Shown: positions 1 through 64,000, counted from the first letter of the stretch. The stretch is 64,000 bases of DNA from Flavobacteriales bacterium (GCA_905339165.1 CAJPFH010000005.1:124001-188000), one strand, 5' to 3'. Numbers and translations: made by a program. The notes: a model not told the origin generated them from the letters alone.

Positions 1-1395
1 TTAATTTTAAAAAAATCAACACACGATGTTTTAGATAAATTCATACTGGAAATATTAAGACCAGTTAAGAAGAAAAGTAAGGCCTCGCCTAAAATGGAGA
101 GTATTGCCTATTATAATTTAATTGAATTACTTACAGAATATTGTATAAGAAATACAAAAAATACCACACACCGATTTGCTATTCAAACCCAAATATTGTA
201 CGAAAAAATGTTGTTTAATGAGGCGTTTACCTTATTGGTAAAAAATAAAAAAAATGCCTCTGAACATGATAATTACTATTTGATGTTAGAATTGTTGGAA
301 TGGGAAGAAAAAGTGATTAATGCCATTAGTCCGCAAAATGCCGATGAACTGAGGAGAATTATAAAAGAAAGGAATCATGCCATCTCTTGTGTTCAAAATA
401 TAAACGAGTACCATTCTCTCTCGAATGAATTAATGATCTTACTTAAAACGGGTTCTATTAGAAGCGAAGAGAATTTAAACGAATTAAAACGCATCATCTC
501 ATCGGAGCTTTTAGCAAATGAAGAAAAAGCATTTTGTTTAACAGCTAAAATGTATTACTATGTTATTAAGAGTGGTTTACAGTGGATGCAAAACGATTTT
601 GAGCCTTCCATAAAAAACATGACTAAACTGCTCAGTTTATTTGAAGAAAACGCAAAAGTATTTTCCAGCAACATACTGAGTTACATAATAAGTTATCAAA
701 ACTATTTAATGCTGGCTATACACCAAAAAAAACATCTTTTAGTAGATGACAAACTACTTTTTTTACGAAACGAGGTATCTAAAAAAATTCCTGAAAATTT
801 TACGTATACACTTTGTAATTTAGAAATTACCATTGCTATAAATTTTTTGCAAAACACCTTAAGTTCTAAAAACTATGAAAAAGGACTTAAACAAGCCAAG
901 CAAATTGAAAAGAAAATACTAAAACTACCTGTAACAAATCTTGAACCTCAGTTAATTCTAGCCTTCTATAACTTAGCCTATTTGTATTTTGTAACCGATA
1001 AATACAGCGAAGCTTTACATATTTTAAATTACATTAATCAAAATTTTAAAATAGACATTCGCACCCACTTACACGTTTTTGCTTCTGTTATGCAAGTAAT
1101 AATTCACTATGAAAGAGAGAATTACACCTTAATGAACCATATAATACGCTCAACCAAAAACCGATTGATGAAAAATGTAGGTTTAAAATCTATTGAAAAT
1201 ACCATACTTAATGTATTTTACACCAAAAAAAGTTTTCCGGAAAAAAGTGATTTTATTCCTGCTTTTGTGAGCCTAAAAGAAAAAATTACAGAATTTGAAA
1301 ATGATATGGAAAATGCAAAATACCTGATGTCGTTCAATATTAAAGCATGGCTTAGCTCTAAAATAGAAGGTAAAACATTAACAGAACTTTTGTAG
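1..1395 (+). CDS. Helical-repeat protein, 5' end missing
   Basis: The reading frame is open from base 1, so the start lies outside the window; 464 residues are visible. The protein is almost entirely alpha-helical in character, rich in Leu, Lys, Asn and Glu, with TPR-like stretches such as LILAFYNLAYLYFVTDKYSEALHI cut short here to LAYLYFVTDKYSEAL near the last third. No signal peptide or membrane segment is visible in the part seen. It is followed after 50 bases by the antiporter gene, which has its own promoter-like element. I do not recognise a named family; a cytoplasmic TPR-like scaffold is an inference from composition only. The internal Met at position 94 is not a convincing start because the upstream frame has the same codon use and composition. 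Confidence 0.7.
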   Translation, partial: LILKKSTHDVLDKFILEILRPVKKKSKASPKMESIAYYNLIELLTEYCIRNTKNTTHRFAIQTQILYEKMLFNEAFTLLVKNKKNASEHDNYYLMLELLEWEEKVINAISPQNADELRRIIKERNHAISCVQNINEYHSLSNELMILLKTGSIRSEENLNELKRIISSELLANEEKAFCLTAKMYYYVIKSGLQWMQNDFEPSIKNMTKLLSLFEENAKVFSSNILSYIISYQNYLMLAIHQKKHLLVDDKLLFLRNEVSKKIPENFTYTLCNLEITIAINFLQNTLSSKNYEKGLKQAKQIEKKILKLPVTNLEPQLILAFYNLAYLYFVTDKYSEALHILNYINQNFKIDIRTHLHVFASVMQVIIHYERENYTLMNHIIRSTKNRLMKNVGLKSIENTILNVFYTKKSFPEKSDFIPAFVSLKEKITEFENDMENAKYLMSFNIKAWLSSKIEGKTLTELL

Positions 1396-1445
1396 ATTGT
1401 TTCAATTAAATTACTCTTAGTATCTTGCGGCATATTTTTCATCAC

Positions 1446-2897
1446 ATGATACATGAAGTTAAAATTTCCTTGTGGCTCTCGTTTTTACCTATCTTCGTTT
1501 TGATGATGTTATTGGCAGCCAATGTTTTTCTTTTTGGCGATAATGCACTAGGCGGGGCAAATCAGATAGCCCTTTTAATGGCAGCATCGGTAGCTGCCGT
1601 TATTTCTATTATAAAGGGTATTTCATGGAACCATTTATTTGATGGAGTATTAAAAAGTATTAGTTCGGCTTTGCCAGCCTTGCTAATTCTCCTTTTAATA
1701 GGTGCGTTGGCAGGGACATGGATGATGAGCGGCATTGTTCCGGCTATGGTTTATTACGGATTAAAAATACTTACTCCCACTATATTCTTATTTGCCGCCT
1801 GTTTAGTTTGTGCCGTAGTTTCTGTAGCCACAGGAAGTTCTTGGAGTACGGTGGCCACTATTGGTGTTGCATTGCTGGCTATAGGAAAAGCGTTAGGCTT
1901 CCACGAAGGGCTAATTGCCGGAGCCATTATTTCTGGTGCTTATTTTGGGGATAAAATGTCGCCATTATCAGATACCACCAACCTTGCTCCTGCTATGGCA
2001 GGAACCGATTTGTTTACCCATATCCGATATATGGCCATTACCACTATTCCCAGCATACTTCTCACTCTTTTAATTTTTTTAATCATTGGTTTTACCCACC
2101 CAACCTCTTCTCAAGAGGTAGAAATAGTTTCGCTAATGGAAGCCATTAAGAATAAATTTTATATTCACCCTGTATTATTTCTTGTTCCAATAATTGTAAT
2201 TATTCTAATCATTAAGCAAGTACCGGCTATTCCTGTGCTGCTGCTGGGCAGTCTACTGGGCGGTGTATGTGCCGTAATTTTTCAGCCTAGTATTGTAGTC
2301 GAAATTGCAGGGGGCAGTTATTCTTATTTTCAATCGGGATATATTGCCGTAATTAATGCTATGAGCAGTTCTACCGAAGTAATTACGGCTAACGATAGCA
2401 TTAACGAATTACTTAAAACAAAAGGAATGTATGGCATGATGAATACCATTTGGTTAATTATATGTGCCATGGTGTTTGGCGGAATTATGGAAAGTAGTGG
2501 AATGTTAGCTACTATTGCAAATCGGGTTGTATTGTTCGCAAAAAACACCACCTCCCTTATAGCCACTACCGCGGGAACCTGTGTGTTTTTTAATGCTACA
2601 GCCTCCGACCAGTATTTGGCAATTATTGTTCCCGGAAGAATGTTTGCTTCGGTTTTTAAAAACAGGGGATTAAAACCCGAAAACTTAAGCCGTACCTTAG
2701 AAGATTCGGGTACTGTAACATCGGTACTTTTTCCGTGGAATACCTGCGGAGCCACACAAGCCTCTGTGTTGGGAGTAGCTACTGGAACCTACTGGATGTA
2801 TTGCTTTTTTAACATTATAAGTCCCTTAATGTCTGTACTAATTGCAGCTATTGGGTTTAAAATACGTAAAATGGATATGGATAAAAATTCGGCATGA
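1446..2897 (+). CDS. nhaC: NhaC-family Na+/H+ antiporter
   Basis: This 483-residue polytopic inner-membrane protein carries the NhaC-family signature GAYFGDKMSPLSDTTNLAPA around residues 165-185 and a second conserved segment with ATASDQYLA and GTVTSVLFPWNTCGA in the C-terminal half. NhaC proteins exchange sodium for protons and support pH and Na+ homeostasis; related members exchange malate/lactate or arginine/ornithine, so the substrate is not certain. I chose the ATG at 1446 (MIHEVK) instead of the TTG at 1425, because the TTG overlaps a -7-like element (TATCTTGC, 1421-1428). The gene appears to be a single transcription unit. Confidence 0.85.
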   Translation: MIHEVKISLWLSFLPIFVLMMLLAANVFLFGDNALGGANQIALLMAASVAAVISIIKGISWNHLFDGVLKSISSALPALLILLLIGALAGTWMMSGIVPAMVYYGLKILTPTIFLFAACLVCAVVSVATGSSWSTVATIGVALLAIGKALGFHEGLIAGAIISGAYFGDKMSPLSDTTNLAPAMAGTDLFTHIRYMAITTIPSILLTLLIFLIIGFTHPTSSQEVEIVSLMEAIKNKFYIHPVLFLVPIIVIILIIKQVPAIPVLLLGSLLGGVCAVIFQPSIVVEIAGGSYSYFQSGYIAVINAMSSSTEVITANDSINELLKTKGMYGMMNTIWLIICAMVFGGIMESSGMLATIANRVVLFAKNTTSLIATTAGTCVFFNATASDQYLAIIVPGRMFASVFKNRGLKPENLSRTLEDSGTVTSVLFPWNTCGATQASVLGVATGTYWMYCFFNIISPLMSVLIAAIGFKIRKMDMDKNSA

Positions 2898-2915
2898 AAA
2901 TTTCTTAGCAATTAG

Positions 2916-2923
2916 TATATTTG
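2916..2923 (+). promoter_or_regulatory. Bacteroidota -7 element TATATTTG
   Basis: TATATTTG matches the Bacteroidota housekeeping -7 consensus TAnnTTTG and lies 9 bases before the ATG at 2933, so the transcript leader would be very short. It decides the start of the next gene, because the upstream in-frame TTG at 2921 lies inside it. Confidence 0.55.
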
Positions 2924-2932
2924 AAAAATTTT

Positions 2933-3682
2933 ATGGGACAAAATAAATTTTTAATCATCGTCTTTTGCTTATCTAGTTTCCTCTCTGGTTATTCTCAAAA
3001 TAACCTATTAAGCAAAAAATTATATCACGAGGTTTACGAGCCTTCACAGGTTATAGACTCGGTATATGGCATTATGCGTTATGAAAAATTAAACTTTTAT
3101 CTTGGAGGTGATTCAGTTCGCAATTGTACGGGTTATGCCTGTACCGGCTGGGTAAGTGATTTTTATACTAATGACCAACTGTTGCACAAAGGCTTTTATG
3201 CAGAAGGTAAATTAAAGATGTATAAAAATTATTATCCCGATGGCAAGTTGGAAAGAGATTTTAGAGCCATAGATGATTATCGGAGTAAACTTACATTATA
3301 TCACCCCAATGGTACTCTTAAGGCTGAAATTGAATACAAAGAGGGCAATCCGATAAAATATGATGAATACTACGATAACGGAAAACCCGAATCGAGCGAA
3401 ATAATGGATAAAAATGGAGAATACTTTACTAAAAAAATATCTTGGTATAAAAACGGGCAAATAGAATCTCAATTAATAATGACCAATAAAAAAGAATATA
3501 TTTATACTCAAAAAGATTACCACGAAAACGGAAATATTATTGCAGAAGGAAATGTAAAATACTCTCCCATCCTTAACGATTATGTGAAAATAGATTCATG
3601 GAAATACTATGATGCCAACGGTAAACAATTAAGAGAAGAAGAATACTTAAACGGAAAATTACATAGTTCTAAAAGCTATTAA
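2933..3682 (+). CDS. Exported YwqK-like repeat protein
   Basis: The 249-residue product starts with a signal peptide (MGQNKFLIIVFCLSSFLSGYSQ region, about 22 residues) and continues with repeated Y-x-N/D-G-K/x motifs such as YYPDGKLERDF, YHPNGTLKAEI, YYDNGKPESSE, YKNGQIESQ, YHENGNIIAEG and YLNGKLHSS. This is the MORN-variant repeat typical of proteins labelled 'YwqK family antitoxin', but that label comes from B. subtilis homology and no toxin partner lies next to it. The repeats probably form an extended beta-sheet in the periplasm or at the cell surface. Function is unknown. It is a single gene with its own promoter; a TTAA-rich stretch follows the stop. Confidence 0.7.
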   Translation: MGQNKFLIIVFCLSSFLSGYSQNNLLSKKLYHEVYEPSQVIDSVYGIMRYEKLNFYLGGDSVRNCTGYACTGWVSDFYTNDQLLHKGFYAEGKLKMYKNYYPDGKLERDFRAIDDYRSKLTLYHPNGTLKAEIEYKEGNPIKYDEYYDNGKPESSEIMDKNGEYFTKKISWYKNGQIESQLIMTNKKEYIYTQKDYHENGNIIAEGNVKYSPILNDYVKIDSWKYYDANGKQLREEEYLNGKLHSSKSY

Positions 3683-3762
3683 TTAATTAATTAATCATTA
3701 TAATCATTAAACAAGGCCTACCTCACCGTTGGCTTTTTTAATTTCATGGATATAGAAAAAAA

Positions 3763-4383
3763 TTACAACTCAATAACTCCTGCCCCCTGCCTTATTATAT
3801 AAGGCTCTGTCTGAGTACAATCAATAACGGTAGATGGGGTATTTTTACCAAATCCTCCATCTATAATCATTTCTACAGAATCCGAGAAACGCTCAAATAA
3901 AATCGCAGGGTCTGAAGTGTAATCAATGATGTCATCGTCATCATGTATAGAGGTTGTGAGCAATGGATTGCCCAACATTTCTATTATTTCTTTTACAATG
4001 TTGTTTTCGGGGACTCTAATTCCAATGGTCTTTTTATTTTGAAACATCTTTAATACCTTGCTATTGGCATTCAAAATAAAAGTAAACGGCCCGGGTAAGT
4101 TATTTTTCATTAATCGAAAAATAGAATTATTAAAAGGAAGAGTATATTCTGCCAAATTGCTCAAATCGCTGCATAGCATAGAAAAGTTGGCCTTTTCCGG
4201 TTTTACTCCTTTTAGTTTGGCCATTTTTTCAATGGCGGTTTTATTTTTTAAGTCGCATACAAATGCATAAACAGTATCAGTAGGGCATATTACCACTCCC
4301 CCTTTCTCTAAAAACTCACATACTTTGGAGATAACTCGCTTGTCCGGATTATCCGGAAAAATTTCTAAAAATGCAGCCGACAT
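3763..4383 (-). CDS. Sua5/YciO/YrdC-domain protein, YciO type
   Basis: The 206-residue protein is a single YrdC-fold domain with the ATP/threonine-binding motif CPTDTVYAF near residue 35, then LPGPFTFIL and KTIGIRVPENN in the middle. The spacing and wording of these motifs (a SMLCSDLS segment, TIGIRVP) resemble the YciO branch more than TsaC/Sua5, so a threonylcarbamoyl-AMP synthase role in t6A formation is possible but not secured. It is second in a minus-strand pair with the transaldolase, separated by 2 bases, so the two are probably co-transcribed. MtaB, which acts on t6A, is encoded elsewhere in the window (31135). Confidence 0.8.
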   Translation of the reverse strand: MSAAFLEIFPDNPDKRVISKVCEFLEKGGVVICPTDTVYAFVCDLKNKTAIEKMAKLKGVKPEKANFSMLCSDLSNLAEYTLPFNNSIFRLMKNNLPGPFTFILNANSKVLKMFQNKKTIGIRVPENNIVKEIIEMLGNPLLTTSIHDDDDIIDYTSDPAILFERFSDSVEMIIDGGFGKNTPSTVIDCTQTEPYIIRQGAGVIEL

Positions 4384-4385
4384 TT

Positions 4386-5042
4386 CTATCCGTTTACCTT
4401 TTTATAATCTGCTAAAAAGGTAGCCAGGCCAATATCGGTTAGAGGGTGTTTCAGCAACCCGGTAATGGCACTTAAGGGACAAGTAGCTACATCTGCTCCT
4501 ATTTCGGCACATTTTACAATATGCATTGTATGCCTGATAGAAGCTGCTAAAATTTGAGTTTGATACCCATAGTTATCGTAAATGATTCTGATTTTTTCGA
4601 TCAACTCCAATCCATCGGTTGAGGCATCATCTAACCTTCCCAAAAATGGAGAAACGTAGGTAGCTCCTGCTTTTGCTGCTAATAAAGCCTGACCCGGAGA
4701 GAACACTAAAGTACAGTTGGTTTTAATTCCTTTTGAGGAAAAATATTTTATTGCTTTTATTCCCTCTTTAATCATAGGGACTTTTACCACAATTTGTTTA
4801 TGCAACGAAGCGAGTTTTTCACCTTCCTCTATAATGCCTTTAAAATCGGTGGCTATTACTTCTGCACTTACGTCTCCATCAACTAAATTGCAAATAGTAA
4901 CATAATGGTTTAAAATATTTTCCTGTCCTTTTATTCCTTCCTTAGCCATTAACGAAGGATTGGTGGTAACTCCATCAAGCACTCCTAAATCTTGAGCTTC
5001 TTTAATTTGTTCGAGGTTTGCGGTATCAATAAAAAATTTCAT
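4386..5042 (-). CDS. fsa: Transaldolase / fructose-6-phosphate aldolase family
   Basis: The 218-residue length is that of the small TalC/FSA group. Asp6 (in [13 protein letters not shown]), the TTNPSL motif at residues 26-31 and the Schiff-base lysine in IVVKVPM (Lys87) are all in place, followed by [19 protein letters not shown] and the SPFLGRLDD segment. Such enzymes either transfer dihydroxyacetone units between sugar phosphates in the non-oxidative pentose phosphate pathway or cleave fructose 6-phosphate; sequence alone does not separate these. It is the first gene of the minus-strand pair with the YciO-type gene. Its upstream region carries a TATTTTTA -7-like element on the minus strand. 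Confidence 0.88.
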
Positions 5043-5152
5043 GGGCTTACATTTAATTTTTGTGTAAAAATAGCCACAGGTTTTGGGTAAGAGATTCTAT
5101 AAAAAATAAAGAAATGAACATTTTATCTACACAAATGCTAAAAAAATATAAT

Positions 5153-5160
5153 TATATTTG
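5153..5160 (+). promoter_or_regulatory. Bacteroidota -7 element TATATTTG
   Basis: TATATTTG lies 20 bases upstream of the ATG at 5181, which is the expected placement for a Bacteroidota promoter. It argues against the GTG at 5160, which overlaps the element. Confidence 0.55.
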
Positions 5161-5180
5161 TGTTTAAAATAAATAGCACC

Positions 5181-6002
5181 ATGAAAAAATCATTACTAAT
5201 AATCCTCGCAGTTCTATTTGTTCTTACAGGTTCCCAATCTTGCAGCAAAAAGAAGGGAGAAAAACCAACCGTTCCGCCACTAAATACTTTTGTAATGGAA
5301 AGTTCCGATTTTGAATCTTCAAATGGCCCTCAACGATTAGACCAAACCGCCTCGTATGATCATTGGACGCACTCTTCGGTAAATGTACTTTTTTGGCAAA
5401 CTATTTTAACTATCAATTTGGTAGTTCCGGTTGCAGCTTACAAAGAAGCATTAAACCAAACCCCAAAATGGAAAGGAGCCAAAAAAGGATGGGTTTGGGC
5501 ATTTACTACTACGGTAGGAAATTTTAAATACACATGCAAGCTTCATGCAAAGCACCAAAACAACGGAGAAGTAAAGTGGGAAATGTTTTTAACTCAAGAT
5601 GGGGGGTTTAAAGATTTTAAATGGTTTGAGGGAACTTCCGATTTTAATAACACCTATGGGAATTGGCTCTTGTACAAAGAGCCTAAAAGTGCACAAGAAT
5701 ATATTAAAATAGAATGGAAGAAAAACCCAACTACCGGATATGAGGATATTAAATATACTAATGTATTAAAAGACGATAATGGAAAAGACAGTTTTATACA
5801 TTACGGGCACCATAACAATATAATCTATAACAGTTTTTACAACATTTCGCTTACCAATAAAAATCAGAATACCGTTAACGATATAAATATTGAGTGGCAC
5901 GATAAAAACAAAGAAGGCAGAGTAAAAGACCCCGTTAAATTCTTAGATTCCGATTGGCACTGCTGGGGAGTAAATCTCCTAGATGAACAATGTTTTCAGT
6001 AA
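5181..6002 (+). CDS. Lipoprotein of unknown function
   Basis: The 273-residue product begins MKKSLLIILAVLFVLTGS and has a probable lipidated Cys at position 21 followed by Lys-rich residues. The mature part is rich in Trp and aromatic residues (WHDKNKEG, DWHCWGVNLLD at the C terminus) and looks like an all-beta, possibly calycin or jelly-roll domain, but I recognise no family. The start is fixed by the promoter element at 5153-5160. A strong terminator hairpin follows 20 bases after the stop and lies within the next open frame. Confidence 0.65.
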   Translation: MKKSLLIILAVLFVLTGSQSCSKKKGEKPTVPPLNTFVMESSDFESSNGPQRLDQTASYDHWTHSSVNVLFWQTILTINLVVPVAAYKEALNQTPKWKGAKKGWVWAFTTTVGNFKYTCKLHAKHQNNGEVKWEMFLTQDGGFKDFKWFEGTSDFNNTYGNWLLYKEPKSAQEYIKIEWKKNPTTGYEDIKYTNVLKDDNGKDSFIHYGHHNNIIYNSFYNISLTNKNQNTVNDINIEWHDKNKEGRVKDPVKFLDSDWHCWGVNLLDEQCFQ

Positions 6003-6673
6003 ATACATACTTTTTTTTGGTAAAGCAAGAGAAATTATTCTCTTGCTTTTTTTATTTTTTAAAACTTATTTTCTCCTTTCATGTTTCGTTTTTACTCATT
6101 TCCTGTAATCAGGCCGACTCAAAAAAGCAAAACGATTTTGAATCCCTTTCTTCGCATAAAACAAAGGAAATAGACTGCTCTCTTTTTAAAAGCGGAGATA
6201 TTATTTTAAAAAAAGGAAATGGTATGATTAGCTCTCAAATTGCTAATGTTTTAAATGAACCTATTCCTTTCTCTCATTGCGGAATTTTTATAAAAACCGA
6301 TACCGGTAATATTATTATTCAATCGGTGGCCAAAGAAATAAATGGGAAAGATGGGGTACAATTTACCCCCTACTCTGAATTTATTAAGGATATTAATTAT
6401 CCTCATTTTTACGTAGTACGTTTAAAAAACGAGAAACTACACCACTCATTCATTGAGGGAGCAAATGAAAAACTATTAGAAAAAGTACCCTTCGATTACG
6501 ATTTTGATTATACCGATAACAGCCGAATTTATTGCACCGAATTACTTTACATTATTCTAAAAGAAAAATGCAACGTAGATGTTTTTAAAACAAAAAAGGT
6601 GCAGAAAAACGAATTTTTATTGTTTAACAGTTTGCTCGATAATAACACGTTTGAAATTGTGTTTCATCTTTAA
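5990..6673 (+). CDS. YiiX-like permuted papain-fold hydrolase, lipoprotein
   Basis: The 227-residue frame contains the features of the YiiX/YebB (DUF830) permuted NlpC/P60-papain family: SGDIILKKG near residue 69, the catalytic His in PFSHCGIF (His96) and the catalytic Cys in RIYCTELLY (Cys182). Such enzymes act on lipids or peptides at the envelope; the exact substrate here is unknown. The N terminus has a hydrophobic stretch ending in LLISC, so Cys39 is probably lipidated. The ATG at 5990 overlaps the preceding gene by 13 bases, and an intrinsic terminator (6023-6057) lies between this start and the lipobox. The true start may therefore be a non-ATG codon downstream of the hairpin. The start is uncertain; the domain assignment is firm. 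Confidence 0.7.
   Translation: MFSVNTYFFLVKQEKLFSCFFYFLKLIFSFHVSFLLISCNQADSKKQNDFESLSSHKTKEIDCSLFKSGDIILKKGNGMISSQIANVLNEPIPFSHCGIFIKTDTGNIIIQSVAKEINGKDGVQFTPYSEFIKDINYPHFYVVRLKNEKLHHSFIEGANEKLLEKVPFDYDFDYTDNSRIYCTELLYIILKEKCNVDVFKTKKVQKNEFLLFNSLLDNNTFEIVFHL
6023..6057 (+). terminator. Intrinsic terminator after the 5181 lipoprotein gene
   Basis: A perfect 12-bp stem (6023-6034 with 6039-6050) closes a 4-base ATTA loop, followed by a T-rich tail. It sits 20 bases after the stop at 6002, but inside the annotated frame of the YiiX-like gene. Confidence 0.8.
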
Positions 6674-6711
6674 TTTTTTCTTATATTCGCTTAACTTTTA
6701 AAACAAAACCC

Positions 6712-7134
6712 ATGAAAAATAATCTACTTTTTACACTACTTATCTCTGCCATCTTAGTACTCTCGTGCAGTAAAGACCAAAAGGTAGTAAGGCAATTAGA
6801 AGGAGATTGGAAAGTTACAGACTATACCATTAACGGAGTAGCCCAAGATAAATCGGCTTGGGATGGCCAAGTATATAGTTTTAATAAATGCAAGGTTAAA
6901 AAGGAATGGTGCACAGGAACCGTATCTGTGCCTGATTCTACCAAGGGAACCATTACCATGGAGTTTAAATATAAAATTCGCGAAAAAGGGAAAAAATTTG
7001 ATTTGCAAGTAAACTTTTTAGGAATAGTAAGTGAAACACAAACCAGCGATATTAAAGAACACTCAAAGTCGAAATTTGTGTATGCCTACAAGGATAACGG
7101 CTCAGAGCATGAAATAACGATGACCAAAAAGTAA
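6712..7134 (+). CDS. Small lipocalin-like lipoprotein
   Basis: The 140-residue protein has a lipoprotein signal (MKNNLLFTLLISAILVLSC, Cys19), followed by LEGDWKVTDYTINGV, the G-x-W entrance typical of Bacteroidota lipocalin-like lipoproteins, and then a run of predicted beta-strands. Two Cys residues (KCKV and EWCTG) could form a disulphide. No specific function can be given. A near-consensus -7 element (TATATTCG, 6682-6689) precedes it and a 44-nt perfect palindrome follows it, shared with the convergent SpoIIE gene. Confidence 0.65.
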   Translation: MKNNLLFTLLISAILVLSCSKDQKVVRQLEGDWKVTDYTINGVAQDKSAWDGQVYSFNKCKVKKEWCTGTVSVPDSTKGTITMEFKYKIREKGKKFDLQVNFLGIVSETQTSDIKEHSKSKFVYAYKDNGSEHEITMTKK

Positions 7135-7154
7135 CTATATGTTCTTATAACTTT

Positions 7155-7198
7155 CCGAAAAAGGGATTGATTTTTATAAAAATCAATCCCTTTTTCGG
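7155..7198. terminator. Bidirectional terminator, 44-nt perfect palindrome
   Basis: Bases 7155-7176 are the exact reverse complement of 7177-7198 (arms start CCGAAAAAGGGATTG), giving a 22-bp uninterrupted inverted repeat. A- and T-runs flank the GC-containing core, so it can terminate both the lipoprotein gene (stop 7134) and the minus-strand SpoIIE gene (stop at 7199, immediately adjacent). Confidence 0.8.
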
Positions 7199-9295
7199 TT
7201 AAACCTTCACTCCTATTATACTCACATCATCTACTTGTTCGTTTTTGCCTTTCCAAGTTTCAAATACGGCATTTAGTACAGATTCTTGTTCTTTCGGTGT
7301 TTTATGATGGATGCTTAGCAGCAACTCTTTTAACTGAGCTGCTTTAAATTTCTTTCCATTCTCCCCACCAAATTGGTCGGCAAATCCGTCTGTAAAAATA
7401 TAAACGATGTCGTTTTTATTTAACTGAATTAGCTGGGTAGTAAAAGGGATTGGATTTTCTGTTTTGCCAATAGGTTGCTTATTGGGTTTAAACTCTATTA
7501 ATTTACTATCTCTCACTATCCAAAGCGGATTATTAGCTCCTGCCCATTTTAATGTAATTTGGTTTTTACCAGATGCATCTAAGCTACAAATAGAAATATC
7601 CATTCCATCTTTCACATCTTCATCGCTTTTAGAAAATTCTTGTACTACTAATTCTCTGGTTTTATCCAAAATTTTTCCAGGTTCTATTAAATTAAATTCT
7701 CTCACACTTCTATTTAACGCATTGTTACAAACCACGCTTACCATGGCTCCTGGAACACCATGTCCGGTACAGTCAGCAACTGCATACAATACCGAATTTT
7801 CATTTTTTTCAAACCAATAAAAATCTCCGGCCACAATGTCTTTTGGTTTGTATAAAATAAAACTTTCCGGCAATACCGATTCTACTGATTTTAGAGAGGG
7901 TAAAATGGCACTTTGTATTCTTTTTGCGTAATTAATGCTATCGGTAATGCTTTTATTCTTTTCTTCAATTAACCTATTTTTGTCATTCAAAATTTTATTT
8001 ATTCTTTTACTCTTTATTTGTTGTGCTATAATAAGAAGAACAATACAAATAAGTAAAGCAGAAGCTCCTATGGAAAAAATAAATTTCTGTTTTTGTTTGT
8101 TTAACTCCAGTTCACTGTTTTTTAATTTTATATTCGTTAGTTCTAACTCCCTTTCATTTTTCTCCTTATCTAATTTATTTTTAAGAAGCTCTATTGTTTT
8201 CAGGTTTTCAGTATTAAAAAGCGAGTCTTTTATAACAAGATAATTATTTAAACTCTGCAAGGCCGACTGGTAATCTTTTTTCTCTTTATAGATTTTATAA
8301 AGAAGGTTATGTGATTCTTTTTCTAATTCCAGCAAGGAAAATTCTTTGGCCATGCCAATGGCTTTTTCTAAAATAGGAATTGCTAAATGAAATTGCTTTT
8401 GTTTAAAATAAAAATTCCCCAAGCGACCGTACGATTCGGCAATTCCCCTTCGATTATTTAATGCCGTACGTATCTCTAATGATTTGTTCAAATATTTAAA
8501 TGCATTTTTATCATCTCCCATTGCATCATAAATATCGGCCAAACAACTATATGTTTCTCCTATAGCCGCTTTTTTATCCATTTTTACCCAAATCTCCATG
8601 GCCTCATTAGTCATTTCTAATGCTTTGTTATATTCTTTTTTATGAGTGTAGATAATAGCTGTATTTACCAATAACTTGGCATAGTTAGTTTTATTTATAT
8701 CTTTTTTATAAATCTCTAAGGCATACTTAAAATATTCTAAGGCTTTACTAGTATCTCCCTGCGAATTGTATATAATAGCAATATTATTGTATGAGCCGGC
8801 TGCGTCATATTCTCTACCTATTTCCTCTGCGATTTTAATTGCTTTTGTGAGATATTTCATAGCTTCAGAAAAATTAGAGGTTTGACGATGTAACACTCCA
8901 CACTGATTATATATCGAAGCCAACAAGTTTGAATCGTTATATTCTTCCGCCTCTTTAATCACTTTCTCCATTTCTTTAAAAGCATTATCGGTTTCGCCCA
9001 TATCAAAAATAGATACCACTCTTTTTAATTTTCCGAAAATAACAAAATGCATATTGTTTATCTGGTTTGCGTGAAAAATCGTTTTATTTGAATAAAACAA
9101 CTGCTTTTCGGCATTAATACCCCTGTAGAATTCAGATAATCTCGAATAACACATCATTTTTATACTGTCGGAATTCGATTGCTCAGCAACCCGCAAGATG
9201 GAGTCGGCCAGTTGGTAGTTCTGCGAACACATCTGCTTCGAATAAAAAAATAAAATCAATAACAAGAGAACTATACGGATACAGAATTTGCTCAT
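7199..9295 (-). CDS. TPR sensor protein with SpoIIE-type PP2C phosphatase domain
   Basis: The 698-residue product has an N-terminal signal peptide (about residues 1-25), roughly eight TPR repeats (about 30-360), a coiled-coil rich in Lys and Glu, one membrane helix (about 405-425), a second coiled-coil linker and a C-terminal SpoIIE/PP2C domain (about 475-698). Metal-binding acidic positions are visible in IVAGDFYW (Asp491), DCTGHG (508-513), YIFTDGFADQ (about 635) and DDVS (689-690), so the phosphatase should be active. The topology suggests periplasmic TPRs sensing a partner and a cytoplasmic phosphatase output, as in many Bacteroidota signalling proteins. No anti-sigma or STAS partner lies nearby, so the target is unknown. 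Confidence 0.88.
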   Translation of the reverse strand: MSKFCIRIVLLLLILFFYSKQMCSQNYQLADSILRVAEQSNSDSIKMMCYSRLSEFYRGINAEKQLFYSNKTIFHANQINNMHFVIFGKLKRVVSIFDMGETDNAFKEMEKVIKEAEEYNDSNLLASIYNQCGVLHRQTSNFSEAMKYLTKAIKIAEEIGREYDAAGSYNNIAIIYNSQGDTSKALEYFKYALEIYKKDINKTNYAKLLVNTAIIYTHKKEYNKALEMTNEAMEIWVKMDKKAAIGETYSCLADIYDAMGDDKNAFKYLNKSLEIRTALNNRRGIAESYGRLGNFYFKQKQFHLAIPILEKAIGMAKEFSLLELEKESHNLLYKIYKEKKDYQSALQSLNNYLVIKDSLFNTENLKTIELLKNKLDKEKNERELELTNIKLKNSELELNKQKQKFIFSIGASALLICIVLLIIAQQIKSKRINKILNDKNRLIEEKNKSITDSINYAKRIQSAILPSLKSVESVLPESFILYKPKDIVAGDFYWFEKNENSVLYAVADCTGHGVPGAMVSVVCNNALNRSVREFNLIEPGKILDKTRELVVQEFSKSDEDVKDGMDISICSLDASGKNQITLKWAGANNPLWIVRDSKLIEFKPNKQPIGKTENPIPFTTQLIQLNKNDIVYIFTDGFADQFGGENGKKFKAAQLKELLLSIHHKTPKEQESVLNAVFETWKGKNEQVDDVSIIGVKV

Positions 9296-9357
9296 TCTTT
9301 CTTATTTTTCATAAAGTTATTAATTATTAAATCAATCGTAAATAAAAAAAATAAAAT

Positions 9358-9365
9358 TACCTTTG
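9358..9365 (+). promoter_or_regulatory. -7 element TACCTTTG of thiamine operon 1
   Basis: TACCTTTG matches TAnnTTTG and ends 5 bases before the first paired base of the TPP riboswitch, so transcription should begin right at the aptamer. Confidence 0.6.
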
Positions 9366-9370
9366 ACCAC

Positions 9371-9447
9371 ACTTTAGGGGTGTTTGCAAAAGCAGACTGA
9401 GAAAAACCCTTTTACCTGATACCGGTAATGCGGACGAAGGGAAAAGT
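9371..9447 (+). ncRNA. TPP riboswitch 1 (THI element)
   Basis: All conserved blocks of the TPP aptamer occur in order: AGGGGTG, CTGAGAA, ACCCTTTTACCTGAT, TAATGC and GAAGGGAA, with a closing P1 helix ACTTT (9371-9375) paired to AAAGT (9443-9447). The P3 arm is minimal. It precedes the YkoF-like/PnuT/kinase operon and should repress it when thiamine pyrophosphate is plentiful. A pyrimidine- and T-rich stretch (9450-9476) directly follows and can pair partly with the 3' strand, so a terminator-type platform is possible but weak. Confidence 0.93.
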
Positions 9448-9488
9448 AAATTCTTCTTCTTTTTTTGCACTCCTATAAAATTCATTCC

Positions 9489-9737
9489 ATGAAAACGACT
9501 ATTGAAATTAGCATGTATCCGCTCAATGCCGACTACATTCCTATCATCTCCGAATTTATTGAAAGACTAAATACATACCAAAATATAAAAATAAAAACCA
9601 ATGCCACCAGCACACAAATTGTTGGAGAATATGAAGAGGTAATGGATTTATTAAAAAATGAAATTAAATCTTCGTTTAAAAAACACGGTAAAGCTATCAT
9701 GGTAATGAAAGTGCTAAATGGAGAACTGGATATTTAA
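9489..9737 (+). CDS. Stand-alone YkoF-like thiamine/HMP-binding protein
   Basis: The 82-residue protein begins KTTIEISMYPLNADYIPIIS and ends VMKVLNGELDI. This matches a single YkoF-type ferredoxin-like repeat (Ykof/MTH1187 family), whose B. subtilis relative has two copies and binds thiamine or its HMP moiety. It has no signal peptide. It lies directly after the TPP riboswitch, and its last 20 bases overlap the PnuT gene, so it belongs to the thiamine operon. I chose the ATG at 9489 over the upstream TTG at 9465. Binding to a pyrimidine precursor in the cytoplasm is inferred from family and context. Confidence 0.8.
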   Translation: MKTTIEISMYPLNADYIPIISEFIERLNTYQNIKIKTNATSTQIVGEYEEVMDLLKNEIKSSFKKHGKAIMVMKVLNGELDI

Positions 9738-10311
9738 TAATACCTCTCTCCTATTGGAAATAATGGCCGTAATGTTGGGAATTCTTTACGTTATTCTTGC
9801 GGCACGCTTAAATATTTACTGCTGGATTTTTGGCATTATTGGTTCATTAATCAGTATTTACATTTTTATATTTTATGCAAAGCTCTATTCAGAAGCCCTT
9901 CTTTATCTGTTTTACGTTATTGCCGGAGTTTACGGCTGGATAAATTGGGCAAACAAAAAAAAGAACATATCTGAAGTATACTCAAACTCTGTTCCTAAGA
10001 ATCTTCTGATTATTTTGGGTGGGATTATTTTTTCTTTAGTTCTTTACAAGGTAATAACCTACTTTTTTCTTGACGCACAAAAACCTCTTATAGATTCGTT
10101 TACAACGGTATTTAGCATTATTGCCACCTATTTAACCGCAAAAAAACGTTTAGAAAACTGGCTATATTGGATAGCCATTGATGCCCTTACCACTTATCTC
10201 TATTATTCACGAGAATTAGAAATTTATGCCCTATTAATGCTCTGCTATACATTAATGGCTGCCTATGGATTTATAAGATGGAAAAAACTAAAAGTCATTA
10301 AGATTGTTTAA
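9718..10311 (+). CDS. pnuT: PnuC-family transporter, probably thiamine-specific PnuT
   Basis: The 197-residue protein has about seven membrane helices and PnuC-family segments: RLNIYCWIFGIIGSLISIYI, YVIAGVYGWINW (the Y-G-W-x-x-W motif) and a closing TLMAAYGFIRWKK. PnuC carriers move nicotinamide riboside by facilitated diffusion, while PnuT relatives carry thiamine. Control by a TPP riboswitch and the YkoF-like neighbour argue strongly for thiamine. It overlaps the upstream gene by 20 bases and the downstream kinase by 8, indicating translational coupling. An alternative ATG lies at 9763. Confidence 0.88.
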   Translation: MENWIFNNTSLLLEIMAVMLGILYVILAARLNIYCWIFGIIGSLISIYIFIFYAKLYSEALLYLFYVIAGVYGWINWANKKKNISEVYSNSVPKNLLIILGGIIFSLVLYKVITYFFLDAQKPLIDSFTTVFSIIATYLTAKKRLENWLYWIAIDALTTYLYYSRELEIYALLMLCYTLMAAYGFIRWKKLKVIKIV

Positions 10312-10822
10312 TAAAATAGTAATCACAGGGCCCGAATCAACAGGAAAATCTACGCTTTCAGAGGCGTTGGCCATGCATTATAAAACTACATGGGTAAATG
10401 AATATGCTCGCCAATATCTTTCGGCATTAAATAAGCCATATACTTTTGAAGACGTAATAGAAATGGCTAAAATGCAACTTGTTTCTGAAAAAAAAATATA
10501 TCATAAACCACCTCAGTGTATTTTTTTCGATACTGATTTAACGGTGTATAAAATTTGGATAGAAGAAAAATACCACACCGAGGTAGACTGGATTAATCAA
10601 GAGTTAAAAAATACCAGAGATAAACTTTACCTGCTTTGCAATATTGATTTGCCTTGGTTTGCAGACCCACTAAGAGAGCACCCCGATATTACCGATAGAC
10701 AGCGTATTTTCAATAAATACATTGCTTTAATGAATGAATATCATTTCGATTTTTACATCATAAGCGGGCAACAAAACGAACGATTAAAAAAATCCATACA
10801 AATTATTTCAAATCAAAAATAA
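10304..10822 (+). CDS. NadR-like P-loop kinase/ATPase in thiamine operon
   Basis: The 172-residue protein carries a Walker A motif GPESTGKSTL at residues 8-17, followed by YARQYL, FFDTDLTVYKIW and DPLREHPDITDRQ, which resemble the ribosylnicotinamide kinase domain of NadR (AAA_28 type). It starts at TTG 10304, overlapping pnuT by 8 bases. In PnuC systems the kinase traps the imported nucleoside; here TPP control makes thiamine phosphorylation the more plausible job. This is inference: by sequence alone it could still be a nicotinamide riboside kinase. No adenylyltransferase domain is present. Confidence 0.78.
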   Translation: MFNKIVITGPESTGKSTLSEALAMHYKTTWVNEYARQYLSALNKPYTFEDVIEMAKMQLVSEKKIYHKPPQCIFFDTDLTVYKIWIEEKYHTEVDWINQELKNTRDKLYLLCNIDLPWFADPLREHPDITDRQRIFNKYIALMNEYHFDFYIISGQQNERLKKSIQIISNQK

Positions 10823-10827
10823 GGGCA

Positions 10828-10835
10828 TACATTTG
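10828..10835 (+). promoter_or_regulatory. -7 element TACATTTG of thiamine operon 2
   Basis: TACATTTG begins 6 bases after the stop of the kinase gene and ends 6 bases before the second riboswitch. The TonB receptor therefore has its own promoter and aptamer and does not rely on read-through. Confidence 0.6.
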
Positions 10836-10841
10836 CCCCGT

Positions 10842-10943
10842 CTCACATAGGGGTGCTCTGTTAAAAGGGCTGAGATTATACCCGTTTTTTCTGTTTTATA
10901 ACAGAAAAAGGAACCTGATCCAGATAATGCTGGCGTAGGGAGT
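10842..10943 (+). ncRNA. TPP riboswitch 2, with an extended P3 arm
   Basis: Conserved TPP-aptamer blocks are in order: ATAGGGGTGC, GGGCTGAGAT, ACCC, GAACCTGATCCAGATAATGC and TGGCGTAGGGAG. Between ACCC and ACCTGAT there is a long extra hairpin (about 10884-10910; arms TTTTTCTGTT and AACAGAAAAA), the variable P3a insertion known in some TPP riboswitches. It precedes the TonB-dependent receptor by about 60 bases, and that linker contains TTGCCCCTT, which could compete for the P2 strand AGGGGTG. Confidence 0.95.
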
Positions 10944-11003
10944 TTAAATAGAATAACCAAGCAAGTGTTTGCCCCTTGGCATTTGTCAAAAAAAAATAGT
11001 ATT

Positions 11004-13445
11004 ATGAAAAAAATTACTTTTTTGACAGTAACATGGCTTCTTTCGTTTCACTGCTACTCTCAGTACAACCTTAGCGGTACAGTATTAGACACACTCAATA
11101 AACCCTTAGTGGGAGCAACCGTTAGAATTTTAAACAGTTTTAGAGGAACTGCAACAGACAATAATGGCTCATTTAAATTTACTAATTTAAAACAGCAAGA
11201 ATACTTTGTTGAAGCGAGTTTTATAGGATATGAAACGCAACAAAAACAAATTTCCAATCTTTCGGAAAATACTGAAATTCATTTTATACTACAAGAATCG
11301 AAAAATACTTTAGATGAATTAATTGTAACAGCTACTCGTGTAGAAGAAAATTCACCCATAGTGCATACAAATATTTCGTATTCCGAAATCGAGAAAAACA
11401 ACTTGGCTCAGGATGTTCCTGTATTGCTTCAAAACGCTGTTTCTATGGTATCCACCAGCGATGCCGGAGCAGGCGTAGGTTATACTTCGTTCCGCTTAAG
11501 AGGTTCCGATGCCACCCGCATTAATGTTACCATTAACAGTATTCCTGTAAACGATGCCGAATCACAAGGGGTGTGGTGGGTAAATATGCCTGATTTTATT
11601 TCAAGTACCGAAAACATACAAATTCAAAGAGGCGTTGGTGCCTCTACAAATGGTGCTGGAGCTTTTGGTGGAACCGTAAACCTACAAACTACTACATGTA
11701 AAGAAAAAGCGTATGCTGAAGTAGCCTCATCGGCTGGCTCTTTTAATACTCAAAAATATACCTTTAAAACAGGTACAGGACTCATTAATAATCATTTTAC
11801 ATTCGATGCAAGAGCCTCTAAAATCAGTTCAGATGGCTATATAGACCGCGCTAGCTCCGATTTAAAAAGCTATTATCTATCGGCCGGATATTACGATAAC
11901 AAAACTTCGTTAAAAATTATTCAATTTTCGGGAAAAGAAATTACTTATCAGGCATGGTGGGGTACTCCTGAAAGCCGTATTAAAGGAAACCAAGAAGCTA
12001 TGCTTACTCATGCAATGAACAATGGATTAGATTCTGTCGAAACAGAAAATCTCATAAACTCAGGTAGAACCTATAATTATTATCAATATAAAAATGAAAT
12101 AGACCACTACACTCAGGATCATTTTCAGTTGCATTTTACACATCAGATGAATGAATATTTTTCAGCTAATGTTTCTTTGCATTACACTTACGGAAGAGGT
12201 TATTACGAACAATACCGAAAAAAAGATGAATTCTCTAAATACGCATTGTCCGATGTGGTTATAGGAAACGACACTATCCAATCAAGTGATTTTATTAGAA
12301 GACGATGGCTCGATAACCATTTCTACGGTACAGTTTATAATGTAAATTATAAAAACAATTCGCTTTCTGCTACTGCTGGTGGAGGTTATAATATTTACGA
12401 TGGAACTCATTTTGGAGAACTTATTTGGGCCGAATTTGCCAGCAATTCCAAACTAAACCAACGGTATTATCAGAGCAACGCTTTAAAAACCGATTTAAAT
12501 CACTTTTTAAAAATAGATTATTCCCTTACTGAAAAATGGCTATTATACGCAGATATGCAGGTGCGAAACATTGCTTATAACACAAAGGGTTCCGATAATG
12601 ATTTAACTCTGATTCATATTGATACTACTTTTGTTTTTGTTAACCCAAAAGGAGGAATCAGTTTTCAGCCCAATAAAAAAATAAGAACGTATGCATCAGT
12701 TAGTGTGGGTAACAGAGAGCCTGTTCGAAGCGATTTTATTGATAATCCCCAAAACAAACAGCCTAAACACGAAACCCTTATCGACTATGAAGCAGGTTTA
12801 AATTTCAATGCCAAGAAAATTTCTTTGCAAACAAATTTTTATTTTATGGATTACAAAAACCAACTGATACTTACCGGAGAGTTAAATGATGTAGGCACTC
12901 CTATTCGCAGCAATGTAAATTCGAGTTACAGGGCAGGTGTTGAACTTTCGGGCAAAATGCTACTAAGCAAAAAACTGAATGCGAATTTTAATACAACCCT
13001 ATCTCAAAATAAAATAAAAAAATTCACCGAAATTATCTACGACTACACTAACGGGTTTGATGTAGTGGAAAACATCTATTCCAACACGGATATTGCTTAC
13101 TCGCCCAATATCATTGCTGCATTTGGCTTAGATTATTCTCCTGTAAAATCTCTTACCTTAGCCATACAGTCAAAATATGTGGGGAATCAATTTCTTGATA
13201 ATACTTCGAACACAAAAAGAATGTTAGACCCCTATTACACCACCGATGCAAGAATAACGTATCTACTTTACGCCAAAAAGATAAGAGAGATTTCCGTATC
13301 GTTTATGGCTTATAATATTTTCAATACACTCTACAGCAGCAATGGATACACTTTTAGTTATATGTATGGCGAATTAATCACTGAAAATTTTTACTATCCA
13401 CAGGCAGGAACAAACTTTATGGCAGGAATATCTGTAAAGTTTTAA
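11004..13445 (+). CDS. TonB-dependent outer-membrane receptor, probable thiamine importer
   Basis: The 813-residue protein has a signal peptide (about 20 residues), a carboxypeptidase-regulatory-like domain (NLSGTVLDTLNKPLVGATV, about 22-105), a TonB plug (ELIVTATR to GGTVNLQT, about 110-235) and a 22-strand-type barrel ending in the aromatic terminus GISVKF. TonB receptors use energy from ExbBD-TonB to bring scarce ligands across the outer membrane. The TPP riboswitch in its leader points to thiamine or a phosphorylated form as ligand, matching the OMR1 receptors described for Bacteroidota thiamine regulons. The start is the ATG at 11004; the upstream in-frame GTG at 10965 would put the hydrophobic signal too far inside. 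Confidence 0.92.
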   Translation: MKKITFLTVTWLLSFHCYSQYNLSGTVLDTLNKPLVGATVRILNSFRGTATDNNGSFKFTNLKQQEYFVEASFIGYETQQKQISNLSENTEIHFILQESKNTLDELIVTATRVEENSPIVHTNISYSEIEKNNLAQDVPVLLQNAVSMVSTSDAGAGVGYTSFRLRGSDATRINVTINSIPVNDAESQGVWWVNMPDFISSTENIQIQRGVGASTNGAGAFGGTVNLQTTTCKEKAYAEVASSAGSFNTQKYTFKTGTGLINNHFTFDARASKISSDGYIDRASSDLKSYYLSAGYYDNKTSLKIIQFSGKEITYQAWWGTPESRIKGNQEAMLTHAMNNGLDSVETENLINSGRTYNYYQYKNEIDHYTQDHFQLHFTHQMNEYFSANVSLHYTYGRGYYEQYRKKDEFSKYALSDVVIGNDTIQSSDFIRRRWLDNHFYGTVYNVNYKNNSLSATAGGGYNIYDGTHFGELIWAEFASNSKLNQRYYQSNALKTDLNHFLKIDYSLTEKWLLYADMQVRNIAYNTKGSDNDLTLIHIDTTFVFVNPKGGISFQPNKKIRTYASVSVGNREPVRSDFIDNPQNKQPKHETLIDYEAGLNFNAKKISLQTNFYFMDYKNQLILTGELNDVGTPIRSNVNSSYRAGVELSGKMLLSKKLNANFNTTLSQNKIKKFTEIIYDYTNGFDVVENIYSNTDIAYSPNIIAAFGLDYSPVKSLTLAIQSKYVGNQFLDNTSNTKRMLDPYYTTDARITYLLYAKKIREISVSFMAYNIFNTLYSSNGYTFSYMYGELITENFYYPQAGTNFMAGISVKF

Positions 13446-13471
13446 AGAAAACAACTACTCGGTAAAAAAAC

Positions 13472-13479
13472 TAAATTTG
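13472..13479 (+). promoter_or_regulatory. -7 element TAAATTTG
   Basis: TAAATTTG is a perfect match to TAnnTTTG, lies 26 bases after the receptor stop and 16 bases before the TTG start at 13496. Confidence 0.5.
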
Positions 13480-13495
13480 AGCATTTTATGATGCT

Positions 13496-14785
13496 TTGTA
13501 TTTACTAAAAGAACGCATACCACACCTTACCATTCTGCTTACAGCAATTATACTCGTATTTGCATCATCGAATATTAACTGGGGCAACCAACATTGGAAA
13601 AATATTATTAAAGCCGATGGCAAAGGTTACTATGCATGGCTTCCGGCATTTTTTATTTACAAGGATTTGCATTTTGACTTTTTCAATCAAATAGAAAAAG
13701 AAAAGTACTTTAGCGAAGAACTTTATTATGATTACAGAGTAGTTGTAAATAATAAAACTACCAATAAATACTTTGTGGGAACCGCTCTGTTGCAGGCTCC
13801 TTTTTTTCTTGTAGCCCATTTCATTTCTAATATTACCCACAACGATACTGATGGCTATTCTAAATGGTATGCTGTTTTTATAAACATGGCCGCTATATTT
13901 TACGCATTAGCAGGGTTGCTATTTGCCAATCAATTACTCAAAACCTTTAGTATTAACAGTATTAACAGAGGTATTATCCTATTATTATTTTCATTTGCCA
14001 CCAACCTATTTTACTATGTGGTGGGCGAACCAGCCATGTCTCACATTTACTCTTTTGCCTGCATTAGTGCATTTTTGCACTATGCTTCTAAATTAAAAGA
14101 GCGTAAAAACGCTATGTATGTTTTATCCATTCTGTTAGCTCTTATTGTACTAGTGAGGCCCATAAATATAATTATAGTAGGTATTCTACCATTCTTTTTT
14201 TCTGGATTCAAAGATTTTTTTATTACCATCTTATCCCCTATAAAAAGAATTTTTCTTTCGGTTATTATTTTTATTGTAATAACAAGCATTCAACCTTTGT
14301 TATATTTTTATCAAACCGGCATATTTTTTCCGGATACCTATCCGGCTGAACATTTTAATTTTTCAAATCCACACATTATTTCTTTTCTATTTAGTTTTAA
14401 AAAAGGTTTATTCCTCTACTCTCCTATTCTCCTAATTAGTTTAATAGGGGTTTATTTATTATTCCATCAAAATAAATTTAGGGGGGTATATATTCTGCTT
14501 TTTATTTCCGTTTTAATTTATGTATTATCTTCGTGGTGGAACTGGTGGTATGGCGGAAGTTTTTCTGCCCGTGTTATCTTAGATTATTTAAGTGTGTTTA
14601 TGCTTTTTTTTTCGGTAACCTTAGAAAAATCAAAAAAATCATTGCGATATCCTCTAATAGCATTTTCTGCATTTTGTCTTATTCTATGTCAAATACAAAC
14701 CTACCAATACCGTTACTATATAATACATTGGGAAAATATGAATTTAGAACTCTATTTAGAATCTATTCGTTCTATTTTTTCTTAA
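13496..14785 (+). CDS. Multipass membrane protein, GT-C glycosyltransferase-like
   Basis: The 429-residue protein has about ten hydrophobic helices and an early luminal-type loop with KADGKGYYAWLPAFFIYKDL, where the Asp resembles the catalytic acidic residue of GT-C (GT39/PMT-like) transferases, and a WWNWWYGGSFSARVILDY segment near the C terminus. Proteins of this type in Bacteroidota are usually annotated as hypothetical membrane glycosyltransferases. The start is TTG 13496, because the ATG codons just upstream (13488, 13491) are in other frames and no in-frame ATG gives the first helix. It is possibly an envelope polysaccharide or protein glycosylation enzyme; this is inference. Confidence 0.65.
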   Translation: MYLLKERIPHLTILLTAIILVFASSNINWGNQHWKNIIKADGKGYYAWLPAFFIYKDLHFDFFNQIEKEKYFSEELYYDYRVVVNNKTTNKYFVGTALLQAPFFLVAHFISNITHNDTDGYSKWYAVFINMAAIFYALAGLLFANQLLKTFSINSINRGIILLLFSFATNLFYYVVGEPAMSHIYSFACISAFLHYASKLKERKNAMYVLSILLALIVLVRPINIIIVGILPFFFSGFKDFFITILSPIKRIFLSVIIFIVITSIQPLLYFYQTGIFFPDTYPAEHFNFSNPHIISFLFSFKKGLFLYSPILLISLIGVYLLFHQNKFRGVYILLFISVLIYVLSSWWNWWYGGSFSARVILDYLSVFMLFFSVTLEKSKKSLRYPLIAFSAFCLILCQIQTYQYRYYIIHWENMNLELYLESIRSIFS

Positions 14786-14790
14786 CTTTG
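14783..14790 (+). promoter_or_regulatory. -7 element TAACTTTG of the metal-efflux operon
   Basis: TAACTTTG matches TAnnTTTG and overlaps the stop of the upstream gene. It ends only 4 bases before the GTG at 14795, so that transcript would be almost leaderless. Confidence 0.5.
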
Positions 14791-14794
14791 TCTT

Positions 14795-15193
14795 GTGCTT
14801 TTTATAAAACCCATATCTATTTTTTTACTTGTTAGCAGTTTGTTGCTCCCAAAACAATTGCTCCATTTTGCTGTTCATTTGCCCGATATTATTGAACATT
14901 TTGAGGAACATAAAAAATCGGAACATTCCGATATTTTTGAATTCATATCCTCTCATCTAACTACCAACAAGAAAGAATCTAAAGAACACTCAAATTTACC
15001 GTTAAATCATGAGCACTCAAACCTTCCCGATTTACAAATTAGCATGTTCAACATAAATCTTTCTCAATCGTTCAATCTTATTATCCCCAACAACAGAACC
15101 ATTAAAATACCTGCCTTAGCGGTTTTCAAGTATTCAAATTTTCTAACATCTATCTTCCAACCACCTAAGGGGTGTAAATTCTCCTTTCATTAA
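14795..15193 (+). CDS. Small exported His-rich protein at head of metal-efflux operon
   Basis: The 132-residue frame starts with a hydrophobic signal (PISIFLLVSSLLLPKQLL) and continues with a His/Glu/Lys-rich tract containing HFEEHKKSEHSD and a small internal repeat, EHSNLPLNHEHSNLPD, about eleven His in total. The C terminus is QPPKGCKFSFH. I recognise no named family. The position 62 bases before a CzcA-type pump suggests periplasmic metal binding or sensing. The start is uncertain: GTG 14795 sits only 4 bases after a good -7 element, so translation may be leaderless or begin at a TTG near 14840. Confidence 0.55.
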   Translation: MLFIKPISIFLLVSSLLLPKQLLHFAVHLPDIIEHFEEHKKSEHSDIFEFISSHLTTNKKESKEHSNLPLNHEHSNLPDLQISMFNINLSQSFNLIIPNNRTIKIPALAVFKYSNFLTSIFQPPKGCKFSFH

Positions 15194-15255
15194 AACTTGC
15201 AGGAGGAAAAATTCTCCTTGTTATTTTCATTTTCATACATTTTAATTAATTTTTT

Positions 15256-18200
15256 ATGCTGGATAAAATAATAAACTTTTCAGTAAACAATAAGTTCATT
15301 ATAGGTTTGTTTTTAATGGGTTTAATAGGCTTTGGCACATACCAACTTACTAAACTCCCTATAGATGCTGTACCAGATATTACCAATAATCAGGTACAAG
15401 TTATATCGGTAGCTCCGGCACTAGGAGCCTCAGATATAGAACGCTTAATCACTTTTCCAATAGAATTAGCCAATAGCAACATTCCCGGTATGCACGAAAT
15501 ACGGAGTTTTTCTCGTTTCGGTTTGTCTATTGTTACCATTGTTTTTGATGATGATATTGATGTTTATTGGGCAAGACAACAAGTAGCCGAACGTTTGTTG
15601 CAGGTACAAACTGAGTTACCCGATGGGGTACAATCTGTTTCAATGGGGCCTGTAACTACCGGATTGGGCGAAATTTACCAATATACACTGAGGGCTAAAA
15701 AGGGTTATGAAAACAAGTTTAGCACCACCGATTTACGAACCATTCAAGACTGGATTGTACGCAGACAACTACTGGGAGTAAAAGGTGTAGCCGATGTAAG
15801 TAGTTTCGGAGGTAAATTAAAACAATATGAAATTGCCGTTGAACCAACCAAACTCAAAGCCTTCGGAATTACAATAAACGATGTTTTTACCGCACTAGAA
15901 AATAACAATCAAAATACAGGTGGTGCGTATATAGAAAAAGGTCCAACTGCCCTTTTTATTAAAAGCGAGGGATTAATCGGTAACGAAGAAGATATAAAAT
16001 CTATTTTTATAAAAAACACTTCGAATGGAACACCCTTACTTATTCGCGATGTGGCTGAAATAACCATAGGGCATGCTACACGATACGGAGCAATAACCTA
16101 TAACGACCAAGGTGAAGTAGCCGGAGCGGTTGTTATGATGCTTAAAGGAGAGAATAGTAACAAAGTAATTGAAAATGTAAAAGAACGCATTGAGGTAATT
16201 AAGAAAACACTGCCGGAAGGCATTCTTCTTGAACCATTTCTAGACCGAACCAAAATGGTGAATAATGCCATTAGCACAGTAAAAACAAACTTAATGGAAG
16301 GAGCGTTAATTGTTCTTTTTGTATTAATTCTTTTTCTTGGAAATTTTAGAGCCGGATTTTTAGTGGCTTCTATTATTCCTTTAGCCATGTTATTTGCCGT
16401 TATCATGATGAACTTATTTGGAGTAAGTGGAAACTTAATGAGCCTTGGTGCTTTAGATTTTGGATTAATTATAGACGGGGCTGTAATTATTGTAGAATCC
16501 TTTTTACACAACCTAAGGCATCATCAATCTTTTGCGGCAAACACCCTGCTTACCAACCGGCAAATGGACACAGAAATAAAACACTCGGCCAGCAAAATGA
16601 TGAACAGTGCTGTATTCGGTCAAATCATTATACTGGTAGTGTACTTACCTATTTTCTTTTTAGAGGGTATTGAAGGTAAAATGTTTAAGCCTATGGTTCA
16701 AACAGTTGTGTTTGCACTTTTGGGGGCATTCATTCTCTCTTTAACATACGTACCTATGATGAGTGCCCTTATAATGAGTAAACGTATTTCTCATAAACAA
16801 ACCCTTTCCGACCAAATGATGGTATTTATTGAAAAGCACTATGAACGAATGTTAAATCGCATACTGCGTTTCCCGAAACTAGTAATATCTTCTGCGTTTT
16901 CCTTGTTTATTATTGCTGTTTTTATTCTTAGCCAATTAGGCGGAGAATTTATTCCTACATTAGAAGAAGGTGATTTTGCAGTAGAAACTCGCGTTTTAAC
17001 CGGAAGTAATTTAAATACTGCAGTAGAAAAAATAAAAAAAGCAGCTCATATTCTTTTAAAAGATTTTCCCGAAGTAGAACAAGTGGTTTCTAAAATAGGT
17101 AGCGGAGAGATTCCAACCGACCCTATGCCCATGGAAGCCGCAGATATGATGATTATCCTTAAGCATAAAAGCGAATGGACATCAGCCAGTACGTTTCCTG
17201 AGCTTTCGGAAAAAATGAGTGCTGCTCTTGAAGCCGTTCCTGGCATTACTACCGGGTTTCAATACCCCGTTCAAATGCGTTTTAATGAATTAATGACCGG
17301 AGCCAAACAAGATGTAGTATGTAAAATATTTGGTGAAAACATAGATACCCTGGCCTATTATGCCCAAAAACTAGGCACTTTAGCTTCTAGTGTTGAAGGT
17401 TCTAATAGTATTTATGTGGAACCTATAGCTGGTATGCCACAAATTACTATCCGATACAAAAGAAAAGCTTTTTCGCAATATGGCTTAGATATTAAAGAGG
17501 TAAATAAAGTGGTAAATACCGGACTAGCCGGCCAAGTTGCAGGTTCACTTTACGAAGATGAAAAAAGATTTGACATTGTAGTGCGATTAAACAGAAACCA
17601 ACTAAACCACGTAGAGGATATTAAAAATTTGTTAATTCCAATAAAAAGCGGATTACAAATTCCTCTCTATCAGATTGCCGATGTGGAACTAAATGAGGGA
17701 CCAAACCAAATACAACGTGAAGATGCCAAACGGAGAATTATCGTTGGATTTAATGTAATTGGTAGAGATGTGCAATCTATTGTAGAAGAATTGAAAATGA
17801 AAGAACACAAAAACATTAAGCTACCTGCCGGTTACTATATTACTTATGGTGGTGCATTCGAGAATTTAAACGCAGCAAAAAAACGATTAAGCATTACCGT
17901 TCCCATTTCGCTTCTGCTTATTTTCATTTTACTCTATTTCGCATTCAAATCCGTAAAGCAAGGTTTACTTATCTATTCGGCCATTCCCCTTTCGGCTATT
18001 GGCGGTGTATTCGCCTTATTGTTAAGAGGCATGCCTTTTAGCATATCAGCAGGTATTGGTTTTATAGCATTGTTTGGAGTAGCGGTGCTAAATGGTATTG
18101 TACTCATTGCCGAATTTAACCGCCTAAAAAACGAAGGTATTACCGACAAGAAAAAAATTGTGCTAAAAGGTACAAAAGTGCGATTACGCCCAGTGTTAAT

Positions 18201-19617
18201 GACCGCTTTTGTGGCCTCTCTTGGTTTTTTACCCATGGCATTAAGTAATGGTTCTGGAGCCGAAGTGCAACGCCCCTTAGCCACTGTGGTTATTGGCGGA
18301 TTATTAATGGCTACTTTTTTAACCTTGTTTGTTCTTCCTGTTTTGTATATTCTTTTTGAAAAAGGTTTTTCAAAAAAAGTAAAGCCATCGTTGCAAACAC
18401 CGATAATTTTACTTTTAGTAATTGCTTCCCTTTTTGCAAAAAACAACGCTTCGGCCCAAACACCAATTAGTTTAAATGCAGCTATAGATTCTGCCATTGT
18501 AAATAATTTACTCCTAAAATCGGAAAGGTTAAATGTGGAAGCTTCTGCAAAACTTAAAAAATCGGCATGGGATTTACCTCAAACAAGTGTTAATGCAGAA
18601 TATGGTCAGTTTAACAGCATTTACAACGACAATAAAATAGGTGTTACGCAAAATCTTAAATTCCCTACAGTTTACCAAAAACAAAAAAAAATACTTAGCA
18701 ACGAATGGAAAAATGCTCAGCTAAGTTTAGAAATAAGAAAGCAAGAATTAAAAAAAGAAGTGAGTTTTACCTTTTTTAATATTCTTTATTTGCAACAACA
18801 GCAAAACTTATTATTGGGTTTAGATAGTCTGTTTACAGGTTTTCTCAAAAAAGCAGAATTAAAGCTCTCTAAAGGAGAAAGTAATCTTTTAGAAAAAAAT
18901 TCAGCTATTTCACAGCAAGGCCAAATAAAAATTCAGCTAATTCAAACCATGCAGGAACTGCAAAATGAATTGATAGAATTTAATGTGTTATTGCATTCCT
19001 CTCTTTTCTACTCGCCCGATACTTCGTTAAAAAAAATGCTTCCCCCTATTTATTCTGATTCAGGTTTTGTGAATACCCATCCTATCTTTAAGCAATTAGA
19101 AGTACAACACCAGCTAAGTATTTACAAAACAAAACTAGAAAAGAACATGCTTTTACCCGAATTATTTGTTGGATATAACAATTTAAGCATAACCGGCATG
19201 GGAGCAGACGATATCATTTATACTACCTCTAAAAGATTTCAATTTATTCAAGCAGGAATTGGAATACCCTTGTTTTTCGGCTCGCAAACGGCAAAAATAA
19301 AAGCCTTAAAAATTAACACACAAATAGCCGAAAATAACCTCTATTCCGAAAAAGAACAATTACAAATGCGGTATCAAAAAGCCCTAAACGAATACAACGT
19401 ACATTTAGAAAGTATTCTTTATTTCGAAAACATAGCCTTGCTTAGTGCACACCAAATGTCGGAAGCGGCACAAAAGCAATATATAAGTGGAGAAATAAAT
19501 TACCTAGAATGTATGATGCTTTTAAACCAAGCCATTTCGGTAAAAGCAGACTATTTAAAAACATTAAACCAATACAATTACAGTATCATTGAATTAAATT
19601 ATATTACAAACAAATAA
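15256..19617 (+). CDS. czcA: CzcA-type heavy-metal RND pump fused to a TolC-like outer-membrane channel
   Basis: The 1453-residue protein joins two components. Residues 1-1040 are a complete heavy-metal RND pump; the intramembrane proton-relay motif DFGLIIDGAVIIVE has Asp401, Asp407 and Glu414, the pattern of Zn/Co/Cd-type (HME-1-like) pumps rather than the CusA Cu/Ag type. Residues about 1070-1453 form a TolC/CusC-like outer-membrane factor with long coiled-coil segments. Between them lies a hydrophobic stretch (about 1049-1062) ending in NASAQ (1064-1068), which looks like a signal peptide with a type I cleavage site. The adaptor gene follows after 10 bases. Fusion of this type occurs in Bacteroidota; whether it is cleaved is not known to me. 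Confidence 0.92.
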   Translation: MLDKIINFSVNNKFIIGLFLMGLIGFGTYQLTKLPIDAVPDITNNQVQVISVAPALGASDIERLITFPIELANSNIPGMHEIRSFSRFGLSIVTIVFDDDIDVYWARQQVAERLLQVQTELPDGVQSVSMGPVTTGLGEIYQYTLRAKKGYENKFSTTDLRTIQDWIVRRQLLGVKGVADVSSFGGKLKQYEIAVEPTKLKAFGITINDVFTALENNNQNTGGAYIEKGPTALFIKSEGLIGNEEDIKSIFIKNTSNGTPLLIRDVAEITIGHATRYGAITYNDQGEVAGAVVMMLKGENSNKVIENVKERIEVIKKTLPEGILLEPFLDRTKMVNNAISTVKTNLMEGALIVLFVLILFLGNFRAGFLVASIIPLAMLFAVIMMNLFGVSGNLMSLGALDFGLIIDGAVIIVESFLHNLRHHQSFAANTLLTNRQMDTEIKHSASKMMNSAVFGQIIILVVYLPIFFLEGIEGKMFKPMVQTVVFALLGAFILSLTYVPMMSALIMSKRISHKQTLSDQMMVFIEKHYERMLNRILRFPKLVISSAFSLFIIAVFILSQLGGEFIPTLEEGDFAVETRVLTGSNLNTAVEKIKKAAHILLKDFPEVEQVVSKIGSGEIPTDPMPMEAADMMIILKHKSEWTSASTFPELSEKMSAALEAVPGITTGFQYPVQMRFNELMTGAKQDVVCKIFGENIDTLAYYAQKLGTLASSVEGSNSIYVEPIAGMPQITIRYKRKAFSQYGLDIKEVNKVVNTGLAGQVAGSLYEDEKRFDIVVRLNRNQLNHVEDIKNLLIPIKSGLQIPLYQIADVELNEGPNQIQREDAKRRIIVGFNVIGRDVQSIVEELKMKEHKNIKLPAGYYITYGGAFENLNAAKKRLSITVPISLLLIFILLYFAFKSVKQGLLIYSAIPLSAIGGVFALLLRGMPFSISAGIGFIALFGVAVLNGIVLIAEFNRLKNEGITDKKKIVLKGTKVRLRPVLMTAFVASLGFLPMALSNGSGAEVQRPLATVVIGGLLMATFLTLFVLPVLYILFEKGFSKKVKPSLQTPIILLLVIASLFAKNNASAQTPISLNAAIDSAIVNNLLLKSERLNVEASAKLKKSAWDLPQTSVNAEYGQFNSIYNDNKIGVTQNLKFPTVYQKQKKILSNEWKNAQLSLEIRKQELKKEVSFTFFNILYLQQQQNLLLGLDSLFTGFLKKAELKLSKGESNLLEKNSAISQQGQIKIQLIQTMQELQNELIEFNVLLHSSLFYSPDTSLKKMLPPIYSDSGFVNTHPIFKQLEVQHQLSIYKTKLEKNMLLPELFVGYNNLSITGMGADDIIYTTSKRFQFIQAGIGIPLFFGSQTAKIKALKINTQIAENNLYSEKEQLQMRYQKALNEYNVHLESILYFENIALLSAHQMSEAAQKQYISGEINYLECMMLLNQAISVKADYLKTLNQYNYSIIELNYITNK

Positions 19618-19627
19618 ATTATACCTC

Positions 19628-20752
19628 ATGAAAAATATCATCTTATGGGCAACGATACTCCTTATCTCGGTTTCTTGCTCCAACAACAATAAATCAGAAT
19701 CAGAGCAATCATCGCTTTCTGAGTCTATTATTCAATTAAGTGATGAACAGTTAAAAAACACATCGGTTAAAATTGGTATACCTGAAACGAAAACTATTTT
19801 AACAACTTTAAAAGTAAACGGAACAATAGATGTGCCTCCGCAAAACATGATTTCTGTTAGCATTCCTTTGGGTGGATATCTTAAGTATACTAAACTACTG
19901 CCAGGAATGCATGTTTATAAAGGTGAAGTAATTGCACTTATCGAAGATCAACAATACATTCAGTTGCAACAGGAATACTTAATAGCAGTTGAAAATTTAA
20001 AATTAAAAGAATTGGATTTTCTGCGACAAAAAGAATTAAATGTAGAAAAAGCAAGTAGCGACAAAGTTTTTCAGCAGTCGCAAGCCGATTATATGAATCA
20101 GAAAATTGGAGTTAAATCACTTGAAGAAAAACTGAAACTTATTGGGATTAATCCTGAGAAGTTGAATGAAAATACTATTTCTAGAAGCATTTCAGTATTG
20201 TCGCCTATTGATGGATATGTTACTTCTGTAAATGTAAATATAGGAAAGTACGTAACCCCTTCCGATGTGCTTTTTGAACTAGTAAACCCCGAAGATATAC
20301 ATTTGAATTTAACGGTATTCGAAAAAGATTTAGATCAACTTTTTATTGGGCAAAAGGTAATGGCCTATACCAATCACCTGCCTAATAAAAAATACGAATG
20401 TGATATTATTTTAATTGGCAAAAATTTATCGAACGAGCGAAGTGTTGAAGTACACTGCCACTTTAAAAGCTACGATAAAAATCTTATTCCGGGTATGTTT
20501 ATTAATGCAGATATCGAACTAAAAACTCATCAGGCATTGGTGCTACCGAATGAAGCCATTGTTCGTTTCGAAAATAAAAGCTACGCTTTTTTAGCTGTAA
20601 ATAAAAATATGTTCGAAATGATTGAAGTTTCAATAGGCAATTCTTATGAAGGATACACAGAAATAATGATAGAAGATAAATATTCTTCGAAAAATTTTGT
20701 AATTAAAGATGCTTACACTCTGTTAATGGCTATAAAAAACAAAGAAGAATAA
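19628..20752 (+). CDS. czcB: RND efflux periplasmic adaptor (CzcB/CusB-like), lipoprotein
   Basis: The 374-residue protein has a lipoprotein signal (MKNIILWATILLISVSC, Cys17), a biotinyl-lipoyl-like half-motif (YLKYTKLLPGMHVYKGEVI), a helical hairpin (about 110-165), the second lipoyl half (VLSPIDGYVTSVNVNIGKYV) and beta-barrel/membrane-proximal domains with LIPGMFINADIEL and LPNEAIVRF. It is the membrane-fusion component linking pump and channel across the periplasm and sits 10 bases after the czcA-TolC fusion gene. With the fused upstream gene it completes a tripartite divalent-metal exporter. Confidence 0.9.
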   Translation: MKNIILWATILLISVSCSNNNKSESEQSSLSESIIQLSDEQLKNTSVKIGIPETKTILTTLKVNGTIDVPPQNMISVSIPLGGYLKYTKLLPGMHVYKGEVIALIEDQQYIQLQQEYLIAVENLKLKELDFLRQKELNVEKASSDKVFQQSQADYMNQKIGVKSLEEKLKLIGINPEKLNENTISRSISVLSPIDGYVTSVNVNIGKYVTPSDVLFELVNPEDIHLNLTVFEKDLDQLFIGQKVMAYTNHLPNKKYECDIILIGKNLSNERSVEVHCHFKSYDKNLIPGMFINADIELKTHQALVLPNEAIVRFENKSYAFLAVNKNMFEMIEVSIGNSYEGYTEIMIEDKYSSKNFVIKDAYTLLMAIKNKEE

Positions 20753-20755
20753 AAT

Positions 20756-21664
20756 TTACTTCAGAGATATAGCACTGTAACTGTACCCTGCAAAAATGCC
20801 TATGCCATTTTTAATGTTTGAATAAATAATTACCGGCTCGGCAAAGGGGTTTCCCTGTGTTGCATCGTATTTGTTTTTGGATATTTTATGTAAGTAGTAT
20901 TCCTTACTTGACGATGCAAAGAAGATTGTAATGTTCGTATACTCGCTATGCTGAAACAGAAAATAATTTAAATACAAATCTATTTCGGTCGTTTTTCCGT
21001 TAATCAAATTGTCTTTAACATATAGTTCCATTGCCTTCGAATTGTTTTCGTCTAGGTTTTCTACATTTAAATCGTTCGAGCCAATTGATTCCGGATAAAT
21101 GTTATACACCGAATCTATCATATTTCCAAACTCATCGAACCAATAAGATTTATAGGTTACCATCACTTTTATAAAATAATAATTGGATTCAGCGATAGGA
21201 TCGGCAAAACGTATTTTTACTCGCATACTTTCTTCCGATTTAAAACTTACTTTACTTGTATCTACAATTTCAAAAGGCACCGGACTTGGGAAGGTTGCTG
21301 TAGCTTCAACGGTTTTGTAGTTTATATGCGAAACTTCTAGCTGATACGTTTTACCCACCAAGGGTTTATTTCCTTGTGTACTTATAAAATTACCATCTGA
21401 GTGATGGTTTAACACCTCCAACACATTGCCGCCTTCATCTTTAATACTAACGGTTGCATTAGGAAGTGAACCGGGTTTATTTTTATCTAAAATACTTGTA
21501 CTGCCCGATACATTGATAACCCAAACACTATCTGGGTGTTGAAGAGCATTGATTACAATTTTGGGCTCTACCTCTTTTTGTTTAAACTTAATTTCTTTTT
21601 CGCACGATGCCAATAATAAAATAACAGCAAGATGCCCAAGTAAAGTATTTTTAATAGATTTCAT
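20756..21664 (-). CDS. DUF4249 family lipoprotein
   Basis: The 302-residue protein has a lipobox (LLLASCEKE, Cys21) followed by KQKEVEPKIVINALQHPDSVWVIN, the typical opening of DUF4249 proteins: a peptidase-regulatory/Ig-like beta region (NATVSIKDEGG) and a beta-rich C-terminal half. DUF4249 lipoproteins are routinely encoded right after a TonB-dependent receptor in Bacteroidota and are thought to work with it at the outer membrane, roughly as SusD works with SusC; the ligand is unknown. It lies 3 bases downstream of the receptor gene on the same strand. Confidence 0.88.
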   Translation of the reverse strand: MKSIKNTLLGHLAVILLLASCEKEIKFKQKEVEPKIVINALQHPDSVWVINVSGSTSILDKNKPGSLPNATVSIKDEGGNVLEVLNHHSDGNFISTQGNKPLVGKTYQLEVSHINYKTVEATATFPSPVPFEIVDTSKVSFKSEESMRVKIRFADPIAESNYYFIKVMVTYKSYWFDEFGNMIDSVYNIYPESIGSNDLNVENLDENNSKAMELYVKDNLINGKTTEIDLYLNYFLFQHSEYTNITIFFASSSKEYYLHKISKNKYDATQGNPFAEPVIIYSNIKNGIGIFAGYSYSAISLK

Positions 21665-21667
21665 TTT

Positions 21668-24013
21668 TTAAAATTTAAAACTATATGTAAACGAAGGAAT
21701 AAGGGGAAAAAGACTTATTTGTTTCAGCACTCTTTCGTTATGGTTATTGTATGAAAAATAAATATAAAACGGATTTTTCCGATTGTAAATATTATACACC
21801 CCAATGCTCCATGTTCTTTCCCATAACTTCTTTTTCTTATGCATATTAACGCCCATATCTAAACGATGATAGGCGGGTATTCGGTAATTATTTCTTTCGG
21901 TAATATGTTCTATTTCTTGAAAAGAAGTGTATCCATATTCGGTCTGTGCATATTGATACTTTTCCATACCAAGTGTAACTGCATTTCCGGTACCATAAAC
22001 CCACACTATGCCCACATCTACTTTTTCGTTAAACCAGTGCGTTACAGCAATACCCACATCATGTCGTCTGTCGTAACGATAAGGAAATATTTTTCCGAAA
22101 TTCAGATTTTCAAACTGTCGGTTACTCCAGGAGAGCGTGTATCCCACCCACCCCGTAGTTTTGCCCGTTTTCTTTTCAATAAAAGTTTCTATGCCATAAG
22201 CCCAGCCTTTACCCATTTCTACTTTTTGCTGCCAATCTTTATCGGTTCCTAAAAAACTGGCTCCTTCTTTATATTCAATAATATTTTGCATGTTTTTGTA
22301 ATAGGCCTCTACACTAAATGAATATTTGCTTTTAAAGGTGTGTGCGTAACCCATTGCAAACTGGTTAGAATAAAGAGGTTTTATGGTATCTGTAACGGGC
22401 AACCACAAATCGGTAGGTAAACCTATAGAGCTGTTGCTAAGTAAATGGATAAACTGAGTCATTTTACTGTACGAGGCTTTTACTGAAGAATGTTCAGAAA
22501 GAAGATACCTGAGTGATACGCGGGGCTGTAGCGAAGTATATGTTTTTTGAGAAACCATAAAACCTGATGTATGAACACCTACGTTCACTTTCAGAAGCGG
22601 GGTTACTACAAAATCATCTTCTAGGTATGCAAAGAATTCGTGTGCAAATTTTTTCTGTGAACCAAAGGTGGTATCTAAGTTAAATTGAGTGTCGTTCATT
22701 TTTATTTGGTTTACCCCGGGTGTAAACGTGTGATAGGTTTCTCCTGCTCCAAAACGCATGTAATGGTCTACATGCGGAATGTAGTAAAAATCTATTTTTC
22801 CTCCCCAGTCGTAAATTCCGGAAAAATAATCGTAGCTAAACCCATCTTTGGTTTTTGTATTGTTTTCGGTTCGTGTGGTTTCTTCGGAAAAACCCACGTT
22901 AAAGCGGTATCGGCTATAGGTTAAGGTGGTATTGCTAAATAATTTATCGTTAAACTGGTAATTCCAACGAAGAGCAGAAATAATATTTCCCCATTTTAAA
23001 TCGGAACTAGATTTGCTTTCATATTTCACATTATTATCAGAATGTTCGTATTTCGTTTTGGCGTAAAATTTATCATCGCCAAGGTAGTTCGAAATATACA
23101 GGCGACTTTTATCGGAAAATTTATGGTTCAGCTTAGTGTTAAAATCGTAAAAGAAGTAGCCTCCTGAGCCGTTATCACCGGCATATTTGTTTATTAGGGG
23201 CTTTGCCAATAAATCAATGTAAGTTCTTCTGCCGCTTACAATAAACGAGGTTTTATCTTTTTTAATGGGCCCCTCTAACGTAAATTTAGACGAAATTAAA
23301 CCCACTGAACCTTCGCCTTTTATTTCTTTCATGTTTCCTTCTTTCATGCGTATATCAATTACCGAAGAGAGTCTACCTCCGTAGCGTGAGGGGAAACCTC
23401 CCTTAATTAATTCTACACTGTTTATGGCATCGGTATTAAAAATAGAAAAGAAACCAAATAAGTGAGAAGCATTGTACACAGGAACTCCGTCAAGTAAAAT
23501 CAGATTTTGATCGGGTCCTCCTCCTCTTACATAAATGCCGCTGCTTCCTTCGCTTCCCGATTGTACACCCGGTAAAAGTTGAATGGTTTTCAGAATATCT
23601 TTTTCACCCAATAACACCGGCAATGATTTTACCATGTCCATCTGCAATTCAATGGTACTCATTTGTGTATTCTGCTCTATTTTAACTGCATTATCGGTTA
23701 CTTCAAATTCCTTTAGTTCAATACTGGGTTTAAGGCGAATGTTGAGTTTTACATTTTTGCCAGATTCTATTTTTTGTACTATAGAGGTGTATCCCACATA
23801 TGAAAATTGAAGCATTAAACTATCGGAAGGAAGAGTTATGCTGTAAAATCCATAGGTATTAGAAGTAGTTCCTTTTTTGCTTTTCAATTCAAAAATACTG
23901 GCTCCAATTAATTTTTCTCCCGTTTGTTCGTCTTCTATATAGCCAGAAATGGTAACTTGCTGAGAAAAAAGGAAAAAAGGAACAATTCCAATTATGAATA
24001 AAATAGATTTCAT
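21668..24013 (-). CDS. TonB-dependent receptor paired with DUF4249 lipoprotein
   Basis: The 781-residue protein has a signal peptide (MKSILFIIGIVPFFLFSQ), a carboxypeptidase-regulatory-like domain (VTISGYIEDEQTGEKLIGAS, about 20-105), a plug domain with LPGVQSGSEGSSGIYVRGGG and LLDGVPVYNASHLFGFFS, and a long beta-barrel ending in SFTYSFKF with a terminal Phe. The ligand cannot be read from sequence. I chose the ATG at 24013 because it starts the signal peptide directly and a TAATTTCG -7-like element lies just upstream; the ATG at 24055 would add 14 polar residues. No riboswitch or obvious regulator is adjacent. Confidence 0.88.
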   Translation of the reverse strand: MKSILFIIGIVPFFLFSQQVTISGYIEDEQTGEKLIGASIFELKSKKGTTSNTYGFYSITLPSDSLMLQFSYVGYTSIVQKIESGKNVKLNIRLKPSIELKEFEVTDNAVKIEQNTQMSTIELQMDMVKSLPVLLGEKDILKTIQLLPGVQSGSEGSSGIYVRGGGPDQNLILLDGVPVYNASHLFGFFSIFNTDAINSVELIKGGFPSRYGGRLSSVIDIRMKEGNMKEIKGEGSVGLISSKFTLEGPIKKDKTSFIVSGRRTYIDLLAKPLINKYAGDNGSGGYFFYDFNTKLNHKFSDKSRLYISNYLGDDKFYAKTKYEHSDNNVKYESKSSSDLKWGNIISALRWNYQFNDKLFSNTTLTYSRYRFNVGFSEETTRTENNTKTKDGFSYDYFSGIYDWGGKIDFYYIPHVDHYMRFGAGETYHTFTPGVNQIKMNDTQFNLDTTFGSQKKFAHEFFAYLEDDFVVTPLLKVNVGVHTSGFMVSQKTYTSLQPRVSLRYLLSEHSSVKASYSKMTQFIHLLSNSSIGLPTDLWLPVTDTIKPLYSNQFAMGYAHTFKSKYSFSVEAYYKNMQNIIEYKEGASFLGTDKDWQQKVEMGKGWAYGIETFIEKKTGKTTGWVGYTLSWSNRQFENLNFGKIFPYRYDRRHDVGIAVTHWFNEKVDVGIVWVYGTGNAVTLGMEKYQYAQTEYGYTSFQEIEHITERNNYRIPAYHRLDMGVNMHKKKKLWERTWSIGVYNIYNRKNPFYIYFSYNNHNERVLKQISLFPLIPSFTYSFKF

Positions 24014-24137
24014 TTGTTCGGATTTCGAAATTACGAAATAGAAGATATTATTCATTCCTTTTGAAATAACTATTTTTGCAACGCTTTAAATTGAAAACCC
24101 TATAACGACAAAAGGCTATTTTTATTTTGCATAAAAA

Positions 24138-24407
24138 ATGAACGAGATAAACTTTAACACCTTAAGAGAAAAATTAGAAAAACAAGAATGGCCTTCGGTG
24201 TATATGTTTAAATTTATTATTGAATCCGGAAATAAAAATCTGGCATTGCTCGAAGCATTATTTAGTGAAACTAGCAAAATAAATTTAAAAGAATCTTCTA
24301 ATGGAAAATACATTAGTTTAACGGCTACAGAACTTATGCTTAGTGCTAACGATGTAATAGATGTTTATAAAAATGCTTCAAAAATTGAAGGAATCATTTC
24401 TTTGTAA
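24138..24407 (+). CDS. DUF493 family protein (YbeD-like)
   Basis: The 89-residue protein shows the DUF493 pattern: WPSVYMFKFIIESGNKN at the start of an ACT-like fold and LTATELMLSANDVIDVYKNA at the end. The E. coli member YbeD sits near lipoate genes, but no lipoate gene lies here. It is cytoplasmic. It ends 8 bases before the WD40 gene start, so the two are likely co-transcribed. A -7-like T-rich element (TATTTTTG, 24071-24078) lies about 60 bases upstream. Confidence 0.75.
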   Translation: MNEINFNTLREKLEKQEWPSVYMFKFIIESGNKNLALLEALFSETSKINLKESSNGKYISLTATELMLSANDVIDVYKNASKIEGIISL

Positions 24408-24414
24408 CCCCAGC

Positions 24415-25338
24415 ATGAAAACATTAACTACTCCATATATAAAATATTCCGGACATGCCGGCCCCTTGTACACGATAGCCCATGCCGATAAAGAAAATTT
24501 TATCTTTTCGGGAGGAAGCGATAAAACCATAGCCAAATGGAACTTAGATGTTTCGGAACCTGAGAATTTTTCCATAAAACTACAACATACTATTTATTCT
24601 ATCCTTTACACCAAAGCAAGTCATCAACTTTGGATTGGACAGTCTCAAGGAGGAATACATGTGGTAGATTTAGAAAATAAAAAAGAAATAAAATGGTTGC
24701 AATCACATTCCAAAGGAGTGTTCGATTTACTTTATAATTCAAATAACCACACGGTCATTTCTTGCTCGGCCGATGGGACACTTGCCATTTGGGATGCAGA
24801 AAATTTTTCACTTCTTTCTTTATTTCATCTTACCAAAGAAAAAGTAAGAAAAGCATCACTCTATTTAGAAAATAACTTATTGGCAGTTGCTTTGGGAAAC
24901 GGAGACATTTGCCTGATGGATATGACTAACTACAAAGAAGTGCATTCCTTTCATGCACACAACTTATCTGCAAACGTGGTTGTATTTCACCCTTCTTTTC
25001 CTTTACTTATAAGTGGTGGAAGAGATGCTCATTTAAATATTTGGGATATACAAAATAATTATAAAAAAGTAGACAGCATTCCTGCCCATAATTACGCCAT
25101 ATACGATATTGCTTTTCACCCCTCCTTTCCTCTTTTTGCTACTGCCAGCAGGGATAAATCCATTAAACTATGGAATGCCGAAAACGGAACTTTTCTTGAA
25201 AAAATAGAAAGAAAAACGCATCAGGCACATACCCACTCTATTAACAAATTATTGTGGGTAAAATTCAAGGATTTGCTTATTAGCACAGGTGATGATTCTG
25301 CTATTATTTCATGGAATACACAAATAATAAACCAATGA
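24415..25338 (+). CDS. Seven-bladed WD40 beta-propeller protein
   Basis: The 307-residue cytoplasmic protein consists of seven WD40 blades and nothing else. Clear repeats include FSGGSDKTIAKWNLD, ISCSADGTLAIWDAEN, ISGGRDAHLNIWDIQN, ATASRDKSIKLWNAEN and ISTGDDSAIISWNTQ; blades 2 and 4 are degenerate (WIGQSQGGIHVVDLE, AVALGNGDICLMDMT). There is no signal peptide, kinase or effector domain, so it is probably a scaffold. The start is ATG 24415; an upstream in-frame ATG at 24361 lies inside DUF493. Its stop overlaps the next start in ATGA. Confidence 0.9.
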   Translation: MKTLTTPYIKYSGHAGPLYTIAHADKENFIFSGGSDKTIAKWNLDVSEPENFSIKLQHTIYSILYTKASHQLWIGQSQGGIHVVDLENKKEIKWLQSHSKGVFDLLYNSNNHTVISCSADGTLAIWDAENFSLLSLFHLTKEKVRKASLYLENNLLAVALGNGDICLMDMTNYKEVHSFHAHNLSANVVVFHPSFPLLISGGRDAHLNIWDIQNNYKKVDSIPAHNYAIYDIAFHPSFPLFATASRDKSIKLWNAENGTFLEKIERKTHQAHTHSINKLLWVKFKDLLISTGDDSAIISWNTQIINQ

Positions 25339-25823
25339 AAAATATTTTATTCGCTCTTGCGTTTCTTTCCTTTATACTTGCTATTTCCTGCCAAAGCGAA
25401 AAAGCAAAGGCTACCCATTACCACGATTTTATTGTTTTAACGATAAATAAAGTTTTTGATGCAGTTACCCATACTGAAAAAGTGTTTGAGCAAACCGATA
25501 CATTGCTGGTAGAAAAACAACTAATAAACCTTGAGTTTTCGCTAAACAAAGCCTTAACCGATTTAAATAAAACACCTGCATACCAAAACGACACAACCCT
25601 TAAAGCAGCAGCCGAAGAATTGATTTTTTATTACCAACATACGGTAATGCAACACTATCAAAATGCCCTAACAAGAATGAAGGAAACTCAATCTACTTCA
25701 AAGAAAGATATGATTTTAGGGTTATCTATTTTTTCTACCTACAACAAAGAAGACAGCCTTAGTGCTGTATTTGAAAAAAAACTTATCCTCTTCAGAAAAA
25801 AATACATGAAAGAAAAAAAGTGA
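25335..25823 (+). CDS. Helical lipoprotein of unknown function
   Basis: The 162-residue protein has a lipoprotein signal (MKNILFALAFLSFILAISC, Cys19) and an all-helical mature part (about 140 residues, rich in Lys, Thr and Leu), probably a four-helix bundle. The ATG overlaps the stop of the WD40 gene (ATGA), so the two are translationally coupled, which is odd for a cytoplasmic propeller and an exported lipoprotein. I recognise no family. Confidence 0.65.
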   Translation: MKNILFALAFLSFILAISCQSEKAKATHYHDFIVLTINKVFDAVTHTEKVFEQTDTLLVEKQLINLEFSLNKALTDLNKTPAYQNDTTLKAAAEELIFYYQHTVMQHYQNALTRMKETQSTSKKDMILGLSIFSTYNKEDSLSAVFEKKLILFRKKYMKEKK

Positions 25824-25824
25824 T

Positions 25825-27069
25825 TTAGAGTTTTAACCTTTCAGTAATGGTTTCTGAGGCTATAAAAGCCGTTGTCCATGCCGCCTGAAAATTAAAACCT
25901 CCGGTTAATCCATCAATATCCAGCACCTCTCCGGCAAAAAAAAGATTTTTTGTTTTTTTACTTTCCATGGTTTTAAAATTTATTTCTTTAAGCGAAACGC
26001 CACCGGCTGTAACAAACTCTTCTTTAAAAGTAGTTTTACCTCTTGCCTCATAAATATCGTTGGTAAGAAGTTCCGATAGTTTTTCTATTTCCTCTTTACG
26101 AATATCTGCATACGTTCTACCCAGTGGAATAGCTGCTTTGGTGGTTAAAAACATCCATAAACGGGCTGGAATATGAAAAGGATTAGTAGAGGAAATTGTT
26201 TTACCCGACATTTGTTTTTTAAATAACTTCAATTCATTGCTTGCATCTGTGCTTTTTTCCTCATTAAGCCAGTTTATTGAAAATATAAAACAGTATTTTT
26301 TTTCGGCAAGATAACGTGCCGCAATGGCCGATAATTTTAACACCACAGGCCCACTAACTCCCCAGTGTGTAATTAACATAGGGCCGGTTGAAACAAAAGG
26401 TGTGTCTTTTATTTGTAAACAAACTTCGGGCATACTTAAGCCCATTAATGAGGTAATGTTGTTTTGCGGCAAATTAAAGGTAAACAGCGATGGAACAGGA
26501 GGTATTATTTCGTGCTGAAAAGAATTGAGAAAAGAATAGGCCGATAGGTGCAAGCTTCCTCCGGTAGCTAACAACAAGCAGGTGCTTGAATAATTAATGC
26601 CCTGTTTGGTATTTAAAATAAACAAATTATTTTCTTTTTTTATTTCTGTAATCTGAGTGTTAAGTTGTAGTTGTAGTTGTATTTTGTACTTTTCGGCTTG
26701 TTTTAAAAAGCAATCGATAATGGTTTGTGAAGAGTTGCTTTGCGGAAAAACCCTTCCGTCATCTTGTGCATAAAGCAACACTCCTTTTTGTAAAAACCAA
26801 TTCATAGTATCGGCCGTGTTAAACCTGTAAAATGCCGATAGAAGCTCTTTTTGTCCTCTCGGATAAAATTCTATAAGCTCTTGAGGTTCGGTGCAAGCGT
26901 TGGTAAGATTACAGCGTCCCCCTCCTGAAATTTTCACTTTGGAAAGCACCTGACTTGTTTTTTCAATAATGGCAACACGAATATCCGGTCGTTTTTCTAC
27001 GGTATGAATAGCTGCAAAAAAACCGGCTGCTCCTCCGCCCACAATAATCAAGTCGAACCGGTTGTGCAT
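25825..27069 (-). CDS. BaiN/HI0933-type FAD-dependent oxidoreductase
   Basis: The 414-residue flavoprotein starts with the dinucleotide-binding motif DLIIVGGGAAGFFAA, followed by VKISGGGRCNLTNAC, the hallmark of the HI0933/YhiN/BaiN family, and closes with FFAGEVLDIDGLTGGFNFQ and an AWTTAFIAS FAD-contact segment. Family members include a bile-acid enoyl reductase and aminoacetone oxidase-like proteins, but most have no known substrate, so function is open. It lies 18 bases downstream of the biotin carboxylase gene on the same strand and is probably transcribed with it. Confidence 0.88.
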   Translation of the reverse strand: MHNRFDLIIVGGGAAGFFAAIHTVEKRPDIRVAIIEKTSQVLSKVKISGGGRCNLTNACTEPQELIEFYPRGQKELLSAFYRFNTADTMNWFLQKGVLLYAQDDGRVFPQSNSSQTIIDCFLKQAEKYKIQLQLQLNTQITEIKKENNLFILNTKQGINYSSTCLLLATGGSLHLSAYSFLNSFQHEIIPPVPSLFTFNLPQNNITSLMGLSMPEVCLQIKDTPFVSTGPMLITHWGVSGPVVLKLSAIAARYLAEKKYCFIFSINWLNEEKSTDASNELKLFKKQMSGKTISSTNPFHIPARLWMFLTTKAAIPLGRTYADIRKEEIEKLSELLTNDIYEARGKTTFKEEFVTAGGVSLKEINFKTMESKKTKNLFFAGEVLDIDGLTGGFNFQAAWTTAFIASETITERLKL

Positions 27070-27087
27070 GGAATGAAGTATATAAAA

Positions 27088-28572
27088 CTAACTTCTGTTT
27101 TTCTTCCAGTTGGAGGCGGTTGTAATATTTTCTTTGTACTTCTTTTGCTTTACCGCTGCTTTTTCATTGTATAGTTTTGCGGTAAATAAAGAGGCCACCA
27201 TCTCTTCCTCGGCATTTTCTCTCTCCAACAATTCTGGTTTAAAATACTTATTTACAAAATGAGTATCGAAATTTCCTTCTGCAAAAGCCTTATGCTGTAA
27301 CGCAAATTTGCAAAAAGAAAGCGTGGTTTCTACTCCATTTATATGGTATTCTTCTATGGCTCTTAGCATTCTTTGAATGGCCTCTGTACGGTCTTTTCCG
27401 TGCGTAATCAACTTTGCAATCATTGGGTCATAATAAATAGGAATATCCATTCCTTCCTCAAATCCGTCATCAACACGCACTCCCGGTCCTTTTGGAATTT
27501 TGTATGTGCTTAACAGACCAATGTCCGGTAAAAAATTATTTTTGGGGTCTTCGGCATAAACGCGCACTTCTAAAGAATGTCCGTTTATTTTTAAATCGTT
27601 TTGAGTAAAGCTCAATTTTTCTCCACGAGCTATTTTTATTTGTTCCTTTACTAAATCAATACCGGTAATCATTTCCGTAACAGGGTGCTCAACCTGAAGG
27701 CGGGTATTCATTTCCAAAAAATAGAAATTTTTATTTTCATCAAGTAAAAACTCAACCGTGCCGGCCCCTACATAGTTGCACGAACGAGCCACGTTTACCG
27801 CACATTTTCCCATTGCTTCGCGTATTTCGGGCGTAAGCACCGATGAAGGAGCCTCTTCTATTACTTTCTGATGCCTGCGTTGTATGGAACATTCCCTCTC
27901 AAACAAATACAGAATATTCCCATGAGTATCGGCCAGTACTTGAATTTCTATGTGGCGAGGCGAACCCACGTAGCGTTCTATAAATACTGAACCATCGCCA
28001 AAAGCCGACAGAGCTTCGCTAATGGCTCTGTTCATTTGTTCTTCCAATTCTTGTTCGGCTTCTACAATTCGCATTCCCTTTCCGCCACCACCTGCCGAAG
28101 CTTTTATAAGAATTGGAAAACCTACTGATTTTGCTACCTTTTTTGCCTCTTCCACATCGGATACCGCCCCCTCGGTACCAGGAACCATGGGTATATTAAA
28201 TTTTTTGGCTGCTGCCTTGGCTGCAAGTTTGCTGCCCATGGTTTCCATCGCCTCTGGCGTGGGTCCTATAAAAGTAAGGCCGGCAGCCTTTACTTTTCTT
28301 GTAAATTCTGCATTTTCCGACAAAAATCCATATCCGGGATGTATCCCTTCTGCTCCGGTTTTCTTTGCTGCTTCAATTATTTTTTCTCCTACCAAATAAG
28401 ATTGGTTAGAGGGCGATGCCCCAATGCATATGGCTTCATTGGCATATCGTACAAAAGGGGCATTACGATCTGCTTCCGAATAAACTGCCACGGTTTGTAT
28501 TCCCATTTCTTTGCAACTTCGCATAATGCGCAAGGCTATCTCTCCTCGGTTTGCTATTAAAATTTTTTTCAT
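27088..28572 (-). CDS. accC: Biotin carboxylase subunit of acyl-CoA carboxylase
   Basis: The 494-residue protein has the N-terminal preATP-grasp domain (KKILIANRGEIALRIMRSCKEMG), the ATP-grasp glycine loop (KASAGGGGKGMRI, about residue 160), the signature RECSIQRRHQKVIEEAP, the active-site region FYFLEMNTRLQVEHPVTEM and a C-terminal BC domain. It carboxylates biotin on a carrier protein using ATP and bicarbonate. The C terminus extends about 45 residues beyond AccC of E. coli, with charged NAEEEMVASLF and TASNWKKN segments, as in Bacteroidota enzymes linked to acetyl- or propionyl-CoA carboxylase. The carrier and carboxyltransferase genes are not adjacent. Confidence 0.9.
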   Translation of the reverse strand: MKKILIANRGEIALRIMRSCKEMGIQTVAVYSEADRNAPFVRYANEAICIGASPSNQSYLVGEKIIEAAKKTGAEGIHPGYGFLSENAEFTRKVKAAGLTFIGPTPEAMETMGSKLAAKAAAKKFNIPMVPGTEGAVSDVEEAKKVAKSVGFPILIKASAGGGGKGMRIVEAEQELEEQMNRAISEALSAFGDGSVFIERYVGSPRHIEIQVLADTHGNILYLFERECSIQRRHQKVIEEAPSSVLTPEIREAMGKCAVNVARSCNYVGAGTVEFLLDENKNFYFLEMNTRLQVEHPVTEMITGIDLVKEQIKIARGEKLSFTQNDLKINGHSLEVRVYAEDPKNNFLPDIGLLSTYKIPKGPGVRVDDGFEEGMDIPIYYDPMIAKLITHGKDRTEAIQRMLRAIEEYHINGVETTLSFCKFALQHKAFAEGNFDTHFVNKYFKPELLERENAEEEMVASLFTAKLYNEKAAVKQKKYKENITTASNWKKNRS

Positions 28573-28679
28573 ATTGAAACAGTGATTATTAGTAATACTT
28601 TTATTCTTTTATAAAAAATAATTTGATAAATATAAACATTTCAATTACTTTCCACTTTCTAAATTTCTATATACCATTT

Positions 28680-31082
28680 ATGTATAAAAACTTTCTTTTC
28701 GCCTTATCCATTATGTTTCTGCCCTTGCTTATTTTTTCGCAAAAGAAAGCAAAAGACCAAACAAAAGTAAACGAAACCTCTATATTCAACCGAGAAAAAC
28801 TTCAACAACTTATTCTTTTTGAAATAAATAAAATTAGAACCGGAGCTAATTTAGACACACTGCTTCCAAATGATATCCTTTTTAGAGCAGCCGATTTTCA
28901 GGCAGCACAAATGTCGGGAAACGGAAAAGCCGAACTGTTAGGAAGCGGAAAATATGCTACTACAGGCAAACGCATCGAAGCGGCCGGTGGCACACAAAAC
29001 GGTGAAGAAATTGTAATTTCTGTTGCTGCTATGAAAGGCAAAAACTTCTTAACAGAAAAAGAAATTTGTGATGCCATTTTTTTAAAATGGAAAGCAGGAA
29101 AAAAAGAATTACCTATTATTAAAAATGTAAAACATATTTACGCTTCAGCCTCGGCCTGGGCTGACGAAGGCGGTAAAAAAACATTTGTTTCGGTAGTATT
29201 TGGAGGGTTCGATTCATTTAAAGCCGCAGCCGATAAGCGAAAAGAATTACCTGTTCCTTTTACCAAAAAAAATAAAAAAGTAAAAGCACCCGATGCTCGT
29301 GCATGTAAAAATTGTGCAAAATTTAAAGATTACGATGGTCTTCAGGAAGGTTTGTATATTGAAAATGATAAAATATATTTAAAGTACGATAATTTAAAAA
29401 ACCTGCTTCGATTAATAAAAAAACCAAAAGATGGCTTGGCTATAGATATTGTACAACGTAGCCAGTACAATAATCCGAACTACAATATCTATAACAATAA
29501 TCTGCAAAGCAGGGGCATTTTGCTTAAAACAATAAACAAGAATAAACTTCTTAGTAAAAACCGAATTAAACCCGAAAAGAAAAATAAAAAGGTAAATAAA
29601 TTAGATGTAGAACTAGGCAAACTTCCCAAGAAACTACAAGGAGAATACGAAATGAATTTACTGGTGATAATAGACGGGAAACTCTGCAAAACCATTCGAA
29701 AAACCAAACTCGAAATTACCGACCAAGAATCGAATACCCCTTTAGAAATGTTATTGATGCCCGATAGTAATGCCTATTTTAACCCTATGTTTACTCCTGT
29801 TTCCGAATCTTCCTTATTACTTTTTAATGTGCCTTTCGATAAAGGCAAATTCGATTACAAAGAAGAAGACATGAACCCATTTCTTGAAACGCTACAAGAA
29901 CCCGATTTTTTTATAGAAGGCCTCTATATTACCGCCTATTCCTCCATAGAGGGCGATTCTGCGGCCAATGCCAAACTTCAACGCCAACGGGCAGAAAGCA
30001 TCATTTCTGCTCTCTCAAAACTACATAAATCAGGTTTAGCCACTCAGGTTAAAACCAGCGATTCATGGCAACTTTTTCAAATGGAAATGGAAGACGGCAA
30101 GTTCGATTACCTTACCAAATTGCCTAAGAAAAAAGCCATTCAGACCATTAATGCCGATCAAAACTTACAAAACGAACTGGAACCTTTTTTATCCAAACAA
30201 CGCTTCGCTCAAATTATTATGGATGTAAGCTATGATACCCGCGGTCCAAAAGAAGAAAAATTCTGTATCGTTCAATTCAATAAAGCAGCCAAAAAAGGCG
30301 ATGTAAAACAGTGTCTGAAAATACAGTACTTTATCGAAAAGCAGATTGCAGAAGGAAAATATTCTCCTGAAACACCTTTTAAACTCGACATTCCCTTTCA
30401 GGCAAAATTCTCGGGAGTTTTAAATAACCGAATAGCATTTCGATACCTTAGAAACAAAGAAGTTTTTGAAGACGACTTAGTGGAACTGAATAAATTGTCT
30501 CAGTTAGACCCTGTAAACAATTACGTTAAATTTAACCAGCTATTTGCCGAAATTAAATTAGATACCATTGTAGGGAACCAAAAACAACGAGATGCCAAGC
30601 AGGCCCGTATCGATGCCTTATACAATACCGAAATTCCTAAAAAATGTACAGATGCACTGAATATTGAGTGGCAATTTAAAGTAATGGAATCCGTAGACAC
30701 CTTAGATGATGCAGAACCAATTATTGAAGCATGTATAAACAAAATAAAATCGTTCTATAATTTTAAAGAGGCCAGTTGGGAAAACGCTCTTAAATTATCG
30801 TATGTTTTTGCCCGTTTTAAAGATTATAAGTTTGCGGCCCACTTGCTGGCCCCTTACATTAAAGAAAACAAACCCGATGAAAATCTTCTGTTTGCCTTTG
30901 TATCGTACTGTGCCAAAGAAATTGAATTAAGCAATACCCGTATGTTTGTTTCCGGAATGAGCAAAGCTCGAGAAGCCAATCCTGAACGCTATTGTAAATT
31001 GTTTGGCCAACCACGCCTAACCTTTCAGGTATTGGAAAACCCTTTGGTAAAAGAAGAATTTATTAAAGCGAACTGTAAGTAG
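28680..31082 (+). CDS. Large exported protein with CAP-like and OmpA-like regions
   Basis: The 800-residue protein has a signal peptide (MYKNFLFALSIMFLPLLIFSQ). Residues about 35-175 resemble a CAP/SCP domain (LILFEINKIRTGANLDTL, FRAADFQAAQMSGNGKAEL). Residues about 415-545 contain ITAYSSIEGDSAANAKLQRQ followed by RAESIISAL, which recalls the OmpA-family peptidoglycan-binding motif. The C-terminal part (about 560-800) is helical and TPR-like. A Cys pair, CKNCAKF, lies at about 215. The combination suggests a periplasmic cell-wall-associated protein. The start is ATG 28680, which gives a clean signal peptide. It is monocistronic on the plus strand and diverges from accC. Confidence 0.65.
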   Translation: MYKNFLFALSIMFLPLLIFSQKKAKDQTKVNETSIFNREKLQQLILFEINKIRTGANLDTLLPNDILFRAADFQAAQMSGNGKAELLGSGKYATTGKRIEAAGGTQNGEEIVISVAAMKGKNFLTEKEICDAIFLKWKAGKKELPIIKNVKHIYASASAWADEGGKKTFVSVVFGGFDSFKAAADKRKELPVPFTKKNKKVKAPDARACKNCAKFKDYDGLQEGLYIENDKIYLKYDNLKNLLRLIKKPKDGLAIDIVQRSQYNNPNYNIYNNNLQSRGILLKTINKNKLLSKNRIKPEKKNKKVNKLDVELGKLPKKLQGEYEMNLLVIIDGKLCKTIRKTKLEITDQESNTPLEMLLMPDSNAYFNPMFTPVSESSLLLFNVPFDKGKFDYKEEDMNPFLETLQEPDFFIEGLYITAYSSIEGDSAANAKLQRQRAESIISALSKLHKSGLATQVKTSDSWQLFQMEMEDGKFDYLTKLPKKKAIQTINADQNLQNELEPFLSKQRFAQIIMDVSYDTRGPKEEKFCIVQFNKAAKKGDVKQCLKIQYFIEKQIAEGKYSPETPFKLDIPFQAKFSGVLNNRIAFRYLRNKEVFEDDLVELNKLSQLDPVNNYVKFNQLFAEIKLDTIVGNQKQRDAKQARIDALYNTEIPKKCTDALNIEWQFKVMESVDTLDDAEPIIEACINKIKSFYNFKEASWENALKLSYVFARFKDYKFAAHLLAPYIKENKPDENLLFAFVSYCAKEIELSNTRMFVSGMSKAREANPERYCKLFGQPRLTFQVLENPLVKEEFIKANCK

Positions 31083-31134
31083 CATTTTTAACATTTAAAA
31101 TACACGATAAAAAACTGAGTAACTTCGCAGCCTT

Positions 31135-32448
31135 ATGAATCCGGGTAAAAAAGTACACTTTTACACCTTAGGCTGTAAACTAAATTTCTCCGAAAGCTCT
31201 ACCATTGCCAGAATGTTTGAAGAGGCCGGTTACGCCCGTGTCGATTTTTCGGAACAACCCGATGTATATATCATCAATACCTGCTCGGTTACCGAAAATG
31301 CAGATAAAAAATGTAAACAAATTGTAAAAAAAGCCCTTCAGCATAACCCAAATGCTTTTATTGCTATTATAGGTTGCTATGCTCAACTTAAACCCAAAGA
31401 AATAGCCCGCATTTATGGGGTAGATATGGTGCTAGGAGCCAATGAAAAATTTAAACTGTTGGAAAAACTAAAAGGATTAGAGAAAAAACAAGAACCTTTA
31501 ATATGGAACTCTGACATTAGAACAGTAAACACCTTTACACCCTCTTTTTCCAAAGCCGATCGTACTCGTTCTTTCTTAAAAATTCAAGATGGATGCGATT
31601 ACTTTTGTAGTTTTTGCACTATTCCCTTGGCTCGCGGAAAAAGCCGAAGCAATACCATACAACAAACCCTAAATACCGCCCAACAAGTGGCTAACATAGG
31701 GGTAAAAGAAGTGGTATTAACCGGTGTAAACATTGGCGACTTTGGAAAACAACACAATCAAACTTTTTTAGAGCTCATCACACAACTAGATACACTTGAA
31801 GGCATTGAACGGTATCGTATCTCTTCGATAGAACCCAATTTATTAACCAATGAAATTGTTGAATTGGTGGCAAACTCCAAAAAATTTGCTCCTCATTTTC
31901 ATATTCCGCTGCAATCTGGCTCTGATAAAATACTAGAAGCGATGCGAAGAAAATATAAACGAGAAACATTTACAAGCAGAGTGGAATACATAAAACAACT
32001 CCTGCCAGATGCCTGCATTGGAGCAGATGTAATAGTTGGCTTTCCGGGCGAAACCGAAACCGATTTTTTAGAAACCTACCACTATTTAAATGAACTAAAT
32101 ATTTCTTACTTGCACGTATTTACTTATTCCGAAAGAGAAAATACAGGTGCCATTAAAATGAAAGAAACCGTTTTACCCGAAGAAAGAAGTAAACGAAGCA
32201 AAATGCTGCATATTCTTTCCGAAAAGAAAAAAAGAGCATTTTATCAAACTCAGTTAGGTAAAACCAAAAATGTACTTTTTGAAATAGAACACAGTAATTC
32301 ATTAATGCACGGTTTTACCGAAAACTACATAAAAGTAGATTATCCTTACCACCCCGAACTCGTTAATAATATCGTTCCTCTAAAACTATTACATATAAAT
32401 TCCGATGGCAATGTTGCCGCAGAACTTTTACTTCACTCTACCTGCTAA
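31135..32448 (+). CDS. mtaB: tRNA t6A37 methylthiotransferase MtaB
   Basis: The 437-residue protein has an N-terminal UPF0004 domain with Cys14 (YTLGCKLN), the NTCSVTENAD motif and IIGCYAQ, which hold the auxiliary iron-sulphur cluster. It also has the radical-SAM CxxxCxxC motif CDYFCSFC (Cys154, Cys158, Cys161), GVNIGDFG and a C-terminal TRAM-like domain. LGCKLNFSES and the overall length fit MtaB, which adds a methylthio group to t6A at tRNA position 37, and not MiaB or RimO. The Lgt gene begins 4 bases after its stop. Confidence 0.93.
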   Translation: MNPGKKVHFYTLGCKLNFSESSTIARMFEEAGYARVDFSEQPDVYIINTCSVTENADKKCKQIVKKALQHNPNAFIAIIGCYAQLKPKEIARIYGVDMVLGANEKFKLLEKLKGLEKKQEPLIWNSDIRTVNTFTPSFSKADRTRSFLKIQDGCDYFCSFCTIPLARGKSRSNTIQQTLNTAQQVANIGVKEVVLTGVNIGDFGKQHNQTFLELITQLDTLEGIERYRISSIEPNLLTNEIVELVANSKKFAPHFHIPLQSGSDKILEAMRRKYKRETFTSRVEYIKQLLPDACIGADVIVGFPGETETDFLETYHYLNELNISYLHVFTYSERENTGAIKMKETVLPEERSKRSKMLHILSEKKKRAFYQTQLGKTKNVLFEIEHSNSLMHGFTENYIKVDYPYHPELVNNIVPLKLLHINSDGNVAAELLLHSTC

Positions 32449-32451
32449 TTT

Positions 32452-33609
32452 ATGTACCCTACCATTTCCTATTTTATAAAAGATATTTTTGGAGTAAACA
32501 TTCCACTCCCCTTTCCCACCTTTGGTTTTATTGTGGCATTCGCTTTTTTTGCAGCAGCCTACTTCTTTGCCAAAGAACTTAAAAGAAAGGAATACGAAGG
32601 ATTGCTTTTAGCCTCCCTTAAAACAACTACTTTTGGAAAACCTTTTCCTATACAAGAATACATTAGCAGTGCCTTAATGGGATTTATTATTGCATGGAAA
32701 CTTTTTTATGCCATTGGTAATTATTCAGAATTTGCTACTGATCCTCAAAAAATAATTCTCTCAACTAATGGGAGTATTTTAGGTGGAATACTTGGAGCTG
32801 CCACGATGTTACTTTTTAAATTTTTGGAAGATAAAAAACAACGTTTGCCTGAACCTGAAACAAAAGAAATTGAGTTTCATCCTTATCAGCATGTTGGCAA
32901 CATGACTATGATTGCTGCGATTGGAGGAATACTAGGAGCTAAATTGTTTCATAATTTAGAAGAGTGGAATGATTTTGTTAACAACCCTATTGAAGCCTTG
33001 CTATCCTTTAGCGGTTTAAGTATATACGGAGGTCTTATTATTGGAGGAGCTTCCGTAGTTTTTTACGCATGGAAAAACAAACTTCACCCTATACACGTAA
33101 TGGATGCTTGTGCTCCTGCACTTATGATGGCCTATGCAATAGGTCGTATAGGTTGTCATTTATCGGGCGATGGAGATTGGGGCATTGTAAATACTTCAGT
33201 TGCTCCTTCTTTTATTCCAAACTGGCTATGGGCATACAATTATCCAAACAATGTGGTATCTGAAGGAATTCCTATAGAAGGGTGCACAGGTTTGTACTGT
33301 CATGTGTTACCTCAACCGGTTTACCCTACTCCACTATACGAAAGCCTTATCAGTTTACTTTTCTTTGCCACCCTTTGGTTTTTTCGTAAAAAAATAACTG
33401 TACCCGGAGTAATGTTTTGTTCCTACATGATAATGAACGGCATAGAACGTTTTTTTATAGAAAAAATACGCATCAACCCTCCTTACCACATTGGAGGAAT
33501 TGAAGCCACACAAGCTGAAATAATTTCAGCATTATTGGTTATTGTTGGAATAGTAGGTATTTGGCTACTAACCAAAAAAAATATAAAACAGCCAAACCAA
33601 ATTAAGTAA
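32452..33609 (+). CDS. lgt: Prolipoprotein diacylglyceryl transferase
   Basis: The 385-residue membrane enzyme is longer than E. coli Lgt (291), as is usual in Bacteroidota, because of loops around 140-170 and 250-280. The family signature GRIGCHLSGDGDWG is present (the Arg and Asp-Gly residues that bind phosphatidylglycerol), preceded by SIYGGLIIGG and followed by YPTPLYESLISLLFF and IERFFIEKIRINP. It transfers diacylglycerol to the lipobox Cys of lipoproteins, of which this window encodes about ten. It lies 4 bases after mtaB, so the two are likely co-transcribed. Confidence 0.93.
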   Translation: MYPTISYFIKDIFGVNIPLPFPTFGFIVAFAFFAAAYFFAKELKRKEYEGLLLASLKTTTFGKPFPIQEYISSALMGFIIAWKLFYAIGNYSEFATDPQKIILSTNGSILGGILGAATMLLFKFLEDKKQRLPEPETKEIEFHPYQHVGNMTMIAAIGGILGAKLFHNLEEWNDFVNNPIEALLSFSGLSIYGGLIIGGASVVFYAWKNKLHPIHVMDACAPALMMAYAIGRIGCHLSGDGDWGIVNTSVAPSFIPNWLWAYNYPNNVVSEGIPIEGCTGLYCHVLPQPVYPTPLYESLISLLFFATLWFFRKKITVPGVMFCSYMIMNGIERFFIEKIRINPPYHIGGIEATQAEIISALLVIVGIVGIWLLTKKNIKQPNQIK

Positions 33610-33614
33610 ACACG

Positions 33615-34391
33615 TTGGAAATTAGCGGTATTTATATCTATCCCATTAAATCATTGGGGATTGTTACAGTTCAGGAATGTGAGGTAAATCAAAACGGTTT
33701 TAAATATGATAGGAAATGGATGCTGATAGATGAACACCATCGTTTTTTAGGTCAACGAGAACACTCAGAAATGGCTTTGCTTGCCGTTAAAATAGAAAAT
33801 AATACTTTGTATAAACCAGAACTAAACATTTCTATACCTATTGATGCTCCCGATAATCAACCTAAAACTGTGAAAATATGGAATGATGAGTGCAAAGCCA
33901 TTCCTTATAATAAAGAATATAATTAATGGTTTTCAGATATCTTAAAACAAAAGTGCTCCTTAGTTAAAATGCCCGATACTACACAAAGAAAAGTAGATAC
34001 CCTCTACGTATTTGAAAACGAAACGGTAAATTTTTCCGATGGTTATCCGTTTATGTTGACAGGCACCACTTCTTTAGAAAAATTAAATACTATGCTACAC
34101 ACAGAGGTTGATATGTTACAATTTCGCCCAAGTATTGTAATAAAAACTAACATTCCTTTTGTAGAAGACTCATTTCTTGAGTTTAAAATAAACCAAATAT
34201 CTTTCCGTGTTGCAAAACCATGTGCACGCTGTATAGTACCAAGTATCAATCTTTTAGATGGGAGTAAAAATTCGAAAATTTTAGAGGTTTTGTCTTCTTT
34301 CAGAAAACAAAACAACAAAATACTGTTTGGTCAAAACTTTCTACATAAAGGCACCGGAAAAATAAGAATAGGCAATAAAATTGAACCATAA
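33615..34391 (+). pseudogene. MOSC-domain protein gene interrupted by an in-frame stop
   Basis: Two consecutive open stretches in the same frame make one MOSC protein of 259 codons, broken by a single TAA at 33924-33926 (codon 104). Upstream is the MOSC N-terminal beta-barrel (ISGIYIYPIKSLGI, RKWMLIDEHHRFLGQRE). Downstream, without any frame shift, follow WFSDILKQKCSLVKMPDTTQ, DGYPFMLTGTTSLEKLN and AKPCARCIVPSINLLDG, with the conserved Cys region of molybdenum-sulphur-carrier proteins. A C-to-T change would turn CAA (Gln) into TAA. The first codon is TTG. The gene may be a pseudogene, an allele with a sequencing error, or read through. It lies 5 bases after lgt. Confidence 0.8.
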
Positions 34392-34402
34392 AAGCAAGCA
34401 TT

Positions 34403-35194
34403 ATGAATTACGAAGAAATGTGCAAAAAAGTAGTGGAAATAGCCCAACGTGCAGGGAACTTCATTTCATCGCAACGCGTTATAGCTAGTGATATTGAGGA
34501 AAAATCGAAAAATAGCTTAGTAACATTTGTAGATAAACAAACCGAAAAAATAATCGTAGATGCACTCTCAAATCTGTTACCGGAAGCCGGTTTTATAACT
34601 GAAGAGGGCACCTCGGATAAAAAAGGAAAAAAATTCAGTTGGATAATAGACCCCTTAGACGGAACTACTAATTTCATACATGGTGTTCCTTGCTATGCGG
34701 TTAGTATTGCATTAACCGAAAATGAGGATATTGTACTAGGTGTGGTGTACGAGATAAACCTTAAAGAGTGTTTTTACGCATGGAAAAACAGCAAGGCCTA
34801 TTTAAACGGAAAAGAAATCGCGGTTTCCAACACCTCACAATTGAAAAACGCCTTAATTGCTACAGGTTTTCCGTATTACAATTTCAGTAAGCTAAACGAA
34901 TACCTCGATTTATTCAGAAATTTGCTTCAGGAAACAAGAGGTATCAGACGCCCCGGAGCCGCCTCTGTAGATTTAGCATACGTAGCCTGTGGCCGTTTCG
35001 ATGGGTTTTACGAAATTACATTACACCCATGGGATGTGGCTGCCGGAGCTTTTATAATACAACAAGCAGGTGGTTTTGTGAGTGATTTTAGCGGAAATAA
35101 CAACTGGCTGTACGGAGAAGAAATTGTAGTGGGTAATAAAACAATACACCAGGAACTTCTCGATAAGATTAAAAACCACTTTCTTAGCATTTAG
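34403..35194 (+). CDS. suhB: Inositol monophosphatase family protein (SuhB-like)
   Basis: The 263-residue protein has the three metal-site motifs of the family: FITEEGTSD (Glu), WIIDPLDGTTNFIHG (Asp-Pro-x-Asp-Gly-Thr) and LHPWDVAAGAFIIQQAGG (Trp-Asp). It hydrolyses inositol 1-phosphate or a related sugar phosphate with Mg2+. It is the last gene of the plus-strand run from mtaB and its stop codon interlocks with that of the convergent E1 gene in the four bases TTAG. Confidence 0.9.
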   Translation: MNYEEMCKKVVEIAQRAGNFISSQRVIASDIEEKSKNSLVTFVDKQTEKIIVDALSNLLPEAGFITEEGTSDKKGKKFSWIIDPLDGTTNFIHGVPCYAVSIALTENEDIVLGVVYEINLKECFYAWKNSKAYLNGKEIAVSNTSQLKNALIATGFPYYNFSKLNEYLDLFRNLLQETRGIRRPGAASVDLAYVACGRFDGFYEITLHPWDVAAGAFIIQQAGGFVSDFSGNNNWLYGEEIVVGNKTIHQELLDKIKNHFLSI

Positions 35195-37614
35195 TACAAT
35201 GCAGGATATTTTGAGGGATTTGCTTCGTGCATTATTTCGTATGCGGCTTCAAAAATATCTTCTGCACTTGGTTTTGAAAAATAATCACCATCACTCCCAT
35301 AAGCAGGCCTATGATTTTCCCCTGTCAATGTTTTTGGCTTGGAGTCCAAATAATTATATCCATTTTGCTCTTCTAATACTTTTTGTAAAATATAAGCACT
35401 TGCCCCTCCGGGTACATCTTCATCTACAATAAGTAAGCGATTTGTTTTTTGAAGAGATTTGGCTATAATATGACTAATATCAAAAGGCAATAATGTTCTG
35501 CAATCTATTAATTCTGCCGATATACCATTTTCTATAAACTTTTGATTAACAGATAGTAAAATATTGCTTGTTGAACCATAACTTAATATAGTTAAATCAT
35601 TCCCTTCGGCTAAAATTTCGGGTACTCCGAGCGGGGTATAAAACTGCCCAATGTTTTCGGGTAATTTCTCTTTGGAACGATATGCGTTTAATGGCTCTAT
35701 GATTAAAGCGGGGTCATCACCTTGCATTAATGTATTGTAAAACCCGGCTGCATCGGTCATGTTTCGGGGTACGCATACATGTACTCCTCTTACGGAATTG
35801 ATAATCATTCCCATGGGCGAACCTGAATGCCAAATACCTTCTAATCTGTGTCCTCTGGTACGAATAATAAGAGGGGCCATTTGCCCTCCTTTAGTCCTCC
35901 AACGCGTGGTGGCAAGGTCATCGCTCATTAACTGTATGCAGTATGCCAAATAATCGAGGTACTGAATTTCTGCAATTGGCCTGAGGCCTCGTAAAGCCAA
36001 ACCTATTCCCTGCCCAAGTATTGTTGCCTCTCTGATGCCTGTATCAAACACTCTTAATTCTCCGTGTTTAGCCTGTAAGCCTTCTAAACCTTGGTTTACG
36101 CCACCAATTTTTCCAGAATCTTCGCCAAAAATGAGTACACTCGGATTGTTGGTAAGCAAGTAATCAAAGTTTTCTCTAAGTATAATTCTGCCGTCAACCA
36201 TCTCGTTTGATGGCGAACAAACAGGTTTAACTGGACTTACATTTAGAGGCGAGTTTTTTGTTTCGCTGTACAAATGAGATGCATAAAGTTTGGATATTTT
36301 ACTTTTTTGCTCTTTATACCAACTTATCAATTTGCTCTTTGCACTATTTCTATTGTTTTTAAGTAAGTAAATCGCTCTTCTTACAATCTCGTGTATTTCT
36401 TTTCTACCGGGTTCTTTTAAACTTTTTAACTCCGCTAGTTGATTTCTTAGCTCATCGTTTTCTGCTTCATTGAGCACTTCTGAAAGTAAAAAAACAGCCT
36501 CATTTTGTTCTAATTTAATTGGTGTTAAATAAGCTTCCCATGCCGATTTTTTAGCTTCACGTACTTCTTTTTTTGCTTCTTCTTGAATGGTATTTAATTC
36601 CTCTTCTGTGGCTATCTTTTTATCTACTAACCATTCACCCATCTTTTTTATGCAACAAAAATCAGTTTCCCATTGCAACCGTTCGGCCGATTTATAACGC
36701 TCATGAGAACCTGAAGTAGAATGACCTTGAGGTTGGGTAACTTCCTCTACGTGAATAACTACCGGAATATGTTGCTCGCGAGAAATTTCTACCGCTTTTT
36801 GATAAGTGGTTATTAAATCGGGATATTTCCAAGCTTTTACTGTAAATATTTCTAAACCGTTTTTTTTGTCTTTATCTCGTTGAAAACCTCTTAATACCTC
36901 CGAAATACTTTCTTTGGTAGTTTGATATTTTTTAGGAACTGATATTCCGTGTCCATCGTCCCATACAGAAAGGACTAAAGGCACTTGTAAAACACCTGCC
37001 GCATTAATGGTTTCCCACACCATTCCTTCAGAGGTACTGGCATCACCAATAGTACCAAAAGCTACCTCGTTGCCTTTGTTAGAGAATTTTGCATAAGAAG
37101 CCAGTAAAGGATTTTCTCGGTACATTTTAGAGGCTAGGGCTAAACCCAGCAAACGAGGCATTTGACTTCCTGTGGGGGAAATATCTGAAGCGGAGTTTTT
37201 TTGCTGCATCAGATTTTTCCATTCTCCATCTTCGTTTAAATTGCGAGTAGCAAAGTGCCCGTTCATGGAACGCCCGGCAGAACTGGGCTCGGCTATTACA
37301 TCGGTGTGTGCATATAATTGGGCAAAAAACTCTTGAACCGTAAGGTTGCCCACGGCCATCATAAAAGTTTGGTCTCGATAATAACCCGAACGAAAATCTC
37401 CCTCTTTAAAAAACTTAGCCATGGCAATTTGAGGGATTTCTTTTCCATCGCCAAAGATGCCAAATTTGGCTTTGCCTGTAAGAACTTCCTTTCTCCCTAA
37501 TAAAGAGGCTTCTCTGCTAATATTTGCCAACTTATAATCGGATAGTAATTCATTTCTCATTTCTTCGAACGAAATTTTAGTTCCTAATTTTTCTGATACT
37601 GTTTCTGCTGCCAT
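35191..37614 (-). CDS. Fused E1 alpha-beta of a 2-oxoacid dehydrogenase
   Basis: The 807-residue protein joins an E1-alpha-like domain (about 1-450) and an E1-beta-like domain (about 470-807: FDYLLTNNPSVLIFGEDSGKIGGVNQG shortened to IFGEDSGKIGGVNQG; LIIRTRGHRLEGIWHS; LLIVDEDVPGGASAYI). It uses thiamine diphosphate to decarboxylate a 2-oxoacid and pass the acyl group to lipoamide. The ThDP motif reads GDASTSEG (190-197) and, 22 residues later, WDDG (218-221), so the usual GDG/NN pair is GDA/DDG. Fused enzymes of this layout are common in Bacteroidota, and branched-chain or pyruvate specificity cannot be decided here. E2 and E3 are not adjacent. It starts at ATG 37614. Confidence 0.9.
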   Translation of the reverse strand: MAAETVSEKLGTKISFEEMRNELLSDYKLANISREASLLGRKEVLTGKAKFGIFGDGKEIPQIAMAKFFKEGDFRSGYYRDQTFMMAVGNLTVQEFFAQLYAHTDVIAEPSSAGRSMNGHFATRNLNEDGEWKNLMQQKNSASDISPTGSQMPRLLGLALASKMYRENPLLASYAKFSNKGNEVAFGTIGDASTSEGMVWETINAAGVLQVPLVLSVWDDGHGISVPKKYQTTKESISEVLRGFQRDKDKKNGLEIFTVKAWKYPDLITTYQKAVEISREQHIPVVIHVEEVTQPQGHSTSGSHERYKSAERLQWETDFCCIKKMGEWLVDKKIATEEELNTIQEEAKKEVREAKKSAWEAYLTPIKLEQNEAVFLLSEVLNEAENDELRNQLAELKSLKEPGRKEIHEIVRRAIYLLKNNRNSAKSKLISWYKEQKSKISKLYASHLYSETKNSPLNVSPVKPVCSPSNEMVDGRIILRENFDYLLTNNPSVLIFGEDSGKIGGVNQGLEGLQAKHGELRVFDTGIREATILGQGIGLALRGLRPIAEIQYLDYLAYCIQLMSDDLATTRWRTKGGQMAPLIIRTRGHRLEGIWHSGSPMGMIINSVRGVHVCVPRNMTDAAGFYNTLMQGDDPALIIEPLNAYRSKEKLPENIGQFYTPLGVPEILAEGNDLTILSYGSTSNILLSVNQKFIENGISAELIDCRTLLPFDISHIIAKSLQKTNRLLIVDEDVPGGASAYILQKVLEEQNGYNYLDSKPKTLTGENHRPAYGSDGDYFSKPSAEDIFEAAYEIMHEANPSKYPALY

Positions 37615-37700
37615 GTTATAGGATTAAAATACGTTTGCGAAGTTAATAAAAAAGGGGTAAACTTTTTTTTATCAAACTTTTTCATATCTTATTGGTTAGG

Positions 37701-38258
37701 TTACAATTTTCCCTCCAGCTTAACTAAATTCGAAAACATAATTACATCAAAAGTGAAGTGAGCAGATGTAGCAGCCCAAATACCAAAGTTCAAAAATAAG
37801 TATCCAAAACCTGCCGAGGCAAAAACCATGTATATGCCATAAATACTCAGTTTCCAATCAAAGGGATTTAAATATCCATGTATTGCCACAAATACAATCG
37901 ATACCAACCATACTCCAAATAGTGGTTGCAATGCCCCCCTAAAAAGTATTTCTTCGCCAACACCTGCACAAAAGGATAGAAATACTATTTCTATTTTGCT
38001 AAGATTCATAGAACTTATTAATTCTGAATAATAATTATTGGTTTCTTTTAAAAAAGGTAAACGAACAATGGCCACAGCCAGCAAGCCGGTTCCTACACCA
38101 AAACTCAATCCAAACATTAATTGTGTTACCACTGTACCACTCCCCATCAAATGCTGTTCAACCGATGGGTTAACCCACCAATAGATAAACAGGCATCCGA
38201 TAGCACTGAAAAACAAAAGAGTAAACCAACCCAATAATATAATAGTCCTTTTATTCAT
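37701..38258 (-). CDS. CPBP-family intramembrane metalloprotease
   Basis: The 185-residue membrane protein has about five helices and the CPBP/Abi catalytic motifs: GEEILFRGAL (Glu102, Glu103, Arg107), FVAIHGYLNP (His127) and TSAHFTFDVI (His167). Relatives include eukaryotic CAAX proteases and bacteriocin self-immunity proteins; no bacteriocin gene is next to it, so the substrate is unknown. It is followed 86 bases downstream by the E1 gene on the same strand. Confidence 0.85.
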   Translation of the reverse strand: MNKRTIILLGWFTLLFFSAIGCLFIYWWVNPSVEQHLMGSGTVVTQLMFGLSFGVGTGLLAVAIVRLPFLKETNNYYSELISSMNLSKIEIVFLSFCAGVGEEILFRGALQPLFGVWLVSIVFVAIHGYLNPFDWKLSIYGIYMVFASAGFGYLFLNFGIWAATSAHFTFDVIMFSNLVKLEGKL

Positions 38259-38347
38259 ACTGCTAAATTATTCGTTTTGCATAAAGTATAATATTCCGGT
38301 GATAATGTTAATAAATCTCTAAAAAAAATGGCATATAATATTCTTTT

Positions 38348-38375
38348 TTTGTCTTTAGAAGGTTTATTATCTTTG
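38348..38375 (+). promoter_or_regulatory. Promoter of first tandem lipoprotein
   Basis: A TTTG -33 element (38348-38351) and a TATCTTTG -7 element (38368-38375) are separated by 16 bases, about the spacing reported for Bacteroidota promoters. The ATG follows 25 bases later at 38400. Confidence 0.6.
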
Positions 38376-38399
38376 CCCTAAACTAAAAATATTGTAATC

Positions 38400-39167
38400 A
38401 TGAAAAAATTAATTATTTCTGCAATTGCTATTATAGTGGTTGCAAGCACTTTTACAGCCTGTAAAAAAGGGAGCGAAGATCCTGGTATTTCTTTGAAATC
38501 AAGAAAAGGGCGTGTTACCGGAGAATGGAAAGCCACTAAAATTGAGGTTAAATCTAACTCTAATAACACCTATTCCTCAGGAGGAAATTCAGACAACTTG
38601 TCTTCCAGTTCTACCATGAAAGCTGAAAACGGAACAGCAACCTATTCTTCTACTGAAAATGACAATGGAGATATTACTACTGTAAATCTAACAGGTACTG
38701 TTGAATACACCGTTACCTTCGAAAAAGACGGAAGCTATAAAGCCAAATTTACTCGTAATTTAAACGGCACCACAGTAAATAGTGGTAACAGTATTAACAC
38801 AAAAGTAAACTCAACAGAAGAAACAACCGGTGGATGGAACTTTATTGGTGGGCAGGAAAAAGATTATAAAAACAAAGAACGAATTCTGTTAAATATTTTA
38901 ACTATTAAAGGATCTACTACTACCGACTATGACATACCCGGTACAGGAGTTTATTCTTCAAAAAGTGAAACAGACGAAACTACAGCCAGTGGTGAAAATA
39001 CCGAAACGTGGGTGCTTACTTCTTTAAAAAATAAATCAATTGAAGCAACCGGCTCAGGAAAATCTACCTACAAATACACAGACTCGTATTCTTACATGGG
39101 TAACAATGGTTCCGGTACAGGCAACAATACCAGCGACTTTACCTTTACTATTACGTTAGAACAATAA
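38400..39167 (+). CDS. Tandem paralogous lipoprotein A
   Basis: The 255-residue lipoprotein starts MKKLIISAIAIIVVASTF with Cys21 (FTACKKG), followed by DPGISLKSRKGRVTGEWKAT, a lipocalin-like G-x-W opening, and a Ser/Thr/Asn-rich beta-strand body ending DFTFTITLEQ. The next gene begins with an almost identical signal peptide and the same SRKGRV segment but diverges later, so the two arose by duplication. Each has its own promoter and terminator. Function is unknown; the outer membrane or periplasm is the likely site. Confidence 0.72.
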   Translation: MKKLIISAIAIIVVASTFTACKKGSEDPGISLKSRKGRVTGEWKATKIEVKSNSNNTYSSGGNSDNLSSSSTMKAENGTATYSSTENDNGDITTVNLTGTVEYTVTFEKDGSYKAKFTRNLNGTTVNSGNSINTKVNSTEETTGGWNFIGGQEKDYKNKERILLNILTIKGSTTTDYDIPGTGVYSSKSETDETTASGENTETWVLTSLKNKSIEATGSGKSTYKYTDSYSYMGNNGSGTGNNTSDFTFTITLEQ

Positions 39168-39201
39168 GATTTATAAGTAAAACGTATAAACTACTTAAAA
39201 G

Positions 39202-39230
39202 AAAAACTCCGTTAATAGCGGAGTTTTTTT
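39202..39230 (+). terminator. Intrinsic terminator after tandem lipoprotein A
   Basis: A 10-bp stem (39202-39211, ending CTCCG, with 39219-39228) and a 7-base loop are followed by a T-run, 34 bases after the stop at 39167. Confidence 0.8.
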
Positions 39231-39398
39231 ATACCTATAAAAAGGTACGCACCCAAAGGTATTTTGACTAATATGCAGTTAATTGTTAATAAAACTAAAT
39301 TATTTTATATTGCTAATAAACAAAGCATTAACATTAATATAAACAATTATTAAACATTAAATAACTACAAAATTGTTCATAAACATTCTATTTTTTTT

Positions 39399-39426
39399 TT
39401 GAATAAAGAAAATTTAATTACTTTTG
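39399..39426 (+). promoter_or_regulatory. Promoter of second tandem lipoprotein
   Basis: A TTG -33 element (39399-39401) lies 17 bases before a TACTTTTG -7 element (39419-39426). The ATG at 39473 follows after a 46-base leader. Confidence 0.55.
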
Positions 39427-39472
39427 CCGCACTTAAAATTTAAAAACCAATAAAAACTAAAATTTGAACACT

Positions 39473-40180
39473 ATGAAAAAATTAATTCTATCCGCTATTG
39501 CTATTGCTGTAGTAGCTTCAACTTTTACAAGTTGTAAAAAAGGTTCTGGAGACCCTGGTATTTCTTTTAAATCAAGAAAAGGCCGTGTTGAAGGTTCTTG
39601 GAAAATTACTGAGTGGATACAAAACGTAACCATCAATAATGGAGGTAACACTTCTACAGAAGAAACCAAATTAACAGATGCTACATACACTATGACAGAA
39701 AAAGAAGACGGGGATACCTATGTAACAAATGGTACCGTACAAGCTCATACTATCAATTTCGATAAAAAAGGAGCATATGATTTAACACAAAATGTCACTT
39801 TAACTTCTTCTTCTTTAAACGGTGGTACTCCAAACACTTATACCGAAGCCAACACAAGAACCTATTCTGAAAAAGGAACTTGGAACTTCTTAGGTAAAGT
39901 AGATGATTTCAAAAACAAAGAAAGAATTGTTCTTAACGTAACTGAGTCTGTTTCTAACACATGGTCTTGGGAGTTAGTAGGTGGAAACATTAAATGGACA
40001 GAGTACAAAAACACTCAAAAATATGCTAATGGAGAGAGATCCAATGTTATGCATATAACTACTCTTAAAGGCAAAGAAATGGAACTTGACGGAGAGATTG
40101 ATAATTCATCTTCTTCTACTGTTCCTGGTTCTAACACAAATTCTGAAAAAGGAACTTGGTCTGCTAAGTTAGCTCAATAG
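39473..40180 (+). CDS. Tandem paralogous lipoprotein B
   Basis: The 235-residue lipoprotein starts MKKLILSAIAIAVVASTF with Cys21 (FTSCKKG) and continues DPGISFKSRKGRVEGSWKIT, nearly identical to lipoprotein A over the first 45 residues. The rest keeps the same order of beta-strand segments (YTMTEKEDGDTY, WNFLGKVDDFKNKERIVLNV compared with WNFIGGQEKDYKNKERILLN), so the paralogy extends through the whole protein. The start is ATG 39473 (an in-frame TTG at 39464 is less likely). A 58-nt palindromic terminator follows. Function is unknown. Confidence 0.72.
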   Translation: MKKLILSAIAIAVVASTFTSCKKGSGDPGISFKSRKGRVEGSWKITEWIQNVTINNGGNTSTEETKLTDATYTMTEKEDGDTYVTNGTVQAHTINFDKKGAYDLTQNVTLTSSSLNGGTPNTYTEANTRTYSEKGTWNFLGKVDDFKNKERIVLNVTESVSNTWSWELVGGNIKWTEYKNTQKYANGERSNVMHITTLKGKEMELDGEIDNSSSSTVPGSNTNSEKGTWSAKLAQ

Positions 40181-40190
40181 TAAAATCCTT

Positions 40191-40248
40191 AAACTAAATA
40201 AAATAAAAAAGCCCCGAATATTCGGGGCTTTTTTATTTTATTTAGTTT
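40191..40248. terminator. 58-nt perfect palindrome: terminator with overlapping promoter
   Basis: Bases 40191-40219 are the exact reverse complement of 40220-40248. The core GCCCCGAATATTCGGGGC (40211-40228) is flanked by A- and T-runs, a strong terminator for lipoprotein B. The right arm continues into TAGTTTTG (40243-40250), a -7 element for the DUF4920 gene starting at 40268. The extra arms (AAACTAAATAAAAT and its complement) go well beyond what termination needs. Confidence 0.85.
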
Positions 40249-40250
40249 TG
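40243..40250 (+). promoter_or_regulatory. -7 element TAGTTTTG inside palindrome
   Basis: TAGTTTTG matches TAnnTTTG, lies 17 bases before the ATG at 40268, and shares 6 bases with the right arm of the 58-nt palindrome. Confidence 0.5.
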
Positions 40251-40267
40251 CAGAAAAGCAATAAACA

Positions 40268-40753
40268 ATGAAAACAATAGCCGGTATTATACTAATCATC
40301 TCATTCTTTTCTTGTGCTAACGAAGCAAACAAAGAACAAGTGGCTACAACTAAAAGCAACCTTAACGAATACTTTGGAGATACGATAAACTCCGAGGGAG
40401 CGATAACCACTAGTGAATTTCTTTCTAAGATAAAAGAAGTGGATTCTTTGGAAGTAAAGTTGGAAGCCAAAATATCTGAAGTATGCCAAAAGAAAGGATG
40501 TTGGATGGATTTGGATTTAGAAAATGGTGAAACCATGACGGTTCGCTTTAAAGATTACGGCTTTTTTGTTCCCAAAAATGCTGATGGTAGAATAGCTATT
40601 GTAAAAGGGTGGGCAAAAAAAGATACTACTACGGTAGAATTACTTCGCCATTATGCCGAAGATGCCGGAAAATCGAAAGAAGAAGTAGAAGCCATAACAG
40701 AACCCGAAATAGGCTACTCATTTGAAGCTCACGGTGTAATCATTAAACCCTAG
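40268..40753 (+). CDS. DUF4920 lipoprotein
   Basis: The 161-residue protein has a lipoprotein signal (MKTIAGIILIISFFSC, Cys16) and the DUF4920 core: YFGDTINSEGAITTSEFLSK, VCQKKGCWMDLDLENGETM and VRFKDYGFFVPKNADG, an OB-like beta-barrel with a conserved C-x4-C-W motif that may bind a metal or form a disulphide. Function is unproven. The next gene begins 4 bases after its stop with TTG, so the pair is probably an operon joining this protein with a CxxCH lipoprotein. Confidence 0.85.
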   Translation: MKTIAGIILIISFFSCANEANKEQVATTKSNLNEYFGDTINSEGAITTSEFLSKIKEVDSLEVKLEAKISEVCQKKGCWMDLDLENGETMTVRFKDYGFFVPKNADGRIAIVKGWAKKDTTTVELLRHYAEDAGKSKEEVEAITEPEIGYSFEAHGVIIKP

Positions 40754-40757
40754 CCCC

Positions 40758-41204
40758 TTGAATAAAACCCCGTTTTACCTTCTGCTTTATTTTGCTTCTT
40801 TTTTCGTTTTATTATCTTGTAATAGTCATAAAACGAATGAAAATTGTAGTTCTGCACCTATTATCAATCCAAACGGAGATAGTGAATTAGCTTTATTAAT
40901 GAGAGCCTTGTATAACGCTGCCGACTCTATTAAAACACAAACCGCACAAAACCGCCCGGTTGATTTAGAGAAAATAAAAGCACTATTAACCAATTTAAAA
41001 ACGGCCACTCCTACCGACCCCAATGTTCACGGAGAAGTATTTAACGGCTTTGCCGAGAAAATGAGTCTGCAAATAAATAACCTAAAAGCCGACAGCAGTT
41101 TTGTAATTACCTTTAATAGCTTAGTAAATTCTTGTGTGGATTGCCATAACGAGTTTTGCCCTGGACCTATTAAAAAGATAAATAAATTAAGAGTTTCCGA
41201 GTAA
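40758..41204 (+). CDS. Lipoprotein with a single CxxCH cytochrome-c-like motif
   Basis: The 148-residue protein has a lipoprotein signal ending in FVLLSC (Cys21), a helical middle part and near the C terminus SCVDCHNEFCPGP, with Cys126, Cys129 and His130 forming a CxxCH haem c site and an extra Cys134. The position of the motif near the C terminus and the helical body resemble cytochrome c' rather than class I. No distal ligand can be assigned. The start is TTG 40758, 4 bases after the DUF4920 stop; no ATG precedes the signal. Confidence 0.72.
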   Translation: MNKTPFYLLLYFASFFVLLSCNSHKTNENCSSAPIINPNGDSELALLMRALYNAADSIKTQTAQNRPVDLEKIKALLTNLKTATPTDPNVHGEVFNGFAEKMSLQINNLKADSSFVITFNSLVNSCVDCHNEFCPGPIKKINKLRVSE

Positions 41205-41214
41205 TTGGCAAGAC

Positions 41215-43086
41215 TTAATATTCATCAAGTTTTTCGTAAACAGAATTTTTGCTCTTAAACTCTGGTACAATTTTTTTCATCTTACCTACAATATCCATAT
41301 TGTTTTGTTTATTGAATAATGCAATCAAATCCTCTATCTCTTTTGAGATTTCTTCAAAAGAATAAGACTGCACTTTTCCTATCATTATTTGCGGGTGATG
41401 GGTTGGTATTGTATTTTCTTTATCGGTTAATAACTCTTCGTAAAGTTTTTCGCCAGGCCGAAGACCGGTATAAACAATTTGAATATCCTTTCCTAGTGTT
41501 AATCCAGAAATGCGAATCATTTTTTTTGCTAAATCAATAATTTTAACCGAATGACCCATATCAAAAACAAAAATTTCTCCTCCCCTACCCATCGCTCCCG
41601 CTTCCAGAACTAGTTGACAGGCTTCGGGAATTGTCATAAAAAAACGGGTTACCTCAGGGTGAGTAACTGTAATGGGACCTCCATGTTCTATCTGTTTTTT
41701 AAACAAAGGTATAACCGAACCATTAGACCCCAAAACATTTCCGAAGCGGGTGGTAATAAAATTGGTGTCCGATTTTTCATTTAATGATTGTGTATATATC
41801 TCTGCTATTCTTTTCGAAGCCCCCATTACGTTGGTGGGGTTTACAGCTTTATCGGTAGAAATCATTACAAAAGTTTCTACTCCGTATTTGCTTGCTAAAT
41901 CGGCTGTATTTTTTGTGCCCAATACATTGGTAATAATAGATTCGGATGGATTATTTTCCATTAGTGGTACGTGCTTGTATGCAGCCGCATGAAAAACCAC
42001 TTTAGGGCAAAAGGTTTTAAAAACATTTTCTAATCGGGCATAATTTCGAACGTCACCAATAATGGTTTCACAAATTTTGTTAAGTCCTTTTTCTTGCAGT
42101 TCAAATTCTAGTTCATACAAAGCTGATTCAGCTTGGTCAAGCATCAGAATTTTTTTGGGATTATAATGGGCTACTTGCCTTACTATTTCACTACCAATGG
42201 AACCAGCCGCACCTGTGATTAAAATTACTTTGTTTTGAAGTTGTTGTTTAATTTTATTTTCATCGAGTTTAATGGGCTCCCTGCCCAATAAATCTTCTAT
42301 TCTTACCTTTTTTATTTGTTTGAAACTAAGTTCTCCGTTGATCCACTTGGTAACCGGGGGTACATTTAACACTTTGGTATTATAATGTAAACACAAGTCG
42401 GTAATTTCTGCCACTTTGAATTTACTAAGTCCCTGAATAGATATAATAATATGGGCAATACTTTCTTTTTGCAAAATAGATTCTAATTTGGAAGAGTGTT
42501 CGATACGTATGCCTTCTAATTTTTTTCCCACCTTCTTTTCATCGTCATCAATAAAGGCAAGCACTTTATACTTAGAGCCGGCATCTCGGTCTAGAGTTCG
42601 CTTCGCAATAAGTCCTGATTCCCCAGCACCATATATTAAAACATATTGTTTTTCTCGTGAGGGGTTTTTAAGTTCAAAGTATAATATTTTTACTAAAATC
42701 CTAAAAGCTATTAAGCCGAAGGTACTCGCCATAAACTCTATTACAATAATAGAAAACGGGATAATATATCTTTCATTCCAACTATTATAGCTGATTAAAT
42801 TAGCTATAACAAACAGCATACTGCCTGTAGTTATGGTTAAAAAAATCCTTTCGGCATCTTTTGTACTTGTATATCTTATTATACCTGCATAGGTACGAGC
42901 TATTAAAAAAGTAAGAGAACGCACCCCAATAACAATGGGAAAAACAATAGAAAATGTTTTATACTCTACTTCTGGAATTGAAAAATTAAACCTTAGCAAA
43001 TAGGCTAATACAAGAGTAAATAAACAGATAAAAATATCTATGAAATAGATTATCCAACGGGGAGTATTACCAACAGGAAAAAACAT
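41215..43086 (-). CDS. CapD/WbpM/PglF-type nucleotide-sugar 4,6-dehydratase
   Basis: The 623-residue protein has about four N-terminal membrane helices (1-145), a CoA-binding-like Rossmann domain (YVLIYGAGESGLIAKRTL, about 150-270) and a catalytic SDR domain (VILITGAAGSIGSEIVRQ, about 290-590) with the membrane-type signature MISTDKAVNPTNVMGASKR (Met and Lys replacing the usual Tyr-x3-Lys) and RFFMTIPEAC. Such enzymes convert UDP-GlcNAc to a 4-keto-6-deoxy sugar for capsule, O-antigen or protein glycans. A minus-strand -7 element (43101-43108) lies 14 bases before its ATG. No other glycan genes are adjacent. Confidence 0.9.
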   Translation of the reverse strand: MFFPVGNTPRWIIYFIDIFICLFTLVLAYLLRFNFSIPEVEYKTFSIVFPIVIGVRSLTFLIARTYAGIIRYTSTKDAERIFLTITTGSMLFVIANLISYNSWNERYIIPFSIIVIEFMASTFGLIAFRILVKILYFELKNPSREKQYVLIYGAGESGLIAKRTLDRDAGSKYKVLAFIDDDEKKVGKKLEGIRIEHSSKLESILQKESIAHIIISIQGLSKFKVAEITDLCLHYNTKVLNVPPVTKWINGELSFKQIKKVRIEDLLGREPIKLDENKIKQQLQNKVILITGAAGSIGSEIVRQVAHYNPKKILMLDQAESALYELEFELQEKGLNKICETIIGDVRNYARLENVFKTFCPKVVFHAAAYKHVPLMENNPSESIITNVLGTKNTADLASKYGVETFVMISTDKAVNPTNVMGASKRIAEIYTQSLNEKSDTNFITTRFGNVLGSNGSVIPLFKKQIEHGGPITVTHPEVTRFFMTIPEACQLVLEAGAMGRGGEIFVFDMGHSVKIIDLAKKMIRISGLTLGKDIQIVYTGLRPGEKLYEELLTDKENTIPTHHPQIMIGKVQSYSFEEISKEIEDLIALFNKQNNMDIVGKMKKIVPEFKSKNSVYEKLDEY

Positions 43087-43100
43087 ATTACAGTTTACGC

Positions 43101-43108
43101 AAATATAG
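43101..43108 (-). promoter_or_regulatory. -7 element of the CapD-type gene (minus strand)
   Basis: Read on the minus strand, the sequence is TATATTTG, matching TAnnTTTG, 14 bases from the ATG ending at 43086. Confidence 0.55.
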
Positions 43109-43204
43109 AATTTTACCTTCGTTTACGGTAGTATTATATGAATTTAGTTGACAAGACATAAAATACATTTTATACTTACCCATTCCGTTTCAAAGAAAAA
43201 CTTC

Positions 43205-43234
43205 TTTGCGGTTTTACTTCTTTTGATACCTTTG
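43205..43234 (+). promoter_or_regulatory. gcvT promoter
   Basis: TTTG (43205-43208) and TACCTTTG (43227-43234) are separated by 18 bases; the gcvT ATG follows at 43260. Confidence 0.6.
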
Positions 43235-43259
43235 TTGCCTCAATTAAATCCAAACCAAC

Positions 43260-44345
43260 ATGAAAGATATTGCTTTAAAAAACAAACATATTGCACTAGG
43301 GGCTAAAATGCTTCCCTTTGCCGGATACAATATGCCTATCCAATACTCTGGAGTAACCGATGAACACTTAACCGTTAGAAACGGAGTTGGTGTTTTTGAC
43401 GTTTCGCATATGGGCGAATTTTTAATTAAAGGCGAGAAAGCCCTCGATTTAATTCAGTATGTTACCAGTAACGATGCATCAAAATTAGTAGACGGAAAAA
43501 TTCAGTATTCTTGTTTACCCAACGGAAAAGGAGGAATTGTTGATGATTTATTGGTATATCGATACAAAGCAGACGAATACTATTTAGTAGTAAATGCTTC
43601 GAATATAGAAAAAGACTGGAATTGGATTTCTAAAAACAACACCTTTGGAGCAGAAATGCAGAATTTATCTGACCAGCTTAGTTTATTGGCTATACAAGGG
43701 CCAAAGGCCATAAACACATTGCAAAAACTTACCGATGTAAATCTTTCAGAAATTGAATATTACAGTTTTAAAGTAGGCCGATTTGCAGGAGTAGATGGAG
43801 TTATTTTATCAAACACTGGTTACACGGGAGCCGGAGGGTTCGAAATTTATTTCGAAAATGCCGTTGCAGAAAAAATGTGGGATGCTGTATTTGAAGCCGG
43901 AAAAGAATTTAATATCAAACCCATTGGTTTAGGTGCACGCGATACCCTTCGCTTGGAAATGGGATTTTGTTTGTACGGAAACGATATTGACGATACCACA
44001 TCTCCCATTGAAGCGGGGTTAGGTTGGATAACTAAGTTTACTAAAAATTTTATCGATTCGGAATTCTTGAAAAAACAAAAAGAAAACGGAGTTTCAAAAA
44101 AATTAGTGGGCTTTATTATGACGGAAAAAGGCGGTATTCCTCGCCACGACCATAACATTACAGATGCCAACGGAAATTATATAGGTAAAGTTACCTCCGG
44201 CACCATGTCGCCTAGTTTAAAAGAAGCTATTGGAATGGGTTATGTTCCTAGTAATCTTTCAAAACCAGATTCTGAAATTTATATCGAAATACGCGAAAAA
44301 AAATTGAAAGCCAAAGTCGTAAGACTTCCCTTTCTTTCAAAATAA
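43260..44345 (+). CDS. gcvT: Glycine cleavage system T protein (aminomethyltransferase)
   Basis: The 361-residue protein matches GcvT in length and motifs: [84 protein letters not shown] and the C-terminal [21 protein letters not shown]. It transfers the aminomethyl carbon from the H protein lipoyl arm to tetrahydrofolate. gcvH and gcvP are not in the window. It is followed 3 bases later by the ComB-like gene, and a strong promoter precedes it. Confidence 0.95.
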
Positions 44346-44348
44346 AAT

Positions 44349-45068
44349 ATGCGAAAAATTGAAGTAGGATTTTCTCCTGTATTTTTTAATGTTTACGATA
44401 ATCCGAACGAAAGCATCGTAGTTATTATAGATGTGTTGCGTGCTACAACTGCCATTTGTACCGCCTTTAAATTTGGAGTAAAAGAAATTATTCCGGTAGC
44501 CACTATAGAAGAAGCTCTCTCGTATAAGCAAAAAGGTTATTTAGTAGGGGCCGAAAGAAATGGTTTAAAGCTAGATGGTTTCGATTTTGGAAACTCGCCC
44601 TACCATTATATGGGAAGTAATATAAAAAACCAAACCATTGTTTTAACCACCACCAACGGAACTCAAGCCATAGAAACCGCTAAAAATGCCTACAAAGTTG
44701 TGATAGGAGCATTTACCAATTTATCGGCACTTTGTAATTGGCTTGCCAAACAAGATAAGAGTGTATTGCTTTTGTGCTCCGGATGGAAAAATAAATTAAA
44801 CTTGGAAGACTCTCTATTTGCAGGTGCGGTAGTAAACGAAATAACCAAACTGAGCGAATACGATGAAGTATCCGATTCGGCTCTTTGTGCCAAATACCTT
44901 TACAATATGGCCAAAGAAGACCCCGATCGTTTTTTACATCATTCATCGCACAGAAGACGGTTGGCAAAACTTAATTTAAAACAAGATATTAAATACAGCT
45001 TAACATTAGACCTTACCGATATTATACCCATTCTTATTGATAACAAATTGGTAAAAATGGAAATCTGA
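44349..45068 (+). CDS. 2-phosphosulfolactate phosphatase family (ComB-like)
   Basis: The 239-residue protein carries ComB-family motifs: VVIIDVLRATTAICTAF, VGAERNGLKLDGFDFGNSP, LTTTNGTQAIE and LCSGWKNKLNLEDSLFAGAVV. ComB removes phosphate from 2-phosphosulfolactate in coenzyme M synthesis; in bacteria outside that pathway the substrate is often unclear or is a sulpholactate. It is probably co-transcribed with gcvT (gap of 3 bases). Confidence 0.85.
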   Translation: MRKIEVGFSPVFFNVYDNPNESIVVIIDVLRATTAICTAFKFGVKEIIPVATIEEALSYKQKGYLVGAERNGLKLDGFDFGNSPYHYMGSNIKNQTIVLTTTNGTQAIETAKNAYKVVIGAFTNLSALCNWLAKQDKSVLLLCSGWKNKLNLEDSLFAGAVVNEITKLSEYDEVSDSALCAKYLYNMAKEDPDRFLHHSSHRRRLAKLNLKQDIKYSLTLDLTDIIPILIDNKLVKMEI

Positions 45069-45093
45069 TTTTTATGTAAATTGGCTAAAAATT

Positions 45094-46092
45094 TTGGTCG
45101 TGCGAAAAATTACCTTACTCTTTACTCTCCTGCTTTTTCTTTCGCTTCTTTTCGATTTCAATAAAACAGCCTATACCTGGGGCTTTTTTGCCCATAAAAA
45201 AATTAATCGTATGGCCGTGTTTACCCTGCCTCCTGAAATGATTGGCTTTTATAAAAAAAATATCGAGTTTGTTACAGAACATGCGGTTGACCCTGATAAA
45301 AGAAGATATGCAGTAGAAGGAGAAGCTCAACGGCATTTTATAGACCTAGACCATTACGTAAATAAAAATGAAAATATTTTTGAGATAATGCCGAAAAAAT
45401 GGGCCGATGCCGTTTCAAAATATACCGAAGATACACTTCAAACATATGGTATTGTTCCCTGGCATATCGATGTAATGGTAAAAAAGTTAACCCATGCATT
45501 CAAAGAAAAAAATATAGATAGAATACTTTCTCTCTCAGCCGATTTAGGACACTACGTAGGAGACGCCCATGTGCCACTTCATACCACAAAAAATTATAAT
45601 GGACAGTATACTAACCAACGCGGCATACACGGTTTTTGGGAATCACGCATTCCTGAATTACTTTCGGAAGACTATGATTATTTTGTGGGAAAAGCCAAAT
45701 ACATTTCCTATCCATTAGATTTATCATGGAATGCGGTAGAGCAAAGTTTTAATGCCAAAGACTCTGTGTTGGAATTAGAAAAAACACTAAACGAAATTTT
45801 TCCAAGCGACCAAAAATACTCTATTGAAGACCGAGGCCGAACTACAATGAAAGTATACTCTAAAGAATATTCTTTAAAATACAACGACATGCTCAATGGA
45901 ATGGTAGAGAGAAGAATGAGAGAAACTATTATTGCTATTGGCAGTTTGTGGTACACCGCATGGATTAATGCCGGTCAGCCCAATTTGAATGAATTGATTG
46001 GTCTAAAACCTTCTGAGGAATTCGAAAAGGAACAAGCCGAACTAGAAAAATTGTACCAAAATAGCAAAATTAAGGGTAGAGGCTGCGAATAA
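45094..46092 (+). CDS. Zinc-dependent phospholipase C / S1-P1 nuclease-like exported protein
   Basis: The 332-residue protein has an N-terminal hydrophobic signal (ITLLFTLLLFLSLLFDF) and then the zinc-site motifs of the family: WGFFAHKKINRMAVF, HFIDLDHYVNK, LSADLGHYVGDAHVPLHTT and GIHGFWESRIPEL. The His and Asp residues for a tri-zinc centre are all visible. It probably cleaves phosphodiesters in the periplasm or outside the cell. The start is TTG 45094 or GTG 45100; neither has a clear -7 element, and read-through from the ComB-like gene is possible. Confidence 0.82.
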   Translation: MVVRKITLLFTLLLFLSLLFDFNKTAYTWGFFAHKKINRMAVFTLPPEMIGFYKKNIEFVTEHAVDPDKRRYAVEGEAQRHFIDLDHYVNKNENIFEIMPKKWADAVSKYTEDTLQTYGIVPWHIDVMVKKLTHAFKEKNIDRILSLSADLGHYVGDAHVPLHTTKNYNGQYTNQRGIHGFWESRIPELLSEDYDYFVGKAKYISYPLDLSWNAVEQSFNAKDSVLELEKTLNEIFPSDQKYSIEDRGRTTMKVYSKEYSLKYNDMLNGMVERRMRETIIAIGSLWYTAWINAGQPNLNELIGLKPSEEFEKEQAELEKLYQNSKIKGRGCE

Positions 46093-46274
46093 TATAAATA
46101 CTCTGACAATCAATGAATTACATTTTACTGCCAAATTTTCACCCTACTCTGTCGTATTTTTTTTAAAATTTAACATTTTATGTTATAGGCTGATTCACAA
46201 GCAATAAAACTTAATTTTAAAAAAATATTTCTTCGCCCCCCATATACTCATAAATAAGAGCAAAAAAATTACCT

Positions 46275-46282
46275 TAAATTTG
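46275..46282 (+). promoter_or_regulatory. -7 element TAAATTTG
   Basis: This perfect TAnnTTTG match lies 37 bases before the ATG at 46320. The remainder of the 227-base gap before it is AT-rich and shows no gene or clear hairpin. Confidence 0.5.
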
Positions 46283-46319
46283 GCTGTACATTAGATATAG
46301 CAACCCTTTTAATAAAACC

Positions 46320-46718
46320 ATGAATATGAAATTTGAAACTGAAAATACACCAAGTGTAGTTATAAAAAAGAAAAATATTCCCTTACTTCTAGATTATTGT
46401 TTAGAGAATAAAATTGAATTTACTGTAGTACCAAAATTAACGGTTGATGATTTTGAAATCTCCTTTAATTTAAAAGATTTTAAAATGGCCATAGCTTTAG
46501 GAATGTGCCTAAAAGAACTGAAATTAGATTTATTAGGTACACAAAATATTACTTCCTTAAACGCCATTAAAGCGACTAAAAATCCGATTGAAATAAAAGT
46601 AAACAAAAAGAATAAAGAAGTAAAAGTTGAAAATATATTAACTGAAAAAATTCAAGATTCAAAAGAGGCACAACTAATAGAAACCAGTAGCAGCTTGGCT
46701 TTCGACTTAGAAAATTAG
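46320..46718 (+). CDS. Hypothetical cytoplasmic protein
   Basis: The 132-residue protein has no signal peptide or membrane segment. The first 100 residues look like an alpha/beta domain (VVIKKKNIPLLLDYCLENKI, FTVVPKLTVDDFEISF, ALGMCLKELKLDLLG), and the last 30 are a charged Lys/Glu tail. I recognise no family. It is monocistronic, with its own -7 element upstream and a strong terminator downstream. A second ATG at 46326 is equally possible. Confidence 0.6.
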   Translation: MNMKFETENTPSVVIKKKNIPLLLDYCLENKIEFTVVPKLTVDDFEISFNLKDFKMAIALGMCLKELKLDLLGTQNITSLNAIKATKNPIEIKVNKKNKEVKVENILTEKIQDSKEAQLIETSSSLAFDLEN

Positions 46719-46737
46719 CGTGCTTATTTTGCCATGG

Positions 46738-46772
46738 AAAAACCCCTCCCTTGCAGTGCGGAGGGGTTTTCT
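46738..46772 (+). terminator. Intrinsic terminator after the 46320 gene
   Basis: A stem of about 12 bp (arm AAAACCCCTCC, with GGAGGGGTTTT) and a 10-base loop, followed by a T-rich stretch, begin about 20 bases after the stop at 46718. Confidence 0.8.
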
Positions 46773-46834
46773 GTTTTAACACACCTCTATTTCTTTTCTT
46801 ATTTCCTTCTTCTTTTTTCTAAAATGTAATACTG

Positions 46835-46866
46835 TTGCATTATTCGTTTTAATAAGTCTACTTTTG
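46835..46866 (+). promoter_or_regulatory. Promoter of the methyltransferase gene
   Basis: TTG (46835-46837) and TACTTTTG (46859-46866) are 21 bases apart; the ATG follows at 46878. Confidence 0.5.
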
Positions 46867-46877
46867 CAATTATAAAA

Positions 46878-47621
46878 ATGAGCTCTACAAACAAAATAGA
46901 CTGGTGTAGCACTTGGTTTAATACAGATTATTACCACCTATTGTATGCACACCGAAATAATGATGAGGCGGAATTATTTATTAAAAATCTAATTTTAAAT
47001 TTGAGGATACCCGAAGGGGCAAAAGTATTGGATATAGCCTGCGGCAAAGGTAGGCATGCCTGCATTTTATCTAAATACCATCTTAAAGTTTGGGGAATTG
47101 ATATTGCTTCTAACAGCATTGAGGAAGCAAAGAAAAACTCTCATCCGGCTATCACCTTCGAAGTGTTCGATATGCGGAATGTATACAAAAAAAACTATTT
47201 CGACTTTGTATTTAACCTATTTACCAGTTTTGGCTATTTTGAAAATGAACAAGAGAATGATGCCACTATTCAATCTATATCTGAAAACCTTAAGAAAAAA
47301 GGCCTACTTATTCTCGATTTTTTAAATGCAGAATTTGTTAAGAAAAACCTAAAAGAGAATGAGCAAATTATAAAAAACAATATTGAATTTAACATTACAC
47401 GCAAAATATCTAAAAACAGGGTTGTAAAGAAGATTCAAATAAACGATCATGGTCAACAGTATTTATTTGAAGAAAATGTAAGGCTTTATACCTTAAATGA
47501 ACTAACTACTATCTTCAATAAATTCGGGTTATCCGTAATAAAAACATTCGGAGATTACCATCTAAGCCCTCTCAACGAAATAAATTCTCCGAGAGTTATA
47601 TTGGTTGCTCAAAAAATATAA
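46878..47621 (+). CDS. Class I SAM-dependent methyltransferase
   Basis: The 247-residue protein has the SAM-binding motif AKVLDIACGKGRHACIL near residue 55, an acidic second motif VWGIDIASNSIEEAK and LLILDFLNAEFVKKN further on. The substrate is unknown; the N-terminal WCSTWFNTDYYHLLY segment is shared with many Bacteroidota methyltransferases of this size. It is followed 2 bases later by the ZIP transporter gene. Confidence 0.83.
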   Translation: MSSTNKIDWCSTWFNTDYYHLLYAHRNNDEAELFIKNLILNLRIPEGAKVLDIACGKGRHACILSKYHLKVWGIDIASNSIEEAKKNSHPAITFEVFDMRNVYKKNYFDFVFNLFTSFGYFENEQENDATIQSISENLKKKGLLILDFLNAEFVKKNLKENEQIIKNNIEFNITRKISKNRVVKKIQINDHGQQYLFEENVRLYTLNELTTIFNKFGLSVIKTFGDYHLSPLNEINSPRVILVAQKI

Positions 47622-47623
47622 TA

Positions 47624-48370
47624 ATGAACGAAGAACTGCTAAATTATATCATTCTCTTTTCAACCCCTGTAATAGTAGGCTCAGCTGTATGGTTACTAAA
47701 TTTAAACATTAATAAAAATTTAAAACTATTACTCTCCTTTAGCGGGGCATTCTTATTTACTATTTGTATCTTACACCTTATACCCGAACTTTATTTTAAC
47801 TGGAACAAATCCATTGGTTTTTTTATAATGGGGGGGGTTTTTCTGCAATTAATTCTAGAAAATTTCTCAAAAGGCATTGAACACGGACATGCACACACAC
47901 ATACCCACTCCGGCATTTTCCCCTTTTCTGTTTTTTTTAGTTTACTTATCCATTCTTTTGTAGAAGGTATGGCTCTTATAGAAGTTCATCATGCCTCGGA
48001 AGTTACCCACACGCATTCCTATAATATGCCTCTGTTAATAGGCATTTCCATACACAACATACCAGTTACCATGGTGCTTTTAGGACTTATGTTTCGCCAA
48101 CAAATTAAATTGAGAACGCAACTTTATTCACTGCTCATCTTTGCTTTAAGTGCTCCTATTGGTTTATTTTTTGCTAACCATTTCAACGAAAAAATTTTTT
48201 CTACAGGTTTAAACTTTAATTTTTTATTAGCCATATCGGTCGGTATTTTTTTGCACATTTCCACTACTATTCTTTTTGAAACCAGCGAGCAACACCACCA
48301 CTATAATTACAAAAAAATGGCAGCTATTATTATTGGAGTGTTTATTGCCGGTTTAACACTATTATTATAA
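47624..48370 (+). CDS. ZIP-family divalent metal transporter
   Basis: The 248-residue protein has about seven or eight helices, a His-rich cytoplasmic-type loop GHAHTHTHSG (His87, 89, 91, 93 and 95), and the ZIP transmembrane metal-binding motifs HSFVEGMALIE and HNIPVTMVLL, with an amphipathic EVHHASEVTHTHS stretch between. It imports Zn2+ or another divalent metal. It lies 2 bases downstream of the methyltransferase and is probably co-transcribed. Confidence 0.85.
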   Translation: MNEELLNYIILFSTPVIVGSAVWLLNLNINKNLKLLLSFSGAFLFTICILHLIPELYFNWNKSIGFFIMGGVFLQLILENFSKGIEHGHAHTHTHSGIFPFSVFFSLLIHSFVEGMALIEVHHASEVTHTHSYNMPLLIGISIHNIPVTMVLLGLMFRQQIKLRTQLYSLLIFALSAPIGLFFANHFNEKIFSTGLNFNFLLAISVGIFLHISTTILFETSEQHHHYNYKKMAAIIIGVFIAGLTLLL

Positions 48371-48459
48371 TTGCATATTTCTTTAAACAAATACCCAACA
48401 TGGGTGTTTTACCATTAACTTAGCAAACAACAAATTTATAACTATTAAACTTTACAATT

Positions 48460-49092
48460 ATGGCAGTACTTGTCGGGAAAAAAGCTCCCCTATTTAAAGC
48501 AAAAGCAGTAATAAACGGTGAAGAAATTGTAGCCGATTATTCCTTAGAACAATTTCTTGGAAAAAAACATGTAATCCTTTTCTTTTATCCTAAAGATTTT
48601 ACTTTTGTTTGTCCTACAGAATTACACGCCTTTCAGGCACGGTTAAAAGAGTTTGAACAACGTAATGTAGCTGTTGTGGCTGTATCAACAGATACCGAAC
48701 AATCGCATTGGGGTTGGCTTCAACTATCAAAAGACCATGGAGGCATTCAAGGAATTACCTACCCTATTGTTGCCGATACTAATAAAACCATTTCTCATAA
48801 CTACGATGTACTGGCAGGAGAATGGGATTATAATGACGAAGGCGAGATGACGGCTCGTGGAGAGTTAGTAGCTTACCGCGGCTTATTTTTAATTGATAAA
48901 AATGGAGTAGTTCGTCATCAACTGGTTAACGATTTACCTCTTGGTAGAAGCGTTGATGAAGCAATACGCATTATAGATGCCCTTCAATTTTTGGAAGAAA
49001 AGGGTGAAGTATGTCCCGCCAATTGGAAAAAAGGAGAAGAAGGACTAAAAGCTACCCACACCGGAGTGGCTGATTATCTTGCAAAACATTAG
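48460..49092 (+). CDS. Typical 2-Cys peroxiredoxin
   Basis: The 210-residue protein has the peroxidatic Cys51 in DFTFVCPTELHAFQ and the resolving Cys185 in GEVCPANWKKGEEG, so it is a typical 2-Cys AhpC/Prx1-type enzyme that reduces hydrogen peroxide and organic peroxides. Conserved VSTDTEQSHWGW, TYPIVADTN and RGLFLIDKNG segments are present. The reductase gene (ahpF) is not adjacent. The gene is monocistronic and closed by a strong bidirectional terminator. Confidence 0.93.
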   Translation: MAVLVGKKAPLFKAKAVINGEEIVADYSLEQFLGKKHVILFFYPKDFTFVCPTELHAFQARLKEFEQRNVAVVAVSTDTEQSHWGWLQLSKDHGGIQGITYPIVADTNKTISHNYDVLAGEWDYNDEGEMTARGELVAYRGLFLIDKNGVVRHQLVNDLPLGRSVDEAIRIIDALQFLEEKGEVCPANWKKGEEGLKATHTGVADYLAKH

Positions 49093-49102
49093 GATTGTTC
49101 TC

Positions 49103-49136
49103 ATAAAAAAAGGGGCAACAAGCCCCTTTTTTTTAT
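49103..49136. terminator. Bidirectional terminator between peroxiredoxin and DUF4293 genes
   Basis: A stem of about 12 bp (ATAAAAAAAGGGGC with GCCCCTTTTTTTTAT) and a 5-base loop, with A- and T-runs on the two sides, lies between convergent genes and overlaps the DUF4293 stop codon. Confidence 0.8.
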
Positions 49137-49591
49137 CTCAAACGGTTAGCCGCCTTTACTAACATTTCATCTTTTCTTATATACCTTAATGCAATATAAA
49201 TGAGTATGGCATTAATAATAGGAATAAACAAGCCATAAGAATAATTTATACTCTCAGCACCCAATTTCGAAGAATATGCCTCCGCATAAAAAAAAACAGA
49301 TGCAATAATTCCTGTATTTAAAAGAATAGCCAGACCACAAAATTTCATTTGAAGATTTCTTTTTTTGTATAAAAAAATAATGCCTAAAAGAACGAGTAGC
49401 AACAAAGAATTTAAAATGCTATTTCCGTATGGATAAAAAAGAAAGTGGTTATCTGTTCCATTTTCTTTTAAATAACACAACTTGTATATATAATGAGTGG
49501 TAGCCTTCATCTCGGCTAAAGGTAAAAAATACAGCACCACGGTTAAAATAAGTGCTGCAAGTAAAAACAAGGTTTGTTTACGCTGAATCAT
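49133..49591 (-). CDS. DUF4293 family membrane protein
   Basis: The 152-residue protein starts MIQRKQTLFLLAALILTV, the conserved opening of DUF4293, and has four hydrophobic helices ending LIYIALRYIRKDEMLVKAA. It is second after the O-antigen ligase-like gene with a 5-base gap, so the pair is probably an operon. Function is unknown. Confidence 0.85.
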   Translation of the reverse strand: MIQRKQTLFLLAALILTVVLYFLPLAEMKATTHYIYKLCYLKENGTDNHFLFYPYGNSILNSLLLLVLLGIIFLYKKRNLQMKFCGLAILLNTGIIASVFFYAEAYSSKLGAESINYSYGLFIPIINAILIYIALRYIRKDEMLVKAANRLR

Positions 49592-49596
49592 CTATT

Positions 49597-50814
49597 TTAA
49601 TTTTGTTTAAGTGAATTGTTATTTTTATTATGCCAAAATAATAAAGAATTTGCAAATGAAATAAATACAACACCGGCCTGCGTTTCGAGCATAGATTCTA
49701 CCAAAAAATTAAAGAAAACAAGCCCTAAAAAAAATATATAAATTATATTATTTTTCCTCACAGCTAGCCTCATATAAAAAAATAAAATTATGAGTAAAAA
49801 CAACGCTGCAAAAATACCCAAAGACAAGGCTGTTTGGAAGAACTGATTATGTGCATTTAATTTTTTTTCACCGGCAATTTTTATTTCATGAGCATCGTAA
49901 TACGCCAGCAACACCTCTTTTGCATCGCCATTTCCATATCCAACAAAAGGCTTTTCCGAAATAAGGGAAGCAGAGGCTTTCCAAACAAAAGATCGCAACG
50001 AAGTTCCTCCATCATTACCAGTATTACTAAAAACAACAAAATTGGCAAACTCCTTTACCCGATTAGAAATTACCTCCGACTTGATTACAATGGCTGTAAA
50101 AAGAAAAAGCAAAATACCAATCCAAATTAGTTTAAATAAACTTTTTTTATCAGAAAGGTACCATCTGAATAAATAATAAAAAACAAGAATACCTGAAAGA
50201 ATAACGGCTATTTTCGAAAATAGGAAAAGAATAAAAACAAATAAGCATCCAATCAGAATGAAAGACTGTTTTTCATTAAATAAAGCTAACGAATCATTAA
50301 AAAAACCTTCTGCCAACAGTACAATGGCAAACATTGCATAAAGTGATGCATAACTAGGATGATGAAAATAAGATAACTCGGTGTAAAAAAAAGAAGAAGC
50401 TTGTTGGGTATAATAAAAAGAATAGGCTGCCTGTAAAATACATATCAGTAAAGCAGCAGTGCACCCTTCAACAAATGCTTTAAGACTTTGAATAAAAACA
50501 ACCTTATTATAGGGTATGGCAATAAAAAAAAGAGGCAGTACACACAAACTTAACTTTACTTCTAAATCAAATAAGGCAGCCTCTTTATTATTAGAATAAA
50601 GCACTCCGATAAAATGCCAAAAATAAAATAATATAAATAATAGCAAAAAGCGATTACTTTTGAACTGACTTTTTAGAGCAGAAAAATCCAATAAGGGTAA
50701 TACACTTATAATCCATAACACAACCATTGCTGGAACTAAGTGCTTGTGTAAAGGAATTAGAAATGCTAACAATGGCGTAGCATACAAATGAATATGTTGC
50801 AGTTTTTTAATCAA
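49597..50814 (-). CDS. O-antigen ligase-like membrane protein (Wzy_C family)
   Basis: The 405-residue protein has about eleven helices and the large loop of the Wzy_C/WaaL family with SLRSFVWKASASLISEKPFVGYGNGD and KLNAHNQFFQTALSLG (the conserved His of ligases and polymerases). It would attach or polymerise polysaccharide. The start is TTG 50814, which leaves only 4 bases to the divergent gene. A minus-strand -7 element lies at 50838-50845, inside that neighbour. Confidence 0.85.
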   Translation of the reverse strand: MIKKLQHIHLYATPLLAFLIPLHKHLVPAMVVLWIISVLPLLDFSALKSQFKSNRFLLLFILFYFWHFIGVLYSNNKEAALFDLEVKLSLCVLPLFFIAIPYNKVVFIQSLKAFVEGCTAALLICILQAAYSFYYTQQASSFFYTELSYFHHPSYASLYAMFAIVLLAEGFFNDSLALFNEKQSFILIGCLFVFILFLFSKIAVILSGILVFYYLFRWYLSDKKSLFKLIWIGILLFLFTAIVIKSEVISNRVKEFANFVVFSNTGNDGGTSLRSFVWKASASLISEKPFVGYGNGDAKEVLLAYYDAHEIKIAGEKKLNAHNQFFQTALSLGIFAALFLLIILFFYMRLAVRKNNIIYIFFLGLVFFNFLVESMLETQAGVVFISFANSLLFWHNKNNNSLKQN

Positions 50815-50818
50815 AATA

Positions 50819-52144
50819 ATGACAGATACTAAAAACGCAAAGTTAAAGCTAATTAAATTGGGGTTAATATTCTCTCTGATTATTTACGTTTTTTCAACCC
50901 TTGAATTTAGTTCTGTTCCTATTATTGATGGCTATGCAAACAAGCCCTCATTTTTTTCCAATGAAAATTGCACACTTTTTATAAACGATGTGGTAAATAA
51001 CCACCAAAGAACCATAGAACTTAAAAACATTGCAACCCACCATTCTCAATCTTTTACTATACTTGGAATAAGACAAGACACACTGAAAAAAGCGTGGAAA
51101 AATGGCTTTGGTTATAAAATGTCCGGCAGCATCTATTTAAGCGGACAAGAAAGTGGAATTTATCAAATAGACAACAAAATTCCGATTATAATAAAACCAC
51201 CCATAAACGAACAAACCGATTTGCTTATTGTGGTGCCCTATTTAAACTACCAAGCACATTCTAATGCCGGAGGAAAAAGTTTCTTTGCCCACAATTCCCT
51301 AAAAAGCGAAGCAGCTGTTCAACTAAGTTTTAATCGCCCTATAGTTATTACCGATTACGAATTTACCATTGCCCAATTTGCCAACCAATACTTGAAAAAA
51401 TACAAGGTGGGTTACATCTCCGATTTAGACATCCTTTTTTACAAGCAAATTGAAAAAACCAAAATGCTTTTGTTTTACGGAAACATGTCTTTTATATCGC
51501 CACAAATGCGAAAAAATATAGATCTTTTTATTGCTTCCGGAGGCAATATTCTTTTTACGAACAACCATTTTATGAATAATATTGTTCGGTTAGACTTAAA
51601 AAGAAAACAAATCCTTTTCGCAAAAAATAATCAAAAACTTCCAAATCAGTGGAACGATAGCACTTTAAAACAACCCAATTATCAAACTGTTGGAGCTAGC
51701 TATGAAATAGGATTCCTCGTAGATTCTTTTCCTTTGTTAATTCGAAAAAATATTAAGGACAACGAGCTCACTATTAGAGATACCTTGCACCCTATTTTCA
51801 AGGATTTACCGAACTCGCAAAAAAATATCTCAATAAGTTGTACTCTTTGGAATGGCCCTCCCTTATTAGGTTTAAATGAATCCGCTCTCCCCATAATTGA
51901 CAGCACAAAATTGGCAATGTATTACTATAAGGTATTGGCGTATAAATGGAGTGAATACAACGGATACAAGCTAACTATTGGTTCTATTTCCGAATTTCAA
52001 AAAAAACAAGATTCAGGCATTTGTATAAATATGGGTTGTGGTTGCTGGATAGACAGTCTTTCGAACAATAAAATACACGCTGAATTATTACAAAATGCGA
52101 TACAATATTTGCAAGAAAAATCTATGCGTAAAAAGATATACTAA
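50819..52144 (+). CDS. Exported protein with DMFase-large-subunit-like domain
   Basis: The 441-residue protein has an N-terminal membrane anchor (LIKLGLIFSLIIYVFSTL) and in the middle KKYKVGYISDLDILFYK and LLFYGNMSFISPQMRKNIDL followed by FIASGGNILFTNNHFM. This pattern resembles the C-terminal class-I-glutaminase-like region of N,N-dimethylformamidase large subunits. A Cys cluster, CINMGCGCWIDS, lies near the end. The resemblance is by motif only and catalysis is unproven. It diverges from the O-antigen ligase-like gene with a 4-base gap, and its stop interlocks with the convergent symporter stop in CTAA. Confidence 0.55.
   Translation: MTDTKNAKLKLIKLGLIFSLIIYVFSTLEFSSVPIIDGYANKPSFFSNENCTLFINDVVNNHQRTIELKNIATHHSQSFTILGIRQDTLKKAWKNGFGYKMSGSIYLSGQESGIYQIDNKIPIIIKPPINEQTDLLIVVPYLNYQAHSNAGGKSFFAHNSLKSEAAVQLSFNRPIVITDYEFTIAQFANQYLKKYKVGYISDLDILFYKQIEKTKMLLFYGNMSFISPQMRKNIDLFIASGGNILFTNNHFMNNIVRLDLKRKQILFAKNNQKLPNQWNDSTLKQPNYQTVGASYEIGFLVDSFPLLIRKNIKDNELTIRDTLHPIFKDLPNSQKNISISCTLWNGPPLLGLNESALPIIDSTKLAMYYYKVLAYKWSEYNGYKLTIGSISEFQKKQDSGICINMGCGCWIDSLSNNKIHAELLQNAIQYLQEKSMRKKIY
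50838..50845 (-). promoter_or_regulatory. Minus-strand -7 element TAACTTTG inside the divergent gene
   Basis: On the minus strand this reads TAACTTTG, a perfect TAnnTTTG match, about 24 bases upstream of the O-antigen ligase TTG start, and lies within the 7th-9th codons of the 50819 gene. Confidence 0.45.
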
Positions 52145-53550
52145 TTTACTTTTATTTCTTTTTCTTTTATCCAGGAATTGATAATCGTTGCCACAGCCCC
52201 ATCACCCGTAATATTTACTACCGTACGGCACATATCTAGGATACGATCTACCGGAAAAATAATAGCAATCCATGCCGGATTTAAGCCTACCGATTCCAAC
52301 ACAATAATTAACATAACCAAACCCGCACTTGGCACTGCTGCAGAACCAATAGAAGCTAATGTGGCGGTAAGCACAATGGTAAGTTGCTGAGCGATGTTTA
52401 ATTCTATTAAGTGCAACTGAGCTAAAAAAACAACCGCAACCGCCTGATACAAGCTGGTGCCGTCCATATTAACAGTAGCCCCAATAGGCAATACAAAACT
52501 GCTTATTTCTTTTTTTACTTTTAGATTTTGTTCCACACACTCAATGGTAACCGGCAATGTAGCCGCACTAGAACTTGTAGAAAAAGCTAAAAGTTGAGCA
52601 GGTGCCATTCCTCTTAAAAAACCTTTGAAACTTTGTCCCTTCGCAAAGAAATGAATGAGCAGAGGGTAAAATACAAATACCATAAAACACAAACCCACAA
52701 TTACCACCAACGAATAGCTTAATAGTCCTTTAAATATTTCTACTATTTTAAACACATCGTTTCCGGCCATTTTAGCTACTACTCCGGCTAAAAGAGCAAA
52801 CACAAAAAATGGAGCTGCCAACATTACCACATCTACCATTTTAAGAAAAATGAAGTTACCTGCGTTGCAAAAATCTATAATCGATTTTGCATTTTCTTTG
52901 CCCACTAATAACATACATATTCCAAAAAAAATGGCAAAAAAGATTATCTGAAGCATTAACCCATTGTCAGATAAAGAAAGTATTATATTCGAAGGCACCA
53001 TATCTACCAATGGCTGTAAAGGTCCTGAACTTTTTGTTTTTTGAGCAAGCTCCACTCTTGATGAAACAAAATCATCGGTTTGTTTTAAACCTTCGTTTCT
53101 TTTTACTTCTTCTACCCTGCTTTTATATTTTTGATTACACACAAAACAAATGGTATCGTTTTTACTTTTACCTGCTTTTGTAGCCCATAGTTCGTATGAA
53201 ATTCGGTTGTCTATACGAGTTGCATCGTCTATAGTTTTTCCCGGTTGAATAGCGTTTACCATTAACAAACCTACAGAAACAGAAAACACCGTAGTAATAA
53301 GGTAGATGGACAGCGTGCGAAAGCCAAGCTTTCCTAACACAGACAAATCGGATAAACCTGTAATGCCGCATATTATAGAGAAGAAAATAAGAGGAACGGC
53401 AATTAATTTTAAAAGATTAATAAAAATAGTGCCAAATGGGGCTATCCAATTATTTGTAAATTCGCTAAACCCTAACCAAGAGGATATAAAAGCCCACAGC
53501 ACCCCTATTACTAATCCTACCAGTATTTTTATGTGCAACGGAAATCTCAT
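52141..53550 (-). CDS. Dicarboxylate/amino-acid:cation symporter (DAACS)
   Basis: The 469-residue transporter shows DAACS motifs: LLKLIAVPLIFFSIICGITG, FSTSSSAATLPVTIECVEQ (the serine-rich hairpin), PIGATVNMDGTSLYQAVAVVF (NMDGT motif) and SAAVPSAGLVML. It takes up glutamate, aspartate or C4-dicarboxylates with Na+ or H+. Between helices 3 and 4 (about residues 105-185) an insertion of roughly 50 residues carries CFVCNQ (Cys135, Cys138) and a charged helix; this loop is longer than in E. coli GltP. The start is ATG 53550. Confidence 0.88.
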   Translation of the reverse strand: MRFPLHIKILVGLVIGVLWAFISSWLGFSEFTNNWIAPFGTIFINLLKLIAVPLIFFSIICGITGLSDLSVLGKLGFRTLSIYLITTVFSVSVGLLMVNAIQPGKTIDDATRIDNRISYELWATKAGKSKNDTICFVCNQKYKSRVEEVKRNEGLKQTDDFVSSRVELAQKTKSSGPLQPLVDMVPSNIILSLSDNGLMLQIIFFAIFFGICMLLVGKENAKSIIDFCNAGNFIFLKMVDVVMLAAPFFVFALLAGVVAKMAGNDVFKIVEIFKGLLSYSLVVIVGLCFMVFVFYPLLIHFFAKGQSFKGFLRGMAPAQLLAFSTSSSAATLPVTIECVEQNLKVKKEISSFVLPIGATVNMDGTSLYQAVAVVFLAQLHLIELNIAQQLTIVLTATLASIGSAAVPSAGLVMLIIVLESVGLNPAWIAIIFPVDRILDMCRTVVNITGDGAVATIINSWIKEKEIKVN

Positions 53551-53565
53551 TTCTTAGGTTTATAA

Positions 53566-53598
53566 ATAAAAAAGCCTTCCTTAATGAGGGAAGGCTTT
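53566..53598 (-). terminator. Terminator of the 53615 lipoprotein gene
   Basis: A 10-bp stem (AAAGCCTTCC at 53571-53580 with 53589-53598) closes an 8-base loop; on the minus strand it is followed by a T-run and lies 17 bases beyond the lipoprotein stop. Confidence 0.75.
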
Positions 53599-53614
53599 CC
53601 AAAAATATCTCTGC

Positions 53615-53995
53615 TTATTTTTTCTTGTATTTTAACTCGTTTCCGTCTTGGTCTATAAATTTCATACGTTTAGAAGTCAATTTTTCTATTGTCCAAAATT
53701 CATCAAGGTGTTGCAGATAAATCGTAGCATTTTTAATGAAATAGGATTTACCGCTCACATAACTCTCTTCGCCACGGGTAATATCATAAGTTCCATCTTC
53801 ATTAAAGGTAAAAGTTTGTTCTGCACTATTGTTCTTTCCCGAACGTTCTAAGCGAACCCCCTCTCCGGTTGAATAGCTTCCCTCCCATGTTCCAAGAATT
53901 TGGGTTACAATTTCATCATCACCCGGTACTTTTTTCTTACATGCCGAAAAGGATACAATTGAAACGGCCACCATAAACAGTATTCTCTTTATCAT
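53615..53995 (-). CDS. Small lipocalin-like lipoprotein
   Basis: The 126-residue protein has a lipoprotein signal (MIKRILFMVAVSIVSFSAC, Cys19), followed by ILGTWEGSYSTGEG, a G-x-W opening, and TFTFNEDGTYDITRGE, the usual beta-strand layout of small Bacteroidota lipocalin-like lipoproteins. Function is unknown. The start is probably the ATG ending at 53995; an ATG three codons upstream (54004) is possible. Confidence 0.65.
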   Translation of the reverse strand: MIKRILFMVAVSIVSFSACKKKVPGDDEIVTQILGTWEGSYSTGEGVRLERSGKNNSAEQTFTFNEDGTYDITRGEESYVSGKSYFIKNATIYLQHLDEFWTIEKLTSKRMKFIDQDGNELKYKKK

Positions 53996-54115
53996 AAAAA
54001 GCATAATTTTAAGCGACCAAAGTACAAAAAATATATTTAATAAAAAAACAAGGAATATTTTTTATAAAATAACCATTCTTGTTTTTTCTCGTAGAAGGCA
54101 TTCAAATATAGTTTT

Positions 54116-54526
54116 GTGGAAGATAAAATCTATACTCAATCGAAAAGTGAACTAGAAAACAAGTTGATTACAGCATACAACAATGTAATAGACACCTTAA
54201 TTTTATTTGCTATTGAGTATAAGGATAATCCAAAAGAATTAGCCAAAAATATAGAAATAGCTGAAAATGATTACTGGTCATACTTTCACTCAAACAATGT
54301 CAATTTTTTATTAGAAAACAACTGTTTAAATAAGCAACAAGCTGTTGAAATACTGGCATTACGCGAAAAAATTGCTCAATTATCTTCTGATCGATGGGAT
54401 GATTTTTCTATCAAATTCTCTGACGAATGGATTCAACTCAGAAAACAAGCGAATCAAATTCTTATTTCTTTAAAGGTTAGAAAAAGAAAATTAGACAAGC
54501 AATTCGAAATTCCACCTAAGAAATAA
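54116..54526 (+). CDS. Hypothetical helical protein
   Basis: The 136-residue frame is helical throughout, with many charged residues (ENKLITAYNNVIDTLILFA, LALREKIAQL, LKVRKRKLDKQFEI) and no signal peptide. I recognise no family. The GTG at 54116 is the only initiator near the frame's beginning, but the sequence TAGTTTTG (54109-54116), a -7 consensus match, overlaps it. Either the element is coincidental or translation starts further in, for example at the TTG near 54162. Confidence 0.5.
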   Translation: MEDKIYTQSKSELENKLITAYNNVIDTLILFAIEYKDNPKELAKNIEIAENDYWSYFHSNNVNFLLENNCLNKQQAVEILALREKIAQLSSDRWDDFSIKFSDEWIQLRKQANQILISLKVRKRKLDKQFEIPPKK

Positions 54527-54654
54527 TTGCAGATATCAGGATAATTAGGCTATCCATCGACCCTCCTTCAAATTTTAGTACTTTGTAGAGCCAACTCATT
54601 GGCAACTTTAAAAAAGTATAACTAATATTGCACATACTTAAAAAAGTAGAAATT

Positions 54655-56196
54655 ATGAAAGTTGGAATTCCGGCAGAAGTAACACCCAATGAATTACGAG
54701 TTGCTGCCACTCCCAAAACTGTTAAAAGATTAATAAAACAGGGCTTTGAAGTTCTTATTCAGAAAAATGCCGGAGCAAAAGCAAATTTTTCCGATAAAGA
54801 ATTTGAAGAAGCCGGAGCAAAAATAGTTCAAAGTGCCTCCGAAATTTATGGCCAATCCGATATTGTTTTAAAAGTATTAAAGCCCTCCAACGAAGAAGTA
54901 GATTTAATGAGAGAAGGCCTGGTTATGCTTAGCTATTTATGGCCTGCTCAACACCCCGAATTATTACAAAAACTAGCCGATAAAAAAGTGAACGCTATTG
55001 CAATGGATGCTATTCCTCGCATTTCCAGAGCTCAAAAAATGGATGTTTTATCTTCTATGGCCAACATTGCCGGATACCGTGCAGTAATAGAAGGAGCAAA
55101 TTATTACGGACGATTTTTAAACGGGCAAATTACAGCTGCCGGAAAAGTAGAACCAGCCAAAATCCTTGTAATTGGTGCAGGTGTAGCCGGTTTGGCTGCC
55201 ATTGGAGTGGCTAACTCACTGGGTGCAATTGTAAGGGCTTTTGATACTAGAAAAGAAGTAGCAGAGCAAATAGAATCTATGGGCGCCCAGTTTCTTACCG
55301 TAGAAATAGATGAAGATGGAGCCACCTCTTCCGGCTACTCTAAAGAAATGAGTAAAGAATTTATAGAAGCCGAAATGAAATTATTTGCCGAACAAGCAGC
55401 CGAAGTTAATATTATTATTACTACCGCCCAAATTCCGGGAAAAGATGCTCCGAAACTTATTTTAGATTATCATGTAGCTGCCATGAAACCAGGCTCGGTA
55501 ATTGTAGATTTGGCCGCCTCCAGCGGAGGAAATTGCGTTCTAACCAAACCTAATGAAATTTATACAACCGATAATGGAGTTACGATTGTCGGCAAATTAA
55601 ACCAATTACCCAATCAGGCCTCACAACTTTACGGAAACAACTTGTGCCACTTGTTAGATGATATGGGTAAAGCCGAAAAGTTTAACATCAATATGGAAGA
55701 CGATGTTATTTCGAGAGCAATGGTTACCTACAATGGAGCCATCAACTGGCCACCCAAGCCACTTCCGGTAAGCCCACAAAAACCAAAAACCACTAAACAA
55801 GAACTCAGTTCCGAAGAAATAAAAATGGCAGAAGCCGAAAAAGCAAAAAAAACAACCCTTTCCATGCTGATTAAGCTAGCCCTTATTGGTTTATTTTTAT
55901 ACCTCTTAGGGTTATTTGCCCCCGGTGAATTTATGCAACATTTTACCGTATTTGTATTAGCCGTTTTTGTGGGTTGGCAAGTAATATGGAATGTTTCGCA
56001 CTCCTTACACACCCCCTTAATGGCGGTTACAAATGCCATCAGCGGTATCATCATTGTTGGAGGGTTACTTCAAACCACCGATGATTTATCAAATCCAATG
56101 ACCCTCTTGGCATTTATTGCCATTTTAGTAGCCAGCATCAATATTGTTGGCGGATTCTTAGTTACTCACAGAATGTTGAAAATGTTTAAAAAATAG
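54655..56196 (+). CDS. pntA: NAD(P) transhydrogenase subunit alpha
   Basis: The 513-residue protein matches full-length PntA: a Rossmann pair in the N-terminal part ([38 protein letters not shown] near 170; [13 protein letters not shown]) forms the NAD(H)-binding domain I, and four hydrophobic helices (about 405-513: [33 protein letters not shown]) form the membrane part. With PntB it couples hydride transfer between NADH and NADP+ to proton translocation, supplying NADPH. The start is ATG 54655; an upstream in-frame TTG (54628) would add an unneeded nine residues. pntB follows after 5 bases. Confidence 0.95.
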
Positions 56197-56201
56197 AACG
56201 T

Positions 56202-57596
56202 ATGATAGTAAAGGAAATTCAGATAGCGGCATATTTATTTGCAAGTATTTTATTCATACTTAGTTTAGGGGGTCTATCCTCTCAGGAGTCGGCAAAACGC
56301 GGTGTATTTTATGGAATAGTAGGAATGTTTATTGCCATTATAGCCACCGTTCTTGGAAAAGAAGTGGCAGGCCACATTTACATTATTGCCGCAATTGCAG
56401 TGGCCTCTGTCATCGGAATTTTACTCGCAAGGAAAGTAGAAATGACCTCTATGCCCCAGCTGGTAGCTATTCTGCATAGCTTTGTAGGTTTAGCGGCTGT
56501 TTTAGTGGGCTTTGGTTCTTACCTCGATCCTTCCACCCAAACCATTACAGGAGCAGAACATACTATTCATTTAGTAGAAGTTTACATTGGAATTTTTATT
56601 GGAGCCATTACCTTTACAGGTTCTATTATTGCGTGGGGAAAATTGGAAGGTAAAATAAGAAGCAAACCTCTTTTATATCCGGGACGCCATGCGGTAAATG
56701 TAATACTTGCTATTGTTTGTGTGGTAATGGGTATATTATTTACAACGGCTACAGCAAGCGAGGGTATGATTTATTTGTACATTATGACCGCGATAGCATG
56801 CTTTATTGGTATTATGTTAGTAATGGCAATAGGCGGAGCTGATATGCCGGTAGTGGTTTCAATGCTAAATTCATATTCGGGTTGGGCTGCTTCGGCAGCC
56901 GGTTTTATGCTAGGTAACGATTTACTTATTGTTACAGGAGCCTTGGTAGGAAGTTCTGGAGCTATTCTTTCCATTATAATGTGTAAGGCTATGAATCGCT
57001 CTTTTCTCTCTGTTATTTTTGGAGGATTTGGCGATGTGGCCGTTGGAACAGCACAGGCAATAGAGGGTGAAGTAACTTCTTTAGATCACGAAGCTGTTGC
57101 CGGTTTATTAAAAGAAGCCAAATCTATTGTTATTGTGCCAGGGTACGGAATGGCTGTGGCTAAAGCACAATACCCTATTTACGAAATGGTGCAATGCTTG
57201 AGAAAAGATGGAAAACTAGTACGTTTTGCTATTCATCCGGTAGCCGGTCGTTTGCCAGGACACATGAATGTGTTGCTGGCAGAAGCCAATGTACCCTACG
57301 ATATTGTGTTAGAGATGGACGAAATTAACGAAGATATGCCCGACACAGATGTAGTAATGGTTATAGGAGCCAATGATGTAGTAAACCCGGGTGCCCAAGA
57401 CGACCCAAGCAGCCCTATTTATGGTATGCCTGTTATTGAGGCATGGAAAGCTCAAACAGTGATTGTTATGAAACGCTCTATGGCAGTAGGATATGCCGGT
57501 GTAGAAAATCCTCTATTTTATAAACCAAATACCGAGATGCTTTATGGTGACGCAAAAGAAAGCGTTGAAAAAATACTCGGACACATAAAAAAATAA
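56202..57596 (+). CDS. pntB: NAD(P) transhydrogenase subunit beta
   Basis: The 464-residue protein has about eight N-terminal helices (including [18 protein letters not shown] and [20 protein letters not shown]) and a C-terminal NADP(H)-binding domain III ([71 protein letters not shown]). All motifs of a proton-translocating transhydrogenase are intact. It forms a two-gene operon with pntA and is closed by a terminator shared with the convergent ppx-like gene. Confidence 0.96.
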
Positions 57597-57612
57597 TGGC
57601 AATAGAAGTTGA

Positions 57613-57642
57613 CAAAAAAGGAGCACTACGCTCCTTTTTTTT
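57613..57642. terminator. Bidirectional terminator between pntB and the Ppx/GppA gene
   Basis: An 11-bp stem (AAAAAAGGAGC with GCTCCTTTTTT) and a 5-base loop, followed by T-runs in both directions. It overlaps the last codons of the minus-strand Ppx/GppA gene (stop at 57626). Confidence 0.75.
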
Positions 57643-58513
57643 GTTGTTCCTGCCACAGGTTATAGATGATTCCATCGGCCAACCCCAACTTTGGCACAAA
57701 AAAGTTTTTAATTTCTGCCCATTTTGCAACTGCTAAATAAATGTTACATGCTGGCACAATCACATCTGCCCTGTCTTCTCTCATGCCTAATTTCTTTATT
57801 CTTTCTTCTACCGAAAATTTTTCCAAATAATCGCACTTTTCTTTCAGTTGTTTTACCGATAACAAAGCATAATCTTTCAGATTGCACATTTTATATATTT
57901 TATTAATGTTGCCTCCGGTTGCAATAGCCATATCAGGTTTATATTTTTTCTTAATCTGCTTCAGCCATTCTTCCATTTCAATGCAGGTTTCTTTGGTTAC
58001 CAAATCGTTTTTTAAACGTACACTGCCTATATTAAAAGAATATGAGTCTTCAATTTTTCCCTTGTTAAAAAGAGTAATTTCGGTACTTCCTCCACCTACA
58101 TCAACATATAAATAACAGCCTTTTTCATCTATTTCTTCAGCTACATGGGTAGAATAAATCAATTCGGCTTCTAATTTTCCATTTATTATTTCAATTTTTA
58201 TTCCTGTACTGCTTTTAATTTTATCAATAATTTCTTCTCCGTTTAAAGCTTCTCTCATAGCCGAAGTAGCACATGCCCTATAAGATACCACATTATAAAC
58301 CTCACACAAATTTTTAAATGAAACAAAAGCTTTTTCGAGTTTAACGGCCATTTCTTCAGAAATACTTTTTCGACTAAAGGCATCTTCTCCTAATCGCAGA
58401 GGAAGACGAATTAGAGTAATTTTTTTCAATAAAGGTTTGTTCTTTACAGTGTACACTTCGCTAAAAAGCAAACGTACCGCATTAGAACCTATATCTACAG
58501 CAGCAAACCTCAT
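57626..58513 (-). CDS. Ppx/GppA-family phosphatase
   Basis: The 295-residue protein is an actin-fold exopolyphosphatase/guanosine pentaphosphatase core: AAVDIGSNAVRLLFSE (phosphate 1), YVDVGGGSTEITLFNKG (phosphate 2) and MAIATGGNINKI (adenosine-like loop). It lacks the C-terminal HD domains of E. coli Ppx, as is usual for the short Bacteroidota form. It hydrolyses polyphosphate or pppGpp; which one cannot be decided. A TTACTTTC -7-like element precedes its start on the minus strand. Confidence 0.88.
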   Translation of the reverse strand: MRFAAVDIGSNAVRLLFSEVYTVKNKPLLKKITLIRLPLRLGEDAFSRKSISEEMAVKLEKAFVSFKNLCEVYNVVSYRACATSAMREALNGEEIIDKIKSSTGIKIEIINGKLEAELIYSTHVAEEIDEKGCYLYVDVGGGSTEITLFNKGKIEDSYSFNIGSVRLKNDLVTKETCIEMEEWLKQIKKKYKPDMAIATGGNINKIYKMCNLKDYALLSVKQLKEKCDYLEKFSVEERIKKLGMREDRADVIVPACNIYLAVAKWAEIKNFFVPKLGLADGIIYNLWQEQQKKGA

Positions 58514-58708
58514 AACATCATTTTAACTGTACGAAAGTAATGGTGTTGTTTTGTTTATTGGTAATTGTCTTTTTAAAGTTATGAGCAAAATTTATTTTAA
58601 TGTTAACAATAAATTTTATGCATTTATTTTTAACCCCGCTAACTTGTTTCGTTATTATGTAAAAAGCTATTGATTACTTTGCAGCATCAATTAAATTTAC
58701 TCTTAATA

Positions 58709-59887
58709 ATGAATTATTCAAAAGTTGTATTGCACTGTAAAAAAGAATCGTCTGTACTCCGAAAGCACCCATGGATATTTTCCGGAGCTATAAAAAAAAT
58801 TGAAGTAGATAGTGAAATCAATGACGGAGATATTGTTGAGGTGTATTCAGATAAGGGGCAATACCTTGCTACCGGCCACTTTTACTCGGGCAGTATTGCC
58901 GTTAGAATTTTTTCTTTTACTCAGTCGGTTATTCATTATCCTTTTTGGAAACAAAAAATACTAAAAGCATACGAATTAAGGAAATTAGTAGGTTTAACCC
59001 ATAGTTCTGTTACTAATGTGTATCGCTTAGTTTATGCCGAAGCTGATGAATTACCAGGATTAATAATTGATTTTTATAATGGAACGGCCGTAATTCAATG
59101 TCACGCACTGGGCATGCACAGGCACGTTGCTGAGTTTGCCGAAATTTTAAAAGAAATATACGGAGAAAAATTAACCGCTGTTTTCGATAAGAGTGCGGAA
59201 ACATTACACTCTAAACAAAGCAACACCTCCAACGCATACCTTTTTGGAAACAAATCGGAAAACTATGTTACCGAAAACAATTTAAAATTTTATGTAGACT
59301 GGGAAAAAGGCCAAAAAACAGGCTTTTTTATTGATCAACGAGACCATAGAAATCTGTTAAAGCAATACGCCTTTGAAAAAAAAATTCTGAATACTTTTTG
59401 TTATTCGGGAGGCTTTTCGGTATATGCTCTCAGTGCAGGAGCCTCTGAAGTACACTCAGTGGATAGCTCTGCTACAGCCATAGAATTAACCAACCGCAAT
59501 ATTGAGCTAAACGGTTTGTCTAATCATATTTCGTACACAGAAGACACGCTTCGTTTTTTAAAAAATTCGAGCCAATACGATATCGTTGTGCTAGACCCTC
59601 CTGCCTTTGCAAAAAACATAAAAAGTAAACATAATGCCATACAAGGGTACAAACGATTAAATATCGCAGGTATAGAAAAAGCGAAATCCAAAGGATTGTT
59701 ATTCACTTTTTCATGTTCTCAAATTATTGACATGCCTCTTTTTAAAGGTATTGTTACTTCGGCTGCCATTGAATCCGGAAGAAATATAAAAATTATACAC
59801 CATCTGCACCAACCTAAAGACCATCCTACTTCTATATTTCACCCGGAGGGTTCCTATTTAAAAGGACTGGTTCTGTATATCGAATAA
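58709..59887 (+). CDS. Class I rRNA large-subunit methyltransferase (RlmI-like)
   Basis: The 392-residue protein has an N-terminal PUA domain (RKHPWIFSGAIKKIE, about 1-75), a central EEHEE-type region and a C-terminal Rossmann methyltransferase domain (ILNTFCYSGGFSVYALSAGA, SVDSSATAIELTNRNIELNG, DIVVLDPPAFAKN). This is the RlmI/YccW layout, whose members methylate 23S rRNA C1962 at position 5. The DPPAF segment holds the catalytic motif IV. The start is ATG 58709; earlier in-frame codons only add a hydrophobic tail not seen in the family. Confidence 0.88.
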   Translation: MNYSKVVLHCKKESSVLRKHPWIFSGAIKKIEVDSEINDGDIVEVYSDKGQYLATGHFYSGSIAVRIFSFTQSVIHYPFWKQKILKAYELRKLVGLTHSSVTNVYRLVYAEADELPGLIIDFYNGTAVIQCHALGMHRHVAEFAEILKEIYGEKLTAVFDKSAETLHSKQSNTSNAYLFGNKSENYVTENNLKFYVDWEKGQKTGFFIDQRDHRNLLKQYAFEKKILNTFCYSGGFSVYALSAGASEVHSVDSSATAIELTNRNIELNGLSNHISYTEDTLRFLKNSSQYDIVVLDPPAFAKNIKSKHNAIQGYKRLNIAGIEKAKSKGLLFTFSCSQIIDMPLFKGIVTSAAIESGRNIKIIHHLHQPKDHPTSIFHPEGSYLKGLVLYIE

Positions 59888-59892
59888 ATTTT

Positions 59893-61239
59893 GTGTTAAA
59901 CAGTAAACAAGACATATCGTATTCAAATATATTTCGCATTGCACTTCCTATCGTTATCAGTGGTTTTTCTACGGCTATACTACAAATTACCGATACCGCG
60001 TTTTTAGGCAGAGTAAGCGAAGCTTCAATAGGTGCTGTTGGAAATGCGGGTTTATTGTACTTTGTGCTTACCCATTTGGGCATGGGTTTAGGAACCGGAA
60101 CACAAATTATTATAGGTAGGAGAAACGGAGAAAGAAAATATAATAAAATTGGACCGTTGGTACACCACACATGGTATATGCTAATTCCTCTTTCTCTTAT
60201 CTTTTTTCTGGTCATTAAAAATTTCTCTGCTGCTTTTTTTTCAAAAATCATACACTCTGAATCTATTTTAGAGATTTCAAACGATTTTATGCAGTATAGA
60301 GTATTCGGGTTATTTTTTACATATACAAATGTGGCTTTTATGGCCTTTTACATTGGCACCACAAAAACTAAAATTTTATCTTTTAGCACACCGCTTACCG
60401 TATTACTTAATATATTTTTAGATTATGTGCTTATTTTCGGCAAATGGGGATTTCCGGAAATGGGTGTAAAAGGAGCCGCCCTTGCCTCTGTGGCATCTGA
60501 AGCATTCTCTACCGCTTTGTTTCTTATCTATACCTTTCTATTTGTTAAAGCAAAAGAGTACCAATTATTTACTTTTAAAATAAATTCGCTTTCACCGTAT
60601 ATTTTATTTCGAATTATTAAAACAGGAGGCCCAATAATGGTACAGAGTTTTATTTCTCTGGCTTCGTGGTATGCTTTTTTTAGCATCGTAGAACATTTGG
60701 GAGAAAGAGCGTTGGCTGTTTCCCATATTATTCGCAGTATTTATATGTTTGCCATGATTCCTATATTCGGTATGGCTGTTTGCACTAATACTCTTACCAG
60801 TAATTTAATTGGTCAGAATGAAACACAACATATATTAAAACTTATTAATAGAACCGTTACTATATCTTTTATTTGGAATATTATAATGCTATTTATTAAC
60901 GTGCTCTTTACTACCGAAATTTTATCTTTTTTTACAACCGATACAGACTTAGTAAATGCATCGGTAAAGACATTATATATTATCAGTGCCTCCATGTTTC
61001 TTTTTTCTTTTGCTATGATGCACTTTAATGCTATTACCGGCACCGGAAAAACGCTTCATTCATTAGCCATAGAGGCTATAAGCATTTTTGTATATTTGCT
61101 CTTTACCTATTATTTTGTTGAAATATTAAAAAGCAGCGTTGAAATGGCATGGAGTGCAGAGTTTGTATACTTTACTGTATTTGGCATTTTATCGGCAGGG
61201 TATATTCGCAGAAAAAAATGGAAAACAGCTCAACTATAG
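59893..61239 (+). CDS. MATE-family efflux transporter
   Basis: The 448-residue protein has twelve helices in two MatE repeats: IFRIALPIVISGFSTAILQI with TDTAFLGRVSEASIGAVG, and IIKTGGPIMVQSFISLASW with EHLGERALAVSHI. It exports drugs or metabolites with Na+ or H+ as counter-ion; the substrate cannot be told. It begins at GTG 59893, 5 bases after the methyltransferase stop, and ends 4 bases before fmt. Confidence 0.88.
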   Translation: MLNSKQDISYSNIFRIALPIVISGFSTAILQITDTAFLGRVSEASIGAVGNAGLLYFVLTHLGMGLGTGTQIIIGRRNGERKYNKIGPLVHHTWYMLIPLSLIFFLVIKNFSAAFFSKIIHSESILEISNDFMQYRVFGLFFTYTNVAFMAFYIGTTKTKILSFSTPLTVLLNIFLDYVLIFGKWGFPEMGVKGAALASVASEAFSTALFLIYTFLFVKAKEYQLFTFKINSLSPYILFRIIKTGGPIMVQSFISLASWYAFFSIVEHLGERALAVSHIIRSIYMFAMIPIFGMAVCTNTLTSNLIGQNETQHILKLINRTVTISFIWNIIMLFINVLFTTEILSFFTTDTDLVNASVKTLYIISASMFLFSFAMMHFNAITGTGKTLHSLAIEAISIFVYLLFTYYFVEILKSSVEMAWSAEFVYFTVFGILSAGYIRRKKWKTAQL

Positions 61240-61243
61240 GAGA

Positions 61244-62215
61244 ATGAATAAACCAATGCGTATTATATTTATGGGCACACCGGAATTTGCGGTGGAATCT
61301 CTAAAAAAATTAATCAAAAATCATTGTAATATAGTAGCCGTAGTTACCGCTCCTGACAAGCCTGCAGGAAGAGGATATAAACTTACCCCTTCGGCAGTAA
61401 AAAAATATGCACAAGAAATTAATCTGAAAATATTACAACCCACTCATTTAAAAGATTTAAAATTTATAGATGAGTTAAAAGAACTTGAAGCCGATTTACA
61501 AATTGTAGTAGCCTTCCGGATGTTGCCGGAAGTAGTATGGGCAATGCCCCCATTAGGCACTTTTAACCTACACGCTTCTCTTCTTCCGCAGTACCGTGGG
61601 GCAGCCCCCATAAATTGGGCTATTATTAATGGCGAAAAAGAAACCGGGCTTACTACTTTTTTCTTACAGCACGAAATCGATACCGGAAAAATTATTCTTC
61701 AACAAAAAGTACCCATTCTGGCCAATGAAACTGCGGGCGATTTACACGATAAATTAAAAATTATTGGAGCAAACTTAGTGTTGGAAACAGTAAAACAAAT
61801 AGAATCAGGAAAAATAAATCCCATTAATCAAAAAAATATATTGTTAAATGCCGAATTGAAAATAGCCCCTAAAATTTTTAAAGAAAATTGTAAAATAAAT
61901 TGGACACTCTCTGCAGAAAAAATAAATAACCTAATAAGAGGTTTAAGCCCCTTTCCGGGAGCCTTTACATTACTAAAGGAAAACCATTCCGGTACAATTG
62001 TTCTGCTTAAAATATATAAAGCTGTTTTTTCTTTACCCCCAACCCCTTCTCCGGTTGGCAAAATAGAAACCGATAATAAATCTTATTTACATATCTATTC
62101 CTCCCTCGGATACATTCAAATTGAAGAACTTCAGTTAGAAGGAAAAAAACGATTATCGGTTAAAGAATTTTTAAAAGGAACAGATTTTTCGAAATACTCA
62201 ATAATAAACGAATGA
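61244..62215 (+). CDS. fmt: Methionyl-tRNA formyltransferase
   Basis: The 323-residue protein has the formyl-transferase core (RIIFMGTPEFAVESLKKL; the catalytic segment NLHASLLPQYRGAAPINWAI with Asn, His and later Asp in HEIDTGKIILQ) and the C-terminal OB-like domain (INNLIRGLSPFPGAFTLL). It formylates initiator Met-tRNA. An AGGAG lies directly before ATG 61244, unusual in this window; ATG 61256, closer to the conserved RIIFMGTPEF, is the alternative start. Its stop overlaps the cupin start. Confidence 0.95.
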   Translation: MNKPMRIIFMGTPEFAVESLKKLIKNHCNIVAVVTAPDKPAGRGYKLTPSAVKKYAQEINLKILQPTHLKDLKFIDELKELEADLQIVVAFRMLPEVVWAMPPLGTFNLHASLLPQYRGAAPINWAIINGEKETGLTTFFLQHEIDTGKIILQQKVPILANETAGDLHDKLKIIGANLVLETVKQIESGKINPINQKNILLNAELKIAPKIFKENCKINWTLSAEKINNLIRGLSPFPGAFTLLKENHSGTIVLLKIYKAVFSLPPTPSPVGKIETDNKSYLHIYSSLGYIQIEELQLEGKKRLSVKEFLKGTDFSKYSIINE

Positions 62216-62619
62216 TGATACCTCGTTATTATACTCTTTTGCTATTCATTTATATCCTTTCGGGTAACATGATGGCACAAAATAAAGCCAATATCTATAC
62301 CCTAACTCCACCAAAAGAATTTGAAAATATTCTAATCGAAAAACTTTTTAGCGACTCCCTTTCTTCCTCTTTTATTATTTGGATTAAAAAAGAGGTAAAG
62401 CCTCACAAACACCTTTTCCACACCGAAAATATTTTGGTGTTAGAAGGTTCTGCCGAAATGAATATTGAAGGAATTACACATATATTAAATGAGGGTTCTT
62501 TTCTTATCATTCCTCCTCACCATGTTCATAGCGTAAAAACCACATCAAAAATTCCGTTAAAAGTATTGTCCATACAGTCGCCAGAATTTGACGGTACAGA
62601 CAGAGTACAGATAGAATAA
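62212..62619 (+). CDS. Exported cupin-domain protein
   Basis: The 135-residue protein has a short signal peptide (YYTLLLFIYILSGNMMAQ) and a single cupin: EVKPHKHLFHTENILVLEG (His residues of motif 1) and GSFLIIPPHHVHSVKTT (motif 2). The His set could bind a metal. It begins in ATGATG 4 bases inside the fmt stop, so the two are co-transcribed. Function is unknown. Confidence 0.8.
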   Translation: MMIPRYYTLLLFIYILSGNMMAQNKANIYTLTPPKEFENILIEKLFSDSLSSSFIIWIKKEVKPHKHLFHTENILVLEGSAEMNIEGITHILNEGSFLIIPPHHVHSVKTTSKIPLKVLSIQSPEFDGTDRVQIE

Positions 62620-62714
62620 ACCGCATAACCCCCATTTTTAAAGGGTTTTAGCGTTCACTTATTAACAAAACCCCCAATTTATTAACAAAATAGGCACTTT
62701 TTATACGCCACCTC

Positions 62715-62744
62715 TTGTATAGCTTATCATTTCATATAAATTTG
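62715..62744 (+). promoter_or_regulatory. Promoter of the HU gene
   Basis: TTG (62715-62717) and TAAATTTG (62737-62744) are 19 bases apart, giving one of the clearest promoters in the window; the ATG follows at 62800 after a leader of about 50 bases. Confidence 0.6.
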
Positions 62745-62799
62745 TTCTCGCTTCACAGCACCAATTAAATTAATGTTTAACTAAAAAAACAAAAAAGCT

Positions 62800-63075
62800 A
62801 TGAACAAAGCTGAATTAATCGAAGCAATTGCTAAAGAATCTAAACTTTCTAAAGCAGATGCAAAACGTGCGCTAGATGCGTTCGTAAACCAAACTTCTTC
62901 TGCCTTAAGAAAAGGCGACAGAATCGCTCTTGTAGGTTTTGGTTCTTTCTCAGTTAACAAACGTGCAGCCCGCAAAGGCCGTAACCCACAAACTGGAAAA
63001 GAAATCAAAATTGCTGCAAAAAAAGTAGTTCGTTTCAAAGCAGGTGCAGAACTTGCCGGAAAAGTGAACAAATAA
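62800..63075 (+). CDS. hup: HU-family DNA-binding protein
   Basis: The 91-residue protein matches HU over its whole length: MNKAELIEAIAKESKLSKA, the DNA-binding arm GSFSVNKRAARKGRNPQTGK (the Pro-containing beta-arm that intercalates) and the KVVRFKAG end. It compacts and bends DNA. Codon use is biased toward frequent codons compared with neighbours, fitting high expression. A strong terminator follows 16 bases after the stop. Confidence 0.96.
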   Translation: MNKAELIEAIAKESKLSKADAKRALDAFVNQTSSALRKGDRIALVGFGSFSVNKRAARKGRNPQTGKEIKIAAKKVVRFKAGAELAGKVNK

Positions 63076-63090
63076 TTTTTGCCACATTCT

Positions 63091-63129
63091 TAAAAAAGGC
63101 TTTCCAATATGGAAAGCCTTTTTTATTTT
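63091..63129 (+). terminator. Strong intrinsic terminator after HU
   Basis: A 16-bp near-perfect stem (arm TAAAAAAGGCTTTCC, 63091-63106 with 63110-63125) closes a 3-base loop and continues into a T-rich tail, directly before the TrmH-like start at 63136. Confidence 0.85.
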
Positions 63130-63135
63130 CGTACT

Positions 63136-63816
63136 ATGCCACAAAACAATACCGCTTTACTGGAATTTCTTTTTCGGTTTGTAAACGACAACCGAAAAGA
63201 ACTTTTTATGCAGAACATAAAAAATCGCACCAATTATATAACCGTAGTGCTAGAAGATATTTTTCAACCACAGAATGCAAGTGCGGTAATAAGGACATGC
63301 GATTGCTTTGGGGTGCAAGACCTACACATTATAGAAAACAAGAACAAATACCGCATCAACCCCGATGTAGCCTTGGGGGCAAATCAGTGGGTAAATATTT
63401 TTAAATATAATAAAGAAAGAAACAATTCAATTAAATGTATTCATACTCTAAAAGAAAAAGGATACCGCATTGTTGCAACCTCTCCTCATAAAAATGCGAA
63501 TACTCTTTCTCTGTTTAATTTAGAAGCCGGTAAATGTGCCTTATTTTTGGGCACAGAGAAAAAAGGACTCTCTGAAGATGTTCTCTCTAATGCCGATGAG
63601 TTTGTTACTATACCTATGTTTGGTTTTACCGAAAGCTTTAATATTTCCGTTTCGGCTTCTATTATTATGTATCATTTAAGTACAATGCTACGCGAATCAA
63701 GTATTCCATGGCAACTCACAAAAGAAGAACAAACAGAACAATTAATAACCTGGGCCAAAAAAACTTTAAAAAAACCACACTTACTAATAAAACAGTTCTC
63801 TGAAACTCAGTTATAA
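63136..63816 (+). CDS. SpoU/TrmH-family RNA 2'-O-methyltransferase
   Basis: The 226-residue SPOUT enzyme shows the three TrmH-family motifs: QNASAVIRTCDCFGVQDL (motif 1), LFLGTEKKGLSEDVL (motif 2) and IPMFGFTESFNISVSASI (motif 3). It resembles TrmH, which methylates the ribose of tRNA G18, more than the longer RlmB type, which has an extra N-terminal domain. The start is ATG 63136, 6 bases after the HU terminator's tail. Confidence 0.88.
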   Translation: MPQNNTALLEFLFRFVNDNRKELFMQNIKNRTNYITVVLEDIFQPQNASAVIRTCDCFGVQDLHIIENKNKYRINPDVALGANQWVNIFKYNKERNNSIKCIHTLKEKGYRIVATSPHKNANTLSLFNLEAGKCALFLGTEKKGLSEDVLSNADEFVTIPMFGFTESFNISVSASIIMYHLSTMLRESSIPWQLTKEEQTEQLITWAKKTLKKPHLLIKQFSETQL

Positions 63817-63831
63817 ACAAACTTTAATTTA

Positions 63832-63839
63832 TATATTTG
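63832..63839 (+). promoter_or_regulatory. -7 element TATATTTG of the THX gene
   Basis: This perfect TAnnTTTG match lies 35 bases before the ATG at 63875. Confidence 0.5.
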
Positions 63840-63874
63840 CCAAAATTTATTAATCTATAAACCACACAAATTCT

Positions 63875-64000
63875 ATGGGAAAAGGCGATAAAAAATCCAG
63901 AAAAGGAAAAATTGCACTTGGCTCTTTTGGTGTAACCAGAAGTAGAAAAGCTAAAAAACGCAGAAAAGGAAAAAAAGCAACCATTAAAAAAGTGTTTGCT
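63875..64000 (+). CDS. 30S ribosomal protein THX, 3' end cut by window edge
   Basis: Forty-two codons are visible, ending at the window edge without a stop. The sequence MGKGDKKSRKGKIALGSFG, then VTRSRKAKKRRKGKKAT, is the Lys/Arg-rich short protein THX (Thx family) bound to the head of the 30S subunit in Bacteroidota and Thermus. It is too short for a usual length cutoff but unmistakable. Confidence 0.9.
   Translation, partial: MGKGDKKSRKGKIALGSFGVTRSRKAKKRRKGKKATIKKVFA

Follow-up and report, generated by a model that had tools for sequence, protein, structure and literature searches.

The thiamine locus of this Flavobacteriales bacterium, located in a window of 64,000 nucleotides (the whole stretch of DNA that was analysed), consists of two units on the + strand, each of which lies behind its own TPP riboswitch aptamer. 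The first gene of unit 1 encodes a small thiamine-binding protein of the YkoF/Thiamine_BP type (82 amino acids, 9489..9737, +; PF07615, 2.5e-7, and PF01910, 2.1e-6). It is followed by the gene of a PnuC-family transporter, PnuT (197 amino acids, 9718..10311, +; PF04973, 7.7e-46), with thiamine as the predicted substrate, and by a gene with a TTG start for an AAA_28 or NadR-RNK-like kinase (172 amino acids, 10304..10822, +; PF13521, 5.1e-29), a predicted thiamine kinase. Unit 2 encodes an OMthi-like TonB-dependent outer-membrane receptor (813 amino acids, 11004..13445, +; PF13715, PF07715, and PF00593) with a carboxypeptidase-regulatory-like domain at the N-terminus. The original prediction of a YkoF-like protein, PnuT, and a NadR-like kinase in unit 1 and a TonB receptor in unit 2 is confirmed by these Pfam matches.

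The genes of unit 1 overlap (ykoF/pnuT 9737/9718, pnuT/kinase 10311/10304), which suggests a single transcript with coupled translation. PnuT is defined as a PnuC-family transporter encoded in a TPP-controlled operon; the protein has the PF04973 match and aptamer 1 lies upstream of its gene. Its sole sequence relative in the PDB is PnuC (4qtn). OMthi is defined as a TonB receptor behind a TPP aptamer, a position taken here by aptamer 2, and the receptor would likewise transport thiamine. The relatives of the bacterium also keep a TonB receptor adjoining a TPP aptamer. On the minus strand, a gene for a regulator with TPR and SpoIIE-phosphatase domains (7199-9295) is orientated divergently from unit 1 and has the upstream region in common with it.

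Structure and origin of the two TPP aptamers

The original prediction of two TPP aptamers, about 1.5 kb from each other on the same strand, was borne out by the Rfam model RF00059, which found both. In this covariance search, aptamer 1 (9366..9459, +) reached 66.5 bits and exceeded the gathering score of 54.3; aptamer 2 (10843..10958, +) remained below it with 47.0 bits, but with an E-value of 3.4e-7 in the local scan and 5.4e-8 genome-wide. The RF00059 search of the 3.16-Mb genome (136 contigs, estimated 100% complete) did not reveal a third TPP element. The core (CUGAGA, ACCUGAU, GCG-AGGGA) is conserved in both aptamers. Aptamer 1 is canonical and has a P3 of about 5 bp. The supposed contrast between a minimal and an extended P3 had to be rejected, as both P3 stems comprise about 5 bp; the real difference is a hairpin in J2-4, which is present in aptamer 2 and missing from aptamer 1. 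The P3 of some YkoF-side or related aptamers in other genomes (L106 in G017, L084 in G018, and L107 in G023) is swollen by AU-rich CTTTCAATTTTCAACT-like stretches, which resemble inserted repeats.

The extra hairpin of aptamer 2 (10 bp, UUUUUCUGUU-UUAU-AACAGAAAAA, 10886..10909, +) is placed after ACCC, the 3' strand of P2, and before ACCUGAU. Strong covariation among TonB-side aptamers from related genera shows that it is conserved. Among 14 distinct related sequences, 97.6% of the cells pair and two-sided changes occur at eight of the nine scored pairs; sliding the partner strand by 1-3 columns lowers the pairing to 58-69%. Genera g1, g5, g8, and g14 have the hairpin in their TonB-side aptamers; the TonB-side aptamers of the other genera lack it. 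The Rfam alignment puts it in the wrong place, and because it lies outside the model, aptamer 2 scores below the gathering threshold. Compared with RF00059, aptamer 2 has the common core and layout shared by both aptamers (CUGAGA and ACCUGAU), but four helices meet instead of the usual three. In published structures, J2-4 helps to align the two sensor helices (PMC3764141). The A immediately 5' of CCUGAU is kept in all sequences, so that the hairpin looks like a peripheral addition. A report of a J2-4 helix in TPP aptamers was not found in a literature search. As the helix shows, a further arm can be accommodated in the three-way junction of TPP aptamers, and members of this kind escape the Rfam cut-off.

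The original prediction regarded the pair as a duplication of the control element, a view that is unsupported because the two aptamers fall into different groups. In the core alignment, the TonB-side aptamers with the hairpin form a clade of their own (support 0.97). Aptamer 1 lies outside this clade, and its closest relative after that of the sister species is an aptamer of a thiC operon (83% identity), although this placement near thiC-type aptamers is weakly supported, with about 60 nt aligned. Between the YkoF-side and the TonB-side type, about 67% of the core is shared; on this ground, and because of the separate TonB-side clade, a recent tandem duplication of one of the aptamers was rejected. 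Six of the examined genomes with YkoF (G000, G004, G017, G018, G023, and G035) contain the YkoF-side aptamer, whereas it was not detected in G006-G011, G016, G019, G021, G022, G036, and G038; the pattern search overlooks G000 and G004 because of their shorter spacing, but another search covered both. The receptor-side aptamer is the constant one, and most of the order has no aptamer before the pnuT-kinase genes. Such a combination of a constant receptor-side and a patchy YkoF-side aptamer is not that of a fresh duplication splitting a control element.

Promoter elements and candidate switching strands

A match to TANNTTTG, which we take to be the Bacteroidota -7 consensus, precedes each aptamer: TACCTTTG in unit 1 (9358..9365, +) and TACATTTG in unit 2 (10828..10835, +). 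The -7 element proposed for aptamer 2 is thus present, but it does not distinguish this aptamer from aptamer 1. The mere presence of TANNTTTG is no evidence, as the window contains many such words (93 matches, 106 expected). The evidence lies in its position: in 31 of the 33 TPP leaders of the order, which are related to each other, TANNTTTG is located 18-28 nt upstream of the P2 GGGG, with 0.9 expected from shuffled upstream stretches. Because of this conserved position, each aptamer most likely has its own transcript start, almost at P1. An intrinsic terminator on the + strand was not found between the two units, and the transcript of unit 1 may run on into unit 2.

Candidate anti-P2 strands were identified downstream of both aptamers. 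The putative expression-platform strand of unit 1, GCACTCCTA (9467..9475, +), is complementary to UAGGGGUGU at 9375-9383, and that of unit 2, UGCCCCU (10970..10976, +), to AGGGGUG at 10849-10855. In the ligand-free minimum-energy fold of leader 1, the P2 5' strand UAGGGGUGU pairs with GCACUCCUA (9467-9475); independently, AGGGGUG pairs with UGCCCCU in that of leader 2. TPP binding requires P2, and the anti-P2 and TPP-bound states are therefore mutually exclusive. Related leaders show comparable complementarity (combined p 2.7e-8); given their relatedness and the weakness of most tests on single leaders, it is taken as supporting evidence only. An intrinsic terminator was considered as expression platform and rejected, because none follows either aptamer on the + strand. 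In Bacteroides thetaiotaomicron, thiamine did not significantly alter the transcript levels of the transport operons (PMC5613172), so that the control may be translational.

The anatomy of the leaders supports the view that the outer-membrane and the inner-membrane unit are controlled separately, as each has its own promoter element, aptamer, and candidate switching strand. This part of the original prediction would stand; the different TPP dose attributed to the P3 arms is unsupported, since these arms are alike.

The gap in the thiamine pathway and the candidate kinase

Neither ThiC nor ThiE was found in this genome. As judged from this gene content, the host bacterium is a thiamine auxotroph and must import B1. 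TPK (thiamine pyrophosphokinase, PF04263) and ThiK (TIGR02721) were detected in none of the 39 genomes of the order, this one included; ThiL is present in all of them. With TPK and ThiK missing and only ThiL kept, nothing recognised adds the first phosphate to thiamine, and ThiL cannot act on thiamine itself. The kinase encoded in the TPP-controlled operon is the obvious predicted candidate for this first phosphorylation. The original prediction named this protein without giving it a role at the locus, of which it is the part least accounted for. A genome survey of the B1 pathway lists ThiK, ThiM, and ThiN as salvage enzymes and no NadR-like protein (PMC6593275). Our literature search did not retrieve a link between NadR-like kinases and thiamine, although an earlier mention in Rodionov et al. 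(2002, JBC) is possible.

The Pfam match of the kinase is AAA_28 and not the catalytic domain of TPK (PF04263). The AlphaFold model (pLDDT 93) has a P-loop kinase fold, and its best match is the NadR RNK domain (Foldseek, 8x7f, TMq 0.84), followed by thymidylate kinases; the predicted structure is thus that of the NadR RNK fold. The protein itself is not a NadR by the NCBIfam model, as it scores 80 bits against a cut-off of 341 and matches only positions 161-320 of TIGR01526. Compared to the NadR RNK domain (PDB 8x7f, 1lw7, 6gye), fold, Walker A, E-x-x-R (E33-x-x-R36), and DTD motifs and residue D76 are common to both, but the kinase is a stand-alone protein of 172 amino acids without an NMN adenylyltransferase domain, has about 20% identity, and is encoded in thiamine loci. 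W85 and K89 are invariant across 24 thiamine-locus kinases.

Distribution of the kinase and its gene neighborhoods

The distribution of the kinase was analyzed in 39 genomes of the order and in 296 genomes of the class. Thirty genomes of the order encode the kinase (a weak match in G013 was left out; contig ends truncate a few copies). All 30 also have PnuT, which is found in addition in G019 as a copy truncated at a contig end. Kinase and ThiC largely exclude each other in the order (3 genomes with both, 27 with the kinase only, 7 with ThiC only, 2 with neither; p 2e-4). In the class, for which a strong kinase match was defined as an E-value of at most 1e-18, the kinase was detected in 170 genomes and TPK in 61, with both in five (165 kinase only, 56 TPK only); 70 of the 296 genomes had neither in these searches. 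The exclusion of kinase and TPK has a p-value of 2e-19 by genome, the genomes not being independent owing to shared descent, and of 0.006 by family, a much weaker result. In families f34 and f52, some genomes have the kinase only and others TPK only, as expected of a displacement. Four of the five genomes with both belong to one genus, and the kinase may have another role in these five. In that genus, which also has TPK, the two kinase proteins read, L184 (G228) and L185 (G099), are fusions to DUF4301 (PF14134, 670 bits for the L185 protein); they may hint at the function of DUF4301.

As tnr3, the gene encoding TPK, directly follows pnuT in Bacteroides (PMC5613172) and a NadR-like kinase gene does so here, an exchange of the enzyme encoded behind PnuT seems to have taken place. 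The kinase replaces TPK in phyletic pattern and operon position, which would also be expected if it were itself a direct thiamine pyrophosphokinase, converting thiamine to TPP in one step as a stand-in for Tnr3/ThiN. We regard this as unlikely. Only one phosphate is transferred by NadR-RNK and by the thymidylate kinases related to it, and ThiL is kept in 293 of the 296 class genomes and throughout the order, even where ThiE is missing and there is otherwise no source of thiamine monophosphate (TMP). The retention of ThiL in such genomes favors a thiamine kinase over a pyrophosphokinase. The near universality of ThiL would also suit an import of TMP by the receptor and PnuT, with ThiL alone completing TPP and the kinase having an unrelated role; this is highly improbable, since the kinase tracks PnuT almost perfectly and PnuT-type facilitators take unphosphorylated vitamins and depend on a kinase for trapping.

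The kinase gene adjoins a PnuC-like gene, ykoF, and often a TonB receptor gene in Chryseobacterium, Winogradskyella, Dokdonia, Algibacter, and others. The gene order in many Flavobacteriaceae is phosphopantetheinyl transferase, GGGP synthase, YkoF, PnuC, kinase, a gap of about 2 kb, and TonB receptor; in Chryseobacterium it is GGGP synthase, YkoF, PnuC, and kinase. GGGP synthase and phosphopantetheinyl transferase genes upstream of the PnuC-kinase genes were observed in L135, L138, L140, and L146 (Flavobacteriaceae). Before the receptor, TPP aptamers of at least the gathering score were found in Botryobacter, Hymenobacter, and Pontibacter, and sub-threshold ones in Dokdonia (52.0 bits) and Algibacter (37.1 bits, weak); several other flavobacterial loci examined revealed no TPP aptamer. 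Pairs of PnuC and a stand-alone NadR-like kinase are also encoded in Pseudomonas (L149-L151) and Sphingomonas (L153, L156), where no TPP element was detected and nicotinamide riboside is the default reading.

NadR-like kinases are usually annotated as enzymes of NAD metabolism. According to this database annotation, PnuC and the kinase would be a nicotinamide riboside uptake pair that merely neighbors the thiamine receptor. PnuC and NadR are indeed the best named matches of the transporter and the kinase, and the pairs in Pseudomonas are similar, but here a TPP aptamer, followed by the gene of a thiamine-binding YkoF protein, heads the PnuC-kinase operon, and the kinase is devoid of the NMNAT half of NadR. 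Moreover, genus g5 and G036 have ykoF-pnuT at another location, yet their kinase gene has remained next to the aptamer and the receptor. A nicotinamide riboside pair is therefore very unlikely at this locus.

Proposed model of thiamine salvage and comparison with known systems

We propose, with a probability of roughly three in four, that the region is the thiamine-salvage locus of an auxotroph, composed of two separately started TPP-controlled units, in which the NadR-like kinase is a thiamine kinase feeding ThiL. The proposal draws on what the DNA contains, namely the aptamers, -7 elements, anti-P2 complementarity, and gene families, together with ThiL and without ThiC, ThiE, TPK, or ThiK in the genome. 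The TonB receptor of unit 2 would bring thiamine into the periplasm. Unit 1 would supply the thiamine-binding YkoF protein, the inner-membrane facilitator PnuT, and the kinase, which would phosphorylate incoming thiamine to TMP and thereby trap it metabolically; the separately encoded ThiL would then convert TMP to TPP. TPP would bind both aptamers, upon which P2 would form, the anti-P2 strand would be freed, and expression would fall. We infer the substrates of kinase, transporter, and receptor, as well as the direction and level of regulation.

On a broader scale, it seems probable, if somewhat less so than the reading of the locus itself, that a hitherto unassigned family of stand-alone NadR-RNK-like kinases provides the thiamine kinase of most TPK-less Bacteroidia, that many pairs annotated as "nicotinamide riboside transporter PnuC / NadR-like ATPase" serve thiamine uptake and trapping, and that the receptor-side aptamer of one clade gained the J2-4 helix as a new structural variant. 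Aquatic and gut communities are shaped by the exchange of thiamine, and the prediction of B1 requirement from genomes depends on which salvage enzymes are known. TPK is missing from about four fifths of the class genomes sampled, whereas ThiL is present in nearly all. With a named candidate for the missing kinase, this gap becomes testable, and an annotation in wide use would be corrected.

Paired riboswitches of this kind are nothing unusual in the phylum, and split TPP control of pnuT and a TonB receptor has already been reported in Bacteroides (PMC5613172). The newer point is the kinase assignment, a prediction with good comparative support. Its predicted logic is that of the ThiK and ThiL route of Escherichia coli, in which a kinase converts thiamine to TMP and ThiL converts TMP to TPP. 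The proteins differ, since ThiK is of the aminoglycoside-phosphotransferase type and TIGR02721 has no match in the order. In B. thetaiotaomicron, TPP riboswitches likewise control separate outer- and inner-membrane units, OMthi (BT2390) and pnuT-tnr3 (BT2396-2397), and a thiamine-phosphorylating enzyme is encoded after PnuT, as predicted here (Costliow and Degnan 2017, PMC5613172). There, however, the enzyme is a TPK (Tnr3) and thiamine is also made, whereas the locus described here has a NadR-like kinase and an additional YkoF protein, in a genome without de novo synthesis.
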